From contig NZ_JAGSYD010000001.1 of assembly GCF_025685575.1 (NCBI RefSeq), forward strand, positions 1,057,852 through 1,121,851: DNA of 64,000 bases. Direction: 5' to 3'. Shown here one piece after another: positions 1-64,000 of this stretch. Each line of letters begins with the position of its first letter. Positions within the stretch are counted from its first letter, which is position 1. The notes below the pieces were generated by a model that made no database searches, was not told the origin of the DNA, and saw only the letters and a list, made by a program, of their open reading frames with translations. Both the position numbers and the translations under genes were made by a program. The DNA is from Granulicella cerasi. Its GTDB lineage: Bacteria > Acidobacteriota > Terriglobia > Terriglobales > Acidobacteriaceae.

Positions 1-330
1 TCGTCCGACCGCGTGGCGATTCTGCAGGAGGCCGACGCGATCTGCACGGAAGAGATCAAGAAGGCTGGGCTCTATCGCCAGCTTTGGCAGAGCTTTGCGG
101 TGCTGCTGCCGGTGAAGACCGTCGGCGTGATGGGCGACCAGCGCACGTACGCGTACACCTGCGCGATCCGCGCCGTGGAGAGTGAAGACGGCATGACCGC
201 CGACTGGGCTCCACTGCCGTACGAGGTGCTACGCAGCATCTCCAGCCGCATCGTCAGCGAAGTGCACGGCATCAACCGCGTGGTGTACGACATCACCTCG
301 AAGCCGCCGGGAACGATTGAGTGGGAGTAA
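1..330 (+). CDS. guaA: GMP synthase (glutamine-hydrolysing), C-terminal fragment
   Basis: Only the last 109 residues are in the window; the frame is open from base 1. GMP synthase aminates XMP to GMP in purine synthesis. The visible part is the C-terminal dimerisation domain, and it ends in the family's characteristic [15 protein letters not shown] tail. The segment [14 protein letters not shown] is also typical. The amidotransferase and ATP-pyrophosphatase domains lie to the left of the window. An intrinsic terminator follows at 389. The next gene converges on it from the opposite strand. Confidence 0.95.
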
Positions 331-333
331 AGA

Positions 334-507
334 CAGTCGTAAGTGTGAAGTGATACGTCATAAGTAGTTCGTGAAACGCTTGAATGCAGAGGTCGCCAGC
401 GATGGCGGCCTCTCTTCTTTCGTTTGTCATTTCCGCAAGGCCAGGCGTCTCGAAGTGTCGCCCATTCGCAAGGTCGCTTACGACTTAAGACTTCACACTT
501 ACGACTG
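334..507. repeat. 18-bp perfect inverted repeat in convergent gap
   Basis: Bases 334-351 and 490-507 are exact reverse complements (left arm begins CAGTCGTAAGTGTGAAG). The nonamer CTTACGACT occurs at 477-485 and 498-506, and its complement at 335-343. The arms flank the guaA terminator between two convergent genes. Confidence 0.7.
389..421 (+). terminator. guaA intrinsic terminator
   Basis: The stem GAGGTCGCC (389-397) pairs with GGCGGCCTC (404-412), with one G-U pair and a 6-nt loop. A T-rich tail (TCTTCTTTCGTTT) follows. Confidence 0.75.
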
Positions 508-509
508 CC

Positions 510-1823
510 TTACCGCACCGTAATCGTCTGCACTTTGCGCCCGCTCTGGAAGAACGAAAGATACACGTCCACCGTATGCGTCGCGGGATACGCGATCGTC
601 TTCCACGTTCCGGTGTAAGGCGCGAGGGAAGCGATGGCCGTATTGTTCTTGATGAATCCGCTGACGTACACCGAGTCGAACGCATCACCCTGCTTCACCT
701 TGAAATACTTGTCGAAGTCAGCCTGCGCCTTCGGGTCGAGCCCGTCGGTGTTCGCCTTATTGAGTTTGTACACTTCGCCCGGTGTCACCGCGACCGCGTA
801 GCTCACCGTCTTCGCGGCTTCATCGAATGTAGGCGTCGCGACGATCACGACATCCATGTATCCCTTGCTGCGATACGCGTCATCGAGTGGCTTGAGCGAT
901 TCACGCAGCAGCTTCTCGCTCGCAACATCACCTGCGTGGAGCTTCACGCCCTTGGCGAAATCCTCGCTAGACATCAGGGGCGTGCCCGCAAAGTTCACCG
1001 CGCCGATCTTGTACACATCGCCCGCAGCCAGGGTCGCGTGCAGGACCACACCCATGTGGTTGCCCACCGCCGTCGGCGGCTCCAGAGACACGTCACTCAG
1101 CGACGCCTTCGCATAGCCTGCATCTCGCAGCGGCAGCAGAATGACTTCGCTCGTTACATCACCGCCTAAACCTGCGTTGTACGGCTTATGCGCCGTCGCG
1201 TTCACGGACTTCTGCAGCAGCGGTACAAGCGCCGTCGTCACGCCGCCGAGCTTCACGTTCTCCACCGTCAGCTGCGGCTTACTCACGCGATACTCCACCA
1301 CGCGTACTGGATGCACGAGCGTCGGCTCGGCGGTGTCGTGCACCACCTTTGCCTGCACGCCCTTCGCGGCGAGCGCGGCCACCAATGCGACATCCACATC
1401 ATCAAGCTGCGTACTGCCTTCCATCAGGCGACCGTTGTAGAGCGGCAGCTTCGCGCGAATCGCTGCTTGCACCTCTTCCGGCGTGAGCCACACGAGGTTC
1501 TCAAACCCCAGCGGCAGATACTGCGACACATCCGTCGGCTTCAGCACAAACTCCGCGCCGCGATTGGTGGGCGTACCGGTCACGCCTGCGGTCACGTTGT
1601 CGAAAAAGCCTGTGTCGGCGAGCTTCTGCGCGGCGTCGGTCAACGACTGCACGGTGAAGCTCATGCCGGGATGCAGCCCTGCGGCGGCCTCCAGTTGCGC
1701 TTGCGAAAACGTTCCGGGATTCTTGAACTCCACGCGCTTACAAACCCACGTCTGCGCAAACGCAGGAGCAACAACAAAGCAGGCCGAAAGACTCAGCAGG
1801 GACAGCTTCTTTTGGAGGGACAT
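510..1823 (-). CDS. Exported POTRA-domain protein lacking a beta-barrel
   Basis: The protein has 437 residues with a signal peptide at 1-23 ending in APAFA. Residues about 27-95 and 280-350 look like POTRA domains: a short beta-strand, two helices, then phrases such as QKLADTGFFDNV and the YRSKGYMDV type found in BamA/TamA proteins. POTRA domains bind unfolded outer-membrane or exported polypeptides in the periplasm. BamA and TamA continue into a C-terminal 16-strand barrel, but here the protein ends after the last periplasmic domain. It is therefore likely soluble or an accessory factor rather than an insertase. Assignment to POTRA is by pattern only. The start ATG has a weak GGGA upstream. 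Confidence 0.6.
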   Translation of the reverse strand: MSLQKKLSLLSLSACFVVAPAFAQTWVCKRVEFKNPGTFSQAQLEAAAGLHPGMSFTVQSLTDAAQKLADTGFFDNVTAGVTGTPTNRGAEFVLKPTDVSQYLPLGFENLVWLTPEEVQAAIRAKLPLYNGRLMEGSTQLDDVDVALVAALAAKGVQAKVVHDTAEPTLVHPVRVVEYRVSKPQLTVENVKLGGVTTALVPLLQKSVNATAHKPYNAGLGGDVTSEVILLPLRDAGYAKASLSDVSLEPPTAVGNHMGVVLHATLAAGDVYKIGAVNFAGTPLMSSEDFAKGVKLHAGDVASEKLLRESLKPLDDAYRSKGYMDVVIVATPTFDEAAKTVSYAVAVTPGEVYKLNKANTDGLDPKAQADFDKYFKVKQGDAFDSVYVSGFIKNNTAIASLAPYTGTWKTIAYPATHTVDVYLSFFQSGRKVQTITVR

Positions 1824-1880
1824 TGTCCCGCGAGTCTAGCACGCGTTCGAGAATCCGCAGTCATTCGTGAAAGTACGGAC

Positions 1881-1920
1881 GGGTGCCCCAGGTCTCGCTT
1901 CTGAGACCTGGGTTTCCAGA
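1881..1920 (+). repeat. Intergenic hairpin repeat, variant A, copy 1
   Basis: The stem CCCAGGTCTC pairs with GAGACCTGGG over a 6-nt loop and is preceded by GGGTGC. The same unit recurs at 28440 and 33984. Variant B, with swapped base pairs, is at 1990 in the opposite orientation and closes a 140-bp element. Confidence 0.85.
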
Positions 1921-1989
1921 ATGCGTGCGGAGAGCGTGAATCCGATTTGGCGTTCAATCCTCCGTGAAGTTCTTCTCCACCGCAAAACA

Positions 1990-2020
1990 CCCACGTCTCA
2001 AAGTCGAGACGTGGGGCACC
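1990..2020 (-). repeat. Intergenic hairpin repeat, variant B, copy 1
   Basis: Read on the minus strand this is GGTGCCCCACGTCTC, a 6-nt loop, then GAGACGTGGG. It aligns without gaps to variant A at 1881. The single stem difference is a G-C pair changed to C-G on both arms. A second copy is at 34135. Confidence 0.85.
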
Positions 2021-2090
2021 GGTCTTCGCGCAGCTTTGATCGTGCCTCGCCCTCACGGGTCTTCCCTTCGCGGCATACAATCAAAGCAGC

Positions 2091-2699
2091 ATGGTCTTCG
2101 TTCTCGACAACTACGACAGCTTCACCTACAACCTCGTGCAGTACATCGGCGAGCTTGCCCCCGGCGAAGAAATCGTCGTGCGTCGCAACGACGAGCTGAC
2201 GCCTGACGAGATCATCGCCCTGCGCCCGGACCGCATTCTGCTCTCGCCCGGCCCGTGCACGCCGCAGGAGGCAGGGCAGTTGATCCCGCTCATCCAGCGC
2301 CTCGCGGAGCTGCCGAAGAGCGAGCAGATCCCCACGCTCGGCGTCTGCCTCGGGCATCAAGCCATCGGTGCGGCGTTTGGCGGCGAAGTCGTCCGCGCGC
2401 CGAACCTCATGCACGGCAAGACCTCGGCCATCGCGCACAACAACGCAGGTGTCTTCGCTGGCATTCCCGAGCCGATGACCTGCACGCGCTACCACTCGCT
2501 CATCGTGCGCGAGGAGTCGCTGCCGGACACGCTCGAGATCACCGCGCGCGTGGCTGACGATGGCACAGCGCCGGACCCCGGCACGATCATGGCGCTGCGC
2601 CACAAGACACTGCCCATCGAGGGCGTGCAGTTTCACCCGGAGTCCGTGCTCACCGACCACGGCAAGCAGTTGATGGCGAATTTCCTCAAGCAGAAGTAG
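2091..2699 (+). CDS. trpG: Anthranilate / aminodeoxychorismate synthase glutaminase subunit
   Basis: A class I glutamine amidotransferase of 202 residues, the usual length for TrpG/PabA. It releases ammonia from glutamine for anthranilate (tryptophan) or 4-amino-4-deoxychorismate (folate) synthesis. Visible motifs are [10 protein letters not shown] at the N terminus, the oxyanion loop LLSPGPCTP, the nucleophile elbow GVCLGHQ (Cys86), and the FHPES box giving His182 and Glu184, so the triad is complete. No trpE or pabB lies beside it, so which synthase it serves, or both, cannot be decided here. The next gene starts 5 bases downstream. Confidence 0.92.
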
Positions 2700-2704
2700 G
2701 CTCC

Positions 2705-3574
2705 ATGCGCGATCGCGAATACCTCATCCTCGTGGCTCTCGCGCTCGTCTCGCTGCCCCTTCGCGCCCAGCAGCCGATGGCTTCCATGAACCTCGCCGAT
2801 GCGAAGCTCACGGGCACCATGGATGTTCATTCGCCGCGCACGACGCTCATGGGCAACGCCAGCATTGTCGCGCTCGACCACACCGCGCCCCTCGATCTCG
2901 CGCGCGGCGGCGTAGCACTCGTCTGCTCCACCTCTGAGCTGCGCCTGATGCACTCCGGACCTGGGGACGGCTTGCTCTTCGGCCTCAACCGAGGAGCGAT
3001 GGAACTCCACGGCGGCGCCTCGATCGCCGACGTCGTTCTCACGCCGGACATCCGCTTCAGCATGGCGACCCCCGGCCACTACGATCTCCGCATCCGCGTC
3101 ACGCGCTCCGGCGATACCTGCGTCGAAAACCGAGGCAAGGAAGCGCCCGTGCTCATGCTCTCTTCGGCCTTCGGTGACGCCACCTACCGCATCCTGCCCG
3201 ACCAGCATGTGCTCTTTGAGCACGGCAATCTGCGCGAGGTCGTCGACAAGGAGCGCAGCTCCTGCGGCTGCCCGAACTCCGCGCCGCCGCAACAACTCGC
3301 GGCCAATGCGACCCCGGCGCAACGTGCCGCCGCGGCGCACCCGTTTCCAGAGGCCGAAAGCCAGGGGCTGACCGCTGCCTCGGATCAGCCTGCGGTCGTC
3401 GCCGACCAGACCGCGACGATCAGCTACAACGCCAACGGCGGCACCATCCAGACAAATCCCGTTCCGCCGCCCATCGAGAAGCCCGCAGGCTCTGCGGCGC
3501 CGAGGAAGCCCGGCTTCTTCGGCGCAATCGGCCACTTCTTCGCTCGCCTCTTCTCCAGCGACGACGCGAAGTAA
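2705..3574 (+). CDS. Exported protein of unknown function
   Basis: 289 residues starting 5 bases after trpG, so probably co-transcribed. Residues 1-21 form a signal peptide (hydrophobic core, then LPLRAQQ). The middle is beta-rich and repeats short strands, which recalls secreted FecR- or DUF-type beta domains, but I recognise no family. A cysteine pair (SSCGCP) sits near residue 181. A low-complexity Pro/Ala/Gln segment follows, and the C terminus is aromatic and basic (FFGAIGHFFARLF). The export signal is clear; the role is unknown. Confidence 0.75.
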   Translation: MRDREYLILVALALVSLPLRAQQPMASMNLADAKLTGTMDVHSPRTTLMGNASIVALDHTAPLDLARGGVALVCSTSELRLMHSGPGDGLLFGLNRGAMELHGGASIADVVLTPDIRFSMATPGHYDLRIRVTRSGDTCVENRGKEAPVLMLSSAFGDATYRILPDQHVLFEHGNLREVVDKERSSCGCPNSAPPQQLAANATPAQRAAAAHPFPEAESQGLTAASDQPAVVADQTATISYNANGGTIQTNPVPPPIEKPAGSAAPRKPGFFGAIGHFFARLFSSDDAK

Positions 3575-3593
3575 CGCGAGGCTCGAGTCGGGA

Positions 3594-3611
3594 GCACGAC
3601 TTCAGTCGTGC
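3594..3611 (+). repeat. Short hairpin downstream of exported protein gene
   Basis: GCACGAC pairs with GTCGTGC around a TTCA loop. There is no T-run, so it is a weak terminator at best. It may be a REP-like unit, but I see only this one copy. Confidence 0.45.
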
Positions 3612-3725
3612 CGTGGTCGCCGAGCGAAGGCGTCCCCGCCCGTCAAAATGCACAAGAAAATCGCAATGATTTTCACAGTTCGCGATCATCGCGGAAGTGG
3701 CTCAAAAAGCGTCAGCTAAAGCCGC

Positions 3726-3753
3726 TTGACAAGGCAAATTTCCATCGTATGCC
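3726..3753 (+). promoter_or_regulatory. Possible promoter for the propeller lipoprotein gene
   Basis: A TTGACA hexamer at 3726-3731 is followed after 16 bases by TATGCC. The region is less GC-rich than its surroundings and lies about 125 bases before the chosen start. Confidence 0.3.
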
Positions 3754-3877
3754 GATCTGGATGTCACTTTTATGTCATTCCGAAAGTTACGTGGACTTGT
3801 TACTAACGTGGTATCGCCTCTTTTTGAGCCACGCCGGTGCTTCCGCCGTCGTGCGCCGGGCTAAGGATACCGTTTCG

Positions 3878-5878
3878 ATGAGAAAGTCTCTGTTTCACCT
3901 TGCTGTTCTTGCGGCATCGGCTGCATCCACTCTTGCTCTCACCGGCTGCTCGGCCATGAATGTGACCGCCTCCAGCCCACTACAGTCAGCCGGTGTCGCC
4001 CTCAAGGGCAACGTCCACGGCGGCAGCCAGCCGGTCTCCGGTGCGAACATCTATCTCCTCGCCGCGAACCAGAACGGCTACTCGACCTCGAACACCAACA
4101 CCTCCGTCAGCCTGCTGACCTCGGCCACGGGCAGCCGCTATGGTGCGCTCGGTTACTACACGACCACGGACGCGAACGGTAACTTCTCCATCAGCGGCGA
4201 CTACACCTGCACCGCCGGCCAGCAGGTCTATCTCGTTGCCGTCGGCGGCGACCCCGGCACGGGCGTCACCAACAACCAGGCAATCCTCGAAGCCACGATC
4301 CTCGGCGCCTGCCCCTCCAGCGGCAACTTCGCCAGCGCCACGCCGTACCTTTCGGTCAACGAGGTCACCACGGTGGCTGCGGCTTATTCGCTGGCAGGCT
4401 ACGCGGTTGACGGGTACCACGTCGGCGCTCCCGCCAGCACCGCGCTCGCGGCGGCGCATCCTACCTCGGCCGCCGGCCTCGCCAACGCCTTCGGCACCTT
4501 CCCGCTGCTCGTGAACGTCGGCACCGGCGTGGCGAACACCAACACCGGCGCCACCGCAGGCAAGGGCGTCGTGCCGCAGGCGGAGATCAACACGCTCGCC
4601 AACATTCTCTCGTCGTGCGTGAACTCGACGAACTCCAACTCGAGCGCTTCCGCCAACTGCACTACGCTTTTTGCCAACGCCACCAGCGACGGCACAAGCA
4701 ATGGCACGGTCCCCACGGAGATCTTCTCCGCTGCGCTGAACATTGCGCACAATCCTGCCGCGAACATCAATGCTCTCTGCAGTCTGCAGTCCGGCACCGG
4801 AGCACCGTTCCAGCCCTCGCTGCCATGCACGACGAACAACCTGCCCAACGATTTCACCATCAGCATCCAGTACCCCGAATCCAACGGCTCCTCCTTGAAC
4901 GACCTGGCCGTCGACAATGCGGGCAATATCGTGGTGGCCGGTTCGGGCGGTGTTATCGCCGTCTACTCTGCGGCCTCTGGCTACAAGGAGTCGTCTCTGC
5001 CCCTTGGCACGTCGCGCAACTTCACGAAGGTGGCCGTCAGCAACAACCGCATCGTGGCCTCCGCCACCTCCACCGCCGGCGTTTCCTCCGACGGTCTGGC
5101 GGTCTTGTCCACCGACTTCAATTCCTTTAAGTGGCTACCGAGCAACAACCCGAATAACACTGCGGTCGCACCGGGCGGTGCCTCCTTCTCGCCGGATCAG
5201 TCCACCTTCTATGTGGCTGATAGCACCTCCGGCGCTGGCGGCATCCTCCGCTATGGCATCACCTTCGGCGATTCCGCCGGCTCCGACACGTACACCCTGC
5301 TCGGCGAATCCACCACCAACTTCAACCAGCCGGTTCGCACCGCAGTAGACTTTTCCGGCAACGTGTACGCCAACAACCTGAGCAACTACATCGTCGCAGA
5401 GGTCGATGCCGCTGGTGCGACCGTTGGCACCCGTTCGCTGGCATACTCCAATGGCTCGTCCGGCCTGGCCGTGGACCAGCTCGGTCGCATCTGGGTCACC
5501 TCGGTTTCCGGCGGCGCAGCCGGCTGGATCAGCTCCAGCTCATCCGCCTATAGCGGTGCCAACTCCGGTCAGTACTACGCTACCGGCGTTGCGATCGACG
5601 GCGCCAACCACGCCTGGCTTTCCAACACCGTGAAGAGTGGTGTGCAGTCCATCTCCGAGTCCGCTGCGGATGCCAGCGGCCTCTCGGGAGCGAACGGCTT
5701 CCGTCCCACCACCAGCGACGCCACGACCTTCAGCAGCATCGCTGTCGACGGCTCGGGCAACGTATGGGTCACCAGTGCCTCGCATCTGTACGAGTTCGTC
5801 GGCGCAGCTACCCCGGTGGTCACGCCGATCGTCGCCAGCCTGGCTTCGCCGTACACCACGGCTGCCTCCAAGCCGTAA
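3878..5878 (+). CDS. Large beta-propeller lipoprotein (paralogue of the gene at 11684)
   Basis: 666 residues when started at 3878, where a lipoprotein signal begins: MRKSL, a hydrophobic core, and the lipobox LTGC with Cys24. Residues about 38-110 form a carboxypeptidase-regulatory-like beta-sandwich with a GGSQPVSGA turn. From about 330 onward, NHL/SMP-30-like blades recur, each with a phrase such as VDNAGNIVVAG, VDFSGNVYANN, VDQLGRIWVTS or VDGSGNVWVTS. It is likely anchored on the cell surface or outer membrane and may bind a ligand or partner protein. No catalytic motif is seen. It shares its layout with the lipoprotein at 11684. Confidence 0.8.
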   Translation: MRKSLFHLAVLAASAASTLALTGCSAMNVTASSPLQSAGVALKGNVHGGSQPVSGANIYLLAANQNGYSTSNTNTSVSLLTSATGSRYGALGYYTTTDANGNFSISGDYTCTAGQQVYLVAVGGDPGTGVTNNQAILEATILGACPSSGNFASATPYLSVNEVTTVAAAYSLAGYAVDGYHVGAPASTALAAAHPTSAAGLANAFGTFPLLVNVGTGVANTNTGATAGKGVVPQAEINTLANILSSCVNSTNSNSSASANCTTLFANATSDGTSNGTVPTEIFSAALNIAHNPAANINALCSLQSGTGAPFQPSLPCTTNNLPNDFTISIQYPESNGSSLNDLAVDNAGNIVVAGSGGVIAVYSAASGYKESSLPLGTSRNFTKVAVSNNRIVASATSTAGVSSDGLAVLSTDFNSFKWLPSNNPNNTAVAPGGASFSPDQSTFYVADSTSGAGGILRYGITFGDSAGSDTYTLLGESTTNFNQPVRTAVDFSGNVYANNLSNYIVAEVDAAGATVGTRSLAYSNGSSGLAVDQLGRIWVTSVSGGAAGWISSSSSAYSGANSGQYYATGVAIDGANHAWLSNTVKSGVQSISESAADASGLSGANGFRPTTSDATTFSSIAVDGSGNVWVTSASHLYEFVGAATPVVTPIVASLASPYTTAASKP

Positions 5879-5894
5879 ACCGCCTCACACCGCG

Positions 5895-5929
5895 ACGGCC
5901 GGAGCTCAGAAGCTCCGGCCGTTCGTTTT
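5895..5929 (+). terminator. Intrinsic terminator after propeller lipoprotein
   Basis: A perfect 12-bp stem, ACGGCCGGAGCT (5895-5906) with AGCTCCGGCCGT (5911-5922) around CAGA, followed by TCGTTTT. Confidence 0.85.
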
Positions 5930-6023
5930 CCCGGCAGGGGAGCGCTGGTCCCGGAAGGCTCGCGAGAGGACCCGCAAACATAGACTCCCGCGCGCGGAGA
6001 TCACTCCGCGATACCCTAACCCC

Positions 6024-7514
6024 ATGCAGCCTATGGACCGTCGCCGTTTCCTGCTCGCCTCCGCCGCAGCCGCCGCTCTGCCCGCCTTCGCGCAGTCCGA
6101 GCCGACCGTCGCCACGATCGCCCTGCACCTCGAGAAGCCCGGTGCGAAGATTCCCGCCAACTTCATCGGCCTGAGCTATGAAACCGAGCAGCTCTCTGAC
6201 CCGGCGTACTTCGCACCGACCAACACCGGCCTCATCGAGCAGTTCCGAGCGCTGGCGCCGCACGGCGTGCTGCGCATCGGCGGCAGCACCTCAGACGTCG
6301 CCTGGTGGAAGCCCACGCCCTCCAGCCAGCAGCCACCGCTGCCTCCCACGGTTACGCCGCAGCCTCCAAGCCCCGGCGCAAAGCCTTTCCAGGAGCTTGC
6401 CTACGCGGTCACGCCGCAGGCTGTCGTGAACCTCCGCGCCTTCCTCGACGCCACCGGCTGGACGTGCCTCTACGGCATCAACCTCGCGACAAACACCCCG
6501 ACGCTCGCCGCCGAGCAAGCGGCTTTCGTCGCGAAGACCCTCGGCCCACACCTCGAATACTTTCAGCTTGGCAACGAGCCCGACGGCTTCTGGCGCCGTT
6601 TCAAGGTCAAAGACCAGTGGACCGCCGACGCCTACTTCGACGAATGGTTCGCGGCGGTGCAAGCGATTCTCACCCGCGTACCCCACGCCAGGTTCGGCCT
6701 GCCGGACACCGCGTCGCAACCCGAGTGGACGTCCCGTGTTGCCGACCGACTCACCGCGTTGCCGGATCATTCCTTTGTCGCCGCGCTCTCGCACCATCAC
6801 TACTTCACAGGGCCACCCTCCAACCCCAAGGCCAACCCGCACGACATGCTGCAGCCTGACCCCACCGTGCTGGCGACAGCAGCCGTCACCCGCGCCGCCG
6901 CAGAAAAGCTCAACACGCTTTACCGCATGACCGAGGGCAACACCTGCTACCTCGGCGGCAAACCCGGCCTCTCCGACGTCTTCGCCTCCACGCTGTGGGC
7001 GGCGGACTACGCGCTGCTGCTCGCGCAACTCGGCTACGCCGGGCTGAACCTCCACGGCGGCAGCGGCCAGGCCGTCGCCAACTCGCTCGGCGGCCACCTC
7101 CCCGGCGAACTCCTCATGGCCGATCCGCACGCGCCGCACCCGCGCCCGTTCTATACGCCGATCGCGGAGATCGACGGCAAATACATTGCGGAGCCCGTCT
7201 TCTACGGCCTACTCTTCGCCCAGCGCTTCGCCGGAGCCACCATGGTCCCGCTCACCTTCGACCCCGGCGCGGTGAATGCAACGGCCTACGCCGCGAAGAC
7301 CCCGGACGGCAAGCTGCTGCTCGCGATCATCAACAAAGACGAAAACCGCGACCTGCGCATCGACCTTCCCGGCGGAGCCTTCACGGAAACCCTCCGCCTC
7401 ACCGCTCCATCGCTCACCTCAAACGACCTCCGCACCACCACAGCAAACACCCGCGGCAAGGCCTGGACCATCCCGCGCGCCTCGATCCTTCTCCTCGCCC
7501 AACAGCCTCGCTGA
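6024..7514 (+). CDS. GH79-family beta-glucuronidase-like glycoside hydrolase, Tat-exported
   Basis: 496 residues from the ATG at 6024. The N terminus MDRRRFLLASAAAAALPAFA is a twin-arginine signal. The body resembles clan GH-A enzymes of family GH79, whose characterised bacterial member is the glucuronidase of Acidobacterium capsulatum. The motif FQLGNEPDGF gives the probable acid/base Glu185, and MTEGNTCYLGG gives the probable nucleophile Glu304. An early RIGGSTSD loop is also typical. Predicted role: removal of glucuronic acid from plant or microbial polysaccharides outside the cytoplasm. A Pro-rich insert occupies residues about 98-120. A Tat pore component (tatA) is encoded at 34.3 kb. 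Confidence 0.8.
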   Translation: MQPMDRRRFLLASAAAAALPAFAQSEPTVATIALHLEKPGAKIPANFIGLSYETEQLSDPAYFAPTNTGLIEQFRALAPHGVLRIGGSTSDVAWWKPTPSSQQPPLPPTVTPQPPSPGAKPFQELAYAVTPQAVVNLRAFLDATGWTCLYGINLATNTPTLAAEQAAFVAKTLGPHLEYFQLGNEPDGFWRRFKVKDQWTADAYFDEWFAAVQAILTRVPHARFGLPDTASQPEWTSRVADRLTALPDHSFVAALSHHHYFTGPPSNPKANPHDMLQPDPTVLATAAVTRAAAEKLNTLYRMTEGNTCYLGGKPGLSDVFASTLWAADYALLLAQLGYAGLNLHGGSGQAVANSLGGHLPGELLMADPHAPHPRPFYTPIAEIDGKYIAEPVFYGLLFAQRFAGATMVPLTFDPGAVNATAYAAKTPDGKLLLAIINKDENRDLRIDLPGGAFTETLRLTAPSLTSNDLRTTTANTRGKAWTIPRASILLLAQQPR

Positions 7515-7691
7515 CGTACTGAACCCTGACTCACCGACAAACTGGAAGGCCCTTCACGCGCTGGACTTCTGGATCACTCGACCTCTGGCAATCTGTTGTG
7601 CACTCGGCCTGTTGTGCGACCGCGCCGCGCAACATCCTCACAACACTTGCATCTACACTCAAGAGCGAAAGCGAAGGAGTCCTCGAAGCTT

Positions 7692-9641
7692 ATGTGTGGA
7701 ATCGTCGGTTACATCGGTCCGAAGCCCTGCGTCCCCGTCATCATGGAAGGCCTTGCGCGCCTCGAATACCGCGGCTATGACTCCGCGGGCATCGCCGTCG
7801 CTGGCGGCGGCCATCCGCTCCAGCTCCGCCGCGCTCCGGGCAAGCTCCGCAACCTCGACGCCATCCTCGCCAAGGACCCGGTCGAAGGCACCTACGGCAT
7901 CGGCCACACTCGCTGGGCCACCCACGGCCGCCCCACCGAGGAGAACGCCCACCCGCACCGCGACGGCACCGGCACCCTCGTCGTCGTGCACAACGGCATC
8001 GTCGAAAACTACCTCAAGCTCAAGAACGACCTCATCGCCAAGGGCCACAAGTTCTCGTCCGAAACCGACACCGAGATCATCGCGCACGTCATTCAGGACG
8101 AGCTTGAAATCGCCGCAGGCATGCCCGAGCGCCTGACCAACACCGACGCCGCCGACTCCAACACCTCGCAGGCCGTCATCATGGGCGCGCTGCCGCAGAG
8201 CCTGCCGCTCGAAGAAGCCGTGCGCCGCGCCGTCAAGCGCCTCACCGGAGCCTTCGCCATCGGCGTGCTTTCGGCGGCTGAGCCGGACAAGATGGTCGCC
8301 GCGCGCATGGGGCCGCCCGCCGTGCTCGGCCTCGGCGACGGCGAGTTCTTCCTCGCCTCCGACGTCCCCGGCATCCTCCACCACACTCGCGACATTTACT
8401 TCCTGCAGGACGGCGAAGTCGCCGTGCTCACCAAGCAGGGCATCACCCTCACCGACTTCGACGCGCAGCCCAAAACGCTCACCCCGCAGCGCATCACCTG
8501 GGACCCCATCCAGGCCGAAAAGGCTGGCTACAAGCACTTCATGCTCAAGGAGATCGACGAGCAGCCGCGCGCCGTCCGCGACACCACCCTCGGCCGCGTC
8601 TCGCTCGACACCGGCAAGGTCTTCCTGCCGGACATGAAGATCACGGACGACGAATTCCGCGCGGCGACAGGCATCACCATCGCCGCCTGCGGCACCTCTT
8701 GGCACGCCGGCCTTGCGGGCAAGTTCATGATCGAGCGCCTCGCCCGCCTACCGGTGGACGTCGACTACGCCAGCGAATACCGCTACCGCGACCCCATCCC
8801 GAACCCCTCCGAGCTCGGCCTGCTCATCACGCAGTCGGGCGAAACCGCCGACACCATCGCCGCGCAGCAGGAGCTCATCGCCAAAGGCTCGAAGACCCTC
8901 GCCATCTGCAACGTCGTCGGCTCAGCCGTCACGCGTCTGGCCGCAGGCGTCATCACCACCAACGCCGGCCCCGAGATCGGCGTAGCTTCCACCAAGGCCT
9001 TCACCGCGCAGCTTACCGCGCTCTTCACGTTGGCGCTGCACCTCGCGCAGGTCCGCAGCACGGTCACGCCGGAGCAGTCGCTCCACCTCGTCACCGAACT
9101 AGCCGCGGTCCCCGGCAAGATCGAAACCATCCTCCGCTCGGTGGACGACCAGTGCTGCGACCTGGCGAAGATCTACGGCAACGCCCGCGACTTCCTCTTC
9201 CTCGGCCGCGGCATCCACTACCCCATCGCGCTCGAAGGCGCGCTCAAGCTCAAGGAAATCAGCTACATCCACGCTGAAGGCTACCCCGCCGGCGAGATGA
9301 AGCACGGCCCCAACGCCCTCATCGACGAGTCCTTGCCTGTCGTCTGCATTGCGACGCAGGACCCCACCGACCCCAGCTCCGTCCTCAAGTACGAGAAGAC
9401 CCTCTCGAACATCCAGGAGGTCACGGCCCGCAGCGGCCGCGTCATCGCCATCGCCATCGAGGGTGACGAGCACATCGGCCAGCTCGTCGAGCACGTCATC
9501 TACATCCCACAGAGCCACGAACTCCTCCTCCCCATCCTGGAAGTCGTCCCCCTGCAACTGCTGGCGTATCACATCGCCGTCCGCCGCGGCTGCGACGTCG
9601 ACCAGCCGAGAAACCTTGCTAAGAGCGTGACGGTGGAATAA
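7692..9641 (+). CDS. glmS: Glutamine-fructose-6-phosphate aminotransferase (isomerising)
   Basis: 649 residues from the ATG that places Cys2 as the N-terminal nucleophile (MCGIVGYIG). The enzyme makes glucosamine-6-phosphate, the entry to peptidoglycan and LPS amino sugars. Residues 2 to about 300 form the Ntn-type glutaminase ([18 protein letters not shown]). Two SIS domains follow, at about 330-470 ([18 protein letters not shown]) and about 497-635 ([19 protein letters not shown]). The C terminus [10 protein letters not shown] is canonical. It is about 40 residues longer than E. coli GlmS; an insert around 144-170 of the glutaminase domain explains most of this. An upstream in-frame extension to 7596 is rejected because it would bury Cys2. 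Confidence 0.96.
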
Positions 9642-9667
9642 GAGCAAGCTCCGTATCTGATCAGAAT

Positions 9668-9709
9668 GGCACAACGCCGCCCACCATAATGGGCGGCGTT
9701 GTGCCGTTT
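9668..9709 (+). terminator. glmS intrinsic terminator
   Basis: A perfect 16-bp stem, GGCACAACGCCGCCCA (9668-9683) with its complement at 9690-9705, loop CCATAA, then GTTTA. Confidence 0.9.
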
Positions 9710-9821
9710 ACACGTTTGGAGTCAGTTGAGGATTATTCGCTCTTTATTCGATTGAGGTAACCCTCTGTTTATTATTTAGTAACTCTCGAACCTAGCAAGT
9801 CATTCATAATGAGGAAGATGT

Positions 9822-9848
9822 AAATATGAGTCACGGCTGCTCATATTT
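9822..9848 (+). promoter_or_regulatory. AT-rich hairpin upstream of the small island genes
   Basis: AAATATGAG (9822-9830) pairs perfectly with CTCATATTT (9840-9848) over a 9-nt loop. A TTGACG hexamer follows at about 9861. It lies 80 bases before the first island gene and could be an operator or transcript structure. Confidence 0.4.
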
Positions 9849-9929
9849 GCAAAAATCCTCTTGACGATTAGCACTCTTCCGTGGAGACTGCCAGTAGGCG
9901 TTCAAATCTTAGGTTGTGAGGCTGAGCAA

Positions 9930-10136
9930 ATGAGTAAGGGATTGGACAATCGGCATCGTGATTCAGATGGTCGCATCAGCGAGAAGCACGGAAACACTCA
10001 AGTGGGAACTTTGCGTGAAACCTACGGTGCAAATTTCTTGGCTGGCAGGCGTGCAGACACGCATCTTGAAACCGTTCGAGCTGAAACAGGTAAAAGTTTG
10101 AGCCAGCTTGTGCGAGAGCACCAGAGCGATAAATAG
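9930..10136 (+). CDS. Small conserved-looking protein of unknown function
   Basis: 68 residues from the ATG at 9930; an upstream frame extension to 9861 has no better support. The protein is polar and has no signal or membrane segment. Features are an N-terminal SKGLDNRHRD stretch, a KHGNTQVGTLRETYG core and a C-terminal helix with KSLSQLVREH. I do not recognise a named family. It lies in a low-GC segment with the following gene, 28 bases away on the same strand, so the two probably form one transcript. Its place just beyond the glmS terminator suggests acquired DNA. Confidence 0.6.
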   Translation: MSKGLDNRHRDSDGRISEKHGNTQVGTLRETYGANFLAGRRADTHLETVRAETGKSLSQLVREHQSDK

Positions 10137-10164
10137 ATTTAGTCCGTGAATGTCGGAGGCAGGT

Positions 10165-10812
10165 ATGGCAGCAGAATCGATTCAAATCTCGATGCGTGGC
10201 CTTGCAGAAGTCTCGGCCACTGCGCCTAAGCGAAAGCAAACAGTGCTCAGGCGGTTCAAATTCAAAAAGTCCGATGAAAGTGTCGGGCGTTCGAATTACT
10301 ACGTAAAAGCGCTCAGCGCGATAAAGCGGCACCATAAAGGCGATCATGTAGGAGTTCAGAGCATTCTGAAGGATCTATTGACCGCTGGATTGCTGGAGAC
10401 AGATACGAAGAAGCGTGCAAAACTGCTGAACAACCATCGTGCGATTACGGACTATTTGAAGAATTTTGGTAATCGCGACCTCACGATATGTCCTGGAAAG
10501 CGGCTCTACTTTGTGAGTGAGGATGTTGTTGTAAGCGCGCAGCCAGATATGGTTGTAGAAGAAAATGGTCAAATGAAGCTATTCAAGCTAAATATGGGCA
10601 AAGATGACTATGTCGGTGGTGTTGGTGCGCTTATGTTGCATACGATGCATGAAGCGGCAGCAGCTTGCGGCCTAGGGCTTGAATCAAATTACGTCGAATG
10701 CTTGGAGGTTTCGAGCGGTAATCGTGTAGTTGGGCCGCAATCGGGCTTCCCACCAAAGAAAGTCATTGAAGATGCTTGTAAAGAGCTTTCAGACCTATGG
10801 AACGCTGCATGA
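10165..10812 (+). CDS. Low-GC protein of unknown function
   Basis: 215 residues. The ATG at 10165 is chosen over 10150 because GGAGG (10155-10159) sits 5 bases before it. GC is about 47 percent, against about 62 percent around it. The N-terminal third is basic (KRKQTVLRRFKFKKSD). A helical segment follows, then a beta region with AQPDMVVEENGQMKLFK. That spacing recalls the PD-(D/E)XK nuclease core, but the acidic residue before the lysine is missing, so any relation would be to a degenerate member. There is no signal or membrane segment. It is the second gene of the island after glmS. Function unknown. Confidence 0.6.
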   Translation: MAAESIQISMRGLAEVSATAPKRKQTVLRRFKFKKSDESVGRSNYYVKALSAIKRHHKGDHVGVQSILKDLLTAGLLETDTKKRAKLLNNHRAITDYLKNFGNRDLTICPGKRLYFVSEDVVVSAQPDMVVEENGQMKLFKLNMGKDDYVGGVGALMLHTMHEAAAACGLGLESNYVECLEVSSGNRVVGPQSGFPPKKVIEDACKELSDLWNAA

Positions 10813-10818
10813 TATTTG

Positions 10819-10849
10819 AGACGCCCCAGCTTGTCGGGGGCGTCTTTTC
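10819..10849 (+). terminator. Intrinsic terminator closing the island operon
   Basis: AGACGCCCC (10819-10827) pairs with GGGGCGTCT (10837-10845), followed by TTTCT. Confidence 0.85.
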
Positions 10850-11001
10850 TCGGGATGCTCAGCTCCTGAACCTACTGCCACCTTTATATGCCAGCGAGTA
10901 GCCGTTGTACGTGTCTAGGCGGGAGGCTACCCGTAACGTTGGGTATCTCATCTATAAGCGGCAGTCGTGAACAGGGACGTGAGAATCTATTGTGCGCCAG
11001 G

Positions 11002-11499
11002 CTAGCCCGCCGCTGCTGTATAAAGCTTCCACCCCTCGTTCTGCAGCACCAACCTCTGAATCACCACAGCGTTCGCCATTCCATCTAACTCTGGCAGCGC
11101 CGTGAACTCCGACGGCCAGCAGTGGAAGAGGTCGTAGGCGAGCACCTTCTGCCCGGCTTCGTTGTAGACCTCCAGCACGAGGTCTTTGCGGAACTCCGCC
11201 AGTGAAGTCGCTTGCCCGGCGGCGGACGTATTCTTGTAATCCCACACCTTGTTCGCCCACTGCGCGAACTCCGCATCGTGAGTCACGCCGCGCTCCAGCG
11301 CGATCGTCGCGTAAGAACTCTGTCCTGTCGCTAGCTTCACCGTACCTGCGGCGTGAGGCTCCACCTCGGTCTCGCGCGTGAGGCCGCTGACGCGCGAGAC
11401 GCCTGCCACGTAGCGACCCTCGCACTGCAGCAGGAACTTGAAGTTGCGATACGGATTGTAGGGTAGCGGCGTGGTGGGGAACTCAGGGTTCGTCGGCAT
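11002..11499 (-). CDS. Orphan phage-tail-tube-like protein (T4 gp19 / eCIS family)
   Basis: 165 residues that resemble the conserved tail tube proteins of T4-type phages and extracellular contractile injection systems. The N terminus carries the typical NPYRNFKFLL strand. It is followed by a GVSRVSGLTRETEV segment, the THDAEFAQWANKVWDY helix, and a C-terminal HCWPSEFTALPELDG plus VLQNEGW block. In complete systems these subunits stack as hexameric rings to form the inner tube. No sheath, baseplate, spike or ATPase gene lies near it in this window. It may be a remnant, a recruited protein, or a subunit encoded apart from its cluster. Confidence 0.75.
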   Translation of the reverse strand: MPTNPEFPTTPLPYNPYRNFKFLLQCEGRYVAGVSRVSGLTRETEVEPHAAGTVKLATGQSSYATIALERGVTHDAEFAQWANKVWDYKNTSAAGQATSLAEFRKDLVLEVYNEAGQKVLAYDLFHCWPSEFTALPELDGMANAVVIQRLVLQNEGWKLYTAAAG

Positions 11500-11683
11500 C
11501 TCGCCATCGTACGCGTGAAACTCGCGGCAATTTGCGGGAAATTCATCGTCCTGTCGCTGTATGTCTATGCGGTAAATGGAGACTGACTCCGAACACTACA
11601 TAGCCTGAGCGCAACGAGCGTCCGACTCCTCCCTAGAGCCTCTGAGACGACGCCACTGCCTCTGTCTCGGAGAAGAAGTCCCC

Positions 11684-13900
11684 ATGTCTGTGATGAAGAT
11701 GACGCGCGGCCCGCTTGCCCTCGGCGCCGCATCGCTCGCACTCCTGCTCAGCGGTTGCGGAGCCACCACTACTACCTCCACTGCGAACCCCTTCGTCACG
11801 ACCGCGACGCTCTCCGGCAAGCTGCATGGCGGCAACCAGCCCGTCGTCGGCGCGACTGTTTCGCTCTACGCTGTCGGCACGACCGGCTATGGCTCGGCGG
11901 CCACGCTCTACGCGCAGACGACCACCGTTGCTTACGGCAGCTTCAGCTTCAACCAGACAGCGATCACCGGCGCGACCGGCGCACCGTCGTCGATCACCAG
12001 CAGCTACGCCTGCCCCACTGGCTCCACCACGAACCCCGACCCGCAGATGTATCTGATCGCCAAGGGTGGCGAGACGCAGGGGACTGGCAACGGCAATAAC
12101 TCGGCTGCGGCGTTCATCATTGCGATCGGCAAGTGCTCCACCGCCGCCTCGGCGAACGTGGACATGAACGAGGTCACCAGCGTTGCGACCATGGCTGCGC
12201 TGCAGCAGTACTTCAACCCGGTCACCGAGTCGCTCGGCTACGCCAGCAGCACGCAGTCGCAGCAGGGATACGTCAATGGACTCGCGGCGATCACGAACCT
12301 CGCCGACGTGACGGCTGGCACCGCGAAGACGAGCGTTACGCTCAGCGCCACGCCCACCGGTTCGACCAACGCCGTCACCGTGACGGCAACGCCTGAGTTC
12401 AACCAGGTGAACCTGCTCGCAAACATTCTCGCGGCCTGCGTGAACACCACGAGCAACACTTCCACCAACTGCGGCACGCTCTTCACCAACGCGGTGGCAC
12501 CGTCGGCTTCGGTCACCAGCCAGCCCTCGGCGGACTACAGCTCGATCAACGCGACCAATGAAGATGTGGTGCAAGCGCTCTACTTCATGCTGACGAACCC
12601 CGCCGCCGGCGGCTCGGCCAGCTCGATGAACGCGCTCTACGCACTGGTCAACGCGCAGGCTCCGTTCCAGCCGTACTACACGACCGCGCCCACTGACTGG
12701 ACCGTCGCCATCAGCTACGCGAGCGCAAGCACCTGCACCGTATCCAGCGGCACCACCAGCACGCAGAAGTTCCTCACCGGCGTAAATGCTCCTGCCATCG
12801 ACGCGCAGGGCAACGTCTGGGCAGCTTCGGTCGGCACCGGCGGCGGACTCTTCGAGATCTCGCCCAACGGCACACCGCTCACCTGCGCCCTCGGTGCCAC
12901 GGTGAAGGGAACCTCTCCCGCGGCTATCGACATCAACGGCAATGTCTGGGTTGGCTCCACCGTGGCGGCGAACTCCAGCTACAACCTCTACAAGTGGAAC
13001 AGCATGAACAGCGCGCTGGAGTCCACGTGGCCGATCGGCTCGACGGCTGTGCCGTCCACGCTGGCCACCGATGGCAATGGCAACGTCTTCTACGCCACCA
13101 CCGGCGGCGTCGTGGGCGAGCTCGTATCTGCTGCGACATCCGGCGCTCCCGTCACCGCGGCCCAGACCCTCGCGTCGCTCGGCAGCTCGCGCACCTTCTA
13201 CTTCATGCAGGCGGATGCCTCCGGCAATCTCTGGATTCCGGACGTCACGGCCAGCAACCCCTCCTCGATCTTTGAGCTCTTCTCGAGCACGAACACCAGC
13301 GGATCCACCTACGAGAACGGCTACGAGACCAGCACGATCTCCTCGTCGAACCTCTACTTCCCCTACGGCATCGCCGTTGGCCAGAACATGGTCTACAGCA
13401 GCAACGGTGCAGGCTCAGGATCGCCGGGCGTCAGCTACCGCTGGTCGTTCATCACGCCCGATAGCAGCACGCACACCGCGTCCGTCACTACGAGCTCCGT
13501 AGAGCTGGGCGGAAACTACTCCGTGCGCGGCGTCGCCGTCGACGGTGCCAACAACGTCTGGCAGGCGAACAACAACCCAGGGACCGGCAACTGGGTCACG
13601 GGCACCTCCACAGGCATCGGCTACGGTTTGGCTGAGATCAGCGCCGCGGGTAACGCTATCTCGGCGACCTCCGCTTCTGGCACCGGCGCCTACGGCACCA
13701 ACACCGGCGGCTTCCAGAAGCCCTCGCCGTTCTTCTCGATCGGTGCCCGCGGCCCGGCCATCGACTCCACCGGCAACGTCTGGGTTGGCCAGAACAGTGC
13801 ATCCGCAGCCAACATCACGGAGTACATCGGCGCAGCGGTTCCCGTCATGACGCCGCTCGCCGCAGCCGCACAGAGCAACCTCCTCGGCCAGAAGCCCTAA
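11684..13900 (+). CDS. Large beta-propeller lipoprotein (paralogue of the gene at 3878)
   Basis: 738 residues with a lipoprotein signal; lipobox LLSGC with Cys25. Residues about 40-110 form a carboxypeptidase-regulatory-like domain (GGNQPVVGATVSLY) followed by a helical linker with MNEVTSVATM, as in the paralogue at 3878. From about 350 on, NHL-like blades appear: IDAQGNVWAASVG, IDINGNVWVGST, TDGNGNVFYAT, VDGANNVWQANN and IDSTGNVWVGQN. A surface-exposed binding protein is likely; no catalytic residues are seen. ATGs at 11693 and 11699 are possible alternative starts. Repeat family C follows at 13917. Confidence 0.8.
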   Translation: MSVMKMTRGPLALGAASLALLLSGCGATTTTSTANPFVTTATLSGKLHGGNQPVVGATVSLYAVGTTGYGSAATLYAQTTTVAYGSFSFNQTAITGATGAPSSITSSYACPTGSTTNPDPQMYLIAKGGETQGTGNGNNSAAAFIIAIGKCSTAASANVDMNEVTSVATMAALQQYFNPVTESLGYASSTQSQQGYVNGLAAITNLADVTAGTAKTSVTLSATPTGSTNAVTVTATPEFNQVNLLANILAACVNTTSNTSTNCGTLFTNAVAPSASVTSQPSADYSSINATNEDVVQALYFMLTNPAAGGSASSMNALYALVNAQAPFQPYYTTAPTDWTVAISYASASTCTVSSGTTSTQKFLTGVNAPAIDAQGNVWAASVGTGGGLFEISPNGTPLTCALGATVKGTSPAAIDINGNVWVGSTVAANSSYNLYKWNSMNSALESTWPIGSTAVPSTLATDGNGNVFYATTGGVVGELVSAATSGAPVTAAQTLASLGSSRTFYFMQADASGNLWIPDVTASNPSSIFELFSSTNTSGSTYENGYETSTISSSNLYFPYGIAVGQNMVYSSNGAGSGSPGVSYRWSFITPDSSTHTASVTTSSVELGGNYSVRGVAVDGANNVWQANNNPGTGNWVTGTSTGIGYGLAEISAAGNAISATSASGTGAYGTNTGGFQKPSPFFSIGARGPAIDSTGNVWVGQNSASAANITEYIGAAVPVMTPLAAAAQSNLLGQKP

Positions 13901-13916
13901 CCTCACTCCAAGGCTC

Positions 13917-13951
13917 CCCCATCCGTGCGCGGCTTCAAGCGGACGGGTGGG
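13917..13951 (-). repeat. Intergenic palindromic repeat, family C, copy 1
   Basis: On the minus strand it reads CCCACCCGTCCGC, a variable 6-8 bases, then CCGCGCACGGATGGGG. The same unit occurs at 28527 and 34056, there always next to a variant A hairpin. Confidence 0.8.
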
Positions 13952-14111
13952 AATGCAATATCAGGAGCCCACCAACCTCAGAATGGCCTCGTCCTCGTCG
14001 CTTCCAGCGCACACCGGCGAGGCCTTCTGCATTTCGGCGAACCACGCAAGGCGCACCCGGGGAACTAGCCGACGCCGTCGCCCGCACGCTCCACTAGAAT
14101 CGCCGCATAGC

Positions 14112-15065
14112 ATGTGGGGCAAGTCAAAATCGTCCGGCGAGCGACATAGCTTTTCGCTCTCCAACCTCGAGCCTGTGGTGGAGGCGCTGCTGCTCGTCAT
14201 CGGCGCCGGAGCCGTCTTCGGCGTCTTCTTCGTCCCCGCCGTCCGCCACTGGATCCCACTCGCGCCCGACTTCGCCGCCAAACTCGGCGAGTTCTCCTCC
14301 GGCTTCTTCGGCCCCATCTTCTCGCTCATCAGCATCGTGCTGCTGGTCTACACGCTGCGCCAACAGCGCGCCTCCGTCGTGCAGCAGGGCTTCGCCAACA
14401 AGTACTTTGTGATGCTGGAGATTCACCGCGAAAACGCCAACCAGATCATCTGGCACGGCAACCGCGGCCGCCGTGTCTTCGTGCTCATGGTGCGCGAGCT
14501 CCGCAGCGCCATCCCGTACATCCAGCTGATCGCCCGCGACCAGGGCCGGTCGCTCACCCAGCGGCAGATCATCCACATCGCGTATTACTGCTTCTTCTAC
14601 GGAGTCGGCCCCAGCTCCTCGCGCACGCTCACCATGGCGCTCAAGCAGCACTTCGACCTCGCCCTCATCGAAGAGATCGAGCACACCCTCGGCGACCCGG
14701 CCATCAAGCAGGAGATCCGCCGCCAGCGCGAGTTCGACTTCGAACCCTTCCGCGGCCACCAGTCGCGCCTCGGCCACTACTACCGGCACCTGTACCAACT
14801 GGTGAACTTCGTCGACGAGCAGGACGCGAGCGTGGACAAGTACGACTACGTCCGCACGGTGCGCGCGCAGTTCTCCACGCACGAGCAGGCCCTGCTGCTG
14901 TTGAACAGCATGTGCCCATTAGGCGCCACCTGGTGGAAGCGCCGCTTCATCACCCGCTACAAACTCGTCCGCAACCTGCCCATGAACTTCTTCGACAAAG
15001 ACACCGAACTCAACGTCGAAGCGATGTTCGACAAGGATTACTTCGAGTGGCAGGACAAGGATTAA
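14112..15065 (+). CDS. PutAbiC-like abortive-infection membrane protein
   Basis: 317 residues from the ATG at 14112; the frame is open upstream to 13947, but that part is Arg-rich and lies in intergenic repeat DNA. Two transmembrane helices are at about 20-42 and 58-80. The cytoplasmic domain has YYRHLYQLVNFVDEQ followed by DYVRTVRAQFSTHEQALLLLN. This layout matches the putative phage abortive-infection family PutAbiC, in which a membrane-anchored helical domain is thought to act on phage infection by stopping growth. Assignment is by recalled family pattern. Neighbouring genes include a BrnT toxin pair. Confidence 0.6.
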   Translation: MWGKSKSSGERHSFSLSNLEPVVEALLLVIGAGAVFGVFFVPAVRHWIPLAPDFAAKLGEFSSGFFGPIFSLISIVLLVYTLRQQRASVVQQGFANKYFVMLEIHRENANQIIWHGNRGRRVFVLMVRELRSAIPYIQLIARDQGRSLTQRQIIHIAYYCFFYGVGPSSSRTLTMALKQHFDLALIEEIEHTLGDPAIKQEIRRQREFDFEPFRGHQSRLGHYYRHLYQLVNFVDEQDASVDKYDYVRTVRAQFSTHEQALLLLNSMCPLGATWWKRRFITRYKLVRNLPMNFFDKDTELNVEAMFDKDYFEWQDKD

Positions 15066-15084
15066 GGGCGGCGAATCTGCATGC

Positions 15085-15417
15085 TTAAACGAGGCAGCCG
15101 CAGATGTTGCACATCCCGCCAATTTCCTGTTCAGGCTGAAGACAGGATGGGCAGGCTCGTCTCGATGTCGATTTCTGCTGCATGTGTTGTGCATGTATAG
15201 AGGCAGGCTGCATTTGTGGCGCATATGCGCTCTCTAGCCGAGTAGACGCTTGTGCTTTGACGCGATGTCCACGCGAGGCAACAGCGCAAACCAGAGAGAT
15301 GATTAAGGGCAGAATTCCGACGCCGCCAAATGGGAAGAGGACAAGCCCAACGAGGGCAATCCAGATAGCAGCATTGCGGAATTTCTTCGCTTGGCGTACG
15401 TGGTATTCGGTATTCAT
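15085..15417 (-). CDS. Small membrane protein with C-terminal zinc ribbon
   Basis: 110 residues. One or two transmembrane helices span about 16-48 (AAIWIALVGLVLFPFG, then ILPLIISLVCAVA). A polar linker leads to a C-terminal CPSC, nine residues, then CNICGC, a likely zinc-binding knuckle pair facing the cytoplasm. It begins 19 bases after the TPR gene on the same strand, so the two are probably co-transcribed. AAGGA precedes the ATG at 10 bases. Family unknown. GC is lower than in the surrounding housekeeping genes. Confidence 0.65.
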   Translation of the reverse strand: MNTEYHVRQAKKFRNAAIWIALVGLVLFPFGGVGILPLIISLVCAVASRGHRVKAQASTRLESAYAPQMQPASIHAQHMQQKSTSRRACPSCLQPEQEIGGMCNICGCLV

Positions 15418-15436
15418 CGAGTAAAAATCCTTCGGG

Positions 15437-16909
15437 TTAAACTTGTGGTCCTAGTTCAGGAACGAAGTCGTAATAAATACGGCATAGCTGGAGTGCTGAT
15501 GCGGCGCGCGCGTCGCCTAAGTCGGAAGCACGTTGGAAGAACGGCAGGGCTTCACTAAGATCACCTCGGTCTGCAACGACAGCGCCGATCTTCAGCATCG
15601 GAGAGCACGACGTCGAGTCTAATGCGATCGCTTCTTGCCAGTGCTTGAGCGCTACGTCGTATTGTCTTTGCAGGATCGCTTGATCGCCGAGCTTCTCCGC
15701 GTTCTCCGCCTCGATCTTTCGCTCTAATGCCGCGCGAAGATCGGCAGTTTTCCTCCACCCGCTCCAAGATTTATCCGCTTCGTCTAATTGTTGGCGTGCG
15801 CCATCATAGTCTCTGGCTGCAATGCGCGATTTTGCTTCGTTTGCTTGGAGTACCCACGGGACCGGCAGTTCAGTATTTAGCTCGAAAGCTTTGTTCCACG
15901 CTTCTCGTGCCGCTGCTAGCTCGTTCTTGGATTTATATGTGTTTCCAAGCAATAAAAAAGCTCGACCGTTTTCAGGCTCAAACTTTGTCGCCGTAATGAA
16001 CAAGCTGATTGCTTCGTCAGTTTTTGACTCTCGCACAGACAATATGCCGAGCTGAAGGATCGGATCAACCCATAAGGGTTTAAATGATCTTGCTCGGTTG
16101 TATAGCGCGCGAGCGTCATCTCCCCGTCCCTCCTCCATAGCCCGCGTTGCATTTGAGAACGCAGTTTCCCATGGCCGAGGCATGGTTCCATCGATTATTG
16201 AAGCACGTTCGTAATGCTCCGTGGCATCTGCCAGCCTATTCTTCGCTTCATAAAAGTAGCCGCGCCTTTGCCAAGCGATAGCGTTGTTGGGATCGTTCTC
16301 CGTGATCCAGCGCCACACCTTTTCCTCAAGCTCTGAAAAAGAAGGCTTAGGTAAGCGATCTGCGAGCCCTGCTAGTAGCCACCCTTCTGCCCTTACATGA
16401 TCGATCGAAGATAGGAGCGCACGTGCTCGTTCATTTTGAGAAAGGGCTAGTGAGAAATAGGCAGTTAGGAGCCGCGCTTCGATATTTGATGGATCTTTTG
16501 AATAGGCTGTTTCGGATGCTTTTAGCGCTCCATTTGCCTGACCGTTTGCAAATCGCGCTCGCGCCAATCGGCAGAGAATTACTAAGTTGTCGGGGTTGCG
16601 CTCAGAGGCTCTCTCTAGAAATCGCAATCCTAGCTCTCGGCGTCGTGCAGCATTACGCTCATTTTGCTCCGTAACTTGATCGCGTGCATCCATCCCTGAG
16701 CGTAGGGAATTTGATGCAGCACGACCTCCTATAGAAATGCTGCGCCCTAGAGTCGATAACGATGATGGTGCGTACAGAGCTGCTACCGCAGTGGCGGCAA
16801 CTGCCAGTGCGGCACCAGTGATGCCGGCAGCCGTTTGAGCTGCCGCTGATTTATCCGAGGGTGGCATCATCTCCGGGTCGTGGTCAGTGACAATATCCCA
16901 AAAGCTCAT
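15437..16909 (-). CDS. TPR-repeat protein
   Basis: 490 residues from the ATG giving MSFWDIVTDHDPEMM. A frame extension to 16960 adds 17 unconvincing residues. Residues about 25-55 form an Ala-rich hydrophobic stretch that may be membrane-embedded. From about 90 to the end there are at least eight tetratricopeptide repeats, with phrases such as AWQRRGYFYEAKNRLADATEHYERA, DEAISLFITATKFEPENGRA and YDVALKHWQEAIALD. TPRs scaffold protein complexes; the partner is unknown. GC is near 48-50 percent, well below the window average, which suggests recent transfer together with the zinc-ribbon gene downstream. Confidence 0.75.
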   Translation of the reverse strand: MSFWDIVTDHDPEMMPPSDKSAAAQTAAGITGAALAVAATAVAALYAPSSLSTLGRSISIGGRAASNSLRSGMDARDQVTEQNERNAARRRELGLRFLERASERNPDNLVILCRLARARFANGQANGALKASETAYSKDPSNIEARLLTAYFSLALSQNERARALLSSIDHVRAEGWLLAGLADRLPKPSFSELEEKVWRWITENDPNNAIAWQRRGYFYEAKNRLADATEHYERASIIDGTMPRPWETAFSNATRAMEEGRGDDARALYNRARSFKPLWVDPILQLGILSVRESKTDEAISLFITATKFEPENGRAFLLLGNTYKSKNELAAAREAWNKAFELNTELPVPWVLQANEAKSRIAARDYDGARQQLDEADKSWSGWRKTADLRAALERKIEAENAEKLGDQAILQRQYDVALKHWQEAIALDSTSCSPMLKIGAVVADRGDLSEALPFFQRASDLGDARAASALQLCRIYYDFVPELGPQV

Positions 16910-17015
16910 GACTGAGATTATGACATTCTGAAGCCGATGAATTAGGAGCGAATCACACAAGAGAGGAATGGTCTTTGCCTGGCACTAGATCCAGCGCTAG
17001 TATGTACCCAACTCC

Positions 17016-17294
17016 ATGCGTCTATCTTTTGAGTTTGACCCACGGAAGGCTGCAAGTAATCTCGTGAAGCATGGTGTTAGCTTCAGTGAGGCGATGACCG
17101 TCTTTCATGATCCTCTTGCAGTCACGTTCGCCGATGAAGTCCACTCGGAAGAGGAAGACCGCTGGATCACGATTGGACTATCATCCAGACAGCGACTCCT
17201 CTTCATCTCGCATCTGGAGTCCGATGGCAACATCCGGCTCATCGGCGCACGCTTGGCCGAGAAGCCCGAACGAGACGCCTATGAACAGCCATAA
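17016..17294 (+). CDS. brnT: BrnT-family ribonuclease toxin
   Basis: 92 residues, the normal BrnT length. BrnT toxins are RelE-fold ribonucleases that cleave RNA and stop translation until bound by their antitoxin. The family's opening block is clear (FEFDPRKAASNLVKHGVSFSEA). So are the FHDPLAVTFADEVHSEEEDRW strand pair, IGLSSRQRLLFISHLE, and the terminal IRLIGARLAEKPERDAYE. The antitoxin gene starts inside the last 14 bases of brnT, so translation is coupled. Confidence 0.85.
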   Translation: MRLSFEFDPRKAASNLVKHGVSFSEAMTVFHDPLAVTFADEVHSEEEDRWITIGLSSRQRLLFISHLESDGNIRLIGARLAEKPERDAYEQP

Positions 17295-17520
17295 CGACGC
17301 TCCTGAACCCGATGTGGTGGAAGCTGATCCGCTGGAGCCGCGCAAGCTCGATCCTGCAAGGGGTGTTCGCGGCAAGTACTTCAGCCGCGCGCAGGAAGGC
17401 ACGAACGTTGTGCTGATCGCGCCCGATCTGCTCGAGACCTTTCCTGACTCGGAGTCAGTGAATCGGGCCCTGCGAACGCTGAAAGAGATTGCTGATCGAA
17501 CTGCTCGTCGCGCATCCTAA
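17281..17520 (+). CDS. Antitoxin partner of BrnT
   Basis: 79 residues from an ATG that overlaps the toxin's last 14 bases. The C-terminal half (RGKYFSRAQEGTNVVLIAPD, then FPDSESVNRALRTLKEIA) is a ribbon-helix-helix-like block often found next to BrnT toxins. The N-terminal 20 residues are acidic and probably disordered, as in antitoxins that wrap the toxin. Such antitoxins usually also repress their own promoter. It is not a textbook BrnA, so the symbol is left empty. Confidence 0.75.
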   Translation: MNSHNDAPEPDVVEADPLEPRKLDPARGVRGKYFSRAQEGTNVVLIAPDLLETFPDSESVNRALRTLKEIADRTARRAS

Positions 17521-17527
17521 CTAGCAG

Positions 17528-18082
17528 ATGAACCCATTTGTGGATTGGCAGAACTTCTACGTCATCGTTGGCGGCGCGGCGGGTGCGCTGACGGGGTTGC
17601 AGTTTGTCGTCATGGCGCTCATTGCGGACATGCCCGTTGAGGCGCATGAGATTGAGACCGCCAATGCCTTTGCCACGCCGACCATCGTGCACTTCAGCGC
17701 GGCGCTGCTCTTTGCGGCCAGCTTTGCCATGCCGTGGGGCGGGCATATGCTGGCGGCGCGCGGGCTGTGGGTGCTGGGTGGAGTGGCTGGGTTGGGGTAT
17801 GTCGGGCACGTAACGCAGAGGATGCGTCGGCAGGCAGGCTACAAGCCGGTCTTCGAGGACTGGTGCTTTCACTCGCTGCTGCCAGGGGCGGGCTACGCGG
17901 CGATCATGGTGTCGGCGGCGGGTCTGAGTGACAAGGCGCGCGAAACGCCGCTGTTCGCGATGGCGTTTGCGCTGCTGTTGCTGCTTGTCGTGGGCATCCA
18001 CAACGCGTGGGACAACGTGACCTACCTCGTTCTCCTGCGCCATCAGCGCGCGGACGCGCAGAAGGCGCGGCAAGCCGAGTAG
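17528..18082 (+). CDS. Integral membrane protein of unknown function
   Basis: 184 residues beginning 7 bases after the antitoxin gene. About five transmembrane helices are visible: residues 10-33 (VIVGGAAGALTGLQFVVMALIA), 52-70, 78-95, 118-136 and 143-160. The loops hold short charged stretches. There is no signal peptide or recognised motif. The close spacing could put it in the toxin-antitoxin transcript, but its higher GC resembles the chromosome rather than the TPR region. The function is not known. Confidence 0.7.
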   Translation: MNPFVDWQNFYVIVGGAAGALTGLQFVVMALIADMPVEAHEIETANAFATPTIVHFSAALLFAASFAMPWGGHMLAARGLWVLGGVAGLGYVGHVTQRMRRQAGYKPVFEDWCFHSLLPGAGYAAIMVSAAGLSDKARETPLFAMAFALLLLLVVGIHNAWDNVTYLVLLRHQRADAQKARQAE

Positions 18083-18111
18083 TTCGGACTCAGGTATACC
18101 GTGGCTCGACG

Positions 18112-19146
18112 CTAAGCCGCGTCGCTCGAAGACTTTGCGACAGCCTCGGCGGGGGAGGGGGCCATCTCCTCACGGAGCAGCCGTTCCACCACCGCAGCCT
18201 GCACCTCGGAGTTCACCTCGGCGCCGAGCAGCAGCGTCAGTCCGGTGACGTAGAACCACGTCAGCAGGATGATCACCGCACCCAGCGAGCCGTAGGTGAC
18301 CGTGTAGGTGTTGAAGTAGTGCAGGTAGACCCTGAGTCCGATCGAGGCCACGATCCACGTGAGGATCCCGATCGCCGAGCCCGGGGTCAGCCAGTGCCAG
18401 CGCTTCGCTTTCAGGTCAGGGGCGAAGTAGTAGATCGTGCTGAACAGCAGGATCAGCAGGGAGATTGTCACCACCCACGTCGTGATGTGGATGAGCCCGA
18501 AGAGCAGGTATCCGACCCAGCGATGGACGCTGAAGTGATGCAACGACGCCTTGCCGCCGATGTCGGCGCCGAGGAGCACGGCGAGCATCAGCGTTACCAG
18601 TAGGCTGAGCAGCAGTGTGACCAGCATTGCCGAGCCGCGAGCCTTCCAATAGGGCCGCGTCTCCTTCACCTTGTAGACCGTGTTCATGCCGTCCTGAATG
18701 GCGGAGAACCCTACCGAAGCCGACCACAGCGCAGCGACGATGCCCAGCACCACCTTGCCCCCGGTGGAGGCAGCCGTTGTCTGCTTGAAGGTGTCGATGA
18801 CCATCTCGTAGGCGGAGGGAGGCACGATCAGAGCTAGATAATTCAGCAACTGCACGTAAATCTGCGAGGCGTGTTGCGCTGCCAGCCCGAGGATGGAGCT
18901 GGCGCTGATGAGCGTTGGAAACAGAGCGAAGAGGAAGTAGTAGCCAAGCTCGGCGGCGCGCGAGAGCAGGTTGTCGTTCAGGAACGACTTGCCGGTGCGC
19001 GTAAAGACGTCCTTCAGGGAAAGCCCTTCGAGGTCCCACAGATTGCGCAGCGGTGAGTGAGACACGGTCTCCCAGACCTTCGCCGCCCAGGCGTCGTCAG
19101 GCCGATGGTCATGCTGGTTGCGGAAGGTGATGTTGGTGGAATCCAT
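18112..19146 (-). CDS. YihY/BrkB-family inner membrane protein
   Basis: 344 residues with the family's signature start of the membrane domain (SRAAELGYYFLFALFPTLI) at about residue 70 and six transmembrane helices in all. Conserved phrases include SVGFSAIQDGMN, AILTWI-type helices and the final YGSLGAVIILLTWFYVTGLTLLLGAEVN. The family was once linked to RNase BN and to serum resistance; its true transport role is unsettled. It starts 5 bases after the exported-protein gene at 19152-19871 on the same strand, so they form an operon. The C-terminal tail of about 30 residues is Ala/Ser-rich. Confidence 0.88.
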   Translation of the reverse strand: MDSTNITFRNQHDHRPDDAWAAKVWETVSHSPLRNLWDLEGLSLKDVFTRTGKSFLNDNLLSRAAELGYYFLFALFPTLISASSILGLAAQHASQIYVQLLNYLALIVPPSAYEMVIDTFKQTTAASTGGKVVLGIVAALWSASVGFSAIQDGMNTVYKVKETRPYWKARGSAMLVTLLLSLLVTLMLAVLLGADIGGKASLHHFSVHRWVGYLLFGLIHITTWVVTISLLILLFSTIYYFAPDLKAKRWHWLTPGSAIGILTWIVASIGLRVYLHYFNTYTVTYGSLGAVIILLTWFYVTGLTLLLGAEVNSEVQAAVVERLLREEMAPSPAEAVAKSSSDAA

Positions 19147-19151
19147 GAGGT

Positions 19152-19871
19152 CTAGTGCTGCTCCGTCGGCGCGCCGTAGGTCGGCTGTCCACTGTTGCTC
19201 TTCGGTCCGGTTGCAGGCTGCGATCCCACGGCCACGCCATCGACGCTGCCCGGCGTGACGCCGTTAGCGCTCGGTTTTTCGTTCGCCGCAACCGCTGTAC
19301 CTGCCGTGCGGAAGGTCAGTTCCGCGCCTGCAGGCATACCTGCGTTGGTGCCCAGCGCAGGATTCGCATCGCCCACCTCGCGGGAACCGGGTTTGCCACG
19401 GAAGGTCTTCGTCTCCGTCACGACATCGGTCTTGCCGACGCGAACGACGGTCAGCGAGAGCTCACCCACTGCATTGATCTTGCCCGCCGGAACGGTTCCC
19501 ACAACGTTCAGCATCACGGGTGTTCCCGCGGCGAGCGCCGTGCCGTTCTTTGCACGCACCATCATCGATAGCTTGGCCGGAACATCCTGGCCGTTCTTCA
19601 GGCTTCCTGAGTCGACAGGCTTCAGCAGCTTTACGTGGAAGCTCGTTCCTGCGGGGAAGCTCATGCCGTTGCCGAGGGAGGGCATCGCACCCAGAGCCGG
19701 ACTTGCGGGGGCGCTGGCGTCCGTGGCTGCAGGAAGCACCTTCGGCGCAGTGGTGGGACTCGCCTGGGCCGCCGAATCCGTCGCCGACGCGTTACTGTAT
19801 TGCTGCGCGAGCATGCACGGTGCCACCGTGCTAAAAGTGATAAGAAAAACAGAAGCCAATCGCAGTCGCAT
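19152..19871 (-). CDS. Exported protein of unknown function
   Basis: 239 residues with a signal peptide (residues 1-22, ending CMLAQQ). Low-complexity Ala/Ser/Pro/Thr flanks surround a beta-rich core at about 70-175. The core holds MSFPAGTSFHVKLLKPVDSG and GTPVMLNVVGTVPAGK, which recalls beta-barrel adaptor domains in some acidobacterial cell-envelope proteins. No catalytic motif. It lies upstream of the YihY-like gene with a 5-base gap, in the same operon. Confidence 0.7.
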   Translation of the reverse strand: MRLRLASVFLITFSTVAPCMLAQQYSNASATDSAAQASPTTAPKVLPAATDASAPASPALGAMPSLGNGMSFPAGTSFHVKLLKPVDSGSLKNGQDVPAKLSMMVRAKNGTALAAGTPVMLNVVGTVPAGKINAVGELSLTVVRVGKTDVVTETKTFRGKPGSREVGDANPALGTNAGMPAGAELTFRTAGTAVAANEKPSANGVTPGSVDGVAVGSQPATGPKSNSGQPTYGAPTEQH

Positions 19872-19957
19872 AGTCCGCCTCGTTGTTGCCTGTTCGTTCT
19901 GATGGCTTTGCAGTCTTTCGCCGTTGCTCCCGCGCGATGTTTCATACTAGGAGTTGC

Positions 19958-20716
19958 ATGATTTCTGCTCTCGCCAGTTCCGCATCCGGCACCTTCGCGT
20001 CGGCCACCATTGCTGGTGCGGCCGTGTTGGGCACGGCTTACATTCTCGCGGACGCCACCTTGCGTCCGGAGTCGCAGCTCTTCGGTCGTACGGTCGTTGC
20101 TGGTTATGATCCCGCTGAAGTTGCGCTGACTTTTGATGATGGCCCCAACACCGCGATGACACCTGCACTGCTCGATCTGCTGGCGGAGCATCGTGTGCGT
20201 GCGACCTTCTTCATGATCGGTCGCTTCGCGCGTGAGGAGAAGATGCTGGCCCGGCGCGTCCACGATGCTGGCCATCTTGTCGGCAATCACACGGTGACGC
20301 ATCCGTGGCTTGCCTGGCAGAGCTCCGCGCGTGTCCGTGAGGAGCTGCGCGGCTGCAACGCGATGTTGGAGGATGCGATCGGTGCTCCGATTACGGTGTT
20401 CCGTCCGCCACATGGCGCTCGTCGTCCGGTGGTTCTGCGCACTGCACAGGAGCTCGGCATGGCGACGGTGCAGTGGAACGCGATGGGGCAGGACTGGCTG
20501 CATATCAGCAGCGAGCAAATCGTGAAGAACCTGGGCCGCGGTATGCGTCGCGCGGAGAAGCATCGTCGCGGCAGCAACCTGTTGCTGCACGATGGCTACG
20601 ACGTGCAGCAGGCGGCGGACCGCTCAGCAACACTTGCTGCGGTACGGATGTTGCTGGAGACCTTGCCAGCGCAGGGCAAACGCTTCGTCGGTGTCGATGA
20701 GTGGGTAAGTTCCTGA
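19958..20716 (+). CDS. Polysaccharide deacetylase (NodB homology domain)
   Basis: 252 residues from the ATG at 19958, which has AGGAG close upstream. After an N-terminal hydrophobic stretch (residues 10-32; a membrane anchor or signal) comes a carbohydrate-esterase family 4 domain. Motif 1, ALTFDDGPN, gives Asp60 and the metal-binding Asp61. Motif 2, GNHTVTHPW, gives His111 and His115. Motif 3 is FRPPHGARRP, and motif 5 is NLLLHDGYD. The full metal triad is present, so it should be an active zinc-type N- or O-deacetylase of peptidoglycan or an exopolysaccharide. Confidence 0.88.
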   Translation: MISALASSASGTFASATIAGAAVLGTAYILADATLRPESQLFGRTVVAGYDPAEVALTFDDGPNTAMTPALLDLLAEHRVRATFFMIGRFAREEKMLARRVHDAGHLVGNHTVTHPWLAWQSSARVREELRGCNAMLEDAIGAPITVFRPPHGARRPVVLRTAQELGMATVQWNAMGQDWLHISSEQIVKNLGRGMRRAEKHRRGSNLLLHDGYDVQQAADRSATLAAVRMLLETLPAQGKRFVGVDEWVSS

Positions 20717-20769
20717 TCCAAAGATAGGCGGTGAGGCGTAACCTCGCTGCAAACGCGCCGCGTCCAAAG

Positions 20770-20786
20770 AAACGTAAAAAACGTTT
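20770..20786 (+). promoter_or_regulatory. Possible operator upstream of DUF3500 gene
   Basis: AAACGT and ACGTTT flank AAAAA, 24 bases before the start codon. The AT-rich dyad stands out in GC-rich DNA and resembles LacI-type sites. Confidence 0.35.
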
Positions 20787-20809
20787 ACTACGTTGCATTT
20801 GGAGCAGCC

Positions 20810-22480
20810 ATGTATCCTTCCACGAGCCGTCGATCCCGTGCGTCTGTACTCAGCCTTTTGATCGCCACCATTGTTGCCTGGGTGGGCATCGTCGGCTGTG
20901 GTTCGGGTGGAAGTGGAAGCACCGCCAGCACGAGTGGCACGACCACCACGACGCTCACGTCGTCCGCCACAGCAGCGAGCTATGGCACGGCGATCACGCT
21001 GACAGCAACCGTCGCGCCGAGTGGCGCTACGGGTAGCATCATCTTCTACGACGGCTCGACCTCGCTGGGTTCTGTAGCAGTGAGTTCCGGAGCGGCGAGC
21101 CTGTCTACCAGTACGCTCGCGGTCGGCACGCATTCGTTGACGGCAATCTACGGTGGAAGCTCGGCTTACTCTGGCAGCACGTCGAGTACGGTCTCGGTGA
21201 CGATCACCTCCGCGGCTACGACGGCGACCACCACGACGCTGAGTGCAACAACGACTTCGGCTACGTACGGCACGGCGATCACGTTTACGGCTGCGGTATC
21301 TCCCAGCGCAGCGACGGGTACCGTCACGTTCTACGATGGCACCACCTCGCTTGGCTCGTCGACATTGAGCTCAGGCAGCACGACGTTGAGCACTTCGGCG
21401 CTGGCGGCGGGCACCCATAGCATCACCGCGACCTATGCGGGCGATACGACGTACGCTTCAAGCACATCGAGTGCGCTCTCCGTGACGATCAGCTCCAGCA
21501 CTTCGACGAGCTGCTCCAGCTATACGGGCACGCCGCTCATCGTATGTCTGGCGCAGGCGTTCTACGCCACGTTGAGCACGACACAGCAGTCGAGCGTGGT
21601 GCTTTCTTACACGCTTGCGAATGCAGAGGTGTGGTCGAACCTGCCGACGAGCAACATATCGCGCAATGGTCTGAAGTTCAGCACGCTTTCTTCCACGCAA
21701 CTGAGCGCGGCGCTTGCACTGGCACAAGCGGTCTTGTCGTCCGACGGCTACACGCAGTTCCTCAACGTGCGCATTGCGGATGATTACCTTGCGTCGAACG
21801 GTGGCGGCACGAGCTCTTATGGTTCAGGGCTGTACTACATCGCGTTCCTCGGCACACCGTCTACGACTTCTGCATGGCAGTTGCAGATCGGTGGTCATCA
21901 CTACGCGCTGAATGCGACCTACAACGGTAACTACCTCAGCGCGACGCCCTTCTTCCTGGGCGTGGAGCCGCCGTCCTTTACCGTGAGCGGCGTGACGTAC
22001 AAAGTCCTGGAGACGCAGCGCGCTGCAGCGTACAACCTCGGGCAAACGTTGACGAGCAACAGCTCTGCGAAGCTTTCAGGCACCTTCGATGACGTTGTGA
22101 TGGGCGTGAACAGCAGCACCGGGCATGACACCAACTATCCGCAGACATATCCCACGAGCGGTCGAGGAGTTTTGTACTCCTCGCTGAGCACGGCACAGCA
22201 GGCCTTGGTGAAAACCTTTATCGAAGCCTGGGTGAATGATCAGAACAGCACAACTGCTTCCACGCTGCTCGCGTTGTACGAGAGCGACTCTGCGCTCGCG
22301 CAAACGTACGTGGGCTATTCGGGCACAGGAGCGTTCACGACGCAGGGCGATTACATCCGCGTCGATGGACCTCGGGTGTGGGTTGAGTTTGTGGTGCAGA
22401 ACGGCATCGTCTTCCAGAACGCGATCCACTATCACTCACTCTGGCGCGATAAGACTGCGGACTATGGCGGCGACTTCTAA
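20810..22480 (+). CDS. DUF3500 lipoprotein with two Ig-like repeats
   Basis: 556 residues. The lipoprotein signal ends in VGIVGC (Cys30), followed by a Ser/Gly/Thr linker. Two bacterial Ig-like repeats lie at about 42-133 and 138-230; each has a YGTAITLTA or YGTAITFTA strand, a FYDGSTSLG-type turn and an AGTHS(I/L)TA strand. The C-terminal 320 residues match DUF3500, with HHYALNATYNGNYLSATPFF and AIHYHSLWRDKTADYGGDF. Its histidines (IGGHHYALN, IHYHSLWRD) could bind metal. It heads a three-gene cluster with a small secreted protein and a HupE/UreJ-type membrane protein, a linkage that points to metal handling. Confidence 0.82.
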   Translation: MYPSTSRRSRASVLSLLIATIVAWVGIVGCGSGGSGSTASTSGTTTTTLTSSATAASYGTAITLTATVAPSGATGSIIFYDGSTSLGSVAVSSGAASLSTSTLAVGTHSLTAIYGGSSAYSGSTSSTVSVTITSAATTATTTTLSATTTSATYGTAITFTAAVSPSAATGTVTFYDGTTSLGSSTLSSGSTTLSTSALAAGTHSITATYAGDTTYASSTSSALSVTISSSTSTSCSSYTGTPLIVCLAQAFYATLSTTQQSSVVLSYTLANAEVWSNLPTSNISRNGLKFSTLSSTQLSAALALAQAVLSSDGYTQFLNVRIADDYLASNGGGTSSYGSGLYYIAFLGTPSTTSAWQLQIGGHHYALNATYNGNYLSATPFFLGVEPPSFTVSGVTYKVLETQRAAAYNLGQTLTSNSSAKLSGTFDDVVMGVNSSTGHDTNYPQTYPTSGRGVLYSSLSTAQQALVKTFIEAWVNDQNSTTASTLLALYESDSALAQTYVGYSGTGAFTTQGDYIRVDGPRVWVEFVVQNGIVFQNAIHYHSLWRDKTADYGGDF

Positions 22481-22484
22481 CGCG

Positions 22485-23051
22485 ATGTTGGCCGCTGTTC
22501 GACGTGCGTTGATGCGTGTGCCGCGATGGTGCTTGTCCGTGCTCTGTATCGCATTGCTGCTGCTCTATGCTGCGGTCGCCGGAGCGCACTCGATGTATCA
22601 GACAGCGGTGCTGCTGGACTTTGACGGCAATCGCGTGGGGGCCGAGCTGCAACTGCCTGTAGACAGGCTTTCAATCTCGTTCAAGCAGACGGTGGACGCA
22701 TCACACTTCGCTGTAGAGAGCGATGCGCTGCGCAATTATGTGTTGGCACATGTGCATCCAGTCACAGAGGATGGTCGGCCCTTCACCGTACAGTTTCTGG
22801 ACCAGTCGATTCAGACCGTGGAGGGCGCGCCGTACCTGGTGGTGCACTTGATGTTCCTGCCACCGAAGGGTGCAAGCGTTGATCATTTCAAGCTGAACTA
22901 CGACGTCATCGCGCACGAGATCGTGACGCACGTCGTGCTGATTTCTATCCGCAGCGACAAGCAGCATCCGATCGCGGCGACGGATCCTGTGCTGCTCGGC
23001 ATGATCCGCTACACCAAGCTTTCGCAGGACGTAGACAGGATGAAGCGGTAA
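22485..23051 (+). CDS. Secreted stand-alone copy of the HupE N-terminal domain
   Basis: 188 residues from the ATG at 22485; ATGs at 22464 (overlapping the DUF3500 stop) and 22512 are alternatives. The signal peptide ends AVAGA, and the mature protein starts HSMYQTAVLLDFDGN. This matches the mature start of the next gene's product (HSMYQSSVLLDVQGR), and the likeness continues through ELQLP and VEGAPYLVVH against VDGAPYVVMH. It therefore looks like a duplicated periplasmic domain without the membrane part. The N-terminal histidine after cleavage could be a metal ligand. It sits 6 bases before the HupE-like gene. Confidence 0.7.
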   Translation: MLAAVRRALMRVPRWCLSVLCIALLLLYAAVAGAHSMYQTAVLLDFDGNRVGAELQLPVDRLSISFKQTVDASHFAVESDALRNYVLAHVHPVTEDGRPFTVQFLDQSIQTVEGAPYLVVHLMFLPPKGASVDHFKLNYDVIAHEIVTHVVLISIRSDKQHPIAATDPVLLGMIRYTKLSQDVDRMKR

Positions 23052-23057
23052 CCGCGG

Positions 23058-24314
23058 ATGCAACGAAGCATCACCATTCTCGGCCTGCTGCTCTGCATCA
23101 TGATGATGCCTGCGCGTGTATTGGCGCACTCGATGTATCAGTCATCGGTGTTGCTCGACGTGCAGGGCCGAGAGGTGCACATCGAGCTTCAACTGCCGCC
23201 GAGCCGTCTGGGAGAGGCGCTTGGCTTGCAGCTCAGCGCCGAAAATCTGCAGGCGCACGCCGCGGAGATTCAACGCTACTGCGTGATGAACATCATGCTG
23301 CGCGATGAGCGGGGCCGGCTCTGGACACTGGGTGCCCCTTCGACGCCGGAATGGCAGAGCGTGGATGGCGCGCCGTACGTAGTCATGCACATGACGTCGT
23401 ACGCTGCGGCTGATCAAAGCTCGCGGCGCTTCCAGATCGAAGACCACATCATTACGGACAAGCTGCCATCACACGCCATCCTCGTCACGGTGCGATCGGA
23501 TTGGCAAGGAAGTACGTTTGCGAGCGATCCGAATCTCGTGAGCATTCTGAATGGCCGCGAGCCGCGAGCGGACGTGGACCTCGGCACGGGCAGTTGGATG
23601 AAAGGCTTCACCAGCGTCTTTCGTCTGGGCACACGACACATCGCTGAGGGAACGGACCATCTGCTGTTTCTGATGGTGTTGTTGTTGCCCGCACCGCTGG
23701 CGTTTGCTGGGCGAAGATGGAGCGGCCCTGTTGCTTCCTCGCGCAGTGTATGGCGCATCGTCGCCATCGCAACGGCCTTTACGGTAGGACACTCATGCAC
23801 GCTCGCGCTTGCCACATTCAACGTGCTGCATGTTCCCGAGCGGCCGATCGAAGCGCTGATTGCGTTGAGCATTTTCGTCTCAGCGATTCACGCCCTGCGC
23901 CCATTGTTCCCAGGGCGTGAGGCCTTCATCGCCGCGGGCTTCGGATGGATACACGGCCTCGCTTTTGCAACGACCCTTGCAGATCTCGGGTTGCGCGGAT
24001 GGGACCGTGGGCTGGCGCTGTTGGCGTTCAACCTCGGCATTGAAGCGATGCAGATTCTCGTGATCCTCTGCATCCTTCCTTCGCTTGTGCTTTTAAGCCG
24101 GACTCGCTTCTACACCGCGTTCCGCTGTGCAGGCGCGGCGTTTGCATTGCTGGTGTCCGTCGGATGGATGATCGAACGCGTCAGCCTTCGCACTCTCGGC
24201 GTAGATCGCGTGGTGAACGCGCTTGCGCAGGAGGCGCCATGGTTTGCATTGTCGCTGTTTGGTGCTTCGGTGCTCCTCTACGGCACACGTCGCCTTCCTC
24301 TCACCCGGAGTTAG
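23058..24314 (+). CDS. HupE/UreJ-type membrane protein with periplasmic N-terminal domain
   Basis: 418 residues. The signal peptide (1-23) precedes a periplasmic domain (about 24-180) that begins HSMYQSS. The C-terminal part, about 190-410, has 6-7 membrane helices with the HupE/UreJ_2 signatures GTRHIAEGTDHLLFLMVLLL, TVGHSCTLALA and WIHGLAFA. These place several histidines in the membrane. The family is linked to uptake of nickel, cobalt or other transition metals. It ends a cluster with DUF3500 and a secreted paralogue of its own N-terminal domain. The transported metal is not known. Confidence 0.82.
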   Translation: MQRSITILGLLLCIMMMPARVLAHSMYQSSVLLDVQGREVHIELQLPPSRLGEALGLQLSAENLQAHAAEIQRYCVMNIMLRDERGRLWTLGAPSTPEWQSVDGAPYVVMHMTSYAAADQSSRRFQIEDHIITDKLPSHAILVTVRSDWQGSTFASDPNLVSILNGREPRADVDLGTGSWMKGFTSVFRLGTRHIAEGTDHLLFLMVLLLPAPLAFAGRRWSGPVASSRSVWRIVAIATAFTVGHSCTLALATFNVLHVPERPIEALIALSIFVSAIHALRPLFPGREAFIAAGFGWIHGLAFATTLADLGLRGWDRGLALLAFNLGIEAMQILVILCILPSLVLLSRTRFYTAFRCAGAAFALLVSVGWMIERVSLRTLGVDRVVNALAQEAPWFALSLFGASVLLYGTRRLPLTRS

Positions 24315-24380
24315 ATTTTGAACGAGCACAACGGCTCTCCGTTCAAGCAGTCGAAGGATGTCTGTAGGAAAAGGTGAGGA

Positions 24381-24457
24381 TGGTGCGCCCGAGAAGATTC
24401 GAACTTCTGACCTACAGCTTCGGAGGCTGCCGCTCTATCCAGCTGAGCTACGGGCGC
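24381..24457 (-). tRNA. tRNA-Arg (anticodon CCG)
   Basis: On the minus strand, the acceptor arms GCGCCCG and CGGGCGC pair perfectly, with discriminator A and an encoded CCA (24381-24383). The D-stem GCTC/GAGC, anticodon loop CTCCGAA in a GCAGC/GCTGT stem, and T-loop TTCGAAT are all standard. It reads CGG codons. Confidence 0.95.
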
Positions 24458-24546
24458 ACGATGATCGATCGAAGAGCCTGGCATTTGCAAGAATCCAATG
24501 CCACGCGTCTTGCCTTTAGCGTAGCATGTCCCTCACAGGAGTCTGC

Positions 24547-25143
24547 ATGAACGTCCGTTTCTCTCGTCTCGCTATCGCCTTTATCTCCTCTGCGCTCGCC
24601 GTTACGACGGCCGTCCATGCGCAGGACGCTAAGCCCTGTCCTAACGCGCTGGTGCCGGACCACGGCAAGTCGATGGCCGGTAAGCCGCTGGCTTCGCCTG
24701 CTGCTACGGCTGAGGTCACGCTCGGCGGCAAGAAGGTCAGCATCACGTATAACGCGCCCAGCGTTCGTTGCCGCACGGTTATGGGCGGCCTGGTGCCTTA
24801 TGGCAAGGTGTGGCGCTTCGGTGCGAATGCTGCGACCACGCTCACCACGGATAGCGAACTGAAGATCGGCGATCTGACGGTTCCGGCCGGAACCTATACG
24901 CTTTACGCGTTGCCGGCAGCTGCAGGTACGCCCTGGCAGCTCATCGTGAACAAGCAGACGAAGCAGTGGGGAACGGTGTACGACGAAAAGCAGGACTTTG
25001 GCCGCACGCCGATGATGTTTACCGCGCTGCCGAAGCTGCAGGAGACCATGACGCTCAGCTTTGAGCACAGCAAGGGTAAGAAGGCCGAACTGCACATGCG
25101 TTGGGAAAACACCGACGTCTACGTGCCGGTCGTTGCGAAGTAA
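24547..25143 (+). CDS. DUF2911 exported protein
   Basis: 198 residues from the ATG at 24547, which has AGGAG at 24537-24541; an in-frame ATG at 24526 lacks such a site. The signal peptide ends AVHAQ. The mature protein carries the DUF2911 pattern: ITYNAPSVRCRTVMGGLVPYGKVWRFGAN, TTLTTDSELKIGDLTVPAGTYTLYALP, and a final VYVPV strand. The family is a secreted beta-rich domain of unknown role that is common in Bacteroidota and Acidobacteriota. A strong two-way terminator separates it from gcvPB. Confidence 0.85.
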   Translation: MNVRFSRLAIAFISSALAVTTAVHAQDAKPCPNALVPDHGKSMAGKPLASPAATAEVTLGGKKVSITYNAPSVRCRTVMGGLVPYGKVWRFGANAATTLTTDSELKIGDLTVPAGTYTLYALPAAAGTPWQLIVNKQTKQWGTVYDEKQDFGRTPMMFTALPKLQETMTLSFEHSKGKKAELHMRWENTDVYVPVVAK

Positions 25144-25160
25144 GCTTTCGCTACAGACGT

Positions 25161-25196
25161 AAAAAGAGCGGAGGGCCCAGGCCCTCCGCTCTTTTT
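25161..25196. terminator. Bidirectional intrinsic terminator
   Basis: AGAGCGGAGGGC (25165-25176) pairs with GCCCTCCGCTCT (25181-25192) around CCAG. AAAA precedes and TTTT follows, so it can end both the DUF2911 gene and gcvPB. Confidence 0.93.
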
Positions 25197-25215
25197 GTTG
25201 CGATGCGATCGTGGA

Positions 25216-26760
25216 CTACCACTCCTTCGCGGCGCTATCCGGGGTGAGCGGCGTTGCCGCGGCGGGAGCCTTCCAGCGCAGCACGGGCTTGCGGGCGGCG
25301 GTGGTTTCGTCCAGACGCTGCAGGCGCGTGGTGTGCGGAGCCGTCTTCACGATCTCCGGGTTCTCGTCCGCTTCCCTGGCGATCTGCTCCAGCGCATCGA
25401 CGAGCAGGTCGAGCTCCTCCTTCGACTCCGACTCGGTCGGCTCGATCATCATCGCGCCCGGGACGACGAGCGGGAAGCTTACCGTGTAGGCGTGGAAGCC
25501 GTAGTCGATGAGACGCTTGCCCATGTCGCCGGTCTTCACGCCGTTCTTCGTCTGGCGCTTGTCGCTGAAGACGACTTCGTGCATCGAGGGCGCGTCGAAG
25601 GGCAGATCGAAGAGGTGCTTGAGCTTGGCGCGAAGGTAGTTCGCGTTGAGCACAGCATCTTCGGTGGTCTGGCGCAGGCCGTCCGGCCCGTTGGCGAGGA
25701 TGTACGCCAGCGCGCGGATGAACATGCCGAAGTTGCCGTACCACGCACGCACGCGGCCGACGGTCTGCGGGCGGTTGTACTCGAGGCCAAGCAGGCCATT
25801 CTCGCGCTCGACCACCACCGGCGTCGGCAGGAACGGCTCAAGGATCTTCTTGCAGGCGACAGGACCCGAGCCCGGGCCACCACCACCGTGCGGGGTAGAG
25901 AAGGTCTTGTGCAGGTTCAGGTGCATCACGTCGGCGCCGAAGTCGCCAGGACGCGTCTTGCCGCAGAGCGCGTTCATGTTCGCGCCGTCCATGTAGAGCA
26001 GCGCGCCCTTCGCGTGCAGAATGTCGGCGATCTTGTGGATGTCGGACTCGAAGACGCCGATGGTCGACGGGTTTGTGAGCATCAGCGCGGCGACGTCTTC
26101 ATCAACGGCTTTCTCGAGCTCGGCCAGATCGACCATGCCCTTGGCGTTCGACTTCAGATTGGCAACCTGGTAGCCGCAAACCGCAGCGGTCGCAGGGTTG
26201 GTGCCATGAGCCGAGTCGGGGATGAGGATCTTCTTGCGCGGGTTGCCGTTCGCGGTGTGGAAGGCCTTGGCCAACAGGATGCCGGTGAACTCACCGTGCG
26301 CGCCGGCTGCGGGCTGCAGCGTGATCGCGTCCATGCCGGTGATCTCGATGAGGCACTCGGAGAGCAGCTTCATGATGCCGAGCGCGCCCTGCGAGAGCGA
26401 CTCCGGCTGATACGGATGCGCTTCGGCCAAGCCTTCAAGACGCGAGACCAGCTCGTTGATGCGCGGGTTGTACTTCATCGTGCAGGAGCCGAGCGGGTAC
26501 ATGCCGAGGTCGATCGCGTAGTTCCACGTGGAGAGGCGCGTGAAGTGGCGGATGATCTCGATCTCGCTCAACTCCGGCATCACGCCGAGGTCTTTGCGTG
26601 TGTGCTCGCCGAGCAGGGAGGCCGCATCGACGGCGGGAACGTCGAGCTCGGCGAGGCGATACGCCTTCTTGCCGGGGGACGACTTCTCGAAGATCAGGTC
26701 TTCGTTCTGATTGACGTGCGTGGACACCTTGCGCGGTGTGCCGACGAATTTCTCCGACAT
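25216..26760 (-). CDS. gcvPB: Glycine dehydrogenase (decarboxylating) subunit 2
   Basis: 514 residues from the ATG at 26760, with AAGGAG upstream. This is the PLP-binding half of the split P-protein, which decarboxylates glycine and passes the aminomethyl group to lipoylated GcvH. The lysine that holds PLP is in LNLHKTFSTPHGGGGPG (Lys285). GAHGEFTGI and DSAHGTNPATA are also typical. Its partner gcvPA lies 3.1 kb away on the same strand, with a divergent pseudokinase gene between them, so the two halves are transcribed separately. gcvT is not in the window. A 581-residue ORF on the opposite strand is a composition artefact. Confidence 0.95.
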   Translation of the reverse strand: MSEKFVGTPRKVSTHVNQNEDLIFEKSSPGKKAYRLAELDVPAVDAASLLGEHTRKDLGVMPELSEIEIIRHFTRLSTWNYAIDLGMYPLGSCTMKYNPRINELVSRLEGLAEAHPYQPESLSQGALGIMKLLSECLIEITGMDAITLQPAAGAHGEFTGILLAKAFHTANGNPRKKILIPDSAHGTNPATAAVCGYQVANLKSNAKGMVDLAELEKAVDEDVAALMLTNPSTIGVFESDIHKIADILHAKGALLYMDGANMNALCGKTRPGDFGADVMHLNLHKTFSTPHGGGGPGSGPVACKKILEPFLPTPVVVERENGLLGLEYNRPQTVGRVRAWYGNFGMFIRALAYILANGPDGLRQTTEDAVLNANYLRAKLKHLFDLPFDAPSMHEVVFSDKRQTKNGVKTGDMGKRLIDYGFHAYTVSFPLVVPGAMMIEPTESESKEELDLLVDALEQIAREADENPEIVKTAPHTTRLQRLDETTAARKPVLRWKAPAAATPLTPDSAAKEW

Positions 26761-27107
26761 GCAGAAAGCTCCTTGCGATGCGCACAGGCCGTGCCTCAAC
26801 TACGCAGACGCTACTCTCAGCTTCTCATATCTGGCAGCGGTTTTTACGCAGTCGCGGAGCGGGAAGCGGAAGGCTTGTGCGAACACCGCTCTTCAATTCG
26901 TTTTCACGCGATCATGGGAATTTTGCGTGTGCCTGAGTAACGATCCTTGTTCACCTGCGGATTTCCACGGAGCCTTCACAAGATTTTCGCCACACGAGGT
27001 AATTCACTGGTTCAGGCAACCGTCTGCCTCCGCCGAAGTGACTGCGCCGTGCGTGCTCCCTCTCGGGCGTCTCTTCGTTAACCCATTTCAATTTGGAGCT
27101 TACCCCC
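26761..27107. other. Divergent promoter region, gcvPB / pseudokinase
   Basis: 347 bases with no supported gene. I looked for a glycine riboswitch on the gcvPB side and saw none of the conserved GGAGAG / CCGAAGG blocks. Presumably it holds two divergent promoters, which I cannot place. Confidence 0.5.
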
Positions 27108-28424
27108 ATGCATCTATGGACGGACTTTGAAGGCAAGGTCGTCAACGGCGACTACACGCTCGGCAAGCTGCTGCGCTCGGAAGGCCGCAACGGCTTCTTC
27201 TCGGCAGCGGACAGCAAAGGCCAGCAGGCGGTGATGCGTCTGACTGAAGCGCACTTCGATGAGGAGGAGCAGCTTGGCCGCTGGCAGAAGGTGGCGACGC
27301 TCAAGCAGGAGCACTTGATCGGTATCGAGCGCACGGGCAAGACGGCGTTCGATGGGGTCTCGCTGACCTATGCGCTGATGGAGTCTGACGACGCGAACCT
27401 TGAGGACGTGCTGAAGGAGCGTCCGCTGACGGCAGCGGAGGGCTTGCAGGTGGCGCGGGCGGTGACCGAGGCCCTGCGCGCGCTGCATGGAAGCGGCATG
27501 GTGCATGAGCATATCGAGCCGGCGAATGTGTATGCCGTGGGTGAGGTCGTGAAGCTGCGCAGCGACTGCGTTCGCGAGTGCGTGGCCGACCAGGAGTTTT
27601 TGACCGCGGAAGGTTGCGCGGAGAAGCGTCGCAAGGATGTGCATGATCTCGGCAAGTTACTGCTGCGCTGCATGACGCTGGAGTCGGAGTGGCATCCGCT
27701 GGTGCGCTTGCCAGAGCCGCTGTATCGCGTGGTGCCGGGAGCGATCGAAGGCACGCTGACGCTGGACCAGATCGACACGATGCTGGGGCGCGAAGAGGCT
27801 CCAAAGCCGGTTGCGGCTGCGCCGACGGAGGCGACGGCGAAGCCTCCCGTGACCACCCCACCCGTAGCGGCAGCGCCGGTGCAGACGCCTGTGGCTGCGG
27901 CTGCTGTAGCCGAAGAGAAGCCGCAGGAGCAGGCGCGGAACTTCCGCCCTCGCAACGATCTGTCGTCGCGCCGCAACGCGGAGGCGAAGCAGGATCAGAG
28001 CAAACGTCTGTTGATGATCGCCGGCTGTGCTGTGGTGTTCCTGTTGGCAATCATCGCGGTGTGGCGCATGGTTTCGAGCAAGCCGAAGCCTGAGGCAGAA
28101 GCTGCGGCACCGGTGGCGGCGGCTCCTGTGGTCGCGCAGCGTGCGGCTCCGCAGCCGATGGCCGCGCCAGTTGCGCCAAAGGTGGTGGCGCATGGCTGGC
28201 ATGTGGTGGCGTTCACCTACAACCACGCCGGGCAGGCTCAGGCGAAGGCCGATAGCCTTGCTGCGAAGCACGCGGGTTTGTCGCCGCAGGTCTTCAGCCC
28301 CAGCGGACATGCACCGTACTACGTGGCTCTGGGCGGAGTGATGAGCGAGCCGGAGGCGAAGGCTCTGCTGCAGCGCGCACGTCGCTCCGGCATGCCGCGC
28401 GATACCTTCATGCGCAACTTCTAG
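27108..28424 (+). CDS. Pseudokinase-transmembrane-SPOR protein
   Basis: 438 residues; ATG at 27108 with GGAG 9 bases upstream. Residues 1 to about 225 have a Ser/Thr protein kinase layout (NGDYTLGKLLRSEGRNGFF, a hinge YALMESDDANLEDVL, then GMVHEHIEPANVYAV). The key residues are lost. The ATP-anchoring VAIK-type lysine is replaced (AVMRLTE), the HRDxKxxN loop reads HEHIEPAN without the catalytic Asp, and no DFG is present. An Ala/Pro linker, a membrane helix at about 305-327 and another Ala/Pro linker lead to a C-terminal domain of about 75 residues (HGWHVVAFTY, APYYVALGGVMSEPEAKALL) that looks like SPOR, a binder of denuded septal peptidoglycan. Confidence 0.72.
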   Translation: MHLWTDFEGKVVNGDYTLGKLLRSEGRNGFFSAADSKGQQAVMRLTEAHFDEEEQLGRWQKVATLKQEHLIGIERTGKTAFDGVSLTYALMESDDANLEDVLKERPLTAAEGLQVARAVTEALRALHGSGMVHEHIEPANVYAVGEVVKLRSDCVRECVADQEFLTAEGCAEKRRKDVHDLGKLLLRCMTLESEWHPLVRLPEPLYRVVPGAIEGTLTLDQIDTMLGREEAPKPVAAAPTEATAKPPVTTPPVAAAPVQTPVAAAAVAEEKPQEQARNFRPRNDLSSRRNAEAKQDQSKRLLMIAGCAVVFLLAIIAVWRMVSSKPKPEAEAAAPVAAAPVVAQRAAPQPMAAPVAPKVVAHGWHVVAFTYNHAGQAQAKADSLAAKHAGLSPQVFSPSGHAPYYVALGGVMSEPEAKALLQRARRSGMPRDTFMRNF

Positions 28425-28439
28425 GCAGTCTGCACGAAC

Positions 28440-28479
28440 GGGTGCCCCAGGTCTCGATCTTGAGACCTGGGTTTCCAGA
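28440..28479 (+). repeat. Intergenic hairpin repeat, variant A, copy 2
   Basis: Stem CCCAGGTCTC / GAGACCTGGG with loop GATCTT, preceded by GGGTGC. A family C palindrome follows at 28527. Confidence 0.85.
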
Positions 28480-28526
28480 GAAGTTGGCGGAGACCGAGGG
28501 TTTGAGGCGGGTATGCACCTGCGGCT

Positions 28527-28561
28527 CCCACCCGTCCGCGTCACGCCGCGTACGGATGGGG
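28527..28561 (+). repeat. Intergenic palindromic repeat, family C, copy 2
   Basis: CCCACCCGTCCGCG, six bases, then CGCGTACGGATGGGG; nearly the same as the copy at 34056. Confidence 0.85.
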
Positions 28562-28589
28562 CGTGACGCGGCATCGAAACCCTGCGTCC

Positions 28590-28805
28590 CTAAAGCGTCT
28601 TGTCCTGCTGCCGTTCGCGTGCTTTGCGGCGGCGGTAGGTCTGCACTGCGGCAAGAAACATGATGGCGGCGCAGATGCCTTCGCAGGCGCGCTGCCACGG
28701 ATTCCCGTGTGGCAGATACATCGATGCGACCCAGATGGAAAAGACCGCTCCGCTCAGAAAGAGCAGGCCATAAAGGCGTAGCGTGGCTTTGATCACGGGA
28801 GTCAT
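28590..28805 (-). CDS. Small membrane protein, last gene of the gcvH operon
   Basis: 71 residues with two transmembrane helices (about 8-28 and 42-55) and a very basic C-terminal tail (TYRRRKARERQQDK). The ATG overlaps the previous gene's stop as ATGA, so translation is coupled. No family recognised. It ends the string of small genes downstream of gcvPA. A longer ORF in this frame continues upstream but runs over the neighbouring gene. Confidence 0.6.
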   Translation of the reverse strand: MTPVIKATLRLYGLLFLSGAVFSIWVASMYLPHGNPWQRACEGICAAIMFLAAVQTYRRRKARERQQDKTL

Positions 28806-29029
28806 CGCTTGGCTCGCTGCTGCTTCGCGTACGCGCGGCGTATTTGCAGATTGAACACCAGGGCCGTGCAGGGAATCAGCACGAGCGCGCTGATGGCGAA
28901 GACCTTCTCCGGCACGGACTTCACCAGCACCATCAGCACGATGACGAGTCCGCCGAAGACGAGCAGCGCGCTCTTCAGCATGTAGTTGCGGAACTCGCGT
29001 GTGACTTTCGGGCGCGGAGCGGAAGGCAT
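28802..29029 (-). CDS. Small two-helix membrane protein
   Basis: 75 residues with two hydrophobic segments at about 18-38 and 44-62, basic at both ends. The start follows directly on the stop of the previous gene, and its own stop overlaps the next start by four bases, so it is tightly embedded in the gcvPA operon. Family not recognised. Confidence 0.6.
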   Translation of the reverse strand: MPSAPRPKVTREFRNYMLKSALLVFGGLVIVLMVLVKSVPEKVFAISALVLIPCTALVFNLQIRRAYAKQQRAKR

Positions 29030-29374
29030 CTAGAACTCTTCCGTGGCGTTGTCGGAACCGTCTTCGGAGTAACTTCCCGCTTCGGGGCCGTCGAGGTCTT
29101 CTTCGCGGAGGCTGAGCGCGATCACGGTGCCGGACTCGAACTCCACGGTCAGCGCCTCGAACTCTTCGAGCGAAGCCTTCGCGACCATCTCGCCGATCTG
29201 CGCGCAGATGCCGTTGCGGTACTCCGGCTCGCCGTAGGCGAGAGAGAAGTCCGACAACAACAGGTGCGGCCACGAGTAGAGCGTGAGCATGGGACCATCG
29301 AAGCGCAGACGCAGGTAGTCGCTGACGAATTCAACGGCGGTCAGTTCTTGTCCTTCGAGTGCGCTGATGTCCAT
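29030..29374 (-). CDS. Conserved-looking cytoplasmic protein of unknown function
   Basis: 114 residues, acidic, with no signal or membrane segment. The N-terminal part (LTAVEFVSDYLRLRFDGPMLTLYSWP) looks like a beta-sandwich of the kind found in small binding or immunity-like proteins. The C-terminal 25 residues are very acidic and probably disordered. It is packed with no gap between the exported gene before it and the membrane gene after it. Confidence 0.65.
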   Translation of the reverse strand: MDISALEGQELTAVEFVSDYLRLRFDGPMLTLYSWPHLLLSDFSLAYGEPEYRNGICAQIGEMVAKASLEEFEALTVEFESGTVIALSLREEDLDGPEAGSYSEDGSDNATEEF

Positions 29375-29881
29375 TTACTCAAACCTCTTGGAGTTGTAAT
29401 AGTACGTCCGTTCCGAAGGCTGTGTGGAGTCTTCGCCGGGAGCGACCACGCGGCTCAGCACGCGCGATTGGTTGAATCTAAGTTTAGCGATATAGCTTCC
29501 GGCTGCGTCGCCACCAGTGATCGTTAGCAGGTAGTCGCTGCCAGAGCGGCTTAGCGTGAGTTGCCCCATATCGCCAAGGTCTGCATAGGCTGAATATTGC
29601 GTCCATACTGGATGACCATTGACCGAAAGCTCAAGCGAGTCGGTGAGAACACAAGGGATTCTGCTCGCCGTGCATGGCGAGTTGCGTTGGAGTTCGTAAA
29701 GGTCAGTCCCTTCTGGCGCCTTCGCTTCATGCGTGTGGACTTTGACCATCACTCGATGCGTTGTAGTTCCAAGCAAGAGTATTGTTTCGCCGTTCAGCTT
29801 CACTTTAACTGAAGACTTCGCCTGTGCGTGAGCCAGCGCAGAGGTGGCTAGCGCGAGCATCAGCACAGGCGTTTTCATCAT
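29375..29881 (-). CDS. Exported protein of unknown function
   Basis: 168 residues with a signal peptide (1-20, ending LAHAQA) and a beta-rich mature part containing one cysteine pair (SPCTASRIPC). It starts three bases after the gcvPA stop, so it is likely in the gcvH-gcvPA transcript, but nothing in it suggests a role in glycine metabolism. No family recognised. Confidence 0.65.
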   Translation of the reverse strand: MMKTPVLMLALATSALAHAQAKSSVKVKLNGETILLLGTTTHRVMVKVHTHEAKAPEGTDLYELQRNSPCTASRIPCVLTDSLELSVNGHPVWTQYSAYADLGDMGQLTLSRSGSDYLLTITGGDAAGSYIAKLRFNQSRVLSRVVAPGEDSTQPSERTYYYNSKRFE

Positions 29882-29884
29882 TTC

Positions 29885-31240
29885 TTACAGAGCCTCAGTT
29901 ACGGCATCCATCTGGGCCTTTGTCGTCAATTCAGTGGCGCACCAGAGCGATGCGCCCTCGCCGAGTTCGGGATACCACTGCGAGAGCGAGAGGCCGCCGA
30001 TGATCTGGCTGTCGAGCAGCTTCGCGTTCGTGGCTTCCGCGGAGGCAGGGAGCGACACGGCGAACTCGTTGAAGCTCGGGCCGGTGAAGAGCTTCTTCGC
30101 TCCGGCCTTCTCGAGTGCAGAGTGCAGGTACGCGGCCTTGGCGAGGTTCTGTTCGGCGAGGTCGCGCAGACCCTGCTTGCCGTAGACCGTGAGGTACACG
30201 GTGACCATCAGCGAGACGAGCGCCTGGTTGGTGCAGATGTTCGAGGTCGCCTTCTCGCGGCGGATGTGCTGCTCGCGCGTGGAGAGCGTGAGCACGAAGC
30301 CGCGCTTGCCGTTAACGTCCTTCGTCTCACCGCAGAGGCGGCCGGGCATCTGGCGCAGGAACTTTTCCTTGCATGCGAGCACGCCGCAGTACGGTCCGCC
30401 GAAGCCGACGGCCACGCCGAAGCTCTGCGCTTCGAGCGAGACGATGTCGGCGTCCACGGGCGGCTGAACGATACCGAGCGAGAGCGCTTCAGCGATCGAA
30501 ACGATGAGCAGCGCGCCCTTCTTGTGCGCGATCTCGGCGATCGCCTTCACGTCTTCGATGGTGCCGAAGAAGTTCGGGCTCTGGATGAGGACGCAGGCGG
30601 TGTCGTCGTTGATCGCTGCGTCGAGTGCAGCGAGATCAACCGCGCCGGACTCGCGCATGTACTCGACTTCGCTCACCGGGATACCCTGGTGCTGCACGGT
30701 CGTGCGCAGGACTTCGCGATACTCCGGGTGTACGGTGCGCGCGACGATGGCGCTCGAGCGGCCGGTGATGCGGACGGCCATCATCACAGCCTCAGCGCAG
30801 CCGGTCGAGCCGTCGTACATCGACGCGTTGGCGATCTCCATGCCGGTGAGCTCGCAGATCATCGTCTGGAACTCGAAGGTGGCCTGCAGCGTGCCCTGCG
30901 CGATCTCGGGCTGGTACGGCGTGTAGCTGGTGAGGAACTCGCCGCGCTGCACGAGCGAGTCGATGACGACCGGGCGATAGTGGCGGTACGCGCCTGCGCC
31001 GAGGAAGCTCGCATACTGCTTCGCGGGCTTGGCTTCGGCGATCTCGCCGCTGGCGATGTTCGCCGCGAAGGCCTTGAAGCGGTCGAGCACTTCGCTCTCG
31101 GAGTGCTGGCGCGGGATGTTGAGGTCGCGCGTAAGGCGGTACTCCGCGGGCACGCTCTCAAAGAGGCTATCGACGTTCGGCACGCCGATGGCGTCGAGCA
31201 TTTCAACGCGGTCGGCTGGAGATTTCGGCAAGTAACGCAT
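29885..31240 (-). CDS. gcvPA: Glycine dehydrogenase (decarboxylating) subunit 1
   Basis: 451 residues, the usual size for the N-terminal half of a split P-protein. It begins [19 protein letters not shown], has the [20 protein letters not shown] and [14 protein letters not shown] blocks, and ends without the PLP-lysine domain, which is on gcvPB. The two halves form the heterotetrameric decarboxylase of the glycine cleavage system. gcvH lies 100 bases upstream on the same strand, and a hairpin sits in that gap. Four small unrelated-looking genes follow almost without gaps. Confidence 0.95.
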
Positions 31241-31290
31241 GGAGTGTTCCAGTTCTTCTTTGAGTCGGTCGTGCGTGAATCGGAGCCTTC

Positions 31291-31324
31291 AGCACAAAGC
31301 GGTGGAAGGACCACCGCTTGTGCT
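31291..31324 (-). promoter_or_regulatory. Hairpin between gcvH and gcvPA
   Basis: AGCACAAAGCGGTGG pairs with CCACCGCTTGTGCT across a short loop, with one bulged A. No T-run follows on the minus strand, so it is more likely an RNA-stability or partial-attenuation structure than a full terminator. Confidence 0.55.
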
Positions 31325-31340
31325 GTGCAGCATTAGAAAC

Positions 31341-31730
31341 TTAGTGGCCGGTCTCTTCGGCGACGAACTTTTCGTAATCCTCGGCGCTGAGCAGCGCGTT
31401 GGCTTCGTCGGTGTTGGTGACGGCGAGCTTGATGAGCCAAACGTTGTTCGCGTCGGAGTTGATGGTCTCGGGCGCGTCATTCAGCGCTTCGTTCACCTCG
31501 GTGACGGTGCCGCTGACGGGTGCGTACAGATCGCTGACCGCCTTGACGCTCTCGACCGAGCCAAAGGTCGAACCGGCTTCCACCTGCTGACCCACCTTGG
31601 GCAGTTCGACGAAGACGATATCGCCGAGCGAGCTCTGCGCGTAGTCGGTGATGCCGACGGTTCCGTTCTCGCCCTCGAGCGAGAGCCATTCGTGCGATTT
31701 GGCGAAGCGATAGTTAGCGGGATAGCTCAT
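31341..31730 (-). CDS. gcvH: Glycine cleavage system H protein
   Basis: 129 residues from the ATG at 31730 (MSYPANYRF); the upstream extension to 31754 is unlikely. GcvH carries the lipoyl arm that shuttles the aminomethyl group between the P, T and L proteins. The lipoylation site is Lys63 in GSVESVKAVSDLY, with the usual KSHEWL start and GITDYAQSSLGDIVFVELP strand. It is the first gene of the operon with gcvPA. The divergent mhqO promoter lies upstream. Confidence 0.95.
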   Translation of the reverse strand: MSYPANYRFAKSHEWLSLEGENGTVGITDYAQSSLGDIVFVELPKVGQQVEAGSTFGSVESVKAVSDLYAPVSGTVTEVNEALNDAPETINSDANNVWLIKLAVTNTDEANALLSAEDYEKFVAEETGH

Positions 31731-31769
31731 AGGGCTAATTGTATGCGGACGCATGGGGTGCGGAAAAAC

Positions 31770-31847
31770 CGGCTCGCCGATAAACGATGAATCTTTTACT
31801 TCGATATCTAATCATATGAAGTGAAAGTAATTCGGCGAGCCGCCGAA
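31770..31847. promoter_or_regulatory. Nested dyads in the gcvH / mhqO divergent region
   Basis: TTTACTTC (31795-31802) and GAAGTGAAA (31818-31826) form an AT-rich near-palindrome with ATAT on both inner sides, a good MarR-type operator candidate for the operon's own regulator. Outside it, an 11-bp perfect inverted repeat (31770-31780, 31832-31842, GGCTCGCCGA core) encloses the site. TTCGGCG-AGC-CGCCGAA (31831-31847) can also fold alone in the leader. Confidence 0.5.
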
Positions 31848-31865
31848 GAGGAAAGGAAAGACACC

Positions 31866-32837
31866 ATGAACCCCATTGTTGGCCTCCACCACGTGACCGC
31901 GATCGCTTCGGACCCGCAGCAGAACCTCGACTTCTATACGGAGGTGCTGGGCCTGCGTCTGGTGAAGCGCACGGTGAACTTCGATGACCCCGGCACGTAC
32001 CACTTCTACTTTGGCGACGACACGGGAACGCCTGGCACGGTGCTCACGTTCTTCCCGTGGCCGCACGCTCGTCGCGGTTCAGCCGGCGCTGGTGAGGTGA
32101 CGCACACGGCGTTCAGCATTCCTGCAAACGCGGTCGAGTACTGGCACCAGCGCCTGACAGAAAAGGGCGTGCTGGTGGAGCGCAGCGGCAAACGTTTCGA
32201 CGGCGCGGAAGATGTCCTGACGCTGGCTGACCCCGACGGCATGAAGCTCGAACTCGTCGCGATCGCCGATGCGCCGGAGCTGACCGGCTCGCGCTATGCG
32301 GATGTGCCGCAGGAGTATGCGATTCGCGGCTTCTTCGGTGTGACGATGCTGCATCTCGAGCTGGCGCCGAGTGAAGGGGCGTTGAATCTGCTGGGCTTTG
32401 TGCGCACGGCGGAGGAGGGCAATCGCTTCCGCTTCCGCTCGCCGGACGGCGCGGTGCTGGGCAATCAGCTCGACATCGTCGTGGACCCGAACGCGGGCTA
32501 TGGCCGCTCGGGTGCGGGCAGCGTGCACCACATCGCCTTCCGCGCCACGGACGACGCGAGCGAGGTGGCGTGGCAGCAGAAGATCGGCACCGCGCTGAGC
32601 GTCACGCCGGTGCTCGACCGTCAGTACTTCCACTCGGTCTACTTCCGCGAGCCGGGCGGCGTGCTGTACGAGCTCGCTACGGACAACCCGGGCTTCCTCT
32701 ACGACGAGGACGCGGCCACGCTGGGCGAGATGCTGAAGTTGCCGACGTGGATCGAACCGCAGCGTGAGTTGGTGGAAGCGCGTGTGTTGCCGATCACGAT
32801 GTCGCAAAGCTCGACGACCGCAAAGGAGGCAGAATGA
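31866..32837 (+). CDS. mhqO: MhqO-type ring-cleaving dioxygenase
   Basis: 323 residues from the ATG at 31866, with AGGAAAGG upstream. A two-module vicinal-oxygen-chelate protein; such enzymes open hydroquinone or catechol-like rings using a metal. The first module starts GLHHVTAIASDPQQNLDFYTEVLGLRLVKRTVNFDDP, and the second has SVHHIAFRATDD and ends in VYFREPGGVLYELATDNPGF, which supplies the metal-binding His and Glu. It is the first gene of a three-gene operon with an esterase and a MarR regulator, each overlapping by ATGA, the same set as the Bacillus mhq genes for quinone stress. Confidence 0.88.
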   Translation: MNPIVGLHHVTAIASDPQQNLDFYTEVLGLRLVKRTVNFDDPGTYHFYFGDDTGTPGTVLTFFPWPHARRGSAGAGEVTHTAFSIPANAVEYWHQRLTEKGVLVERSGKRFDGAEDVLTLADPDGMKLELVAIADAPELTGSRYADVPQEYAIRGFFGVTMLHLELAPSEGALNLLGFVRTAEEGNRFRFRSPDGAVLGNQLDIVVDPNAGYGRSGAGSVHHIAFRATDDASEVAWQQKIGTALSVTPVLDRQYFHSVYFREPGGVLYELATDNPGFLYDEDAATLGEMLKLPTWIEPQRELVEARVLPITMSQSSTTAKEAE

Positions 32838-33469
32838 ATCCGCACGCAAACACCCCGACGCTCTATGGTGGAGCGCCAATCGATGCGGCCAAGGCTGCGA
32901 TCGTGCTGTTGCACGGTCGTGGCGGCTCGGCCGAAGACATCCTCACGCTGGGGCCGGTGATCGCGCCCGAAGGCGTGGCGTTTGTGGCGCCCCAGGCGGC
33001 GTCGCACACGTGGTATCCGCAATCGTTTCTTGCGCCGCGTCAGGCGAACGAGCCGTATCTATCGTCTGCACTGGCGCGTGTGAAGAGCGAGGTGGAGAAG
33101 CTGGTCGAGCAGGGCATTGCTCGCGAGCGAATCTTCGTTGCGGGTTTCTCCCAGGGCGCTTGCTTGTCGAGTGAGTTCGTGGCGTCGAACCCTGCGCGCT
33201 ATGCGGGCTTGATCGCGTTCACCGGCGGGCTTGTGGGGCCATTGGATAGCGATCTCACGCATGTCGGCTCGCTTGCGGGTATGCCTGCGCTGTTGCTCTC
33301 GGGCGATCCTGACCCGCATGTGCCGTGGGCGCGCGTGGAGTCCACCAAGAAGGTACTTGAGGGCATGGGCGCGGTCGTGCAAGCGCATCGTTATCCGGGA
33401 CGTCCGCACACGGTGACCGGCGAAGAGGTCGCGCTGGCGAAGCAGTTCGTCAAACTGGCGTTAGGATGA
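32834..33469 (+). CDS. mhqD: MhqD-type phospholipase/carboxylesterase
   Basis: 211 residues; an alpha/beta hydrolase of the small carboxylesterase family. The nucleophile is Ser106 in GFSQGA. Asp158 or Asp160 (SGDPDPHVP) and His192 (GRPHTV) complete the triad, and LLHGRGG gives the oxyanion hole. The start overlaps the mhqO stop as ATGA. In Bacillus the matching enzyme acts with MhqO on quinone or azo compounds; the natural substrate here is inferred from that context. Confidence 0.87.
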   Translation: MNPHANTPTLYGGAPIDAAKAAIVLLHGRGGSAEDILTLGPVIAPEGVAFVAPQAASHTWYPQSFLAPRQANEPYLSSALARVKSEVEKLVEQGIARERIFVAGFSQGACLSSEFVASNPARYAGLIAFTGGLVGPLDSDLTHVGSLAGMPALLLSGDPDPHVPWARVESTKKVLEGMGAVVQAHRYPGRPHTVTGEEVALAKQFVKLALG

Positions 33470-33957
33470 AGTCGATGGCTTCCTCGCAACAAAACTCGAA
33501 GGCCGCGTCTGCTCAAAGCTCTACGAGCAGCGCGGCCTTGTGGGTGGTGTTGGCGCGCGCGTATCGATCGATGGCGACCTTCGTTGAGCACTCGATTGCG
33601 AGCCTCGGCATTGGCTTGAGCGACTTCATGATCCTCGAGGCGCTGCTGCACAAAGGCGCGCTGACGATGAGTGCGTTGTGCGAGGTAGCGCTGCTGAAGA
33701 ACGCTTCGATGACCGCAGCGGTGGACCGTCTGGAGAGCCGCAGCCTGGTACTGCGCGTGCCTCATGCGACGGACCGCCGTGTGCATCTGGTGGAGCTGAC
33801 CAGGGAAGGCCGCTCGCTCATCACGAAGCTCTACACGCAGCATGAGAAGGACATCGACGCAGTCATGGCGGGCGTGGCGATCAGTGATCGCGCAGCTGTG
33901 CGTGAGGCGTTGAAGACGATTGGATTGGCGGCACAAGAACGCGCAAGCGTGAAGTAG
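33466..33957 (+). CDS. MarR-family regulator, probable repressor of the mhq operon
   Basis: 163 residues with a winged-helix core: SDFMILEALLHKGALTMSALCE, then LKNASMTAAVDRLESRSLV as the recognition helix, and VPHATDRRVHLVELTREGRSLI as the wing. The ATG overlaps the mhqD stop (ATGA). MarR proteins bind short palindromes as dimers and let go when a phenolic or quinone ligand, or thiol oxidation, changes them. The dyad at 31795-31826 is the natural target. One cysteine (SALCE) is just before the recognition helix. The N terminus is Ser/Ala-rich. Confidence 0.88.
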   Translation: MKSMASSQQNSKAASAQSSTSSAALWVVLARAYRSMATFVEHSIASLGIGLSDFMILEALLHKGALTMSALCEVALLKNASMTAAVDRLESRSLVLRVPHATDRRVHLVELTREGRSLITKLYTQHEKDIDAVMAGVAISDRAAVREALKTIGLAAQERASVK

Positions 33958-33983
33958 ACGCTTCCACGTCTTGCACCCGAAGC

Positions 33984-34023
33984 GGGCGCCCCAGGTCTCG
34001 CTTCTGAAACCTGGGTTTGCAGG
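33984..34023 (+). repeat. Intergenic hairpin repeat, variant A, copy 3
   Basis: GGGCGCCCCAGGTCTC, a 6-nt loop, then GAAACCTGGG; one stem pair is lost compared with the other copies. It forms the left end of a 184-bp element closed by variant B at 34135. Confidence 0.82.
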
Positions 34024-34055
34024 ATGCTTCCGGACGTCTAGGAGATCTATGGCCG

Positions 34056-34090
34056 CCCACCCGTCCGCATGCAGCCGCGTACGGATGGGG
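34056..34090 (+). repeat. Intergenic palindromic repeat, family C, copy 3
   Basis: CCCACCCGTCCGC, then CCGCGTACGGATGGGG after six bases; located inside the A/B element. Confidence 0.83.
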
Positions 34091-34134
34091 CAGTCGGCGA
34101 TTGTGCTGGGGCGTCAGGCGAGCATTCTCGCTCT

Positions 34135-34167
34135 CCCACGTCTCAAAAATCGAGACGTGGGGCACCC
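34135..34167 (-). repeat. Intergenic hairpin repeat, variant B, copy 2
   Basis: On the minus strand GGGTGCCCCACGTCTC, a 7-nt AT-rich loop, then GAGACGTGGG. It faces variant A at 33984 as the inverted right end. Confidence 0.85.
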
Positions 34168-34273
34168 GACTTGATGGGGTAGCGAGATATCGAGCACCCG
34201 ATCCTGTCGGCGAAGAGGGCAGCAAAAAGACCAGAGTTGATGGAGGTGAAGCGGCGAACCGCAGCACTCCAAC

Positions 34274-34303
34274 AATCTCTGATCTCTGATTTCTTGTCTC
34301 TTG
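34274..34303. repeat. AGAGATCAGAGAT-type repeat, single arm
   Basis: AATCTCTGATCTCTGAT and related TCTCT units, like the arms that flank hisG at 49.7 and 50.7 kb. Confidence 0.55.
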
Positions 34304-34313
34304 AACGAATCGC

Positions 34314-34541
34314 TTACGCGGTGGGCTTGGTGGTTTCGTCAGCCTTGGGCGTTACGGTGTGAGCGGTTTCGCCGGGCTTGGCGTCCTTCGCTTCGTCGGT
34401 GACGCCCTTGACGCCTTCCTTGAAGCCGCGAAGACCTTCGCCGAGACCCTTACCCAGTTCGGGCAGCTTCTTGCCGCCGAAGAGCACGATGGCCACGATG
34501 GCCAGAACAATGAGATGTGTGGGCGTAAAGAGTTCACCCAT
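34314..34541 (-). CDS. tatA: Sec-independent translocase subunit TatA
   Basis: 75 residues from the ATG at 34541, with AGGAGGA upstream. TatA oligomers form the pore that passes folded twin-arginine proteins. A short N-terminal membrane helix (THLIVLAIVAIVLFGGKKLP, about 7-26) ends in the FG-KKLPEL hinge. An amphipathic helix (GKGLGEGLRGFKEGVKG) and a polar tail follow. tatB and tatC are not adjacent. The GH79 enzyme at 6 kb is a likely Tat substrate. Confidence 0.93.
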   Translation of the reverse strand: MGELFTPTHLIVLAIVAIVLFGGKKLPELGKGLGEGLRGFKEGVKGVTDEAKDAKPGETAHTVTPKADETTKPTA

Positions 34542-34702
34542 AGGACTTCCTCCTGCACGGAGCGCGGGAACGCGCTCCTGCCTGCAACGCCTCCATTGTC
34601 GCACGTTCTCGTGCCGGAATGCTCGCGTGAGCCGCTTTGCCGGTATATCCTGATAGGTAGATAAGCGGGCCGTTCTGCTAGAGCGTGCGCGCACCGAGGA
34701 CG

Positions 34703-35506
34703 ATGGGTTTCACACGTTTTGCGCTTCAATCTACGGCCCGCGCAGCCGTTGCCTTCTTTGCCTTGACCGCTGCTGCCGCTTCGACGGCGCACGCACAGGT
34801 GGCCGCGCCGGGTTCGCGCGCGATGTCCACGGAGACCGTCAAGCCGCTCACCGCTTACACCGGACCTAAGTATGACAACCGCTGGGAAGTCTACGGCGGG
34901 CTGCAGTTCTCCAACGGTCAGGCCGGCCAGAACCTACCCCGCAAGTATTCGATGGGCGGCGGCGAGGTCATGGGCACGTACTGGCTCGGATCTGCTCCGG
35001 TGAAGAAGTTCGGCGTCATCGCGGACTATCGCTTCGGGGCGGGTACGTCGCAGACCGGTCTGATCGGCGCGAAGTACGGCCTGAACCGTATTCTCGTCAT
35101 GCAGAACATCGTTTCCGGCGGCATGCAGTGGCGCGGACCGCGTAATCGCTACGCGGCGATCGATCTTCATGCACTCGTGGGTGGCGCGTTTGGCGACTTC
35201 AACTATGCGCTGACGCATTACCCCGGCTACCCCGCCAGCATCCCTGTGACGGACTGCCCGGCGCACATTTCGGCGAACCAGCCGGTGTCGCTCGGCATGT
35301 ACTGCAACAGCTCGACGCCGTGGGGCGCGATCGGCGGTTCGATCGACTTCAATCAGAGCCAGAAGGTGGCTATTCGCCTTTCGCCGGATATGAACTTCGA
35401 GCACTATGGCACGGAGACGCGTGAGTTCTTCTCGATCTCCGCGGGTATCCTCTATCGCTTCGGCGATACCGGTACGCCGAAGCATAAGGTGATCAAGAAC
35501 AAGTAA
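34703..35506 (+). CDS. Outer-membrane beta-barrel protein
   Basis: 267 residues from the ATG at 34703 (GAGG just upstream; GTG at 34685 is an alternative). The signal peptide ends STAHAQ. The mature protein alternates short amphipathic strands such as RWEVYGGLQFSNG, KFGVIADYRFGAG and QKVAIRLSPDMNFEHYG. It ends in SISAGILYRFG, where an aromatic near the end fits an outer-membrane barrel signal, though a short basic tail (KHKVIKNK) follows. Two cysteines, near 189 and 205, may form a disulfide. It resembles acidobacterial OmpA-like porin domains; the cargo is unknown. Confidence 0.72.
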   Translation: MGFTRFALQSTARAAVAFFALTAAAASTAHAQVAAPGSRAMSTETVKPLTAYTGPKYDNRWEVYGGLQFSNGQAGQNLPRKYSMGGGEVMGTYWLGSAPVKKFGVIADYRFGAGTSQTGLIGAKYGLNRILVMQNIVSGGMQWRGPRNRYAAIDLHALVGGAFGDFNYALTHYPGYPASIPVTDCPAHISANQPVSLGMYCNSSTPWGAIGGSIDFNQSQKVAIRLSPDMNFEHYGTETREFFSISAGILYRFGDTGTPKHKVIKNK

Positions 35507-35570
35507 GCGAGGGTGTAGGGGATAGGGTGTAGGGCGTAGAAAATCTATCCTCTGTCCGCCGAAACTCGTA

Positions 35571-35607
35571 ACAAAGGCCACCTCCTCGGAGGTGGCCTTT
35601 GTCGTTT
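35571..35607. terminator. Intrinsic terminator between the porin-like gene and glgC
   Basis: ACAAAGGCCACCTCC (35571-35585) pairs with GGAGGTGGCCTTTGT (35588-35602), followed by CGTTTTC. It sits between convergent genes and may serve both. Confidence 0.88.
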
Positions 35608-35634
35608 TCTATGCCTTGAACTCTATTGCTCTCC

Positions 35635-36900
<1,266 letters not shown>

Positions 36901-37053
36901 AGACCTCTAATTTCCCAACCGTCTTCGCGTCGTTCCGCTGGATTGAAAGTGCTTTTGATAGGACGCAGAATACGACAACCTTGATGCCTCATCCTGTCGA
37001 GCGTAAGCAACTTTCTTACGCGGCGCGCGGCATGGTCAAGGGAGGCGCAGACG

Positions 37054-37084
37054 ACAACGCCTCCGCGAGGAACGGAGGCGTTGT
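37054..37084 (-). terminator. Hairpin downstream of the acidic protein gene
   Basis: ACAACGCCTCCG (37054-37065) pairs perfectly with CGGAGGCGTTGT (37073-37084). It lacks a strong T-run but is the likely end of the gene at 37099. Confidence 0.6.
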
Positions 37085-37098
37085 GAAAACACTGGCTG

Positions 37099-37410
37099 CT
37101 ATTCGCTTTTCTCTTCATCCGGCTTAGCGGAGTCACCACTGTCTTCGGTGGTGATGCGAAGACTCTTGAGGAAGCTGAGGTCGTTCTTGGTGAACGGTCC
37201 GCCTTCGCTGCCTTCTTCAAGCTGCTCGGTTTCGGACTCTTCGTTCTCGTCCACTTCGTTCAGACCGATCGTGGCTTCGAGCATCAGGAGTACATCGAAA
37301 CCTTGCTCGCGAATCTCGCGCACAACGCCTGCGATGTCGTCGCTTTCGGCCACCGACTCGTGAATGGCCTCGCCAAGCTTCTGAATGAGATCTTTCACCT
37401 GCTGTTTCAA
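37099..37410 (-). CDS. Small acidic protein of unknown function
   Basis: About 103 residues. A GTG at 37416 is possible, but GGAGG (37420-37416) overlaps it; the TTG at 37410 lies 5 bases after GGAGG and is preferred. The N-terminal half (QVKDLIQKLGEAIHESVAESDDIAGVVREIREQGFDVLLML) is helical. The C-terminal half is rich in Glu, Asp and Ser. No signal or membrane segment. It may be a small regulatory or chaperone-like protein, but I recognise no family. Confidence 0.65.
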   Translation of the reverse strand: MKQQVKDLIQKLGEAIHESVAESDDIAGVVREIREQGFDVLLMLEATIGLNEVDENEESETEQLEEGSEGGPFTKNDLSFLKSLRITTEDSGDSAKPDEEKSE

Positions 37411-37625
37411 TCGCACCTCCCGCGTGAAGAACCTGCGCTCTCAGGAACCGCGGGTGGGTCTTCTCTCCCGGCCCAGCCTGGACACGAAGGAAGAGAACGG
37501 CAACTGCGGGAACAACCTGATCTTTAGACTACCCCCGCAGGCAAATCGGCTCAAGTGGCCAAACTCTGTTTCCACCTGTGCAAAACAGCGCGGAAATACT
37601 GCGTGGAACGAGTGGGAATCTCTCG

Positions 37626-38501
37626 CTAGAGGCTGACGAGCATCACGGCCGCAAGCGCCACCAGCATCCCAATCCGCTGCACCCGTGTGGGACGTTCGTG
37701 CAGCTTCCATGCGGCGAGAAGGATCGTGCCTGCCGGATAGAGCGAGGCCACAACAGCGGCTTCATCGAGGCGGCCGAGGCGCGTGGCGGCTGTATAGCTC
37801 ACGTTGCCGCCGGTATCGAGGAGGGCGACGAGTGCGGCCCACTTCCACGCCTCGGGCGACATCGGCGGGAGCGCGCTCTCTTCAGGCTGGCTGCGTCGCA
37901 CCCACAGCCAGATGAGGCCGCAGGTGATGAGGCTGCCTACGCGCGCGAGCATCATCGGCTCCCAGATGCCGAGCGAGTTCGCCATACGCAGCGCCACGAA
38001 ATAGATGCCGAAGCCCGCGCCGCCGAGCAGCGCGAAGGGCATGGTGCCGGGGGAGTCCTTGTGGCCGCTCGCGGCGATCATCCAGATAGCGGCGGCGGCG
38101 AGCAGAAAGCCGACAACGCGGACGAGGCCTGGCTTGCCGTCGACGAACACGGAGACGACCGCGGGCAGCGCTGCCGCGAGAACGCCGCTCACGGCGGCCG
38201 AGGGGCCCATCGACCCGCGCGCCAGGGCCATGTAGAACGCCGTGACGGCAATGCCTGCCGTGACGCCGGCGCCGAGTCCCCACCAGAGCGGTGCGCCGGA
38301 GGGCATGGGCGCGGCGGTGAAGAGCGACATACCGCAAAGGAAGAGGAAACTCATGCCGCTGCCGAGCATGATGATGCGCAGCGCCGCGGCCGTGGATCCG
38401 CCGGAGGCCTTGGTGCCCATGCCGCCGGAAAAATCGCCTCCGCCCCAAGAAATAGCGGCCGCCAGGGCGACCGCCATCTGTGTCAGATTCGTGCGAAACA
38501 C
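37626..38501 (-). CDS. EamA/DMT-superfamily transporter
   Basis: 291 residues with ten predicted membrane helices in two five-helix EamA halves. AVALAAAISWGGGDFSGGMGTKA opens the first half and MPFALLGGAGFGIYFVALRMANSL the second. Members export amino acids, nucleosides or other small molecules; the cargo cannot be told. The GTG at 38501 shares one base with the stop of the VWA gene upstream (TAGTG), so the two are likely coupled. An ATG at 38477 is an alternative start. Confidence 0.83.
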   Translation of the reverse strand: MFRTNLTQMAVALAAAISWGGGDFSGGMGTKASGGSTAAALRIIMLGSGMSFLFLCGMSLFTAAPMPSGAPLWWGLGAGVTAGIAVTAFYMALARGSMGPSAAVSGVLAAALPAVVSVFVDGKPGLVRVVGFLLAAAAIWMIAASGHKDSPGTMPFALLGGAGFGIYFVALRMANSLGIWEPMMLARVGSLITCGLIWLWVRRSQPEESALPPMSPEAWKWAALVALLDTGGNVSYTAATRLGRLDEAAVVASLYPAGTILLAAWKLHERPTRVQRIGMLVALAAVMLVSL

Positions 38502-39868
38502 TACGGCTTTACCGCCGCGGGTGCAGGCGTTGGCGTGGGAGCCGGGCGATCGCTCGGCGAAGGATAGTAGCCTTCCTTCGCGATCACGGTCAGGCCGCCG
38601 CGCGCCACGCGGACTTCCACTTTGCGGTACTTGCCGTCGAGGATCGGCTCATGCGAGTAGTAGCCGACGGTGTACTGCGTGCGGACTTCCTCGGTGATCT
38701 TGGCAAAGCTCTGCTGAATGCCGCGCGGACGGAACTCGGGATCGACCTGCCCACCGGTGGCCGCTGCATATTGCGGCAGGATGTCGTTGCGCATCGTCAT
38801 CGGAAGGTGAATGCGGTCCAGGAAGCCGACGCCGGGGATCGAGGTGTCGCCAACGATGGTGGCGTAAACAGCGACCTTGTTCGTCTGCAGGTAACGGATG
38901 ACGTCCTTCATCTTCGCGGTCGAGCCAGACTCCTTGCCGTCGGAGATGACGAAGACGACGCGACGGCGACCACGTCCCGCCTTGGCGGTCTCGCGGGCGG
39001 CGGTCAGGATGGCGTCATTGAGGGTGTGGAACTCACGCTCCGGCTTGTCAAAGCCGTGCTTGCCCGCGTAGCTGGCGGTGTTGGGGTCCACGTTCATGTT
39101 GTTCTTGAAGTTGGTCTGGGCCAGCGGTCCACCGAGCGGCATCAGCGGCTCACGGCCCGGGCTCTTGGCCTGCTCGAGCTCCTGCGTGAGGCGTGAGCTC
39201 TGCGCAGCGGTGAACTGGCCGTTGCCGATCATCTTCACGCTGTTGTTGTAGGTGAAGACGGCGACTTCGTCGTACGGCGTGAATGCTCCCTGCAGGGCGC
39301 GGAGCGAATCGTTGATCTTCTCCATCGTCTGGAAGGGCACGCTTTGATCAATGACGATCGCGACCGAAAGCGGGAAGGGGTCGGTGGTGAAGACAACCGG
39401 CTTCTGGCGCAGGTTGTTCTCATACACGCTGACATCGCGACCCGTAATGCCCGGGACGAGCGCGCCGTGCGAGTCCTTCACCGTGAAGGGTACTTCGACG
39501 AAGTTCACCTGGACGCGCAGGGGCGTCAGCATCGCTTCGGCCTCACCCGCAGCGGGGGTGGGGATGGAATCATCGGTGGCCTGCTGTGCCTGCGGCGTGG
39601 GGCTGGGCGTGGACGGCAGCGAAGACGGTACGGAGTCTGCGGTGGTGGCGGGAGCAGCGGGCGCAGGTGCGCTGGGCGCAGCCGGAGCAACGGGGGTGAT
39701 CGTGTTCAGCGTGGGAAGCGTCTGCGGCTTGGGGCCGTCGGGCAACGCCGTCTGCGAAGACGTGGTCGTCTTCTGGTCCTGCTGCTGTGCCACCGCCATC
39801 ACGCCGACGGCCATTGCCGCGGCGGCGACCGCTACGCGAACACCCTTGTTGCCTGTGCCAAACTGCAT
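38501..39868 (-). CDS. VWFA-related acidobacterial-type exported protein, degenerate MIDAS
   Basis: 455 residues from the ATG at 39868, with GAGGA upstream. The signal peptide ends VMAVAQQQ. A Pro/Ala/Thr linker (about 30-100) leads to the VWFA-related domain common in Acidobacteria, with VPFTVKDSHGALVPGITGRDVSVYENN, then SVAIVIDQSVPFQTM and VVFVISDGKES. In a working metal site the second segment reads DxSxS; here it is DQSVP, so the last serine is missing and metal binding may be weak. Probable surface or periplasmic binding protein. A paralogue with an intact site is divergent at 40092. Confidence 0.8.
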   Translation of the reverse strand: MQFGTGNKGVRVAVAAAAMAVGVMAVAQQQDQKTTTSSQTALPDGPKPQTLPTLNTITPVAPAAPSAPAPAAPATTADSVPSSLPSTPSPTPQAQQATDDSIPTPAAGEAEAMLTPLRVQVNFVEVPFTVKDSHGALVPGITGRDVSVYENNLRQKPVVFTTDPFPLSVAIVIDQSVPFQTMEKINDSLRALQGAFTPYDEVAVFTYNNSVKMIGNGQFTAAQSSRLTQELEQAKSPGREPLMPLGGPLAQTNFKNNMNVDPNTASYAGKHGFDKPEREFHTLNDAILTAARETAKAGRGRRRVVFVISDGKESGSTAKMKDVIRYLQTNKVAVYATIVGDTSIPGVGFLDRIHLPMTMRNDILPQYAAATGGQVDPEFRPRGIQQSFAKITEEVRTQYTVGYYSHEPILDGKYRKVEVRVARGGLTVIAKEGYYPSPSDRPAPTPTPAPAAVKP

Positions 39869-40091
39869 TCGAGTTCCTCTTCTTCTCGGGGAAGTGGCGC
39901 CACGGCGCGCAGATATCCCCACAATGAGACTACCAGCGGGTCCACATCTGCCGCTACCACGGAGCGGGCAAAGTGCTGGAAACGGGAAGCCTCACTCCTT
40001 CAGACGCAGAGCCCCCCTGTTTCGTTGTGCTGTTCGCAGGCGGTGGCCATTGTCCGTCGCCTAAATCGTCGGCTGTATCGTCTAATCAGAT

Positions 40092-41144
40092 ATGCGCCTC
40101 CGCCGCTTCCTGCTCGCTTCAGCTCTTGCTGTCTCTGTGATGCCCCTCGCATTTGCGCAGGAGGCCACCTCCACCGATGCTCCTCCGCCGAAGTCCAAGG
40201 TGGCTCCACCTCCGCAGGAGGAACTCGACCAGGCGGCGACGCTGCAGGTGAACGTCAACCTCGTGAACGTGTACTTTTCGGTGCGCGACAAGAGCGGCTT
40301 CGTCAGCGGTTTGACCATCAACGACTGCCAGCTTGCCGAGAACAACGATCCGCAGACGCTGAAGCGCCTGACGCAGGAAAAGAACCTGCCGCTGACGATC
40401 GGCATTCTGCTCGACACCTCTGGCTCGCAGGAGCACGTGCTGCCGCTCGAGCAGGAGTCCGGCGGCCGCTTTCTGCGCGAAGTGCTGCAGAAAAAGGACG
40501 AGGCGTTCCTCATCTCCTTCGACGTGAACGTGGACCTGCTCTCCGACTACACGAACAGCCCCAACGAACTGACACGTGCGATCAATAAGGCGAGCATCAA
40601 CGCAGCTTCCTCGTCGGCGGGTATTCCGGGCATCGGCGGTGGACCGCTGCCGACGAGCAATCCGCGTGGCACGCTGCTTTACGACGCGGTCTATCTGGCC
40701 GCGCATGACAAACTGCAGTCGCAAACCGGCCGCAAGATTCTGGTGATCCTGACCGACGGTCAGGACCAGGGTTCGCAGGAGACGATCAAGAGCGCCATCG
40801 AAGCGGCGCAGAAGGCGAACACGATCGTCTATCCGATTCTGATTGCCGATCGCGCGGGGTATTTGTCGGCGGGCATGATCTACACGGGCAGCTCGCAGAT
40901 GCAGCAACTCGCCGAGCAGACCGGTGGCCGCGTGATCAACGTCGGCAACTCCGGCCGCAAGCTCGAGGATGCGTTCGACCAGATCCAGGACGAACTCCGC
41001 ACGCAATACCTCGCCAGCTACACGCCGAAGAACAAGACGGCGGATGGTAAGTTCCGCAAGATCGACATGGACTGCGGCAAGGGCATGAAGGTGCAGGCGC
41101 GCAAGGGCTACTATGCGCTGTCCGGCGATCAGCCGCAGGATTAG
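40092..41144 (+). CDS. VWFA-related acidobacterial-type exported protein
   Basis: 350 residues with a signal peptide (1-22, ending LAFAQ). The core begins VNVNLVNVYFSVRDKSGFVSGL. It has an intact MIDAS in IGILLDTSGSQEH (Asp108, Ser110, Ser112), with ISFDVNVDLLSDYT and ILVILTDGQDQGS further on. The C-terminal part has ELRTQYLASYTPKNKTADGKFRKI, the usual end of this family. It is divergent from the related gene at 38501-39868. The ligand is not known. Confidence 0.85.
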   Translation: MRLRRFLLASALAVSVMPLAFAQEATSTDAPPPKSKVAPPPQEELDQAATLQVNVNLVNVYFSVRDKSGFVSGLTINDCQLAENNDPQTLKRLTQEKNLPLTIGILLDTSGSQEHVLPLEQESGGRFLREVLQKKDEAFLISFDVNVDLLSDYTNSPNELTRAINKASINAASSSAGIPGIGGGPLPTSNPRGTLLYDAVYLAAHDKLQSQTGRKILVILTDGQDQGSQETIKSAIEAAQKANTIVYPILIADRAGYLSAGMIYTGSSQMQQLAEQTGGRVINVGNSGRKLEDAFDQIQDELRTQYLASYTPKNKTADGKFRKIDMDCGKGMKVQARKGYYALSGDQPQD

Positions 41145-41160
41145 CCTTCTGCACGAGTAG

Positions 41161-41188
41161 AAAAGCCTCGGCCATCGCCGAGGCTTTT
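41161..41188. terminator. Bidirectional intrinsic terminator
   Basis: AAAAGCCTCGGC (41161-41172) pairs perfectly with GCCGAGGCTTTT (41177-41188) around CATC, between two convergent genes. Confidence 0.92.
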
Positions 41189-41206
41189 CTATTTCCGCAT
41201 CAGGAA

Positions 41207-42550
41207 CTACTTCACATCCACGGGCTCCATCTTCGCGTCTGTCAGTTTCACCCCCAGAAGCTCTGCGAGCGTCGGAGCGATCTGGCGCATGTCGATCACG
41301 CCGACATCTTTGCCAGCCTTCACTCCTTCACCCTTCACCATGAAGGTCGAGCGCATCGCAGGCCGCGTCGGCAGATATCCATGCATGCCGGTGTGCGGCG
41401 CGGGGACGACGGACTTACCGGTGAACTCATAGCCCATATCCCAGCCGTCCTTGAAGTCCACCACGAAGGTCGCGTGCGGGAACCCGCCCATCGCCACAGC
41501 CTGATCATGCGTCAGCAGGTTGTCGAGGCCAAGCGCGGGGTCAGACTTCCACTTCAGCAGCAGCGCGTGCACCTTCTCCACCATCGCCTTGTCGTTGGGG
41601 TTGCGAAGAACGATGGCTACTGATCCGCCTGCGGGCCATGCCTGCGCCTGCCAGCTGGTGATCGTCGGCTTCTTCGAGCCGGGCTTCGGCGCGCCGAGCG
41701 TAATCAGGCCCGCATCCACGAAGAGCTTGTTGAGGTTCGTATGTTGATCGACCGGCAGGAAGCCGTGGTCGCTGACGATCGCGATACGCGTGCGCGGATC
41801 GGCTGCGTGCGCGGCGTCTTCGATGCGCTTCACCTCGGCATCGATCTTCAGCAGGGCCTCATCGGCTTCTTTGCTGAACGGGCCGTAGCCATGCTGGAAG
41901 TGATCGAGTGAAACCAGGTGCACGAGCAGCAGGCCGGGCTTCCACTTCTTCAGGATCGCGATGGACTGCGCGGTCTTGGTCTCATCGCCATTCATCGTCA
42001 GGTCCTCGGCGTCCTTCGGAGTGGGAAAGCCGAGCTGCGCGAGGATGTTCGGTGGGTTGTAGCCGGGAATCTTCGAGGCGTCCGTGCGCTCGGACTGGGC
42101 GCCCTCTGCAATGTTGTAATCGATCGGCGCGCCGACGGTGACGGGCCAGCTCACCGCGCCGGTCTTGATGCCAGCCTTATCCGCGGCCTGATAGAGCGTC
42201 TGTGCCTTCACATAACGGAACTCCCAGTACCACTGGCCCGGGTGCTCGTTCATGGGGTCGAAGGTGGTGTTGTCCTCGACGCCATGCACGAGCGGCGAAA
42301 CACCGGTGACGAGCGTCGTGTGGCTCGGGTAAGTGACGGTGGGCAGCACGCCTTGCACGCCTTCTGCGTAGGTGCCCTGCGCGAGGAAGCTCTCGAGCTC
42401 GGGAAGTTTGAGGCCGTGTTCCTTGGCCCGGGTGACATACTCCGGCTTCATGCCGTCGATCGAAATCAGCACTAACGGCGCGGGCTTTTGCGCCACCGCG
42501 GCCACGCCGCAACTCACCAACACACATGCCAAACCACGAAGCTTGTTCAT
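41207..42550 (-). CDS. Exported nucleotide pyrophosphatase/phosphodiesterase-family enzyme
   Basis: 447 residues with a signal peptide (1-20, ending AAVAQ). It has the alkaline-phosphatase fold of the NPP family. The first metal Asp is in LISIDGMKPEY (Asp32), and the probable nucleophile is Thr73 in VTYPSHTTLVTG. Later metal ligands are in HLVSLDHFQHGYG and IAIVSDHGFLPV. It likely hydrolyses phosphodiesters or nucleotides in the periplasm. It stands alone, with terminators on both sides. Confidence 0.85.
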   Translation of the reverse strand: MNKLRGLACVLVSCGVAAVAQKPAPLVLISIDGMKPEYVTRAKEHGLKLPELESFLAQGTYAEGVQGVLPTVTYPSHTTLVTGVSPLVHGVEDNTTFDPMNEHPGQWYWEFRYVKAQTLYQAADKAGIKTGAVSWPVTVGAPIDYNIAEGAQSERTDASKIPGYNPPNILAQLGFPTPKDAEDLTMNGDETKTAQSIAILKKWKPGLLLVHLVSLDHFQHGYGPFSKEADEALLKIDAEVKRIEDAAHAADPRTRIAIVSDHGFLPVDQHTNLNKLFVDAGLITLGAPKPGSKKPTITSWQAQAWPAGGSVAIVLRNPNDKAMVEKVHALLLKWKSDPALGLDNLLTHDQAVAMGGFPHATFVVDFKDGWDMGYEFTGKSVVPAPHTGMHGYLPTRPAMRSTFMVKGEGVKAGKDVGVIDMRQIAPTLAELLGVKLTDAKMEPVDVK

Positions 42551-42620
42551 GTGATTATGGTCGCACGCGGGATGCGAGCGAATGTGATCGCACGATTACA
42601 GAGCATGATGCAAACGCACG

Positions 42621-42647
42621 AAAGCCTCAGCAGTGCGCCGAGGCTTT
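42621..42647 (-). terminator. Hairpin after hisA
   Basis: AAAGCCTC and GAGGCTTT flank an 11-nt middle that adds two further pairs. It is the likely end of the his operon, though no long T-run is present. Confidence 0.6.
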
Positions 42648-42666
42648 GATGAAAAGTACGTGTGAG

Positions 42667-43368
42667 CTAAGCCTGCATCGCGCCTGAATACACAGCCATC
42701 CCCGCAACAGCATCCACGCCCATCGTATCGAGCTCATCCACCTCGGACTGCTCCTTGATGCCGCCGGCAACGATGAGCTGCTTCGCAGTGGTCGAGCGCA
42801 GAATCGCGGCGACCTCGATCGGGAAGCCCTGCATCGTGCCTTCGGTGTCTACGTGTGTGTAGAGGAACGATGAGCAGGAATCTTCGAGCCACGTCACGGC
42901 TTCTTCCGGCGTCAGCGAAACGGTGTCCTTCCAGCCCTTCACCGCGACGTTGCCGCCCTTGGTGTCGACCGAGAAGCAGAGCGCGTCTTCGCCGAGCTCT
43001 TTCTTCAGGCTCTCTGCAAACTCCAGCTTGATCAGCTTGTGGCGACGCTTCTCGCCTTCTTCTGCGGTGCCGAAGAGCGACGAGCCAAAGATCACGCGTT
43101 TGGCGCCGGCATCGAGTAGGCGCTTCGCATCCTCTACGGTGCGGAGACCGCCGCCGACCTGCACCGGCAAGCGCTTGGCGATCATCTCCACGAGCTCGCG
43201 GTTGTCGCCCTGGCGCATCGCCGCATCGAGGTCAATCAACTGCACGAGCGGATACTTCGAGAAGCGCTCGATCCAATAATCAAAGTCATCAAACGACAGC
43301 TTGAGCTTTTCGCCCTGCACCAACTGGACGATCTTTCCGCCCATCAAATCAATCGAAGGAATCAGCAT
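42667..43368 (-). CDS. hisA: ProFAR isomerase (HisA)
   Basis: 233 residues; a (beta-alpha)8 barrel that opens the ribose ring of ProFAR in histidine synthesis. The N terminus MLIPSIDLMGGKIVQLVQG holds the catalytic Asp7, and FSVDTKGGN gives Asp135. LPVQVGGGLRT and IVAGGIKE are the phosphate-binding turns. It lacks the usual VVGTAA-type strand wording but keeps the fold markers. Last gene of the his operon, separated from hisF by a small unknown gene. Confidence 0.93.
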   Translation of the reverse strand: MLIPSIDLMGGKIVQLVQGEKLKLSFDDFDYWIERFSKYPLVQLIDLDAAMRQGDNRELVEMIAKRLPVQVGGGLRTVEDAKRLLDAGAKRVIFGSSLFGTAEEGEKRRHKLIKLEFAESLKKELGEDALCFSVDTKGGNVAVKGWKDTVSLTPEEAVTWLEDSCSSFLYTHVDTEGTMQGFPIEVAAILRSTTAKQLIVAGGIKEQSEVDELDTMGVDAVAGMAVYSGAMQA

Positions 43369-43404
43369 GTAGGTAGTATCGCAGGAACACCAGAGTGGCG
43401 AGAA

Positions 43405-43659
43405 CTACTCTTCCGCAACACGCCACAGCGTGCTTGCCTCTGCCGCGAGGCTTTCCACCGGCAGGCCCTCCAGCACAACGCGCAGATCACGCTTCGCCTC
43501 TGCACTGATGGCTCCAGAGGTCTTCATCTCTTCGAGCAGCGTGCAGATCTCGTCCTCATGCTGCGCGAGTTCGCGGATCGTCATGAGCAATGCATGAAGG
43601 TGGTAGTACGCGGGTGTCATTCCCTGCGCTACGTTCGTTTCTTCGCAAGCTTTCGCCAT
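43405..43659 (-). CDS. Small protein in the his operon, unknown function
   Basis: 84 residues from the ATG at 43659, with GGAGG six bases upstream. All helical in appearance (YYHLHALLMTIRELAQHEDEICTLLEEMK). It lies between hisF and hisA in the same direction, 36 bases before hisA. It is not HisE (no PRA-PH motifs such as EExxE). No family recognised. Confidence 0.65.
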   Translation of the reverse strand: MAKACEETNVAQGMTPAYYHLHALLMTIRELAQHEDEICTLLEEMKTSGAISAEAKRDLRVVLEGLPVESLAAEASTLWRVAEE

Positions 43660-43741
43660 CGGTGCCTCCGCAAACTTGGATGCAGAAACGCGAAGGAGGA
43701 ACACGTGATGTGTTCCTCCTTCGCTTACTTCGTTTGGATCG

Positions 43742-44512
43742 CTAGCAGGGCAGCCGCATGGCGACGCCGCTACGCGCGACCTCGGCCTTCAAGGCGCGCG
43801 AATCCGTCACGCCGAAGTGGAAGATGCTCGCGGCAAGCGCTGCATCAGCCTTTCCACGCGTGTAGACCTCGGCGAAGTGCGCTGCCGAACCCGCGCCGCC
43901 CGAGGCGATCACAGGAATCTGCACGGCTTCACTGACCGCCGCCGTGAGTTCGCAATCGAAGCCGTTGCGCATGCCGTCGGTATCCATGCTGGTCAGCAGA
44001 ATCTCGCCTGCACCGCGCTGCTCGGCTTCCTTCGCCCACTCCACAACGCGTCGACCTGTCGGCTTGCGTCCGCCGCTGACGAAGACTTCTGCTTCACGCG
44101 GGTCTTTGCCTTCACGGCGCGCATCGATCGCCACGATCACCGCTTGCGCGCCGAAGTTGCCGCCGATTTCGCCAATCAACTCCGGGCGAACGATCGCGCT
44201 GGAGTTGATCGAAACCTTGTCCGCGCCCGCGTCGAAGACAGCTGCTGCATCTTCAGCGGAGCGAATGCCCCCGCCAACGGTGAAGGGCACAAAGAGCTTC
44301 TCTGCCGTGCGCTTCACGGTGTCGAGCAGCGTGCCGCGACCTTCGTGCGTCGCGGTGATGTCGAGCAGCACAATCTCATCGGCACCTGCAGCCGCATGGC
44401 GATGCGCCAGCTCCGCAGGATCACCCGCGTCGATGATGTCCAAAAACTGAATGCCCTTCACGACGCGGCCCCCGCGCACATCCAGACAAGCGATCACTCT
44501 CTTCGTCAGCAT
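43742..44512 (-). CDS. hisF: Imidazole glycerol phosphate synthase cyclase subunit
   Basis: 256 residues; the TIM-barrel partner of HisH that joins ammonia and PRFAR to give IGP and AICAR. The catalytic residues are Asp11 ([16 protein letters not shown]) and Asp130 ([11 protein letters not shown]). [11 protein letters not shown] and [11 protein letters not shown] bind phosphate. Its start codon shares one base with the hisH stop, so translation is coupled. Confidence 0.96.
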
Positions 44513-45123
44513 TAGAGCTCCAAAAAATTCTTGAGGATGCGCAGGCCAGTCTCAGCGGACTTCTCGGGGTGGAACTGCACGCCCATCACGTTGTCGCGTT
44601 CGACCGCAGCGGTGAACTCGCCGCCATAGATCGTTGCGGCAGCGGTGTCGGCGCTCAGCGGCGCGCGCCACGAGTGCGTGTAGTAAACGAAGCTGCCCGG
44701 TTCGACACCGCGCATCAGTTTCGAGTCTGCGCGCAGGTTTTCGAGCGAGTTCCAACCGACGTGCGGCGACTTCAACTCTCCGCCTTCGTGCTGGCCAGGG
44801 AAGTGCTCGCACATGCCCGCGAAGTGTCCGAAACCCAGTGTCCCGTGCGCTTCCGTGGAGCCTTCATAGAGCCACTGCAGCCCAACACAGATGCCGAAAA
44901 ACGGCGTACCCTTCACGACGGCTTCGCGTGCGGCGTCGGTGAGGCCGAGGTCGGTGAGCAGTTGCGTGGACTGGAAGTGTCCCACGCCCGGCAGCACAAT
45001 CTTGTCGGCGCGGAGCACATCCGCGCGATCTTGCGTGACGACGATGTCGTCCGCGCCGAGATGCTTCAGCGCCTTCACGACGCTGGTCAGATTGCCCGCT
45101 TTGTAGTCGATGACTGCGATCAT
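44512..45123 (-). CDS. hisH: Imidazole glycerol phosphate synthase glutaminase subunit
   Basis: 203 residues; a class I glutamine amidotransferase that feeds ammonia to HisF. The nucleophile is Cys79 in [10 protein letters not shown], and His185 with Glu187 (VQFHPEKS) complete the triad. [14 protein letters not shown] and LPGVGHF are typical. The start overlaps the vapC stop as ATGA, so ribosomes leaving vapC can restart on hisH. Confidence 0.95.
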
Positions 45124-45533
45124 GCGCGTTGGGGTCCCTTGGTCCAGTCTTCCAGTTTCAAGTTCTCGATGTTTGCAAACGCCGCGTCATTTGTGACCAG
45201 GACGAGGTCGTTTGCTAATGCGTGCGCTGCAATCATCGTGTCAAAGATGCTTAGAGGCTTCCCTTTGCGCTGTTGCTGAGCGTGAAGGGAGGCGTACTGC
45301 ACCGCGCAGGATGAAGTCCAGGCCAGGATGTCGATGCGCTGGAAAAACTGCTTCACGAGCAGATGAAGTTTTGCCTCGTCCGGCAAGCGTGCCAAGCCGT
45401 AGCGCATTTCAGCTTCGGTGATCACCGAGACGACACTGCTCGATTCAAACTGACGAAAGCGATGATCAAGAGCCGTTGAAGAACCCTTGATGAGAAAGCT
45501 CGCGATGTTGGTGTCGAGTAAGAATTGCGCCAT
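45120..45533 (-). CDS. vapC: VapC-type PIN-domain toxin
   Basis: 137 residues. A PIN ribonuclease of the VapC family, which cleaves specific tRNAs or rRNA to halt growth when not bound by VapB. The acidic site is visible: Asp7 (FLLDTNI), Glu40 or Glu42 (SVITEAEMRYG), Asp98 (SIFDTMIAAHA) and Asp116 (LVTNDAAF). The set is complete, so it should be active. It starts directly after vapB and ends overlapping hisH by four bases, embedded in the his operon. Confidence 0.92.
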   Translation of the reverse strand: MAQFLLDTNIASFLIKGSSTALDHRFRQFESSSVVSVITEAEMRYGLARLPDEAKLHLLVKQFFQRIDILAWTSSCAVQYASLHAQQQRKGKPLSIFDTMIAAHALANDLVLVTNDAAFANIENLKLEDWTKGPQRA

Positions 45534-45779
45534 CTAGAAGAGGTCTCGTTCAGGTGGAAGCGAACGATCACGCTCTGCCATGAAGTCTTCCGCGACGGGG
45601 CCGAGCTCATCACGCAGCTGAAAGAACGCGTCCCAGTCGTGTGCCTTGCGTGAAAGCACCACGTCTCCCGTTGCTTCATCTTTGCGAATGAAGACTTCCT
45701 CGCCCTCAAAACGAAACTCGCTGGGTAGCCGAACGGCCTGACTGCGGCCGTTTTTGAAGAGCTTTGCGGTCTGAGCCAT
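45534..45779 (-). CDS. vapB: VapB-type antitoxin (AbrB/SpoVT fold)
   Basis: 81 residues. The N-terminal swapped-hairpin DNA-binding domain is clear (QTAKLFKNGRSQAVRLPSEFRF, EGEEVFIRK). The C-terminal part (DWDAFFQLRDELGP, then DRSLPPERDLF) would bind and block VapC. It starts 40 bases after hisB and touches vapC. VapB-VapC complexes usually repress their own promoter, which here would lie in the short AT-richer hisB-vapB gap. Confidence 0.9.
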   Translation of the reverse strand: MAQTAKLFKNGRSQAVRLPSEFRFEGEEVFIRKDEATGDVVLSRKAHDWDAFFQLRDELGPVAEDFMAERDRSLPPERDLF

Positions 45780-45819
45780 CGTACGCCTCCATAGATGGTA
45801 TATACCGGAGTAAATACTC

Positions 45820-46449
45820 CTACAGCAAGCCTTTCGTGCTGGGCAGCAGGTCCTTCATGCGCTCGTCCTTGGAGCAGGCGCCGCGCATCGCGCGAGCGAA
45901 GGCCTTGAAGATCGCCTCGATCTTGTGATGGTTGTTGCGGCCATACATTGTCTTGATGTGGACGTTGGCCTTAGCACCACGCGCGAAGCCGTCGAAGAAG
46001 TCGGGCACGAGTTCGGTGACGAGGTCGCCGACGACCGGCGCGGTGAGTTGATCGTCCACCACGCAAGCGACGCGGCCGGAGAGATCGACCGCAGCAACGG
46101 CGAGCGTCTCATCCATCGTCATGACGAAGTAGCCTGCGCGCAGGATGCCGCGCTTGTCGCCGAGTGCTTCAGCGAAGGCCTCGCCGAGTGCGATGCCGAC
46201 GTCTTCAACGGTGTGATGCTGGTCCACGTCGAGGTCGCCGATGCACTTGAGTTCGAGGTCGAAACCGCCGTGCTTGGCGAAGCTCTCGAGCATGTGGTCG
46301 AAGAAGCGGATGCCGGTCGAAACCTTGTAAGTGCCCATGCCGTCGACGTTCAGGCGGAGGTTGATGTCCGTCTCGAGGGTCTTGCGATTGACTGTGCCGA
46401 CGCGCTCCGTGGGCTGCGTGGTGCCGAGTTCTTCGAGCATGTCGCTCAT
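45820..46449 (-). CDS. hisB: Imidazoleglycerol-phosphate dehydratase
   Basis: 209 residues from the ATG at 46449, with AAGGACG upstream. Manganese enzyme of histidine synthesis. Metal-binding histidine clusters are seen in [33 protein letters not shown] and [18 protein letters not shown]. It is the monofunctional form, without the phosphatase domain of E. coli HisB. The start overlaps the stop of the small upstream gene as ATGA. vapB follows. Confidence 0.95.
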
Positions 46450-46664
46450 CGTTGTACGTCCTTTGCTTGTCGCTCTTGAGCGACAGCTTTCTTGATTTCG
46501 ATCCCAGCCATCACTAGAAGTGAAAGCTGTGCGGCGAGCGGGGCGATTATTCGAAACTTGTGGCCTGGCAACAAGATCGGCCAACCCGCAAAGCACGCGG
46601 TTAGGGCGCAGTATATTGACGCTTTGCGCCTATGCGGATTGAGCTTTCGCTTATTCATACTCAC
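46446..46664 (-). CDS. Small membrane protein between hisC and hisB
   Basis: 72 residues; basic N terminus, then hydrophobic stretches at about 17-32 and 38-54. It overlaps the hisC stop by 14 bases and the hisB start by four (ATGA), so it is read as part of the operon. A start two codons later (46658) is possible. Function unknown. Confidence 0.6.
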
Positions 46665-47892
46665 GCTCTTCGCCGCTGGAGCGGCCCTGCGCGCTGATGC
46701 TTTCGGCTGGCGTCCACTGCATTTCGTCGAAGACCGCGCGCAGAGCGTCGAGGCCCTTGGTCACTTGATCGGCCACGCCGACGGTGATGCGCACGTAGCC
46801 ATCGCAGCCAGGATCGGCTGAGCGATCGCGCAGCAGTACGCCGTGCTCGCGCATGCGCGTGACGAGTTCCTTGTGGCGCGGACCGATGTCCATCAGCACG
46901 AAGTTCGACGCGCTGGGCCAGGTGCGGACGCCCCAGGACTTCAGCGACTGCTGAATGCGCTCGCGGCCTTCGTGGATCGCTTTCACATACCCATTGAGAT
47001 ACTCTTCGTCGGCAAGCGCTTCGGGAAGCACCTCGAGCGCAACGCCGTTGACGTTGTAGGGCGAGGCGACCTTTTTCAGGAAGTTGATGAGGCGCGCGTT
47101 GCCGGCCAACATGCCGAGGCGAAGGTTCGCAAGGCCATAGGCCTTGGAGAAGGTGCGGCCGATGATGATGTTCTTCACCGCAGGAATGTCGCGCATCACG
47201 GTCTCGCCGAAGAAGTGGAAGTACGCTTCATCGACGAAGATGACGGCCTGCGGCGCGGCGGCGGCGATGGCAAGAATGTGCTCTCGGCTCACGGTCGCGC
47301 CGGTGGGGTTGTTCGGCGTGGCGAGCAGCACCATCTTCGTCTGCGGCGTCAGCGAGGCCATCATGCGCTCGAAGGGGAAGCTGAGGTCGTCGCCCGACTG
47401 CACGCGCACGATCTTTTGCGTCTGCATGCTGCAGCTCACGTCGTACATGAAGAAGCTCGGCGTGTTGATGACGACTTCGTCATGCGCATCGAGGAACGCG
47501 CACGCGAGCAGGTGAATGCCTTCGTCCACGCCGTTGGTCAGCAGCACTTCATCAGGCTCGAGGCCGAAGTACGCTGCTGCTGCGGCATCGCCATGTCCGC
47601 GCTCGGGGTAGATGGTGAGGCCTTCCGCGGTAAGCGATTGCAGCTTCGCGAGCACGCGCGGGCTCGGCGCAACGGTGTTCTCGTTGAAGTCGAGACGCAG
47701 CAGATCGCGGCTCGCGAGCGGCGGATGATACTCAGGCATCGCGAGCACGGAGGCACGCGGCTGCACCTCGAGCGCGCGCGGCAGGTGGCTCAGGCTGTGT
47801 GCGAGTTCTGCGGCATCGTGTCCGCCCTGAGCTTGTAGTTCATCGAGCAACGACTGCGGGATGCCTCCCGCGAGCTTGGCTGCAACGCTCAT
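46651..47892 (-). CDS. hisC: Histidinol-phosphate aminotransferase
   Basis: 413 residues; PLP enzyme, fold type I. The PLP lysine is Lys250 in GRTFSKAYGLANLRLG, with Asp221 (IFVDEAYFHF) and ATPNNPTGATV nearby. It has about 45 extra N-terminal residues relative to the usual 350-360, with a helical, Leu/Ala-rich look. The start overlaps the hisD stop as ATGA. Confidence 0.94.
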   Translation of the reverse strand: MSVAAKLAGGIPQSLLDELQAQGGHDAAELAHSLSHLPRALEVQPRASVLAMPEYHPPLASRDLLRLDFNENTVAPSPRVLAKLQSLTAEGLTIYPERGHGDAAAAAYFGLEPDEVLLTNGVDEGIHLLACAFLDAHDEVVINTPSFFMYDVSCSMQTQKIVRVQSGDDLSFPFERMMASLTPQTKMVLLATPNNPTGATVSREHILAIAAAAPQAVIFVDEAYFHFFGETVMRDIPAVKNIIIGRTFSKAYGLANLRLGMLAGNARLINFLKKVASPYNVNGVALEVLPEALADEEYLNGYVKAIHEGRERIQQSLKSWGVRTWPSASNFVLMDIGPRHKELVTRMREHGVLLRDRSADPGCDGYVRITVGVADQVTKGLDALRAVFDEMQWTPAESISAQGRSSGEEREYE

Positions 47893-49151
47893 CGCATCTT
47901 CACGCGCACGCTTTCGGCGTGTCCTTTCAAGCCTTCTGCTTCGGCCAGCGCGATGGTGTGCGGGCCGACTTCCTGCAACGCAGCCTTGGTGTACTGCTGC
48001 ACGGTGATGACCTTGACGAAGTCCACCACACTGAGGCCGCCGCGCAGACGACCGTTGCGGCCGGTGGGCAACACGTGGTTCGGGCCGGAGACGTAGTCGC
48101 CCATGGACTGCGGCGTGAAGTGGCCGATGAAGACTGAGCCAGCGTTCTTCACCCAGCGCAGATCGCTGCCGCTATCGACGGTGAGGTGCTCGGGCGCGAG
48201 GCGGTTGGTGAGTGCCTGCGCTTCTTCGACGGTCTCGGTGACGAAGGCGTAGCCTTGCGCGGCGAGCGAGATGAGTGCGAGTTCGTTGCCCTCGGCCTGG
48301 CGCTGCGCTTCGGCGACGACCTGCTCGGCGAGATCGAGCTTCGAGGTGATGAAGATAGGAAGAGCTTCGGGATCGTGCTCGGCCTGCGCGACGAGGTCTG
48401 CGCCGATGCCGACTGGGTCGCCGACTTCGCTGGTCACGACGATTTCGGTGGGGCCTGCGGGCATGTCGATGCCGGTGTCTTCGCGTGAGACAGCTTGCTT
48501 CGCCGCGGTGACGTAGAGATTGCCGGGGCCGACGATCTTATCGACCGGCGCGATGGTCTCGGTGCCGTAAGCCATCGCGGCGATCGCCTGCGCGCCGCCG
48601 ACGCGGTAGAACTCGGTGACGCCGGCAAGGTACGCGGCGGCGAGTGTTTCGGTCGCGGGCTTTGGCGAGCAGACGACGATGCGCTCAACGCCTGCAACCT
48701 GTGCGGGTGTGGCGGTCATGAAGAGTGTCGAAGGCAGTGGATAGCGTCCGCCGGGGACGTAGCAGCCGACGGCGCTGAGCGGACGAATGATCTGCCCGAC
48801 CTCCATGCCTTCGGTGGGGCGGAAGCTCCACGACTTGGGCAACTGGCGCTCGGCGAAGCTGCGAATGTTCGCCTGCGCGATGCGCATGGCGGCCTTCAAC
48901 TCTTCGCTGATGGCTTCCCACGCGGCGGCCATCTCTTCGCGCGTGACCAGCAGCGGCTGGTCCTCGCGAAGACCATCGAACTTGGCGGAAAACTCACGCA
49001 GAGCGGCGTCGCCGCGTGTGCGAACGGCGTCGAGGATCTCGCGCACTACGCCGTCGACCTTGGCGGTGTTGGTTGCGCCGCGCATTTCAAGCTCGCGAAG
49101 GACGGCTTCGGTTGCTGCTGCGGATTCGCCGGTTGTCTTCAGAATCTTCAT
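47889..49151 (-). CDS. hisD: Histidinol dehydrogenase
   Basis: 420 residues; zinc enzyme that oxidises histidinol twice to histidine. Family blocks include YVPGGRYPLPSTLFMTATPA, AAMAYGTETIAPVDKIVGPGN, DMPAGPTEIVV, AQAEHDPEALPI and the C-terminal MGDYVSGPNHVLPTGRNGRLRGGLSVVDF with catalytic and metal histidines. It is preceded by a small membrane protein gene in the same direction, and hisC follows with a four-base overlap. Confidence 0.96.
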   Translation of the reverse strand: MKILKTTGESAAATEAVLRELEMRGATNTAKVDGVVREILDAVRTRGDAALREFSAKFDGLREDQPLLVTREEMAAAWEAISEELKAAMRIAQANIRSFAERQLPKSWSFRPTEGMEVGQIIRPLSAVGCYVPGGRYPLPSTLFMTATPAQVAGVERIVVCSPKPATETLAAAYLAGVTEFYRVGGAQAIAAMAYGTETIAPVDKIVGPGNLYVTAAKQAVSREDTGIDMPAGPTEIVVTSEVGDPVGIGADLVAQAEHDPEALPIFITSKLDLAEQVVAEAQRQAEGNELALISLAAQGYAFVTETVEEAQALTNRLAPEHLTVDSGSDLRWVKNAGSVFIGHFTPQSMGDYVSGPNHVLPTGRNGRLRGGLSVVDFVKVITVQQYTKAALQEVGPHTIALAEAEGLKGHAESVRVKMR

Positions 49152-49173
49152 CGTTGCTTCCTTGCTGCTGTAC

Positions 49174-49662
49174 TTAGAAACGCTTCGGACGCTTGTTCAT
49201 GCCCGGAGGCATGTAGCCGCTGGGCATCTGTGCACCGGTGCCGCGACCGGGGTTGCGCATCTGCGCATCCATCGCACGGCGTTCGACGCGGGAGCCTGTG
49301 AGCACAGCGCGCTTGGCCGACTCTGCGCTGGCGGGATAGACGCGCTTCGGGTCCTTCGGGTCGATCACGACGGGGATGCGTGCGCCGGGATTCATGTTGG
49401 AGCGTGCATCGATGCGTGTGCGCAACGAGACTTCGCGAGCCGCGGTTTCACCGGGCTCCTGCAGACGCAGCGTCACCTTGTTGAGATCGCCTTGCACCTT
49501 GCCGAACATCTTCACCGGCTCGACGGAGACGAGCGTCGCGTAGACGACGGTGCCGGTCGCATCGACCTGCTTTTGGCGACGGCGTTCCAGAAAGAAACGT
49601 ACCACCGTGACGATCGCCACCGCCAGAATGACGTAACCGAGAATTGCGAATGTTAGCTTCAT
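49174..49662 (-). CDS. Single-pass membrane protein between hisG and hisD
   Basis: 162 residues. One N-terminal membrane helix (about 4-24) is followed by a beta-rich domain (ATGTVVYATLVSVEPVKMFG, VTLRLQEPGETAARE, ARIPVVIDPKDPKRVYP). The last 40 residues are rich in Arg, Gly, Met and Pro. It resembles small DUF3592-like domains, but I am not certain. It sits in the his operon with AGAGAT repeats upstream of it. Confidence 0.65.
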   Translation of the reverse strand: MKLTFAILGYVILAVAIVTVVRFFLERRRQKQVDATGTVVYATLVSVEPVKMFGKVQGDLNKVTLRLQEPGETAAREVSLRTRIDARSNMNPGARIPVVIDPKDPKRVYPASAESAKRAVLTGSRVERRAMDAQMRNPGRGTGAQMPSGYMPPGMNKRPKRF

Positions 49663-49683
49663 GGAATGACCTCAACTGCTGGG

Positions 49684-49765
49684 AGAGATCAGAGATAAGA
49701 GATCAGAGATTGGCGTGATGCCACAGCTCTTGCGAATCTCTTATCTCTGTTCTCTTATCTCTTGC
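49684..49765. repeat. AGAGATCAGAGAT-type inverted repeat on the 3' side of hisG
   Basis: Left arm 49684-49710 (repeated AGAGATCAGAGATAAG units) and right arm 49735-49765 (AATCTCTTATCTCTG units) are imperfect inverses, able to fold. A related pair lies on the 5' side of hisG. Confidence 0.7.
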
Positions 49766-49769
49766 TTCT

Positions 49770-50645
49770 TTACAGCACTACCTTGCTTAGCGGGAACTCG
49801 ACGATACCCGTTCCGCCAGCGGCCTTCAGCTTCGGCACGATATCGCGCACGGTGTGCTGCTCGAGGATCGTGTTCACCGCGACCCAGTTCTTGTCACGCA
49901 GTTCGGAGACCGTCGGTGAGTTCAGCGCGGGCAGCACGTCGAGCACGGCGTCGAGGTTCGTCTTCTCCACGTTGAGCATCAGGCCTATCTGGCTCTGTGC
50001 GGCCATCGCGCCGTTGAGCATGAGCGAGAGCGTCTCGATCTTCTTACGCTTGAACTCGTCCTGCCATGCCGCCTTGTTCGCGATGAGTTGCGTTTCCGAC
50101 TCCATCAGCACTTCGATGATGCGCAGGCGGTTCGCGCGTAGCGAACTGCCGGTCTCGGTCACTTCGACGATCGCATCGGCGAGCATCGGCGGCTTCACTT
50201 CGGTCGCGCCCCAGCTGAACTCCACCTTCACCGGGATGTTGCGCTCGGCGAAGAAGCGCTTCGAGTACTCCACGAGTTCGGTCGCGATGGTCTTTCCGGC
50301 AAGGTCTTCGGCCTTCTGATAGGGCGAGTCTTCGGGCACGGCGAGCACCCACTTCACCTTGGTGCGGCTGGCCTTCGAGTAGGTGAGCGAGGTAACGCGC
50401 TCGACGTCAGCGAGGTTCTCGAGGATCCAGTCATTGCCGGTGAGCCCTGCATCCAGAGCGCCGGTCTCGACGTAGCGGGCCATCTCCTGTGCGCGGACGA
50501 GCATGCACTCGATCTCGGTGTCGTCGATCGACGGGAAGTACGAGCGGCCGCTCGCGTAGATGTTCCAGCCTGCGCGCGCGAACAGCGCGATCGTTGCGTC
50601 CTGCAGACTGCCCTTTGGAATGCCCAGCTTCAGCTTCTTGCTCAT
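49770..50645 (-). CDS. hisG: ATP phosphoribosyltransferase (long form)
   Basis: 291 residues, with the C-terminal regulatory domain of HisG-long. It catalyses the first, histidine-inhibited step. The N terminus [23 protein letters not shown] is typical, as are [13 protein letters not shown] and the phosphate loop near [18 protein letters not shown]. Unlike the short form it needs no HisZ. Both gaps beside it carry AGAGAT-type repeats. Confidence 0.95.
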
Positions 50646-50670
50646 GGTGTCCTTTCAAGGGGCGAGCGAT

Positions 50671-50745
50671 TAGAGATAAGAGATCAGAGATTTTCTGATC
50701 GTGCCCCTAACGCCTCGCCTTGTTGCTTATCTCTGATCTCTACGC
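50671..50745. repeat. AGAGATCAGAGAT-type inverted repeat on the 5' side of hisG
   Basis: TAGAGATAAGAGATCAGAGA (50671-50690) and TTGCTTATCTCTGATCTCTA (50723-50742) are imperfect inverses, related to the pair at 49684. Confidence 0.68.
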
Positions 50746-50746
50746 T

Positions 50747-51085
50747 TTACGCGATCGGCTTCGTGAAGCAGCTCACCGTGCCTTCGTGGCAGACAAGGCC
50801 ATCGCCTTCGACCTCTACCTTGAAAAGCAGCGCGTCGTTGTCGCAGTCGGTGGCGGTGGAGACGATCTTCAGGCGGTTGCCGCTGGTCTCGCCCTTCATC
50901 CAGAGCTTGGAGCGGGTGCGCGACCAGAAGGTGACGAAGCCGGTCTCGAGCGTCTTCTGCCAGCTCACATCGTTGAGGAAGCCGAGCATGAGCACTTCGC
51001 CGGTCTTGGCGTCCTGCACGATGCCGGCCACAAGGCCGCCGGCCTTTTCAAAGTCAATCTTCACTGCGGTGTCTACTGCGGTCAT
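50747..51085 (-). CDS. hisI: Phosphoribosyl-AMP cyclohydrolase
   Basis: 112 residues; opens the purine ring of PR-AMP using zinc and magnesium. Visible motifs are EVLMLGFLND, TFWSRTRSKLWMKGETSGN, and STATDCDNDALLFKVEVEG with GLVCHEG, which hold the metal-binding Asp and Cys residues. It is the single-domain form: the HisE domain is not fused, and no hisE is in the window. It is the first structural gene after the His-rich leader. AAGGAC precedes the ATG. Confidence 0.94.
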   Translation of the reverse strand: MTAVDTAVKIDFEKAGGLVAGIVQDAKTGEVLMLGFLNDVSWQKTLETGFVTFWSRTRSKLWMKGETSGNRLKIVSTATDCDNDALLFKVEVEGDGLVCHEGTVSCFTKPIA

Positions 51086-51149
51086 CGTCTTTGTCCTTAT
51101 TCGCTGCGTGGCTTGAGGTGGATGCTTCCGTTTTCAGTCGCCGCGCAGC

Positions 51150-51188
51150 AAAAAGCCCGCTCGCTGAAAGAATTCGCGGAGGCGGGCT
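51150..51188 (-). terminator. his operon attenuator terminator
   Basis: On the minus strand AGCCCGC pairs with GCGGGCT around a middle that can add further pairs, and TTTTT follows at once. It lies 42 bases after the leader peptide stop and 65 bases before hisI, the place expected for an attenuator. Confidence 0.8.
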
Positions 51189-51230
51189 GCTCGGTGTGTG
51201 TTGCTAAACCTGTCTGGAGTCTTGAGGCAT

Positions 51231-51314
51231 TTACTTCGCCAGGCCGGACAGTACCGATCGCCCACTCGCGTGGTGATGATGGTGGTGTCCGTGATGGTGG
51301 AGGCCAAGGCTCAT
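51231..51314 (-). CDS. hisL: Histidine operon leader peptide
   Basis: A 27-residue reading frame, MSLGL followed by HHHGHHHHHH and a short tail ending GLAK. Nine of 27 residues are histidine, nine of them within a run of ten codons. It stands upstream of hisI and before an intrinsic terminator, the classic layout of ribosome-mediated attenuation. When charged tRNA-His is scarce, a ribosome would stall in the run and favour the read-through fold. The start codon is chosen by position. A visible SD is weak (GAG at 6-9 bases). Confidence 0.88.
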   Translation of the reverse strand: MSLGLHHHGHHHHHHASGRSVLSGLAK

Positions 51315-51670
51315 GACTTACCACTCTAGGCTAGAGCGGATGCGCCCGCGATGTCAATGTCGCCGGTGCGAACTTTTTCCTTGAGAACCGAACTCTGCGT
51401 CGAATGCGGATCTCTCGTTGGCGAAACTTCGCTCGGGGGAACTCCGTTGGCCGAGCGTACTGTTCTTTGCACCCTCCCTGGGTGGAGGCATCGGATGCCT
51501 GCGATTGAACTTCGCGATGTCTCAGCAGGCAACGTGTTTGCGCGTCAAAAAAAAACGCGCCGGTGGCGGTGAGGTGAAAGCGATCGCGCTCATTCGCGAC
51601 TCGTACGCTTGCCGGGCGCAAACATTTGCATCTCTCTTCATGAGCGGCCACTGCCGCAGGGAGATTCGGG
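51315..51670. other. Region upstream of the his leader
   Basis: 356 bases between divergent genes. It holds the his promoter candidate at 51328-51357 and a run of nine A at about 51548. Several short ORFs cross it on both strands, but none has a convincing start or codon pattern. Confidence 0.6.
51328..51357 (-). promoter_or_regulatory. Candidate promoter of the his operon
   Basis: On the minus strand TTGACA (51357-51352), an 18-base spacer, then TAGCCT (51333-51328). It would start transcription only a few bases before the leader ATG, so the leader RNA would be nearly leaderless. Confidence 0.45.
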
Positions 51671-51928
51671 ATGAGCGACTATCGTGTGAGCGCAGGACAG
51701 GCGAAGGAAGATCAAGTAACTGCAGCGATTGAAAGCTACACCTCGCAGGTGCCGTCCAGTGCGTACCTCGGCCTGGCGATTGCATCGATCGGTGCGAGCG
51801 TGAGCCTGAAGATCGCCAAGAAGGACACGGCTGCCTTGTTCGTCGGTCAGTGGGTGGCTCCATTCTTGCTGCTGGGCATTTACAACAAGCTTGTAAAGCA
51901 GCACGGTTCGGACGCAGACAAGCGTTAG
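51671..51928 (+). CDS. Small membrane protein
   Basis: 85 residues with AGGGAG upstream. Two hydrophobic segments: about 31-47 (AYLGLAIASIGASVSLK) and 56-73 (ALFVGQWVAPFLLLGIYN). The termini are polar. Strong terminator at 51946. Family not recognised. Start is clear, since the ORF begins there and the frame upstream is closed. Confidence 0.75.
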   Translation: MSDYRVSAGQAKEDQVTAAIESYTSQVPSSAYLGLAIASIGASVSLKIAKKDTAALFVGQWVAPFLLLGIYNKLVKQHGSDADKR

Positions 51929-51945
51929 TCGGCGATGAGACAAAG

Positions 51946-51975
51946 AAGCGGGGCGCTTGGATGCGCCCCGCTTTT
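51946..51975. terminator. Intrinsic terminator between small membrane gene and acyltransferase
   Basis: AAGCGGGGCGC (51946-51956) pairs perfectly with GCGCCCCGCTT (51963-51973), followed by TT; convergent genes on both sides. Confidence 0.9.
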
Positions 51976-53127
51976 CTATGCGGTTTTCGTCGCGAGGAAT
52001 CTTCGACTGAGATAACGGCGAACCGGCTCGTCGAAGAACTTGAGGCAGAGATAAGCGATAGTCATCGCGGCTACGAAGGTCAACGCGGCTACTTCAACCG
52101 AGTGAGCGAGCGTCGGCTTCTTTTCGACGACCCACGCCGTGTAGAGGTAAATCAGCGGATAGTGCGTCACGTAGAGCGGGTACGAAAGATCGCCGAAGAA
52201 GCGCGCGATGCGGATGGACGAACCGTCGGCGCGTTGGTCACTCGCGCCGATCAGCACGATGATCGGGAAGAGCACGATGATGCACACGGCTTCGTAAAGA
52301 CCGTTGATCCAGAGATGCGATGTGCCACCGAAGCGCGGCAGCGCTAGTGCAATGACGAGCAGGATGCTGCTTACCGCGAAGGCGTTCGGTGTAGCGATGC
52401 GTTTGCCTATGCGCATGAGCAGCACACCTGCGAAGAACGGGAAGAGCACGCGCGCGAAGCCGATGTGAAGTTGCGGCGTGGCGAGCGCCCATCCACCGAT
52501 GACATCGCCTTCCACGCCGAAGATCGCCAGATGCGCCAGCAAGAGCGCGGCGACGAAGGTGAGCAAGCCGAGCACGCGATTCGATGCCCGGCGCAGACCG
52601 AAGGCGTAGAGGATGTTCGCGATGTACTCGAAGAAGAGCGACCACTGCGGGCCGTTGAGCGGATACGTCTCCTGCCATCCGCGAATGTCCATCGAGGTCG
52701 GCACGGGGATCATGGTCATGCCGATGAACATGATCAGCAGCGTCATCCACACGGGCGTCTGCGCGATGTGGGGGAAGGTCGTGCCGGCGCCGAAGTAGAA
52801 GAACAGTGCGCCGATGATGCTGGCGAGGATCACCATCGGTTGCAGGCGGATGAGGCGGCGCTTGAAGAAACTGCCGACGGTCATGCGCTGCCAGCGGTCG
52901 TCGTATGCGTAGGCGATGACGAAGCCCGAGAGCATGAAGAAGAAATCCACCGCCATGTAGCCATGGTTGATGATCTGCTTGAAGCGGCTGCCGCCGTTGT
53001 TGGCCTCGCAGAGATGGAAGAGAATCACCACGATCGAGGCCACGCCGCGCAGACCGTCGAGCACGACGTAGTGCGCTTTGCGTGGAGCGATGGCTGTGGT
53101 CGAAGTCGCGGCGGAAGCGTTGTCCAA
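51976..53127 (-). CDS. Acyltransferase family 3 (OafA/YrhL-type) membrane protein
   Basis: 383 residues with about ten membrane helices. The start of the family is clear: YVVLDGLRGVASIVVILFHL, with the conserved histidine in ILFHL, then GYMAVDFFFMLSGFVIAYAYDDRW and RRLIRLQP. Members transfer acetyl or other acyl groups onto cell-surface sugars. The C-terminal end (KFFDEPVRRYL) is also typical. No sugar-synthesis gene is adjacent, so the acceptor is unknown. Confidence 0.88.
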   Translation of the reverse strand: MDNASAATSTTAIAPRKAHYVVLDGLRGVASIVVILFHLCEANNGGSRFKQIINHGYMAVDFFFMLSGFVIAYAYDDRWQRMTVGSFFKRRLIRLQPMVILASIIGALFFYFGAGTTFPHIAQTPVWMTLLIMFIGMTMIPVPTSMDIRGWQETYPLNGPQWSLFFEYIANILYAFGLRRASNRVLGLLTFVAALLLAHLAIFGVEGDVIGGWALATPQLHIGFARVLFPFFAGVLLMRIGKRIATPNAFAVSSILLVIALALPRFGGTSHLWINGLYEAVCIIVLFPIIVLIGASDQRADGSSIRIARFFGDLSYPLYVTHYPLIYLYTAWVVEKKPTLAHSVEVAALTFVAAMTIAYLCLKFFDEPVRRYLSRRFLATKTA

Positions 53128-53267
53128 GAAGACCTCAATGCGGAGAAACTGTGGTTCAACGAACCGCGTACTAGCTTAGTGGGCGCAAGACACGAGTGTC
53201 ATCAACGCGAAGAAAGGCGGCCCGAGAAGAGTCTCGGGCCGCAGGATAGATAAGGCGATTGCGGTGT

Positions 53268-54182
53268 TTACCAGAGCACGCCGTGAATCGGTTTCTCGGG
53301 TGCGGGCACATCGGTTTCGCCGAGGAGCTGGCGCAGGTTGATCTCGATCGTCTTGCAGATCGCGGTCATCGGCACATCGAAGATGGAGTTATCGAAGGGG
53401 TCTTCGAGGTCGCGGCCGATCTTGTCGAGCGCGAGGAACATGAAGCCCACCAGCGTCGAGCCGAGCGGCGTGAACCAGCCAAGTTGCTGCACCATGCCCA
53501 TCGGCAGCACAAGGCAGTAAAGCTGCACGAACAACTGAGGGAAGTAGTCGTACTGCTTGGGTAATGGAGTGTTCTTGATGCGCTCCAGGCCGCCCTGCGC
53601 ATCGGCAAGGTCGTCGAGGTTGCGGTCCATCGCCTGCCACGCGAGGTGCGAGGTCCAGCCTTTGTCCTTGGCTTCAAGCAACATGCGGCCCATGCGGAGT
53701 TGCAGCTCGAGCGGCACGTTGTTGCGCGTCTTCAGATACTCGATCTCATCCTTCGGCAGGATGCGAGCGAGCTCCTCCCACGGCGGAAGCTGGCGGAGAT
53801 GCTGACGCAGAGCATGCACGTAAGCGATCTGATGATGCGTCAGCGAAACCTGCAGGGCTTCTACTTCAGGAACCTCGTCGGGGTTATTGGCGCGGATGGC
53901 CGAGACCACCTGGCGTGCAAACGAGCGTGAGTTATTCACGACCGCGCCCCACAGCGTGCGGCCCTCCCACCAGCGTCCGTAGGCTGAGTTGTTGCGGAAG
54001 CCCACGATGACACCGATGGCAGAACCGTACAGGCCGAGCGGCACATGCGGTGAGCCGAGCCAGGTCCAGTGCATCACCTTGAAGCCGAAGACGACCACGA
54101 GGTCGTACAGCGCCATCAGCAATACCGGAAGACCCACGTAGGCGACCATGCGCCGCAGTTGCGGCTCACGAGGAACGATCAC
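53268..54182 (-). CDS. Bestrophin-family anion channel
   Basis: 304 residues; matches the bacterial bestrophin / RFP-TM family. Signs are VPLGLYGSAIGVIVGFRNNSAYGRWWEGR (the conserved arginine-rich loop after the first helix pair), LVGFMFLALDKIGRDLEDPFDN and the final ICKTIEINLRQLLGE. Bestrophins form pentameric channels for chloride or bicarbonate. The start overlaps the stop of the carbonic anhydrase gene by four bases, so the two proteins are probably made together, which suggests bicarbonate passage. Confidence 0.88.
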   Translation of the reverse strand: MIVPREPQLRRMVAYVGLPVLLMALYDLVVVFGFKVMHWTWLGSPHVPLGLYGSAIGVIVGFRNNSAYGRWWEGRTLWGAVVNNSRSFARQVVSAIRANNPDEVPEVEALQVSLTHHQIAYVHALRQHLRQLPPWEELARILPKDEIEYLKTRNNVPLELQLRMGRMLLEAKDKGWTSHLAWQAMDRNLDDLADAQGGLERIKNTPLPKQYDYFPQLFVQLYCLVLPMGMVQQLGWFTPLGSTLVGFMFLALDKIGRDLEDPFDNSIFDVPMTAICKTIEINLRQLLGETDVPAPEKPIHGVLW

Positions 54183-54820
54183 GCGGTGGCTCCTACTGCT
54201 TCGAAGACGCTCGAGCCATCTTCGGCGATGCGGACTTCGCCGGTGCCGAGGTCATAGACCCAGCCGGAGACGGTCAGCTTTTCCTGTGCGAGCGCGCCTG
54301 CGACGGACGGATGCGTCTTCAGGTGCTGAAGCTGCAGCAGAACGTTGCGCTCGGTGAGGCGGCGAAGCTTGTCGTGCGCAGTCTCATCGTCCTTCGCCAT
54401 CATTTCGGCGACGACCGACGCGGCCTGCGCATTACGCAGCCACTGCTTCACGGTCGGCAGCGAGTCGAGCGACGACGGGTTACGCAGAGCCTTCATCGCG
54501 CCGCAATCCGAGTGGCCGCAAACGACGATATGCTGCACACCGAGCGCGTTCACCGCGTACTCGATCACCGCCGAGACGCCACCGAGCATTTCGCCATAGG
54601 CCGGCACGAGGTTGCCAACGTTGCGCGTGGTGAAGAGCTCGCCGGGAGCGGCGCTGGTGACGGTTTCGATGTCGATGCGCGAATCAGCGCAGGTGATCAT
54701 CAGCGTGTGCGGCTTCTGCGGAGTGGTCGCGGCGGTCTTGTACTTTTCTGCGTTCTCCGCGTAGGGGCCGCTTTGGAAGCGGCGAATTCCATCCTTCAAA
54801 CGATCCAGAGCATTTGGCAT
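54179..54820 (-). CDS. Beta-class carbonic anhydrase
   Basis: 213 residues from the ATG at 54820. The zinc ligands are Cys44 (ITCADSRID, with Asp46 and Arg48), His103 and Cys106 (VVCGHSDCGAMKAL). It interconverts carbon dioxide and bicarbonate. The stop overlaps the bestrophin start as ATGA. The upstream frame extension to 54874 has no ribosome site and is rejected. Confidence 0.93.
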   Translation of the reverse strand: MPNALDRLKDGIRRFQSGPYAENAEKYKTAATTPQKPHTLMITCADSRIDIETVTSAAPGELFTTRNVGNLVPAYGEMLGGVSAVIEYAVNALGVQHIVVCGHSDCGAMKALRNPSSLDSLPTVKQWLRNAQAASVVAEMMAKDDETAHDKLRRLTERNVLLQLQHLKTHPSVAGALAQEKLTVSGWVYDLGTGEVRIAEDGSSVFEAVGATA

Positions 54821-55024
54821 GGGGGGGAAGCTATCTCCTGGTCTGTGCCACAAAAGTGTGGGCAATTGTTGCAAACGTGGCGCGCAAACCTGCTGCGCAA
54901 TTCAGCGCGCCAGACAGCGGCGTGCCTTACATAAGGATGCAGCGAGGCCCTGTTTTGTGAGCAAAGCGTGTGGCAATCTTTCTACCGCAACAAAAGATAG
55001 GCAGCAATGGGAAAAGATCGCTTT

Positions 55025-55633
55025 TCAAGCCTTCCACTTAATGCTGCATCCCAAACTGGCACGCTGATCTTCGCTGGGCTTCTCGCCTGCGAGCACTTCG
55101 TCCATGGCGCGACGCAGATCTTCGCCGGTCACCAGCACGTTGTTGCCCGAGCCGTCTGCGCGACGAGGGCGGCTGCCGTCCATCTGTCCGCGATAGACGA
55201 GCTCCATGTCGGAGTTGAAGAGGAAGAAGTCAGGCGTACATTCGGCACCGTAGCTGCGGGCCACTTCCTGAGCTTCGTCGAGCAGGTAGGGGAAGTTCCA
55301 GCCGAGTCGCTGGGCCTGCTCGCGCATGCCGTCCGGGCCATCAGCGGGATACTGCTCCACGTCATTTGGCTGGATGGCGGCGATGGCGATCTTGCCTGCA
55401 TAGTCACGACCAATGTTGCCGATTTCGACCTCGAGGTGCTTCACGTAGGGGCAGTGCGCGCATACGAACATCACCAACAGTCCGGCATGTAACCCGGGGG
55501 TAGCCTTGGACTCGTCCCACGTCGCAGTGAACACGTCATCGCGACTGAGGGCCTTGCCCGAAATCACGTCCACCAGTTCGAAGGCGGGTGCGAGTGTTCC
55601 CAGTTGCACCATTTTTGATTCAACCCTTGCCAT
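55025..55633 (-). CDS. Thioredoxin-family / peroxiredoxin-like protein
   Basis: 202 residues, thioredoxin fold. The active-site pair is Cys58 and Cys61 in FVCAHCPYVKHLE. The segments LGTLAPAFELVDV at the start and IAIAAIQPNDVEQYPADGPDGM, with DEAQEVARSYGAECTPDFFLF (containing the cis-proline), are typical of cytosolic AhpC/TSA-like redox proteins found in Acidobacteria. No signal peptide. A start at 55612 (MVQLG) is also possible. It is a stand-alone gene, divergent from the protease at 55748. Confidence 0.82.
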   Translation of the reverse strand: MARVESKMVQLGTLAPAFELVDVISGKALSRDDVFTATWDESKATPGLHAGLLVMFVCAHCPYVKHLEVEIGNIGRDYAGKIAIAAIQPNDVEQYPADGPDGMREQAQRLGWNFPYLLDEAQEVARSYGAECTPDFFLFNSDMELVYRGQMDGSRPRRADGSGNNVLVTGEDLRRAMDEVLAGEKPSEDQRASLGCSIKWKA

Positions 55634-55747
55634 TGCTTTTGCGTCCTCCGAAAAAGATCATAACTACCTTGTATGAGAGTGATTGCAGCGTGGTCGCGGT
55701 TGCCGTACTCTCAGCACAACGTATCTCCTTGCAACCTCGAGGCATTC

Positions 55748-58700
55748 ATGTCGATCCATTCTCTCGTTCGTAGAGCGTCTTTGCTATTTGTTTCCCTTGC
55801 AGCGACCGCGGGCCTTGCAGCACAGACCACCGCCTCGTCACTGCTGAAGCCCGTGGCACAGGTTAATCGCGTGGCGGCCAACGCGGACTTCTCCGCGCAT
55901 GTGCAGATGCAAAACCAGCTGCCCAAGTGGGTCGCGGCAACGTCGCAGACCACCAGTGGCGTAGACCTCTCCGAGCCGATGTCCGTAACGATCGCCCTGC
56001 AGCGCTCGGACGCAGCGGAAGCGGCTTTCGAGCAGATGCTGAGCGATCAGCAGAACGCAGCGTCGCCGCTTTACCACCACTGGCTTACGGGTAATGAGAT
56101 TGGCAAGCTTTACGGCCCGACGGACAGCGATATCGCTGCCGTGGAAGCCTGGGCCGCCTCCGAAGGACTGACAGTCACCTCGGTCGCATCGTCGCGTATC
56201 TCCATCGAAGTGACTGGCCGCATGAGCGCCGTCGCGTCGGCGTTCCGCACCTCGTTTGCGAACTTCAACCAGACCAACGGCGCGACGCGCCTCTCGGCTG
56301 TTTCGGAGCCTTCGATTCCCGCAGCGCTCTCCGGCGTGATCAGCCACATCAATGGCCTGACCCAGACCGTGCACCACACCTCGCTGCAGAGCCGCCTCGT
56401 GCAGGCCACATCGGCCAACACCGGAAGCAACACCACGGTGCAGCCCAACCTGACCTCGTCCAGCGGATCGCACTACGTGACGCCGTCTGACTTCAACACG
56501 ATTTACGACATTGCGAGCGTTTTGAGCGGGGGTAACACCGGCTCGAAGATCGGTTCCACCACGCAGCGCCTGGCCATCATCGGTCGTTCGCGCGTAGCTA
56601 CCACCGACATCCAGAACTTCGACAACCTGACCGGCCTGACGTACGTTGCACCCAACGTCATCCTCGCAGGCACCGACCCCGGCACCACGAATGATGGCAA
56701 CCAGGACGAAGCCACACTCGACGTCAACCGCGTACAGGGCACAGCGACCGGTGTGCAGACGGACCTCGTCATCGCCAAGAGCACGAATACGCAGGACGGT
56801 GTATACATCGCTTCCAACTATGTCGTGAACACGCTGAATGCCAGCACGCTGACCGATCAGATCATGAGTCTGTCCTTCGGCCTCTGCGAACTCGAAGGCG
56901 GCTCCAGCGATACCGCAACCTATAACAACCTGTTCAAGACGGCGGCAGCGGAAGGTGTTTCGGTGTTCGTTTCCTCCGGCGACTCCGGCGCCAACGGCTG
57001 CTACTCGGCTGGCCAGGCTGCGGTGAACGCTTCGGCATCATCGAACGACCTTTGCGGACAATACGTTACCTGCGTCGGTGGTACTCAGTTTGTCGAAGGT
57101 AGCGGAACCTCCTACTGGTCGTCGAGCAACACATCGTCGTTGGGTTCGGCCCAGAGCTACATCCCGGAAGGCGTGTGGAACGAGCCGACCTCCACCTCGA
57201 ACGGCAAGACGAGCTATGTGATGGCAGCGGGGGGCGGTGCGCCATCGATCTACCTAGCCAAACCCTCCTGGCAAACAGGGACGGGCGTTTCATCAAGCCA
57301 GCTCTATCGCATGACGCCTGACGTTTCCTTCACCTCGGCGGGCCACGACGGTTACCTCGGTTGCGTTGCGTACGCGTACCCCACCTACAACATCTGCAAC
57401 GCCTCGCAGGGAACGTACTACTACCTCATCTTCTCGGGTACTTCAGCCGCCGCTCCGTCGATGGCCGCCATCTCGGCGCTCCTCAATACGAAGATGGGCA
57501 GCGCGCAGGGCCTGTTGAATCCGATGCTCTACACCGTGGCCAATGGCAGCTACGCCAGCACGGCTGTGCATGATGTGACGCCGACCACTTCGGGTGTCGG
57601 CAGCTCCTGCACCGTGAACACGGTTTCCAACTGCAACAACTCCACCCCCTCGAGCTCCGGTCTCACGGTGAGCGCGACCTCCGGCGTGGTGGGTTATGCC
57701 GTCACCACCGGCTATGACATGGCGACGGGCATCGGCTCGCTCGATGTGGCGAACTTCCTCACGGCAGCCGTCGCAACGCAGACCATCAGCACCACGCTGA
57801 AGGTGACCGCTGCGCCGACGTCGGTGGCCCTTGGTTCGTCGACGACCGTCACGGCGACGTTGACCCCGTCCTCGACCAACAGCACCGCCGCTACGGGCAC
57901 GGTGACCTTCTCGGCCACGCCCTCCGGCTCCACCACGGCAACGACCATCGGCACGGCCAGCATCTCGTCGAACGCTGCCAAGCTGGTCTGGACGCCGACC
58001 GCAGCCGGAACCTACACCGTCACGGCGACCTACGCTGGTGACAGCAACTACAGCACGTCCACCGATTCCACTGGAACGCAGGTCGTGGTCGCCAACGCCT
58101 TCACGATTACCGCGGCTGCTACCAGCTTGCCTGCTTCGGGCACGCTGGTTTCGGGCACGTCTGTAACGGACGCGATCACCGTCACCTCGGTCAACTCCTT
58201 CGCGGGCACCGTAGCCCTTACCTGCAAGGTCACTGCGGCTTCCACCTCCACGGCTGACACCGCCGCCGCCGCGGGTGCAGGCTGCTCGCTCACGCCGGCT
58301 TCGGCTGCGATCACCGGCAGCACCACCGGCGCGTCGGTGCTCACGATCACGAGCACAGCTGGCACCTCCGGCAGCATCAATGTCGTAGTCAGCGGCACGA
58401 GCGGAACCAGCACAGGCTCTTCGCCCACCATCACGGTCAAGCTGACCCCGCCAAGCTTCACGGTCACCTCGTCGCCGACCTCGGTAACGGTGATCAGCGG
58501 CACGAGCGGAACCTCCACGCTCACGCTCACCTCGGTGAACGGGTTTGCCGGAGCTGTTGGAAGCTTCAGCTGCACCGCGACGAACTCCAGCGGAACGGCT
58601 GCGGGCACCTGCTCGGTTTCGCCGAGCTCGGTCACCCTGGCTTCCGGCGGCACAGGCGTAGCGACGGTAACGGTTTCGCCGACGGCTGGCACGACGGGCG

Positions 58701-59329
58701 CGCTGAACATCGCACTCTCGGCGACGGGAACGACGACCGGCGCATCCACCTCGTACACGGGAACCTGCCTGAGCGCGGGCAACTACTGCCTCACCGTCAC
58801 GGTGAGCCCGACGCTGACGATCGCTGCTAACCCGACCTCGCTCGCCTTCACCTCAGGAGCGACCTCAGGTAACACGAGCCTCATCACTCTGCAGACTGCA
58901 ACCGGCGTGAGTGGAACGGCCTCGGTGAGCTGCACGCTCAGCGGCTCTTCACCTGCATATCCTCCGACCTGCTCGCTCTCGTCCACTTCGGTGACGCTGG
59001 CCTCGGCAGGCTCGGGAACGACGACCCTCACGATCGGTTCTACGACCGCTGTGACAGCTGCTTCGAAGTCACTCGCTGGCTTCAGCGGCTGGCGCGTAGG
59101 AGCGCTGGCCTTCGGCCTGGCAACGCTGTTTGCCTTCCGTCGCCGTCGCTCGGTCGCATCGCTCGCAGCGTTCGGTCTGCTGTTGCTCGGTCTCACCACG
59201 ATGACGGGATGCGGTGGAGACACCGCGCCGAAGTCCACGAAGTCCTCGTCGGGAAGCTACACCGCAACCGTAACGGCGACGCTGAACGGACAGTCCGTGA
59301 GCACCACGGTCGCGGTCACGATCAACTAA
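55748..59329 (+). CDS. Secreted S53 (sedolisin/kumamolisin-type) protease with Ig-like repeats
   Basis: 1193 residues from the ATG at 55748; signal peptide 1-25 ending GLAAQ. The pro-domain (about 50-200) has the usual LYHHWLTGNEIGKLYGPT block. The catalytic domain holds Glu321 and Asp325 (DEATLDVNR), the oxyanion Asp412 (SSGDSGANGC) and nucleophile Ser566 (SGTSAAAPS), so the acid-stable serine-carboxyl protease site is complete. Several Ig-like repeats follow, to about 1130. The C terminus has two membrane-like stretches split by FRRRRS, with a lipobox-like MTGC, a sorting-like tail seen in other acidobacterial secreted proteins. Such enzymes work at low pH. Confidence 0.88.
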   Translation: MSIHSLVRRASLLFVSLAATAGLAAQTTASSLLKPVAQVNRVAANADFSAHVQMQNQLPKWVAATSQTTSGVDLSEPMSVTIALQRSDAAEAAFEQMLSDQQNAASPLYHHWLTGNEIGKLYGPTDSDIAAVEAWAASEGLTVTSVASSRISIEVTGRMSAVASAFRTSFANFNQTNGATRLSAVSEPSIPAALSGVISHINGLTQTVHHTSLQSRLVQATSANTGSNTTVQPNLTSSSGSHYVTPSDFNTIYDIASVLSGGNTGSKIGSTTQRLAIIGRSRVATTDIQNFDNLTGLTYVAPNVILAGTDPGTTNDGNQDEATLDVNRVQGTATGVQTDLVIAKSTNTQDGVYIASNYVVNTLNASTLTDQIMSLSFGLCELEGGSSDTATYNNLFKTAAAEGVSVFVSSGDSGANGCYSAGQAAVNASASSNDLCGQYVTCVGGTQFVEGSGTSYWSSSNTSSLGSAQSYIPEGVWNEPTSTSNGKTSYVMAAGGGAPSIYLAKPSWQTGTGVSSSQLYRMTPDVSFTSAGHDGYLGCVAYAYPTYNICNASQGTYYYLIFSGTSAAAPSMAAISALLNTKMGSAQGLLNPMLYTVANGSYASTAVHDVTPTTSGVGSSCTVNTVSNCNNSTPSSSGLTVSATSGVVGYAVTTGYDMATGIGSLDVANFLTAAVATQTISTTLKVTAAPTSVALGSSTTVTATLTPSSTNSTAATGTVTFSATPSGSTTATTIGTASISSNAAKLVWTPTAAGTYTVTATYAGDSNYSTSTDSTGTQVVVANAFTITAAATSLPASGTLVSGTSVTDAITVTSVNSFAGTVALTCKVTAASTSTADTAAAAGAGCSLTPASAAITGSTTGASVLTITSTAGTSGSINVVVSGTSGTSTGSSPTITVKLTPPSFTVTSSPTSVTVISGTSGTSTLTLTSVNGFAGAVGSFSCTATNSSGTAAGTCSVSPSSVTLASGGTGVATVTVSPTAGTTGALNIALSATGTTTGASTSYTGTCLSAGNYCLTVTVSPTLTIAANPTSLAFTSGATSGNTSLITLQTATGVSGTASVSCTLSGSSPAYPPTCSLSSTSVTLASAGSGTTTLTIGSTTAVTAASKSLAGFSGWRVGALAFGLATLFAFRRRRSVASLAAFGLLLLGLTTMTGCGGDTAPKSTKSSSGSYTATVTATLNGQSVSTTVAVTIN

Positions 59330-59346
59330 CCCTTCAACCCCACATT

Positions 59347-59388
59347 GATCAAGGCCGGCGCTGATACAGCGCCGGTCTTGATCGTTTA
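59347..59388 (+). terminator. Intrinsic terminator after the S53 protease
   Basis: A 17-bp stem (59347-59363 with 59367-59383, one wobble pair) and GTTTAT after it. Confidence 0.9.
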
Positions 59389-59439
59389 TGGCAGCATTTT
59401 CCGGTGGTTTCGGCATCCAAATGCGTAGGGAGTTCCGTC

Positions 59440-59820
59440 ATGCGCATACTCACTTCATTCTTTCTCGCGGCTCTTACCGCTTCGGTCGCGGTTGCTCAAC
59501 AGCAACAGCCCGCACAACCACCACCGCCGCCTGCTCAGCCCGCAGCACCCAACACGGGCCGTAGCCCTGGGGGCGACGTGGGCTCCGGCGCAGGCGACGT
59601 CGGCAAAGGCACGGCTGCGGGCGCTGGACGCGTCGGCGAAGGCGTGGGCAAGGGAGCGGGCGATCTGGTCACCTTGCATCCCGTGGCGGGGGCCGAGAAC
59701 GTGGGCAAAGGCGCCGCAGTGGGAGGCAAGGACATCGGCGTCGGGGCCGCGAAGGGTACCGGCAAGATGGCCAAAGGTGCGGGGCGCGGTATCGGCAAAG
59801 GCGTGAAAAAGATCTTCTGA
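59440..59820 (+). CDS. Gly-rich exported protein
   Basis: 126 residues from the ATG at 59440. Signal peptide 1-18 (ASVAVAQ). The mature part is Gln/Pro-rich at first, then built of GKGxG / GVGKGAGD-type repeats, with a basic C terminus (GRGIGKGVKKIF). Low complexity; resembles glycine-rich envelope or DNA-binding tails rather than an enzyme. Function unknown. Confidence 0.65.
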   Translation: MRILTSFFLAALTASVAVAQQQQPAQPPPPPAQPAAPNTGRSPGGDVGSGAGDVGKGTAAGAGRVGEGVGKGAGDLVTLHPVAGAENVGKGAAVGGKDIGVGAAKGTGKMAKGAGRGIGKGVKKIF

Positions 59821-59950
59821 TCGGATTTGTTTTGTGCAGCTTAGGGTGGATGTTTTCAGATTTCCGCGGCGGCGCAGCAACATTTCGCGTGACACCGGTG
59901 TCTCAGAAAACGTGCTGGCGTTCCCATAACGCAGCAGAAGGAGATGCACC

Positions 59951-60247
59951 ATGAAGAAGACGTTTCTCGCTACCGTTCTCGGAGTCGGTTTGCTCGCGGG
60001 TGGCACGCTTGCTGCCGATGCGCAGATCGCTGTTCGTATCGGACCGCCGCCACCTCGTCGTGAAGTGATCCCTCCGCCGCGCCCGGGCTACGTCTGGCAC
60101 CCCGGCTATCACCGTTGGGACGGTGGCCGCTATGTCTGGGTCCCGGGTGAATATGCCGTTCCGCCGCGCCCCGGCGCCTACTGGGTTCCGGGTCACTGGG
60201 CGCATCGCCCCGGCGGTTACGTCTGGATCGAAGGCCACTATCGCTAG
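59951..60247 (+). CDS. WXXGXW-repeat (YXWV-type) exported protein
   Basis: 98 residues. Signal peptide 1-24 (LAADAQ). The mature part has four short aromatic repeats: PGYVWHPGYHRW, GRYVWVPGEYAVP, GAYWVPGHW and GGYVWIEGHYR, the pattern of the BcpO-related WXXGXW family found in many Gram-negatives. Likely a small outer-membrane-associated protein; role not known. Confidence 0.85.
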   Translation: MKKTFLATVLGVGLLAGGTLAADAQIAVRIGPPPPRREVIPPPRPGYVWHPGYHRWDGGRYVWVPGEYAVPPRPGAYWVPGHWAHRPGGYVWIEGHYR

Positions 60248-60271
60248 ACTCCAGTGCGGTACAGTACGAAG

Positions 60272-60299
60272 GCCGCAGAGCACCCTGCTCTGCGGCTTT
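60272..60299 (+). terminator. Intrinsic terminator after the WXXGXW gene
   Basis: GCCGCAGAGCA (60272-60282) pairs with TGCTCTGCGGC (60286-60296) around CCC; TTTC follows. Confidence 0.88.
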
Positions 60300-60341
60300 C
60301 GTTTGCGTTGAGGCTGCATATCGCGAAACACTGGAGGCGAT

Positions 60342-60941
60342 ATGAGTGAACTGACCGCACAAGACCGCGCTCGCCGCATCAAGGTACTGCTTTTCGACGT
60401 CGATGGCGTCCTCACCAACGGCGACATTACGATCGTCCCCTCGCCGGACGGCGACCGCTCCAAGGCGGTCGAGGTCAAAGGCTTCTCCGCGCATGACGGC
60501 ATGGGCATCTCCATCGCCCGGCTCGCTGGGCTGAAGGTTGGCTTCGTCACCAAGCGCGAGTCGCAGGTGGTGGCCATCCGCGCCAAGGACCTCAAGATCG
60601 ACCATCTGTATCAGGGCCAGTCGAACAAGCGCGAAGCTTTCGACAAGGTACTTGCAGACGAGGGCGTGACGGCGGATGAAGTCGCCTTCGTCGGCGACGA
60701 CATCATCGACCTGCCCGCGCTGCGCGTTGCCGGACTGGCGATCGCCGTTGCCAATGCGCGTCCGCAGGTGAAGGCGATGGCGCACTGGACGACGACGCAG
60801 GTCGGCGGACAGGGTGCTGGCCGCGATGCCATCGACTTCATCCTCGAGGCCCAGGGCGTGCTGGATTCGACGATCGAGGCATACCTTGATCCGAGCAATC
60901 CTGCGGCGAAAAAAGCGGATATCGGCACAGGGAAAATGTAG
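60342..60941 (+). CDS. kdsC: KdsC-type KDO-8-phosphate phosphatase
   Basis: 199 residues; HAD-superfamily C0 phosphatase that frees KDO for the LPS core. Catalytic Asp19 and Asp21 are in LLFDVDGVLTNGD. KGFSAHDGMGISIARLAGLKVGFVTKRES is typical, as is VAFVGDDIIDLPALRVAGLAIAVANA for motif III/IV. The last 15 residues are extra, Ala/Lys-rich. No kdsA or kdsB lies beside it. Confidence 0.88.
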   Translation: MSELTAQDRARRIKVLLFDVDGVLTNGDITIVPSPDGDRSKAVEVKGFSAHDGMGISIARLAGLKVGFVTKRESQVVAIRAKDLKIDHLYQGQSNKREAFDKVLADEGVTADEVAFVGDDIIDLPALRVAGLAIAVANARPQVKAMAHWTTTQVGGQGAGRDAIDFILEAQGVLDSTIEAYLDPSNPAAKKADIGTGKM

Positions 60942-61031
60942 CTCGCGCGGCGCAGGTGGTTTCTGCTGAAACACTTGCGCCGCATCAAATCTTCAGGCGA
61001 AGACCAGGCGAATCCTGCGCTAGAATGAGCC

Positions 61032-64000
61032 ATGATTTCCGGGCCCACTCCGAGCACTGATGCGCCGCTGACGCACGCCGATCTCGCGTGGGCGCATCCG
61101 CTCGTGCAGGAGTGGTTTCTCGGCCGCTTCGGCTCGCCGACCGAGCCGCAGATTGCGGGCTGGCCGGCAATCCTGCGCGGCGAAGCGACGCTGATCTCTG
61201 CGCCGACGGGCTCGGGTAAGACGCTCGCTGCATTCCTTGTGTGTATCGACAAGCTGCTGCGCCTCGCCCTCGAAGGAGCGCTGACGCCGCACACGCATGT
61301 CGTGTATGTGTCGCCGCTCAAGGCGCTCTCCAACGACGTGCAGAAGAACCTCGACGGACCGCTCGCGGAGATTCGCGAGCTTGCGCTGCAGCGCGGCTAT
61401 CTCTGTCCGGAGATCCGCACCGGTGTGCGCACCGGCGACACGCTGCAGAAGGAACGCACGGCGATGCTCAAGCAGCCGCCGCACATTCTCGTTACCACCC
61501 CGGAGTCGCTGTACATCCTGCTCACGGCAGGCAAGCCGCGCGAGAATCTGCGCCGCGTGCAGACGGTCATCGTCGATGAAATTCATGCGATCGCGGACGA
61601 CAAGCGCGGTGCGCATCTGGCGCTGACGCTGGAGCGCCTCGACGCGCTCGTGTGCGGAGAGAACCGGCTCGCGCCCGGCGCGATGCTCACCGGCATGAGC
61701 ACAGCCCCGCAGCGCATCGGGCTAAGCGCCACGCAGAACCCCATTGAACTCGTTGCTGACTTCCTCGTAGGCGGATGCGACGATCACGCACCGCGTGCGC
61801 GCGCGACGATTGTGCAGGTAGGGCAGCGCCGCAAGCTCGATCTTGCGATTGAAGTGCCGAGCGATGAACTCGGCTCAATCACCTCGACCGCGATGCGTGA
61901 GGAGATGTTCTCGAAGCTTGCGGAGTTTGCAATGGCGCACCGCTCGACGCTCGTCTTCGTCAACACGCGTGCCCTTGTCGAGAAGATCAGCTTTGAACTC
62001 GCCGAACGCCTCGGCGCGGACGCTGTCGCCGCGCATCATGGCTCACTGTCACGCGCGCTGCGTCTTGATGCCGAGCAGCGGTTGAAGAATGGTGAGATTC
62101 GCATTCTTGTCGCGACGGCATCGCTCGAACTCGGCATCGACATTGGCAACGTTGACCTCGTCTGCCAGATTGCGACGACTCGTTCGGTCGCCGTGGCGAT
62201 GCAGCGCGTTGGCCGCGCGGGGCATTGGCGCGGCGCGGTGCCGAAGGGCCGTTTTTTTGCGCTCACTCGCGACGATCTGATGGAGCAGGCCGCTCTGCTG
62301 CGCAAAATGGTTGCTGGCGAGCTTGATCTGCTTGAAGTGCCTCCTGCGCCGGTCGATGTGTTGATGCAGCAACTCGTCGCGATGTGCGGCGCGGAGAGCT
62401 GGAACGAAGATCAACTCTTCGACATCGTGCGTCGTGCGCATCCGTATCGCAACCTCACGCTCGGTGAGTTCGATGAGCTGCTCGCGCTGCTGCATAACGG
62501 CATCGAAAACTCGCGTGGCCGCTACGGTGCCTACGTGTTGCGCGATCGCGTACAAGGCCAGGTGCATGCACGCCGTGGATCGCGCATGATTGCGATCTCC
62601 AACGGTGGCGCGATCCCCGATACCTCGCTTTTCAGCGTGATGCTGCAGCCGGAGAATGTGCAGATCGCTACGCTCGACGAGCACTTTGCCGTGGACTCTT
62701 CGCCGGGCGACGTCGTGCTGCTCGGCAACACGAGCTGGCGCATTCAGCGCATCGATCCTGCGGGCAAGGTGCTGGTCGAAGACGCGCACGGCGCACCGCC
62801 CAGCATCCCTTTCTGGGAAGGCGAAGCCCCACAGCGCACCGGCGTACTGAGCGATGCGGTGAGCGATCTGCGCGAGGAGATCGACCAGCGGACACGCAAT
62901 ACGAAGCCAAGTGAAGTGAGTGCCTCTCACGAAGAAGTGGCCGCGTGCATCGCGTGGATGAAGGAGCAATGCTTCGTCAACGATTCCGCTGCGCTGCAGC
63001 TCATCAGCTACGTTGTGGCTGGTCGCGCGGTGCTGGGTGCCGTGCCGACGAAGAAGCGCATCATCGCGGAGCGCTTCTTCGATGAAGGCGGCGGGCAACA
63101 GCTTATTCTGCATGCGCCTTTCGGCGGACGCTTGAATAAGGCGTGGGGGCTCGCGCTGCGCAAGCGCTTCTGTCGCGGCTTCAACTTCGAGTTGCAGGCT
63201 GCGGCGACCGACAACGGCATCAACATCTCGCTTGCCGAGCAGCATAGTTTTCCGCTGGCAGAGGTCTTTCAGTTTCTCTCGACCAACACCGCGCGAGGTC
63301 TGCTGGAGCAAGCGGCGATTCCTTCGCCGCTCTTTAAGAACCGTTGGCGCTGGGCGGCGGGGCGTTCGCTGCAACTGCTGCGCATGCAGAAGGGCAAGCG
63401 CGTTGCGCCGCAGATTCAGCGCTCGCGTTCGGATGATCTGCTCGCGTCGGTGTTCCCACATGCTTCTGCGTGTCCGGAGACGATGACCGGCGACATTGAA
63501 ATTCCTGATCATCCGCTGGTCAACGAAGTGATGCGCGACACGCTCTGCGAAGGCATGGACATCTATGGCCTTGAGGAGTTGTTGCAGGCGATTGCGGCAG
63601 GCGAGATCGAGTGCCTTGCCGTGGACACGCCTGTGCCGTCGCAGTTTGCGCATGAGCTGGTGAACGCGATGCCGTATGCGTTCCTTGATCCTGAGGATGC
63701 GGCGGCGCGTCGTACGCGTGCTGTGTCGCTGCGGCGTTCGTTGCCCGACTCTGTGTCCGATGGTGCAGGCAGGCTCGACCAGGCGGCGATTGATGCTGTG
63801 CGCGCGCAGCTTTGGCCGGATGTTCGCAACGAGCACGAGTTGCATGACCTGCTGCTGCAGCTTGTGGCATTACCGGTTGCGTTCCTCGCCGAGCATTGTG
63901 ACGACAAAGCCAGAGCGATGCAGCATTGGCCGCTGCATTTTGCAAAGCTACATCAGGCAGGCCGCGCGTTTGAGCTTGAGGTTGCGGGCGAGCGCATGTG
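61032..64000 (+). CDS. lhr: Lhr-family DEAD/DEAH helicase, 5' part (runs off the window)
   Basis: At least 989 residues, with no stop before the window ends. Superfamily 2 helicase. Walker A APTGSGKT is at about 57-64, VTTPESLYILL is motif Ib/Ic, and the DEIH box is at 182-185. LSATQNP is motif III, LATASLELGIDIG-type motif V is present, and motif VI QRVGRAGHWRG is at about 391. The long region after the two RecA domains fits the winged-helix and beta-barrel parts of Lhr-Core. These proteins unwind DNA-RNA hybrids or forked DNA in repair. The start ATG at 61032 is tentative; there is no clear ribosome site. A 598-residue ORF on the opposite strand is a shadow. Confidence 0.92.
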   Translation, partial: MISGPTPSTDAPLTHADLAWAHPLVQEWFLGRFGSPTEPQIAGWPAILRGEATLISAPTGSGKTLAAFLVCIDKLLRLALEGALTPHTHVVYVSPLKALSNDVQKNLDGPLAEIRELALQRGYLCPEIRTGVRTGDTLQKERTAMLKQPPHILVTTPESLYILLTAGKPRENLRRVQTVIVDEIHAIADDKRGAHLALTLERLDALVCGENRLAPGAMLTGMSTAPQRIGLSATQNPIELVADFLVGGCDDHAPRARATIVQVGQRRKLDLAIEVPSDELGSITSTAMREEMFSKLAEFAMAHRSTLVFVNTRALVEKISFELAERLGADAVAAHHGSLSRALRLDAEQRLKNGEIRILVATASLELGIDIGNVDLVCQIATTRSVAVAMQRVGRAGHWRGAVPKGRFFALTRDDLMEQAALLRKMVAGELDLLEVPPAPVDVLMQQLVAMCGAESWNEDQLFDIVRRAHPYRNLTLGEFDELLALLHNGIENSRGRYGAYVLRDRVQGQVHARRGSRMIAISNGGAIPDTSLFSVMLQPENVQIATLDEHFAVDSSPGDVVLLGNTSWRIQRIDPAGKVLVEDAHGAPPSIPFWEGEAPQRTGVLSDAVSDLREEIDQRTRNTKPSEVSASHEEVAACIAWMKEQCFVNDSAALQLISYVVAGRAVLGAVPTKKRIIAERFFDEGGGQQLILHAPFGGRLNKAWGLALRKRFCRGFNFELQAAATDNGINISLAEQHSFPLAEVFQFLSTNTARGLLEQAAIPSPLFKNRWRWAAGRSLQLLRMQKGKRVAPQIQRSRSDDLLASVFPHASACPETMTGDIEIPDHPLVNEVMRDTLCEGMDIYGLEELLQAIAAGEIECLAVDTPVPSQFAHELVNAMPYAFLDPEDAAARRTRAVSLRRSLPDSVSDGAGRLDQAAIDAVRAQLWPDVRNEHELHDLLLQLVALPVAFLAEHCDDKARAMQHWPLHFAKLHQAGRAFELEVAGERM

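Follow-up and report, generated by a model that had tools for sequence, protein, structure and literature searches.

Leader-peptide attenuation is a principle long known in the control of gene expression, and the his locus of Granulicella cerasi raises the question of whether a member of the Acidobacteriota uses it to control the synthesis of histidine. The locus lies within a stretch of 64,000 nt (contig NZ_JAGSYD010000001.1, positions 1,057,852 to 1,121,851, assembly GCF_025685575.1), referred to here as the window. The original prediction, made from this DNA alone, was of a histidine-rich leader peptide and attenuator ahead of the his operon. We find that conserved His codons, hairpins and covarying helices argue for this reading. 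Judged in silico, the element is with high likelihood a ribosome-mediated transcription attenuator by which the his operon responds to the level of charged tRNA-His, and it very probably senses histidine shortage. We infer from these data that the leader is translated, that ribosomes stall on it and that transcription stops at the terminator, and likewise where transcription starts and how the element answers to histidine.

A histidine-rich frame and a terminator precede hisI

The 27-codon frame with nine His codons in ten is present on the minus strand where the prediction had placed it. His accounts for nine of the ten codons from 51299 to 51270, with one Gly codon as the sole interruption. 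When the 4.08-Mb genome was scanned for the pattern CAYCAYNNN(CAY)5, the single match was the His run of the leader, and the same pattern read backward gave 0 matches in the 4.08 Mb. The intrinsic terminator with a T5 run that had been proposed ahead of hisI is present as well (51188-51154, with T5 to 51150), and RNAfold assigns its hairpin -18.4 kcal/mol. This hairpin is absent from a simple terminator scan because its apical part lies beyond the loop limit of that scan. The coordinates of these and other features are collected in the table below. Within the operon itself, a VapC-like PIN-domain ORF (45120-45533) sits on the operon strand in the gap between hisB and hisH, and a 162-aa ORF (49174-49662) in the gap between hisG and hisD has no Pfam or NCBIfam family at E 0.001.

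Table. Features of the putative his attenuator and of related leaders. Positions are those of the window unless a locus (L) or family (f) is named.
Feature	Position	Strand	Details
-35 element TTGACA, predicted leader promoter	51352..51357	-	From sequence; TTGAC conserved at the matching place
-10 element TAGCCT	51328..51333	-	18 nt after the -35 element, 13 nt before the leader ATG
Leader peptide ORF	51231..51314	-	27 codons, MSLGLHHHGHHHHHHASGRSVLSGLAK; ATG at 51314, stop TAA 51233-51231
Regulatory codon run	51270..51299	-	CAC CAT CAC GGA CAC CAC CAT CAT CAC CAC
Protector hairpin (segments 1:2), CCAC-GCGA-GUGG	51262..51273	-	From fold; last His codons and start of segment 2
Segment 2, predicted antiterminator 5' arm, GUGGGC-GA-UCGG	51254..51265	-	Pairs with segment 3, z -0.6
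Segment 3, predicted antiterminator 3' arm, CCGA-GCA-GCCCGC	51182..51194	-	Overlaps the terminator 5' arm
Intrinsic terminator hairpin (segments 3:4)	51154..51188	-	AGCCCGC (51188-51182) ... GCGGGCU (51160-51154)
T run TTTTT 3' of the hairpin	51150..51154	-	From sequence
hisI, first structural gene of the operon	50747..51085	-	NCBIfam PRK00051.1, E 1.7e-38
Remainder of the his operon	42667..50645	-	hisG, 162-aa ORF, hisD, hisC, hisB, PIN ORF, hisH, hisF, hisA
Mixed Trp/His leader of f36	L147 5204-5245; L148 5259-5300; also L200-L212		WHWHH and HWHVHH types
Tandem His leaders of f19	L123 8928-9008 and 8688-8819; L122, L176, L177		Before hisG
Families with a His leader (19)			f1, f2, f5, f7, f8, f17, f19, f20, f23, f25, f26, f27, f29, f30, f35, f46, f48, f60, f69

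The leader and the terminator are conserved ahead of hisI

We searched two sets of hisI loci for the same leader, defined as a frame upstream of hisI with at least five His codons per ten-codon window. The first set was drawn from 40 relatives and the genome of the window itself, where hisI was found in 34 of 41 genomes and 30 of the 34 matches were kept as loci; the second comprised the best 80 of 336 matches in named public genomes. Together these give 110 loci (30 + 80), among which nine pairs are the identical place in both sets. A His-rich frame lies upstream of hisI in 109 of the 110 (the second set being the best 80 of 336 matches), corresponding to 100 distinct loci. The exception, L026, has an upstream sequence of only 269 nt and was excluded from every leader count. 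Relatives that carry the leader include Terriglobus roseus, Granulicella rosea, Edaphobacter modestus, Bryocella elongata and Terracidiphilus gabretensis. By an RNAfold scan, a terminator-like hairpin with a T-rich tail stands before hisI in 100 of 100 distinct loci, and the distance from the leader stop codon to the terminator stem is 26 nt in the median (range 16-49; 93 loci). Close relatives lacking the His run or the terminator, the outcome that had been named as speaking against the original prediction, did not appear.

Codon use within the runs was analyzed in 93 loci, the same as those used for covariation below, after exclusion of seven loci from another family (L023-L025 and L027-L030). 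Of 872 codons in these His runs, 677 encode His (393 CAT and 284 CAC), compared with a CAC:CAT ratio of 80:20 in the hisI genes of the same loci (Fisher p 5e-13, with the loci being related). Since both codons are used in the runs, it is the amino acid rather than the bases that is conserved. At the level of sequence and conservation, the putative leader is thus a short frame rich in codons for the cognate amino acid, and it is followed by a predicted intrinsic terminator between the frame and the first gene, two of the features by which attenuators are recognized.

Competing helices covary among relatives

The loci were sorted by their segment 2 motif into two groups with a common plan. In group A this plan is CAUCAUCAUGC-NNNNN-GCGUGUUGGCGG with the terminator arm CCGCUGACGCGC, and in group B it is CAUCAUCAUGG-NNNNN-CCAUGCCGGCGG with the terminator arm CCGCCGGCG. 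In both groups the His codons and the codon that follows them can pair with segment 2 in an interrupted helix, the protector, and segment 2 can pair instead with the 5' arm of the terminator to give the antiterminator. The peptide encoded by these leaders is conserved beyond His, with HHGHHHHH followed by SVLAAVSG or MPADC tails. Most of the conservation of the tail (SVLAA, MPAD) can be attributed to the tail overlying segment 2; VSG of group A is conserved, yet it lies outside segment 2, and overlap with the RNA arm gives no explanation for it.

We tested these helices for covariation twice, with shuffles that keep the relatedness among loci. The first test used a structure-blind MAFFT alignment of the 93 loci, a structure taken from the single member L002 and 300 shuffles. 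The protector was 95.0% paired with 61 double-change cells (shuffles mean 10.8, max 38), the antiterminator 86.1% paired with 51 (mean 25.8, max 38) and the terminator 85.5% paired with 59 (mean 29.7, max 46). When the partners were slid by 1-3 columns, pairing was 10-62% for the protector, 31-48% for the antiterminator and 34-52% for the terminator. The antiterminator slid by +1 gave 54 double-change cells, more than the 51 observed, at 31% paired, and further pair types showed no excess over shuffles in the 93-locus alignment.

The second test applied a pair counter to 48 diverse loci (of 65 representatives) with 500 shuffles. Here the antiterminator was 84.8% paired, with 29 double-change cells vs 13.1+-4.2 in shuffles (0/500) and a covariation score of 0.226 vs 0.160 (0/500). 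Slid versions of this helix were 31-49% paired, the +1 slide giving 25 double-change cells vs the 29 observed. For the antiterminator in the 48 loci, pairs changed on both sides (64/500) and further pair types (35/500) were not significant. The protector and terminator together were 86.6% paired with 56 double-change cells vs 21.9+-5.5 (0/500); neither the pairs with changes in both partners (14/500) nor the additional pair types (176/500) counted as significant for these two helices in the 48 loci.

Further support for the plan is provided by RNAalifold of group A (51 loci) and group B (33 loci), which left out six loci outside the two groups and three of the subclade to which the window belongs. 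The protector and terminator emerged unaided, and with the 3' arm of the terminator blocked the helix between segments 2 and 3 appeared in both groups. Compared with shuffled tails, the antiterminator duplex ranked at or below 5% in 76 of 100 loci, and its mean energy was -24.8 kcal/mol for cognate and -22.2 kcal/mol for non-cognate partners. Folding of the leaders for competing forms, the check proposed with the original prediction, thus points to covarying protector, antiterminator and terminator helices in the relatives; for the set a competing antiterminator is indicated, with some measures not significant, and the antiterminator of the window is weak when taken singly.

In the window and its two nearest relatives, L004 and L005, the register of the antiterminator is shifted from the consensus of the relatives. 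The duplex in these three loci was not significant against shuffled tails (z -0.6, -0.1 and +0.6, respectively). At the place of the window's protector L004 has CCAU-AUGA-GUGG, and relatives carry an equivalent covarying hairpin. By homology and the common plan, which in our judgment outweigh their own statistics, the window, L004 and L005 are members of the set as a subclade.

A proposed model for attenuation at the his operon

In the mechanism that we propose, a ribosome would start translation at the 5' end of the nascent RNA, or close to it, and read the 27-codon leader. When His-tRNA is ample, the ribosome would pass the His codons and move toward the stop codon. Near the stop, segment 2 would lie beneath or just behind the ribosome, or be back in the protector, and with segment 2 occupied segment 3 would pair with segment 4, leading to termination ahead of hisI. 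When His-tRNA is short, the ribosome would stall on the His run and disrupt the protector formed by the His codons and segment 2. The freed segment 2 would then capture the emerging segment 3 to form the antiterminator, and RNA polymerase would continue into the his genes.

We examined this switch with a half-transcribed model, in which arm 3 has been transcribed and arm 4 has not yet, and asked how probable it is that upstream RNA holds arm 3. Placing the ribosome on the first five His codons in turn gave a mean of 0.58, with 58 of 93 loci above 0.5. Once the ribosome had reached the stop codon the mean was 0.14, with 1 of 93 loci above 0.5, a drop that is partly built into the model because all RNA upstream of the ribosome is omitted. 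The corresponding values for the window are 0.82 (first five His codons) vs 0.34 (stop codon), with 0.56 and 0.04 at the eighth and ninth His codon. In the window ~20 nt separate the end of segment 2 from the stop codon, and segment 2 may be covered only in part by a ribosome that is terminating. In the model lacking a ribosome, arm 3 is held at a mean of 0.55 (0.81 in the window), which resembles the stalled state; since arm 3 is held even then, the protector is predicted to be too weak to force termination when the leader is not translated.

When the full-length leaders were folded at equilibrium, the antiterminator prevailed in 5 of 93 loci with the ribosome on the first His codon, in 31 with it on the middle one and in 8 with it on the last. 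In the window, full-length equilibrium folding gave the antiterminator in none of the ribosome states, and the terminator dominates. As a test of the switch, this approach gave way to the half-transcribed model, since the terminator mostly wins in every state; the half-transcribed model favors a switch, in part through its construction. The switch would have to be kinetic, as it is in known attenuators.

The leader mRNA is predicted to begin at or near its start codon

Sequence upstream of the leaders suggests where their transcription starts. TTGAC occurs at the -35 place in 89 of 100 distinct loci vs a mean of 0.1 (max 3) in 200 mononucleotide shuffles. In 79 of 100 distinct loci the leader start is preceded at 7-10 nt by a TTGACA/TAnnnT pair, counted at >= 8 of 12 matches; the 200 shuffles gave a mean of 0.6 and a maximum of 5. 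Among the 94 distinct loci with a TAnnnT box the gap from the box to the leader start is 8 or 9 nt in 71. The leader start is ATG in 95 of 100 distinct loci. Shine-Dalgarno matches before the leaders are poor, with 5 of 6 bases in 4/100 and 6 of 6 never, and no Shine-Dalgarno sequence precedes the ATG of the window leader. A box spacing of 8-9 nt would place the transcription start at or within ~2 nt of the ATG, and the leader mRNA is therefore predicted to be leaderless in most relatives. The 13-nt gap in the window would leave a 5' UTR of ~6 nt, which makes the window an exception in degree, with a leader mRNA predicted to be nearly leaderless. For comparison, 9.7-19.4% of genes were predicted to be leaderless in three Acidobacteria (PMC3160421).

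His leaders are found in many families of the phylum

To look beyond the hisI loci, we sampled 198 genomes across the phylum, in 126 of which hisG was found. A further 60 his loci and then 20 more, chosen around his genes and totaling 1.07 Mb, were scanned for short frames in which five or more of eight codons are His. This yielded 42 His-rich frames (41 distinct, with L180 repeating L129). For 34 of them the first his gene found lies within 450 nt downstream, and the remaining 8 precede his genes by inspection. Four frames (two each in L123 and L176) were missed by the distance rule because a hisC-like match lies further upstream, and these frames precede hisG. The frames in L136, L137, L142 and L143 precede a HisZ-like gene that itself stands before hisG, with its identity assigned by NCBIfam TIGR00443 in L136 (below the cut-off) and L142 (above it) and by eye in L137 and L143.

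Overall, a leader is present in 20 of the 37 families judged, 19 of which have a His leader (listed in the table) and one, f36, a mixed leader; f12 and f4 were not judged. In f25 the His leader was found in one of four genera, and the leaders of f7 and f30 have four His in eight codons. No leader was found in 17 of the 37 families judged. A rescan of 31 no-match loci (four His of eight, or HHH, in up to 1.8 kb, with 73 nt available in one locus and 484 nt in another) gave one remote HHH frame only; the leader of f36 lies further upstream, and such a rescan can thus miss distant leaders. Rfam models applied to eight his loci, seven lacking a leader and L148 with its mixed one, matched one tRNA only. 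In the other families the antiterminator duplex had a z of -2.0 or lower in 8 of 25 leaders with a terminator; for some of the leaders, L119, L120 and L144 among them, the hairpin finder had settled on a late or questionable hairpin. L124, L125 and L129, also from other families, have a His leader and no T-run terminator in the scan; these leaders may use Rho or act on translation.

A covariance model built from 48 loci, R1, matched the element in 110 of 150 family genomes, training genomes included and with some of the matches weak. We checked 20 of the 40 R1-negative genomes: hisI is missing from 17, a contig end truncates the upstream region in 2, and 1 has a divergent leader (L198, MSRSYHHDLHHLHELHACGQP) with its own promoter boxes and terminator. 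The 57 sources searched with R1 include 34 leader loci outside its training set; R1 matched the leader in 22 of these with an E of at most 0.01 and in six further ones with an E of at most 0.15. Its best match off a leader was E 0.083 (L027), and on 22 control loci the best was L147 at E 0.016, the rest being E 0.86 or worse. Common descent of the leaders across families is suggested by these matches; it is not established, since R1, with its CAY run and GC-rich terminator, may also catch convergent elements. As a separate observation, hisG was not found in 72 of the 198 sampled genomes, and 12 of the 17 family genomes with neither attenuator nor hisI have a completeness of 95% or more; auxotrophy for histidine may be widespread.

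Alternative explanations for the His-rich frame

We considered whether the frame could instead encode a small His-rich peptide that has an independent function, for example in binding Ni, Zn or Cu, and stand before hisI incidentally. The peptide is conserved beyond His, including the VSG part of the tail that is not over segment 2, and leader peptides can act in trans, as described for peTrpL (PMC7298713). Against such an independent role, all 42 His-rich frames in the 1.07 Mb precede his genes (in loci chosen around his genes), 17 of the 20 family genomes checked that lack the element also lack hisI, and much of the conserved tail overlies segment 2, which covaries with its RNA partner. We therefore consider this explanation highly improbable. 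That a run of His codons came by chance to lie next to an ordinary terminator is so improbable that it can practically be dismissed: CAY runs can arise randomly, and the window leader folded alone is unexceptional (z -1.29; 21 of 200 shuffles equally stable), whereas conservation, the single occurrence in the genome and covariation are not what chance predicts. A metal-binding small protein and a chance run were both rejected as main readings. A T-box riboswitch was rejected as well, the window region being without any Rfam match.

It is also very unlikely that control acts at another level and that the hairpin has only an auxiliary part, be it in Rho-dependent termination or in masking of the ribosome-binding site of hisI. 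The three His leaders lacking a T-run terminator in the scan (L124, L125 and L129) would fit such a mechanism. It is opposed by the hairpin and T-rich tail that follow the stop codon in every distinct hisI locus, and by the double role of the terminator 5' arm, which is also the partner of the antiterminator. Transcription attenuation by a translating ribosome is the reading that we retain.

Other loci of the same genome were compared. Stretches around trpE, hom, pheS and hisS showed no cognate leader by rough codon thresholds, and a search of the genome with the LeuA_dimer family found no gene, so leuA was outside this comparison. A His/Pro-rich frame, MLVLTGCPHHHHDHYPPPPPPPHHDDGPPPPPPPR, occurs ~200 nt before the trpE match (L192 1190-1297). 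As a leader it was set aside by judgment only; it has a lipobox-like start and resembles a small lipoprotein-like ORF.

Mixed and tandem leaders

In family f36 the leader combines Trp and His codons. The leader of L147, MIFISRHWHVHHS, has a TTGACA box 33 nt before its ATG and is followed in order by an aroD-aroE fusion (PF01487, PF08501), a HisZ-HisG fusion and hisD. The HisZ-HisG fusion (L147 6460-8532), tested in L147 only, carries PF13393 and PF01634 in one 690-aa frame. The aroDE protein was found in 13 of 14 f36 genomes, with in-frame stops in four of the 13 matches, and the mixed leader precedes aroDE in 13/13 loci from 7 genera. These leaders have 13-14 codons, with one GTG start, and near their end three or four His codons are interspersed with one to three Trp codons (e.g. 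RHWHVHHS, LWHWHHG and SWHWHWHHG). The TTGACA box is 30-34 nt ahead of their start codons, and in 13/13 loci the leader is followed by a hairpin that has a T-rich tail. The two loci read further, L147 and L148, have his genes downstream of aroDE. The antiterminator duplex, exemplified by TCGTCCGAGGG with CCCTCGGACGA, had a z of -2.0 or lower in 5 of 11 correctly scored loci (range -2.7 to +0.2); in L201 and L202 the finder chose an earlier hairpin, and later hairpins with T runs are present. From its codons and position, the f36 leader would be a two-input attenuator and a possible new variant. TGG has no synonyms, so RNA constraint is inseparable from Trp sensing in f36. We found no description of a tryptophan-and-histidine leader in the literature searched.

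Family f19 has two His-rich leader frames in tandem in four genomes, the second frame of L177 having four His in eight codons. It is possible, if somewhat short of probable, that an old, phylum-wide leaderless his attenuator has been repeatedly rewired, giving the two-input (Trp/His) leader of f36 and the tandem attenuators before hisG of f19.

Discussion

The element of the window resembles the enteric his attenuator in its proposed working and has the features of leader-peptide attenuators that can be read from sequence. The two also differ. The E. coli his operon begins with hisG, unlike that of the window, where hisI is first. Unlike the enteric his attenuator, the predicted antiterminator arm of the window lies inside the leader ORF, and the promoter boxes of the relatives predict a leaderless leader mRNA. 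Rfam RF00514 (His_leader) had no match at gathering score in the window and, in a search run without a positive control, no match in 51000-51450 up to E 10. The likeness to E. coli and Salmonella lies in a short leader with a His run and a competing antiterminator and terminator before the his operon (PMC1183508).

Attenuators with His leaders are described in Firmicutes, in the B. cereus group, the C. difficile group and Erysipelotrichales and for hisZ and hisS* of bacilli (PMC9413887, PMC2965389). With these systems the window shares a His-rich leader peptide, a terminator and an antiterminator, a likeness of plan drawn without comparison of the RNAs; unlike the Firmicutes leaders, which have three to five His in a row, it has nine in ten and belongs to another phylum. 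A frame at or near the 5' end of the RNA is a feature in common with Streptomyces TrpL and LeuL and with Sinorhizobium meliloti trpL (PMC8079986, PMC7298713). Unlike the element of the window, these leaders carry codons for Trp, Leu and others rather than His, and their RNA ends were mapped whereas those here are predicted.

The original prediction also held that such an element had not been described in Acidobacteriota. Recent work on his regulation covers Proteobacteria and Firmicutes, with no mention of Acidobacteria in its main text (PMC9413887), and a comparative study of Actinobacteria reports no attenuators before his operons (PMC1262725). A large listing of leader genes includes Acidobacteria in general (PMC4833913). 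In a 2010 survey, hardly any of the attenuators predicted for Acidobacteria and other such phyla could be linked to a function (PMC2965389). We found no earlier description of a his attenuator in Acidobacteriota in the literature searched, the coverage of which is incomplete, and the claim fits that literature.

If the proposed mechanism is correct, one of the predicted attenuators of Acidobacteria would now be given a concrete sensor, signal and target, with leaders in 20 of the 37 families judged. Much of the conserved peptide tail overlies an RNA arm, which is a useful warning for the annotation of small proteins. In f36, if the two-input reading is true, a shortage of Trp or His alone would open both pathways, and the mixed Trp/His leader makes this specific hypothesis testable. 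Acidobacteriota are abundant in soils, and the leader found here would extend leader-peptide control of histidine synthesis to this phylum.
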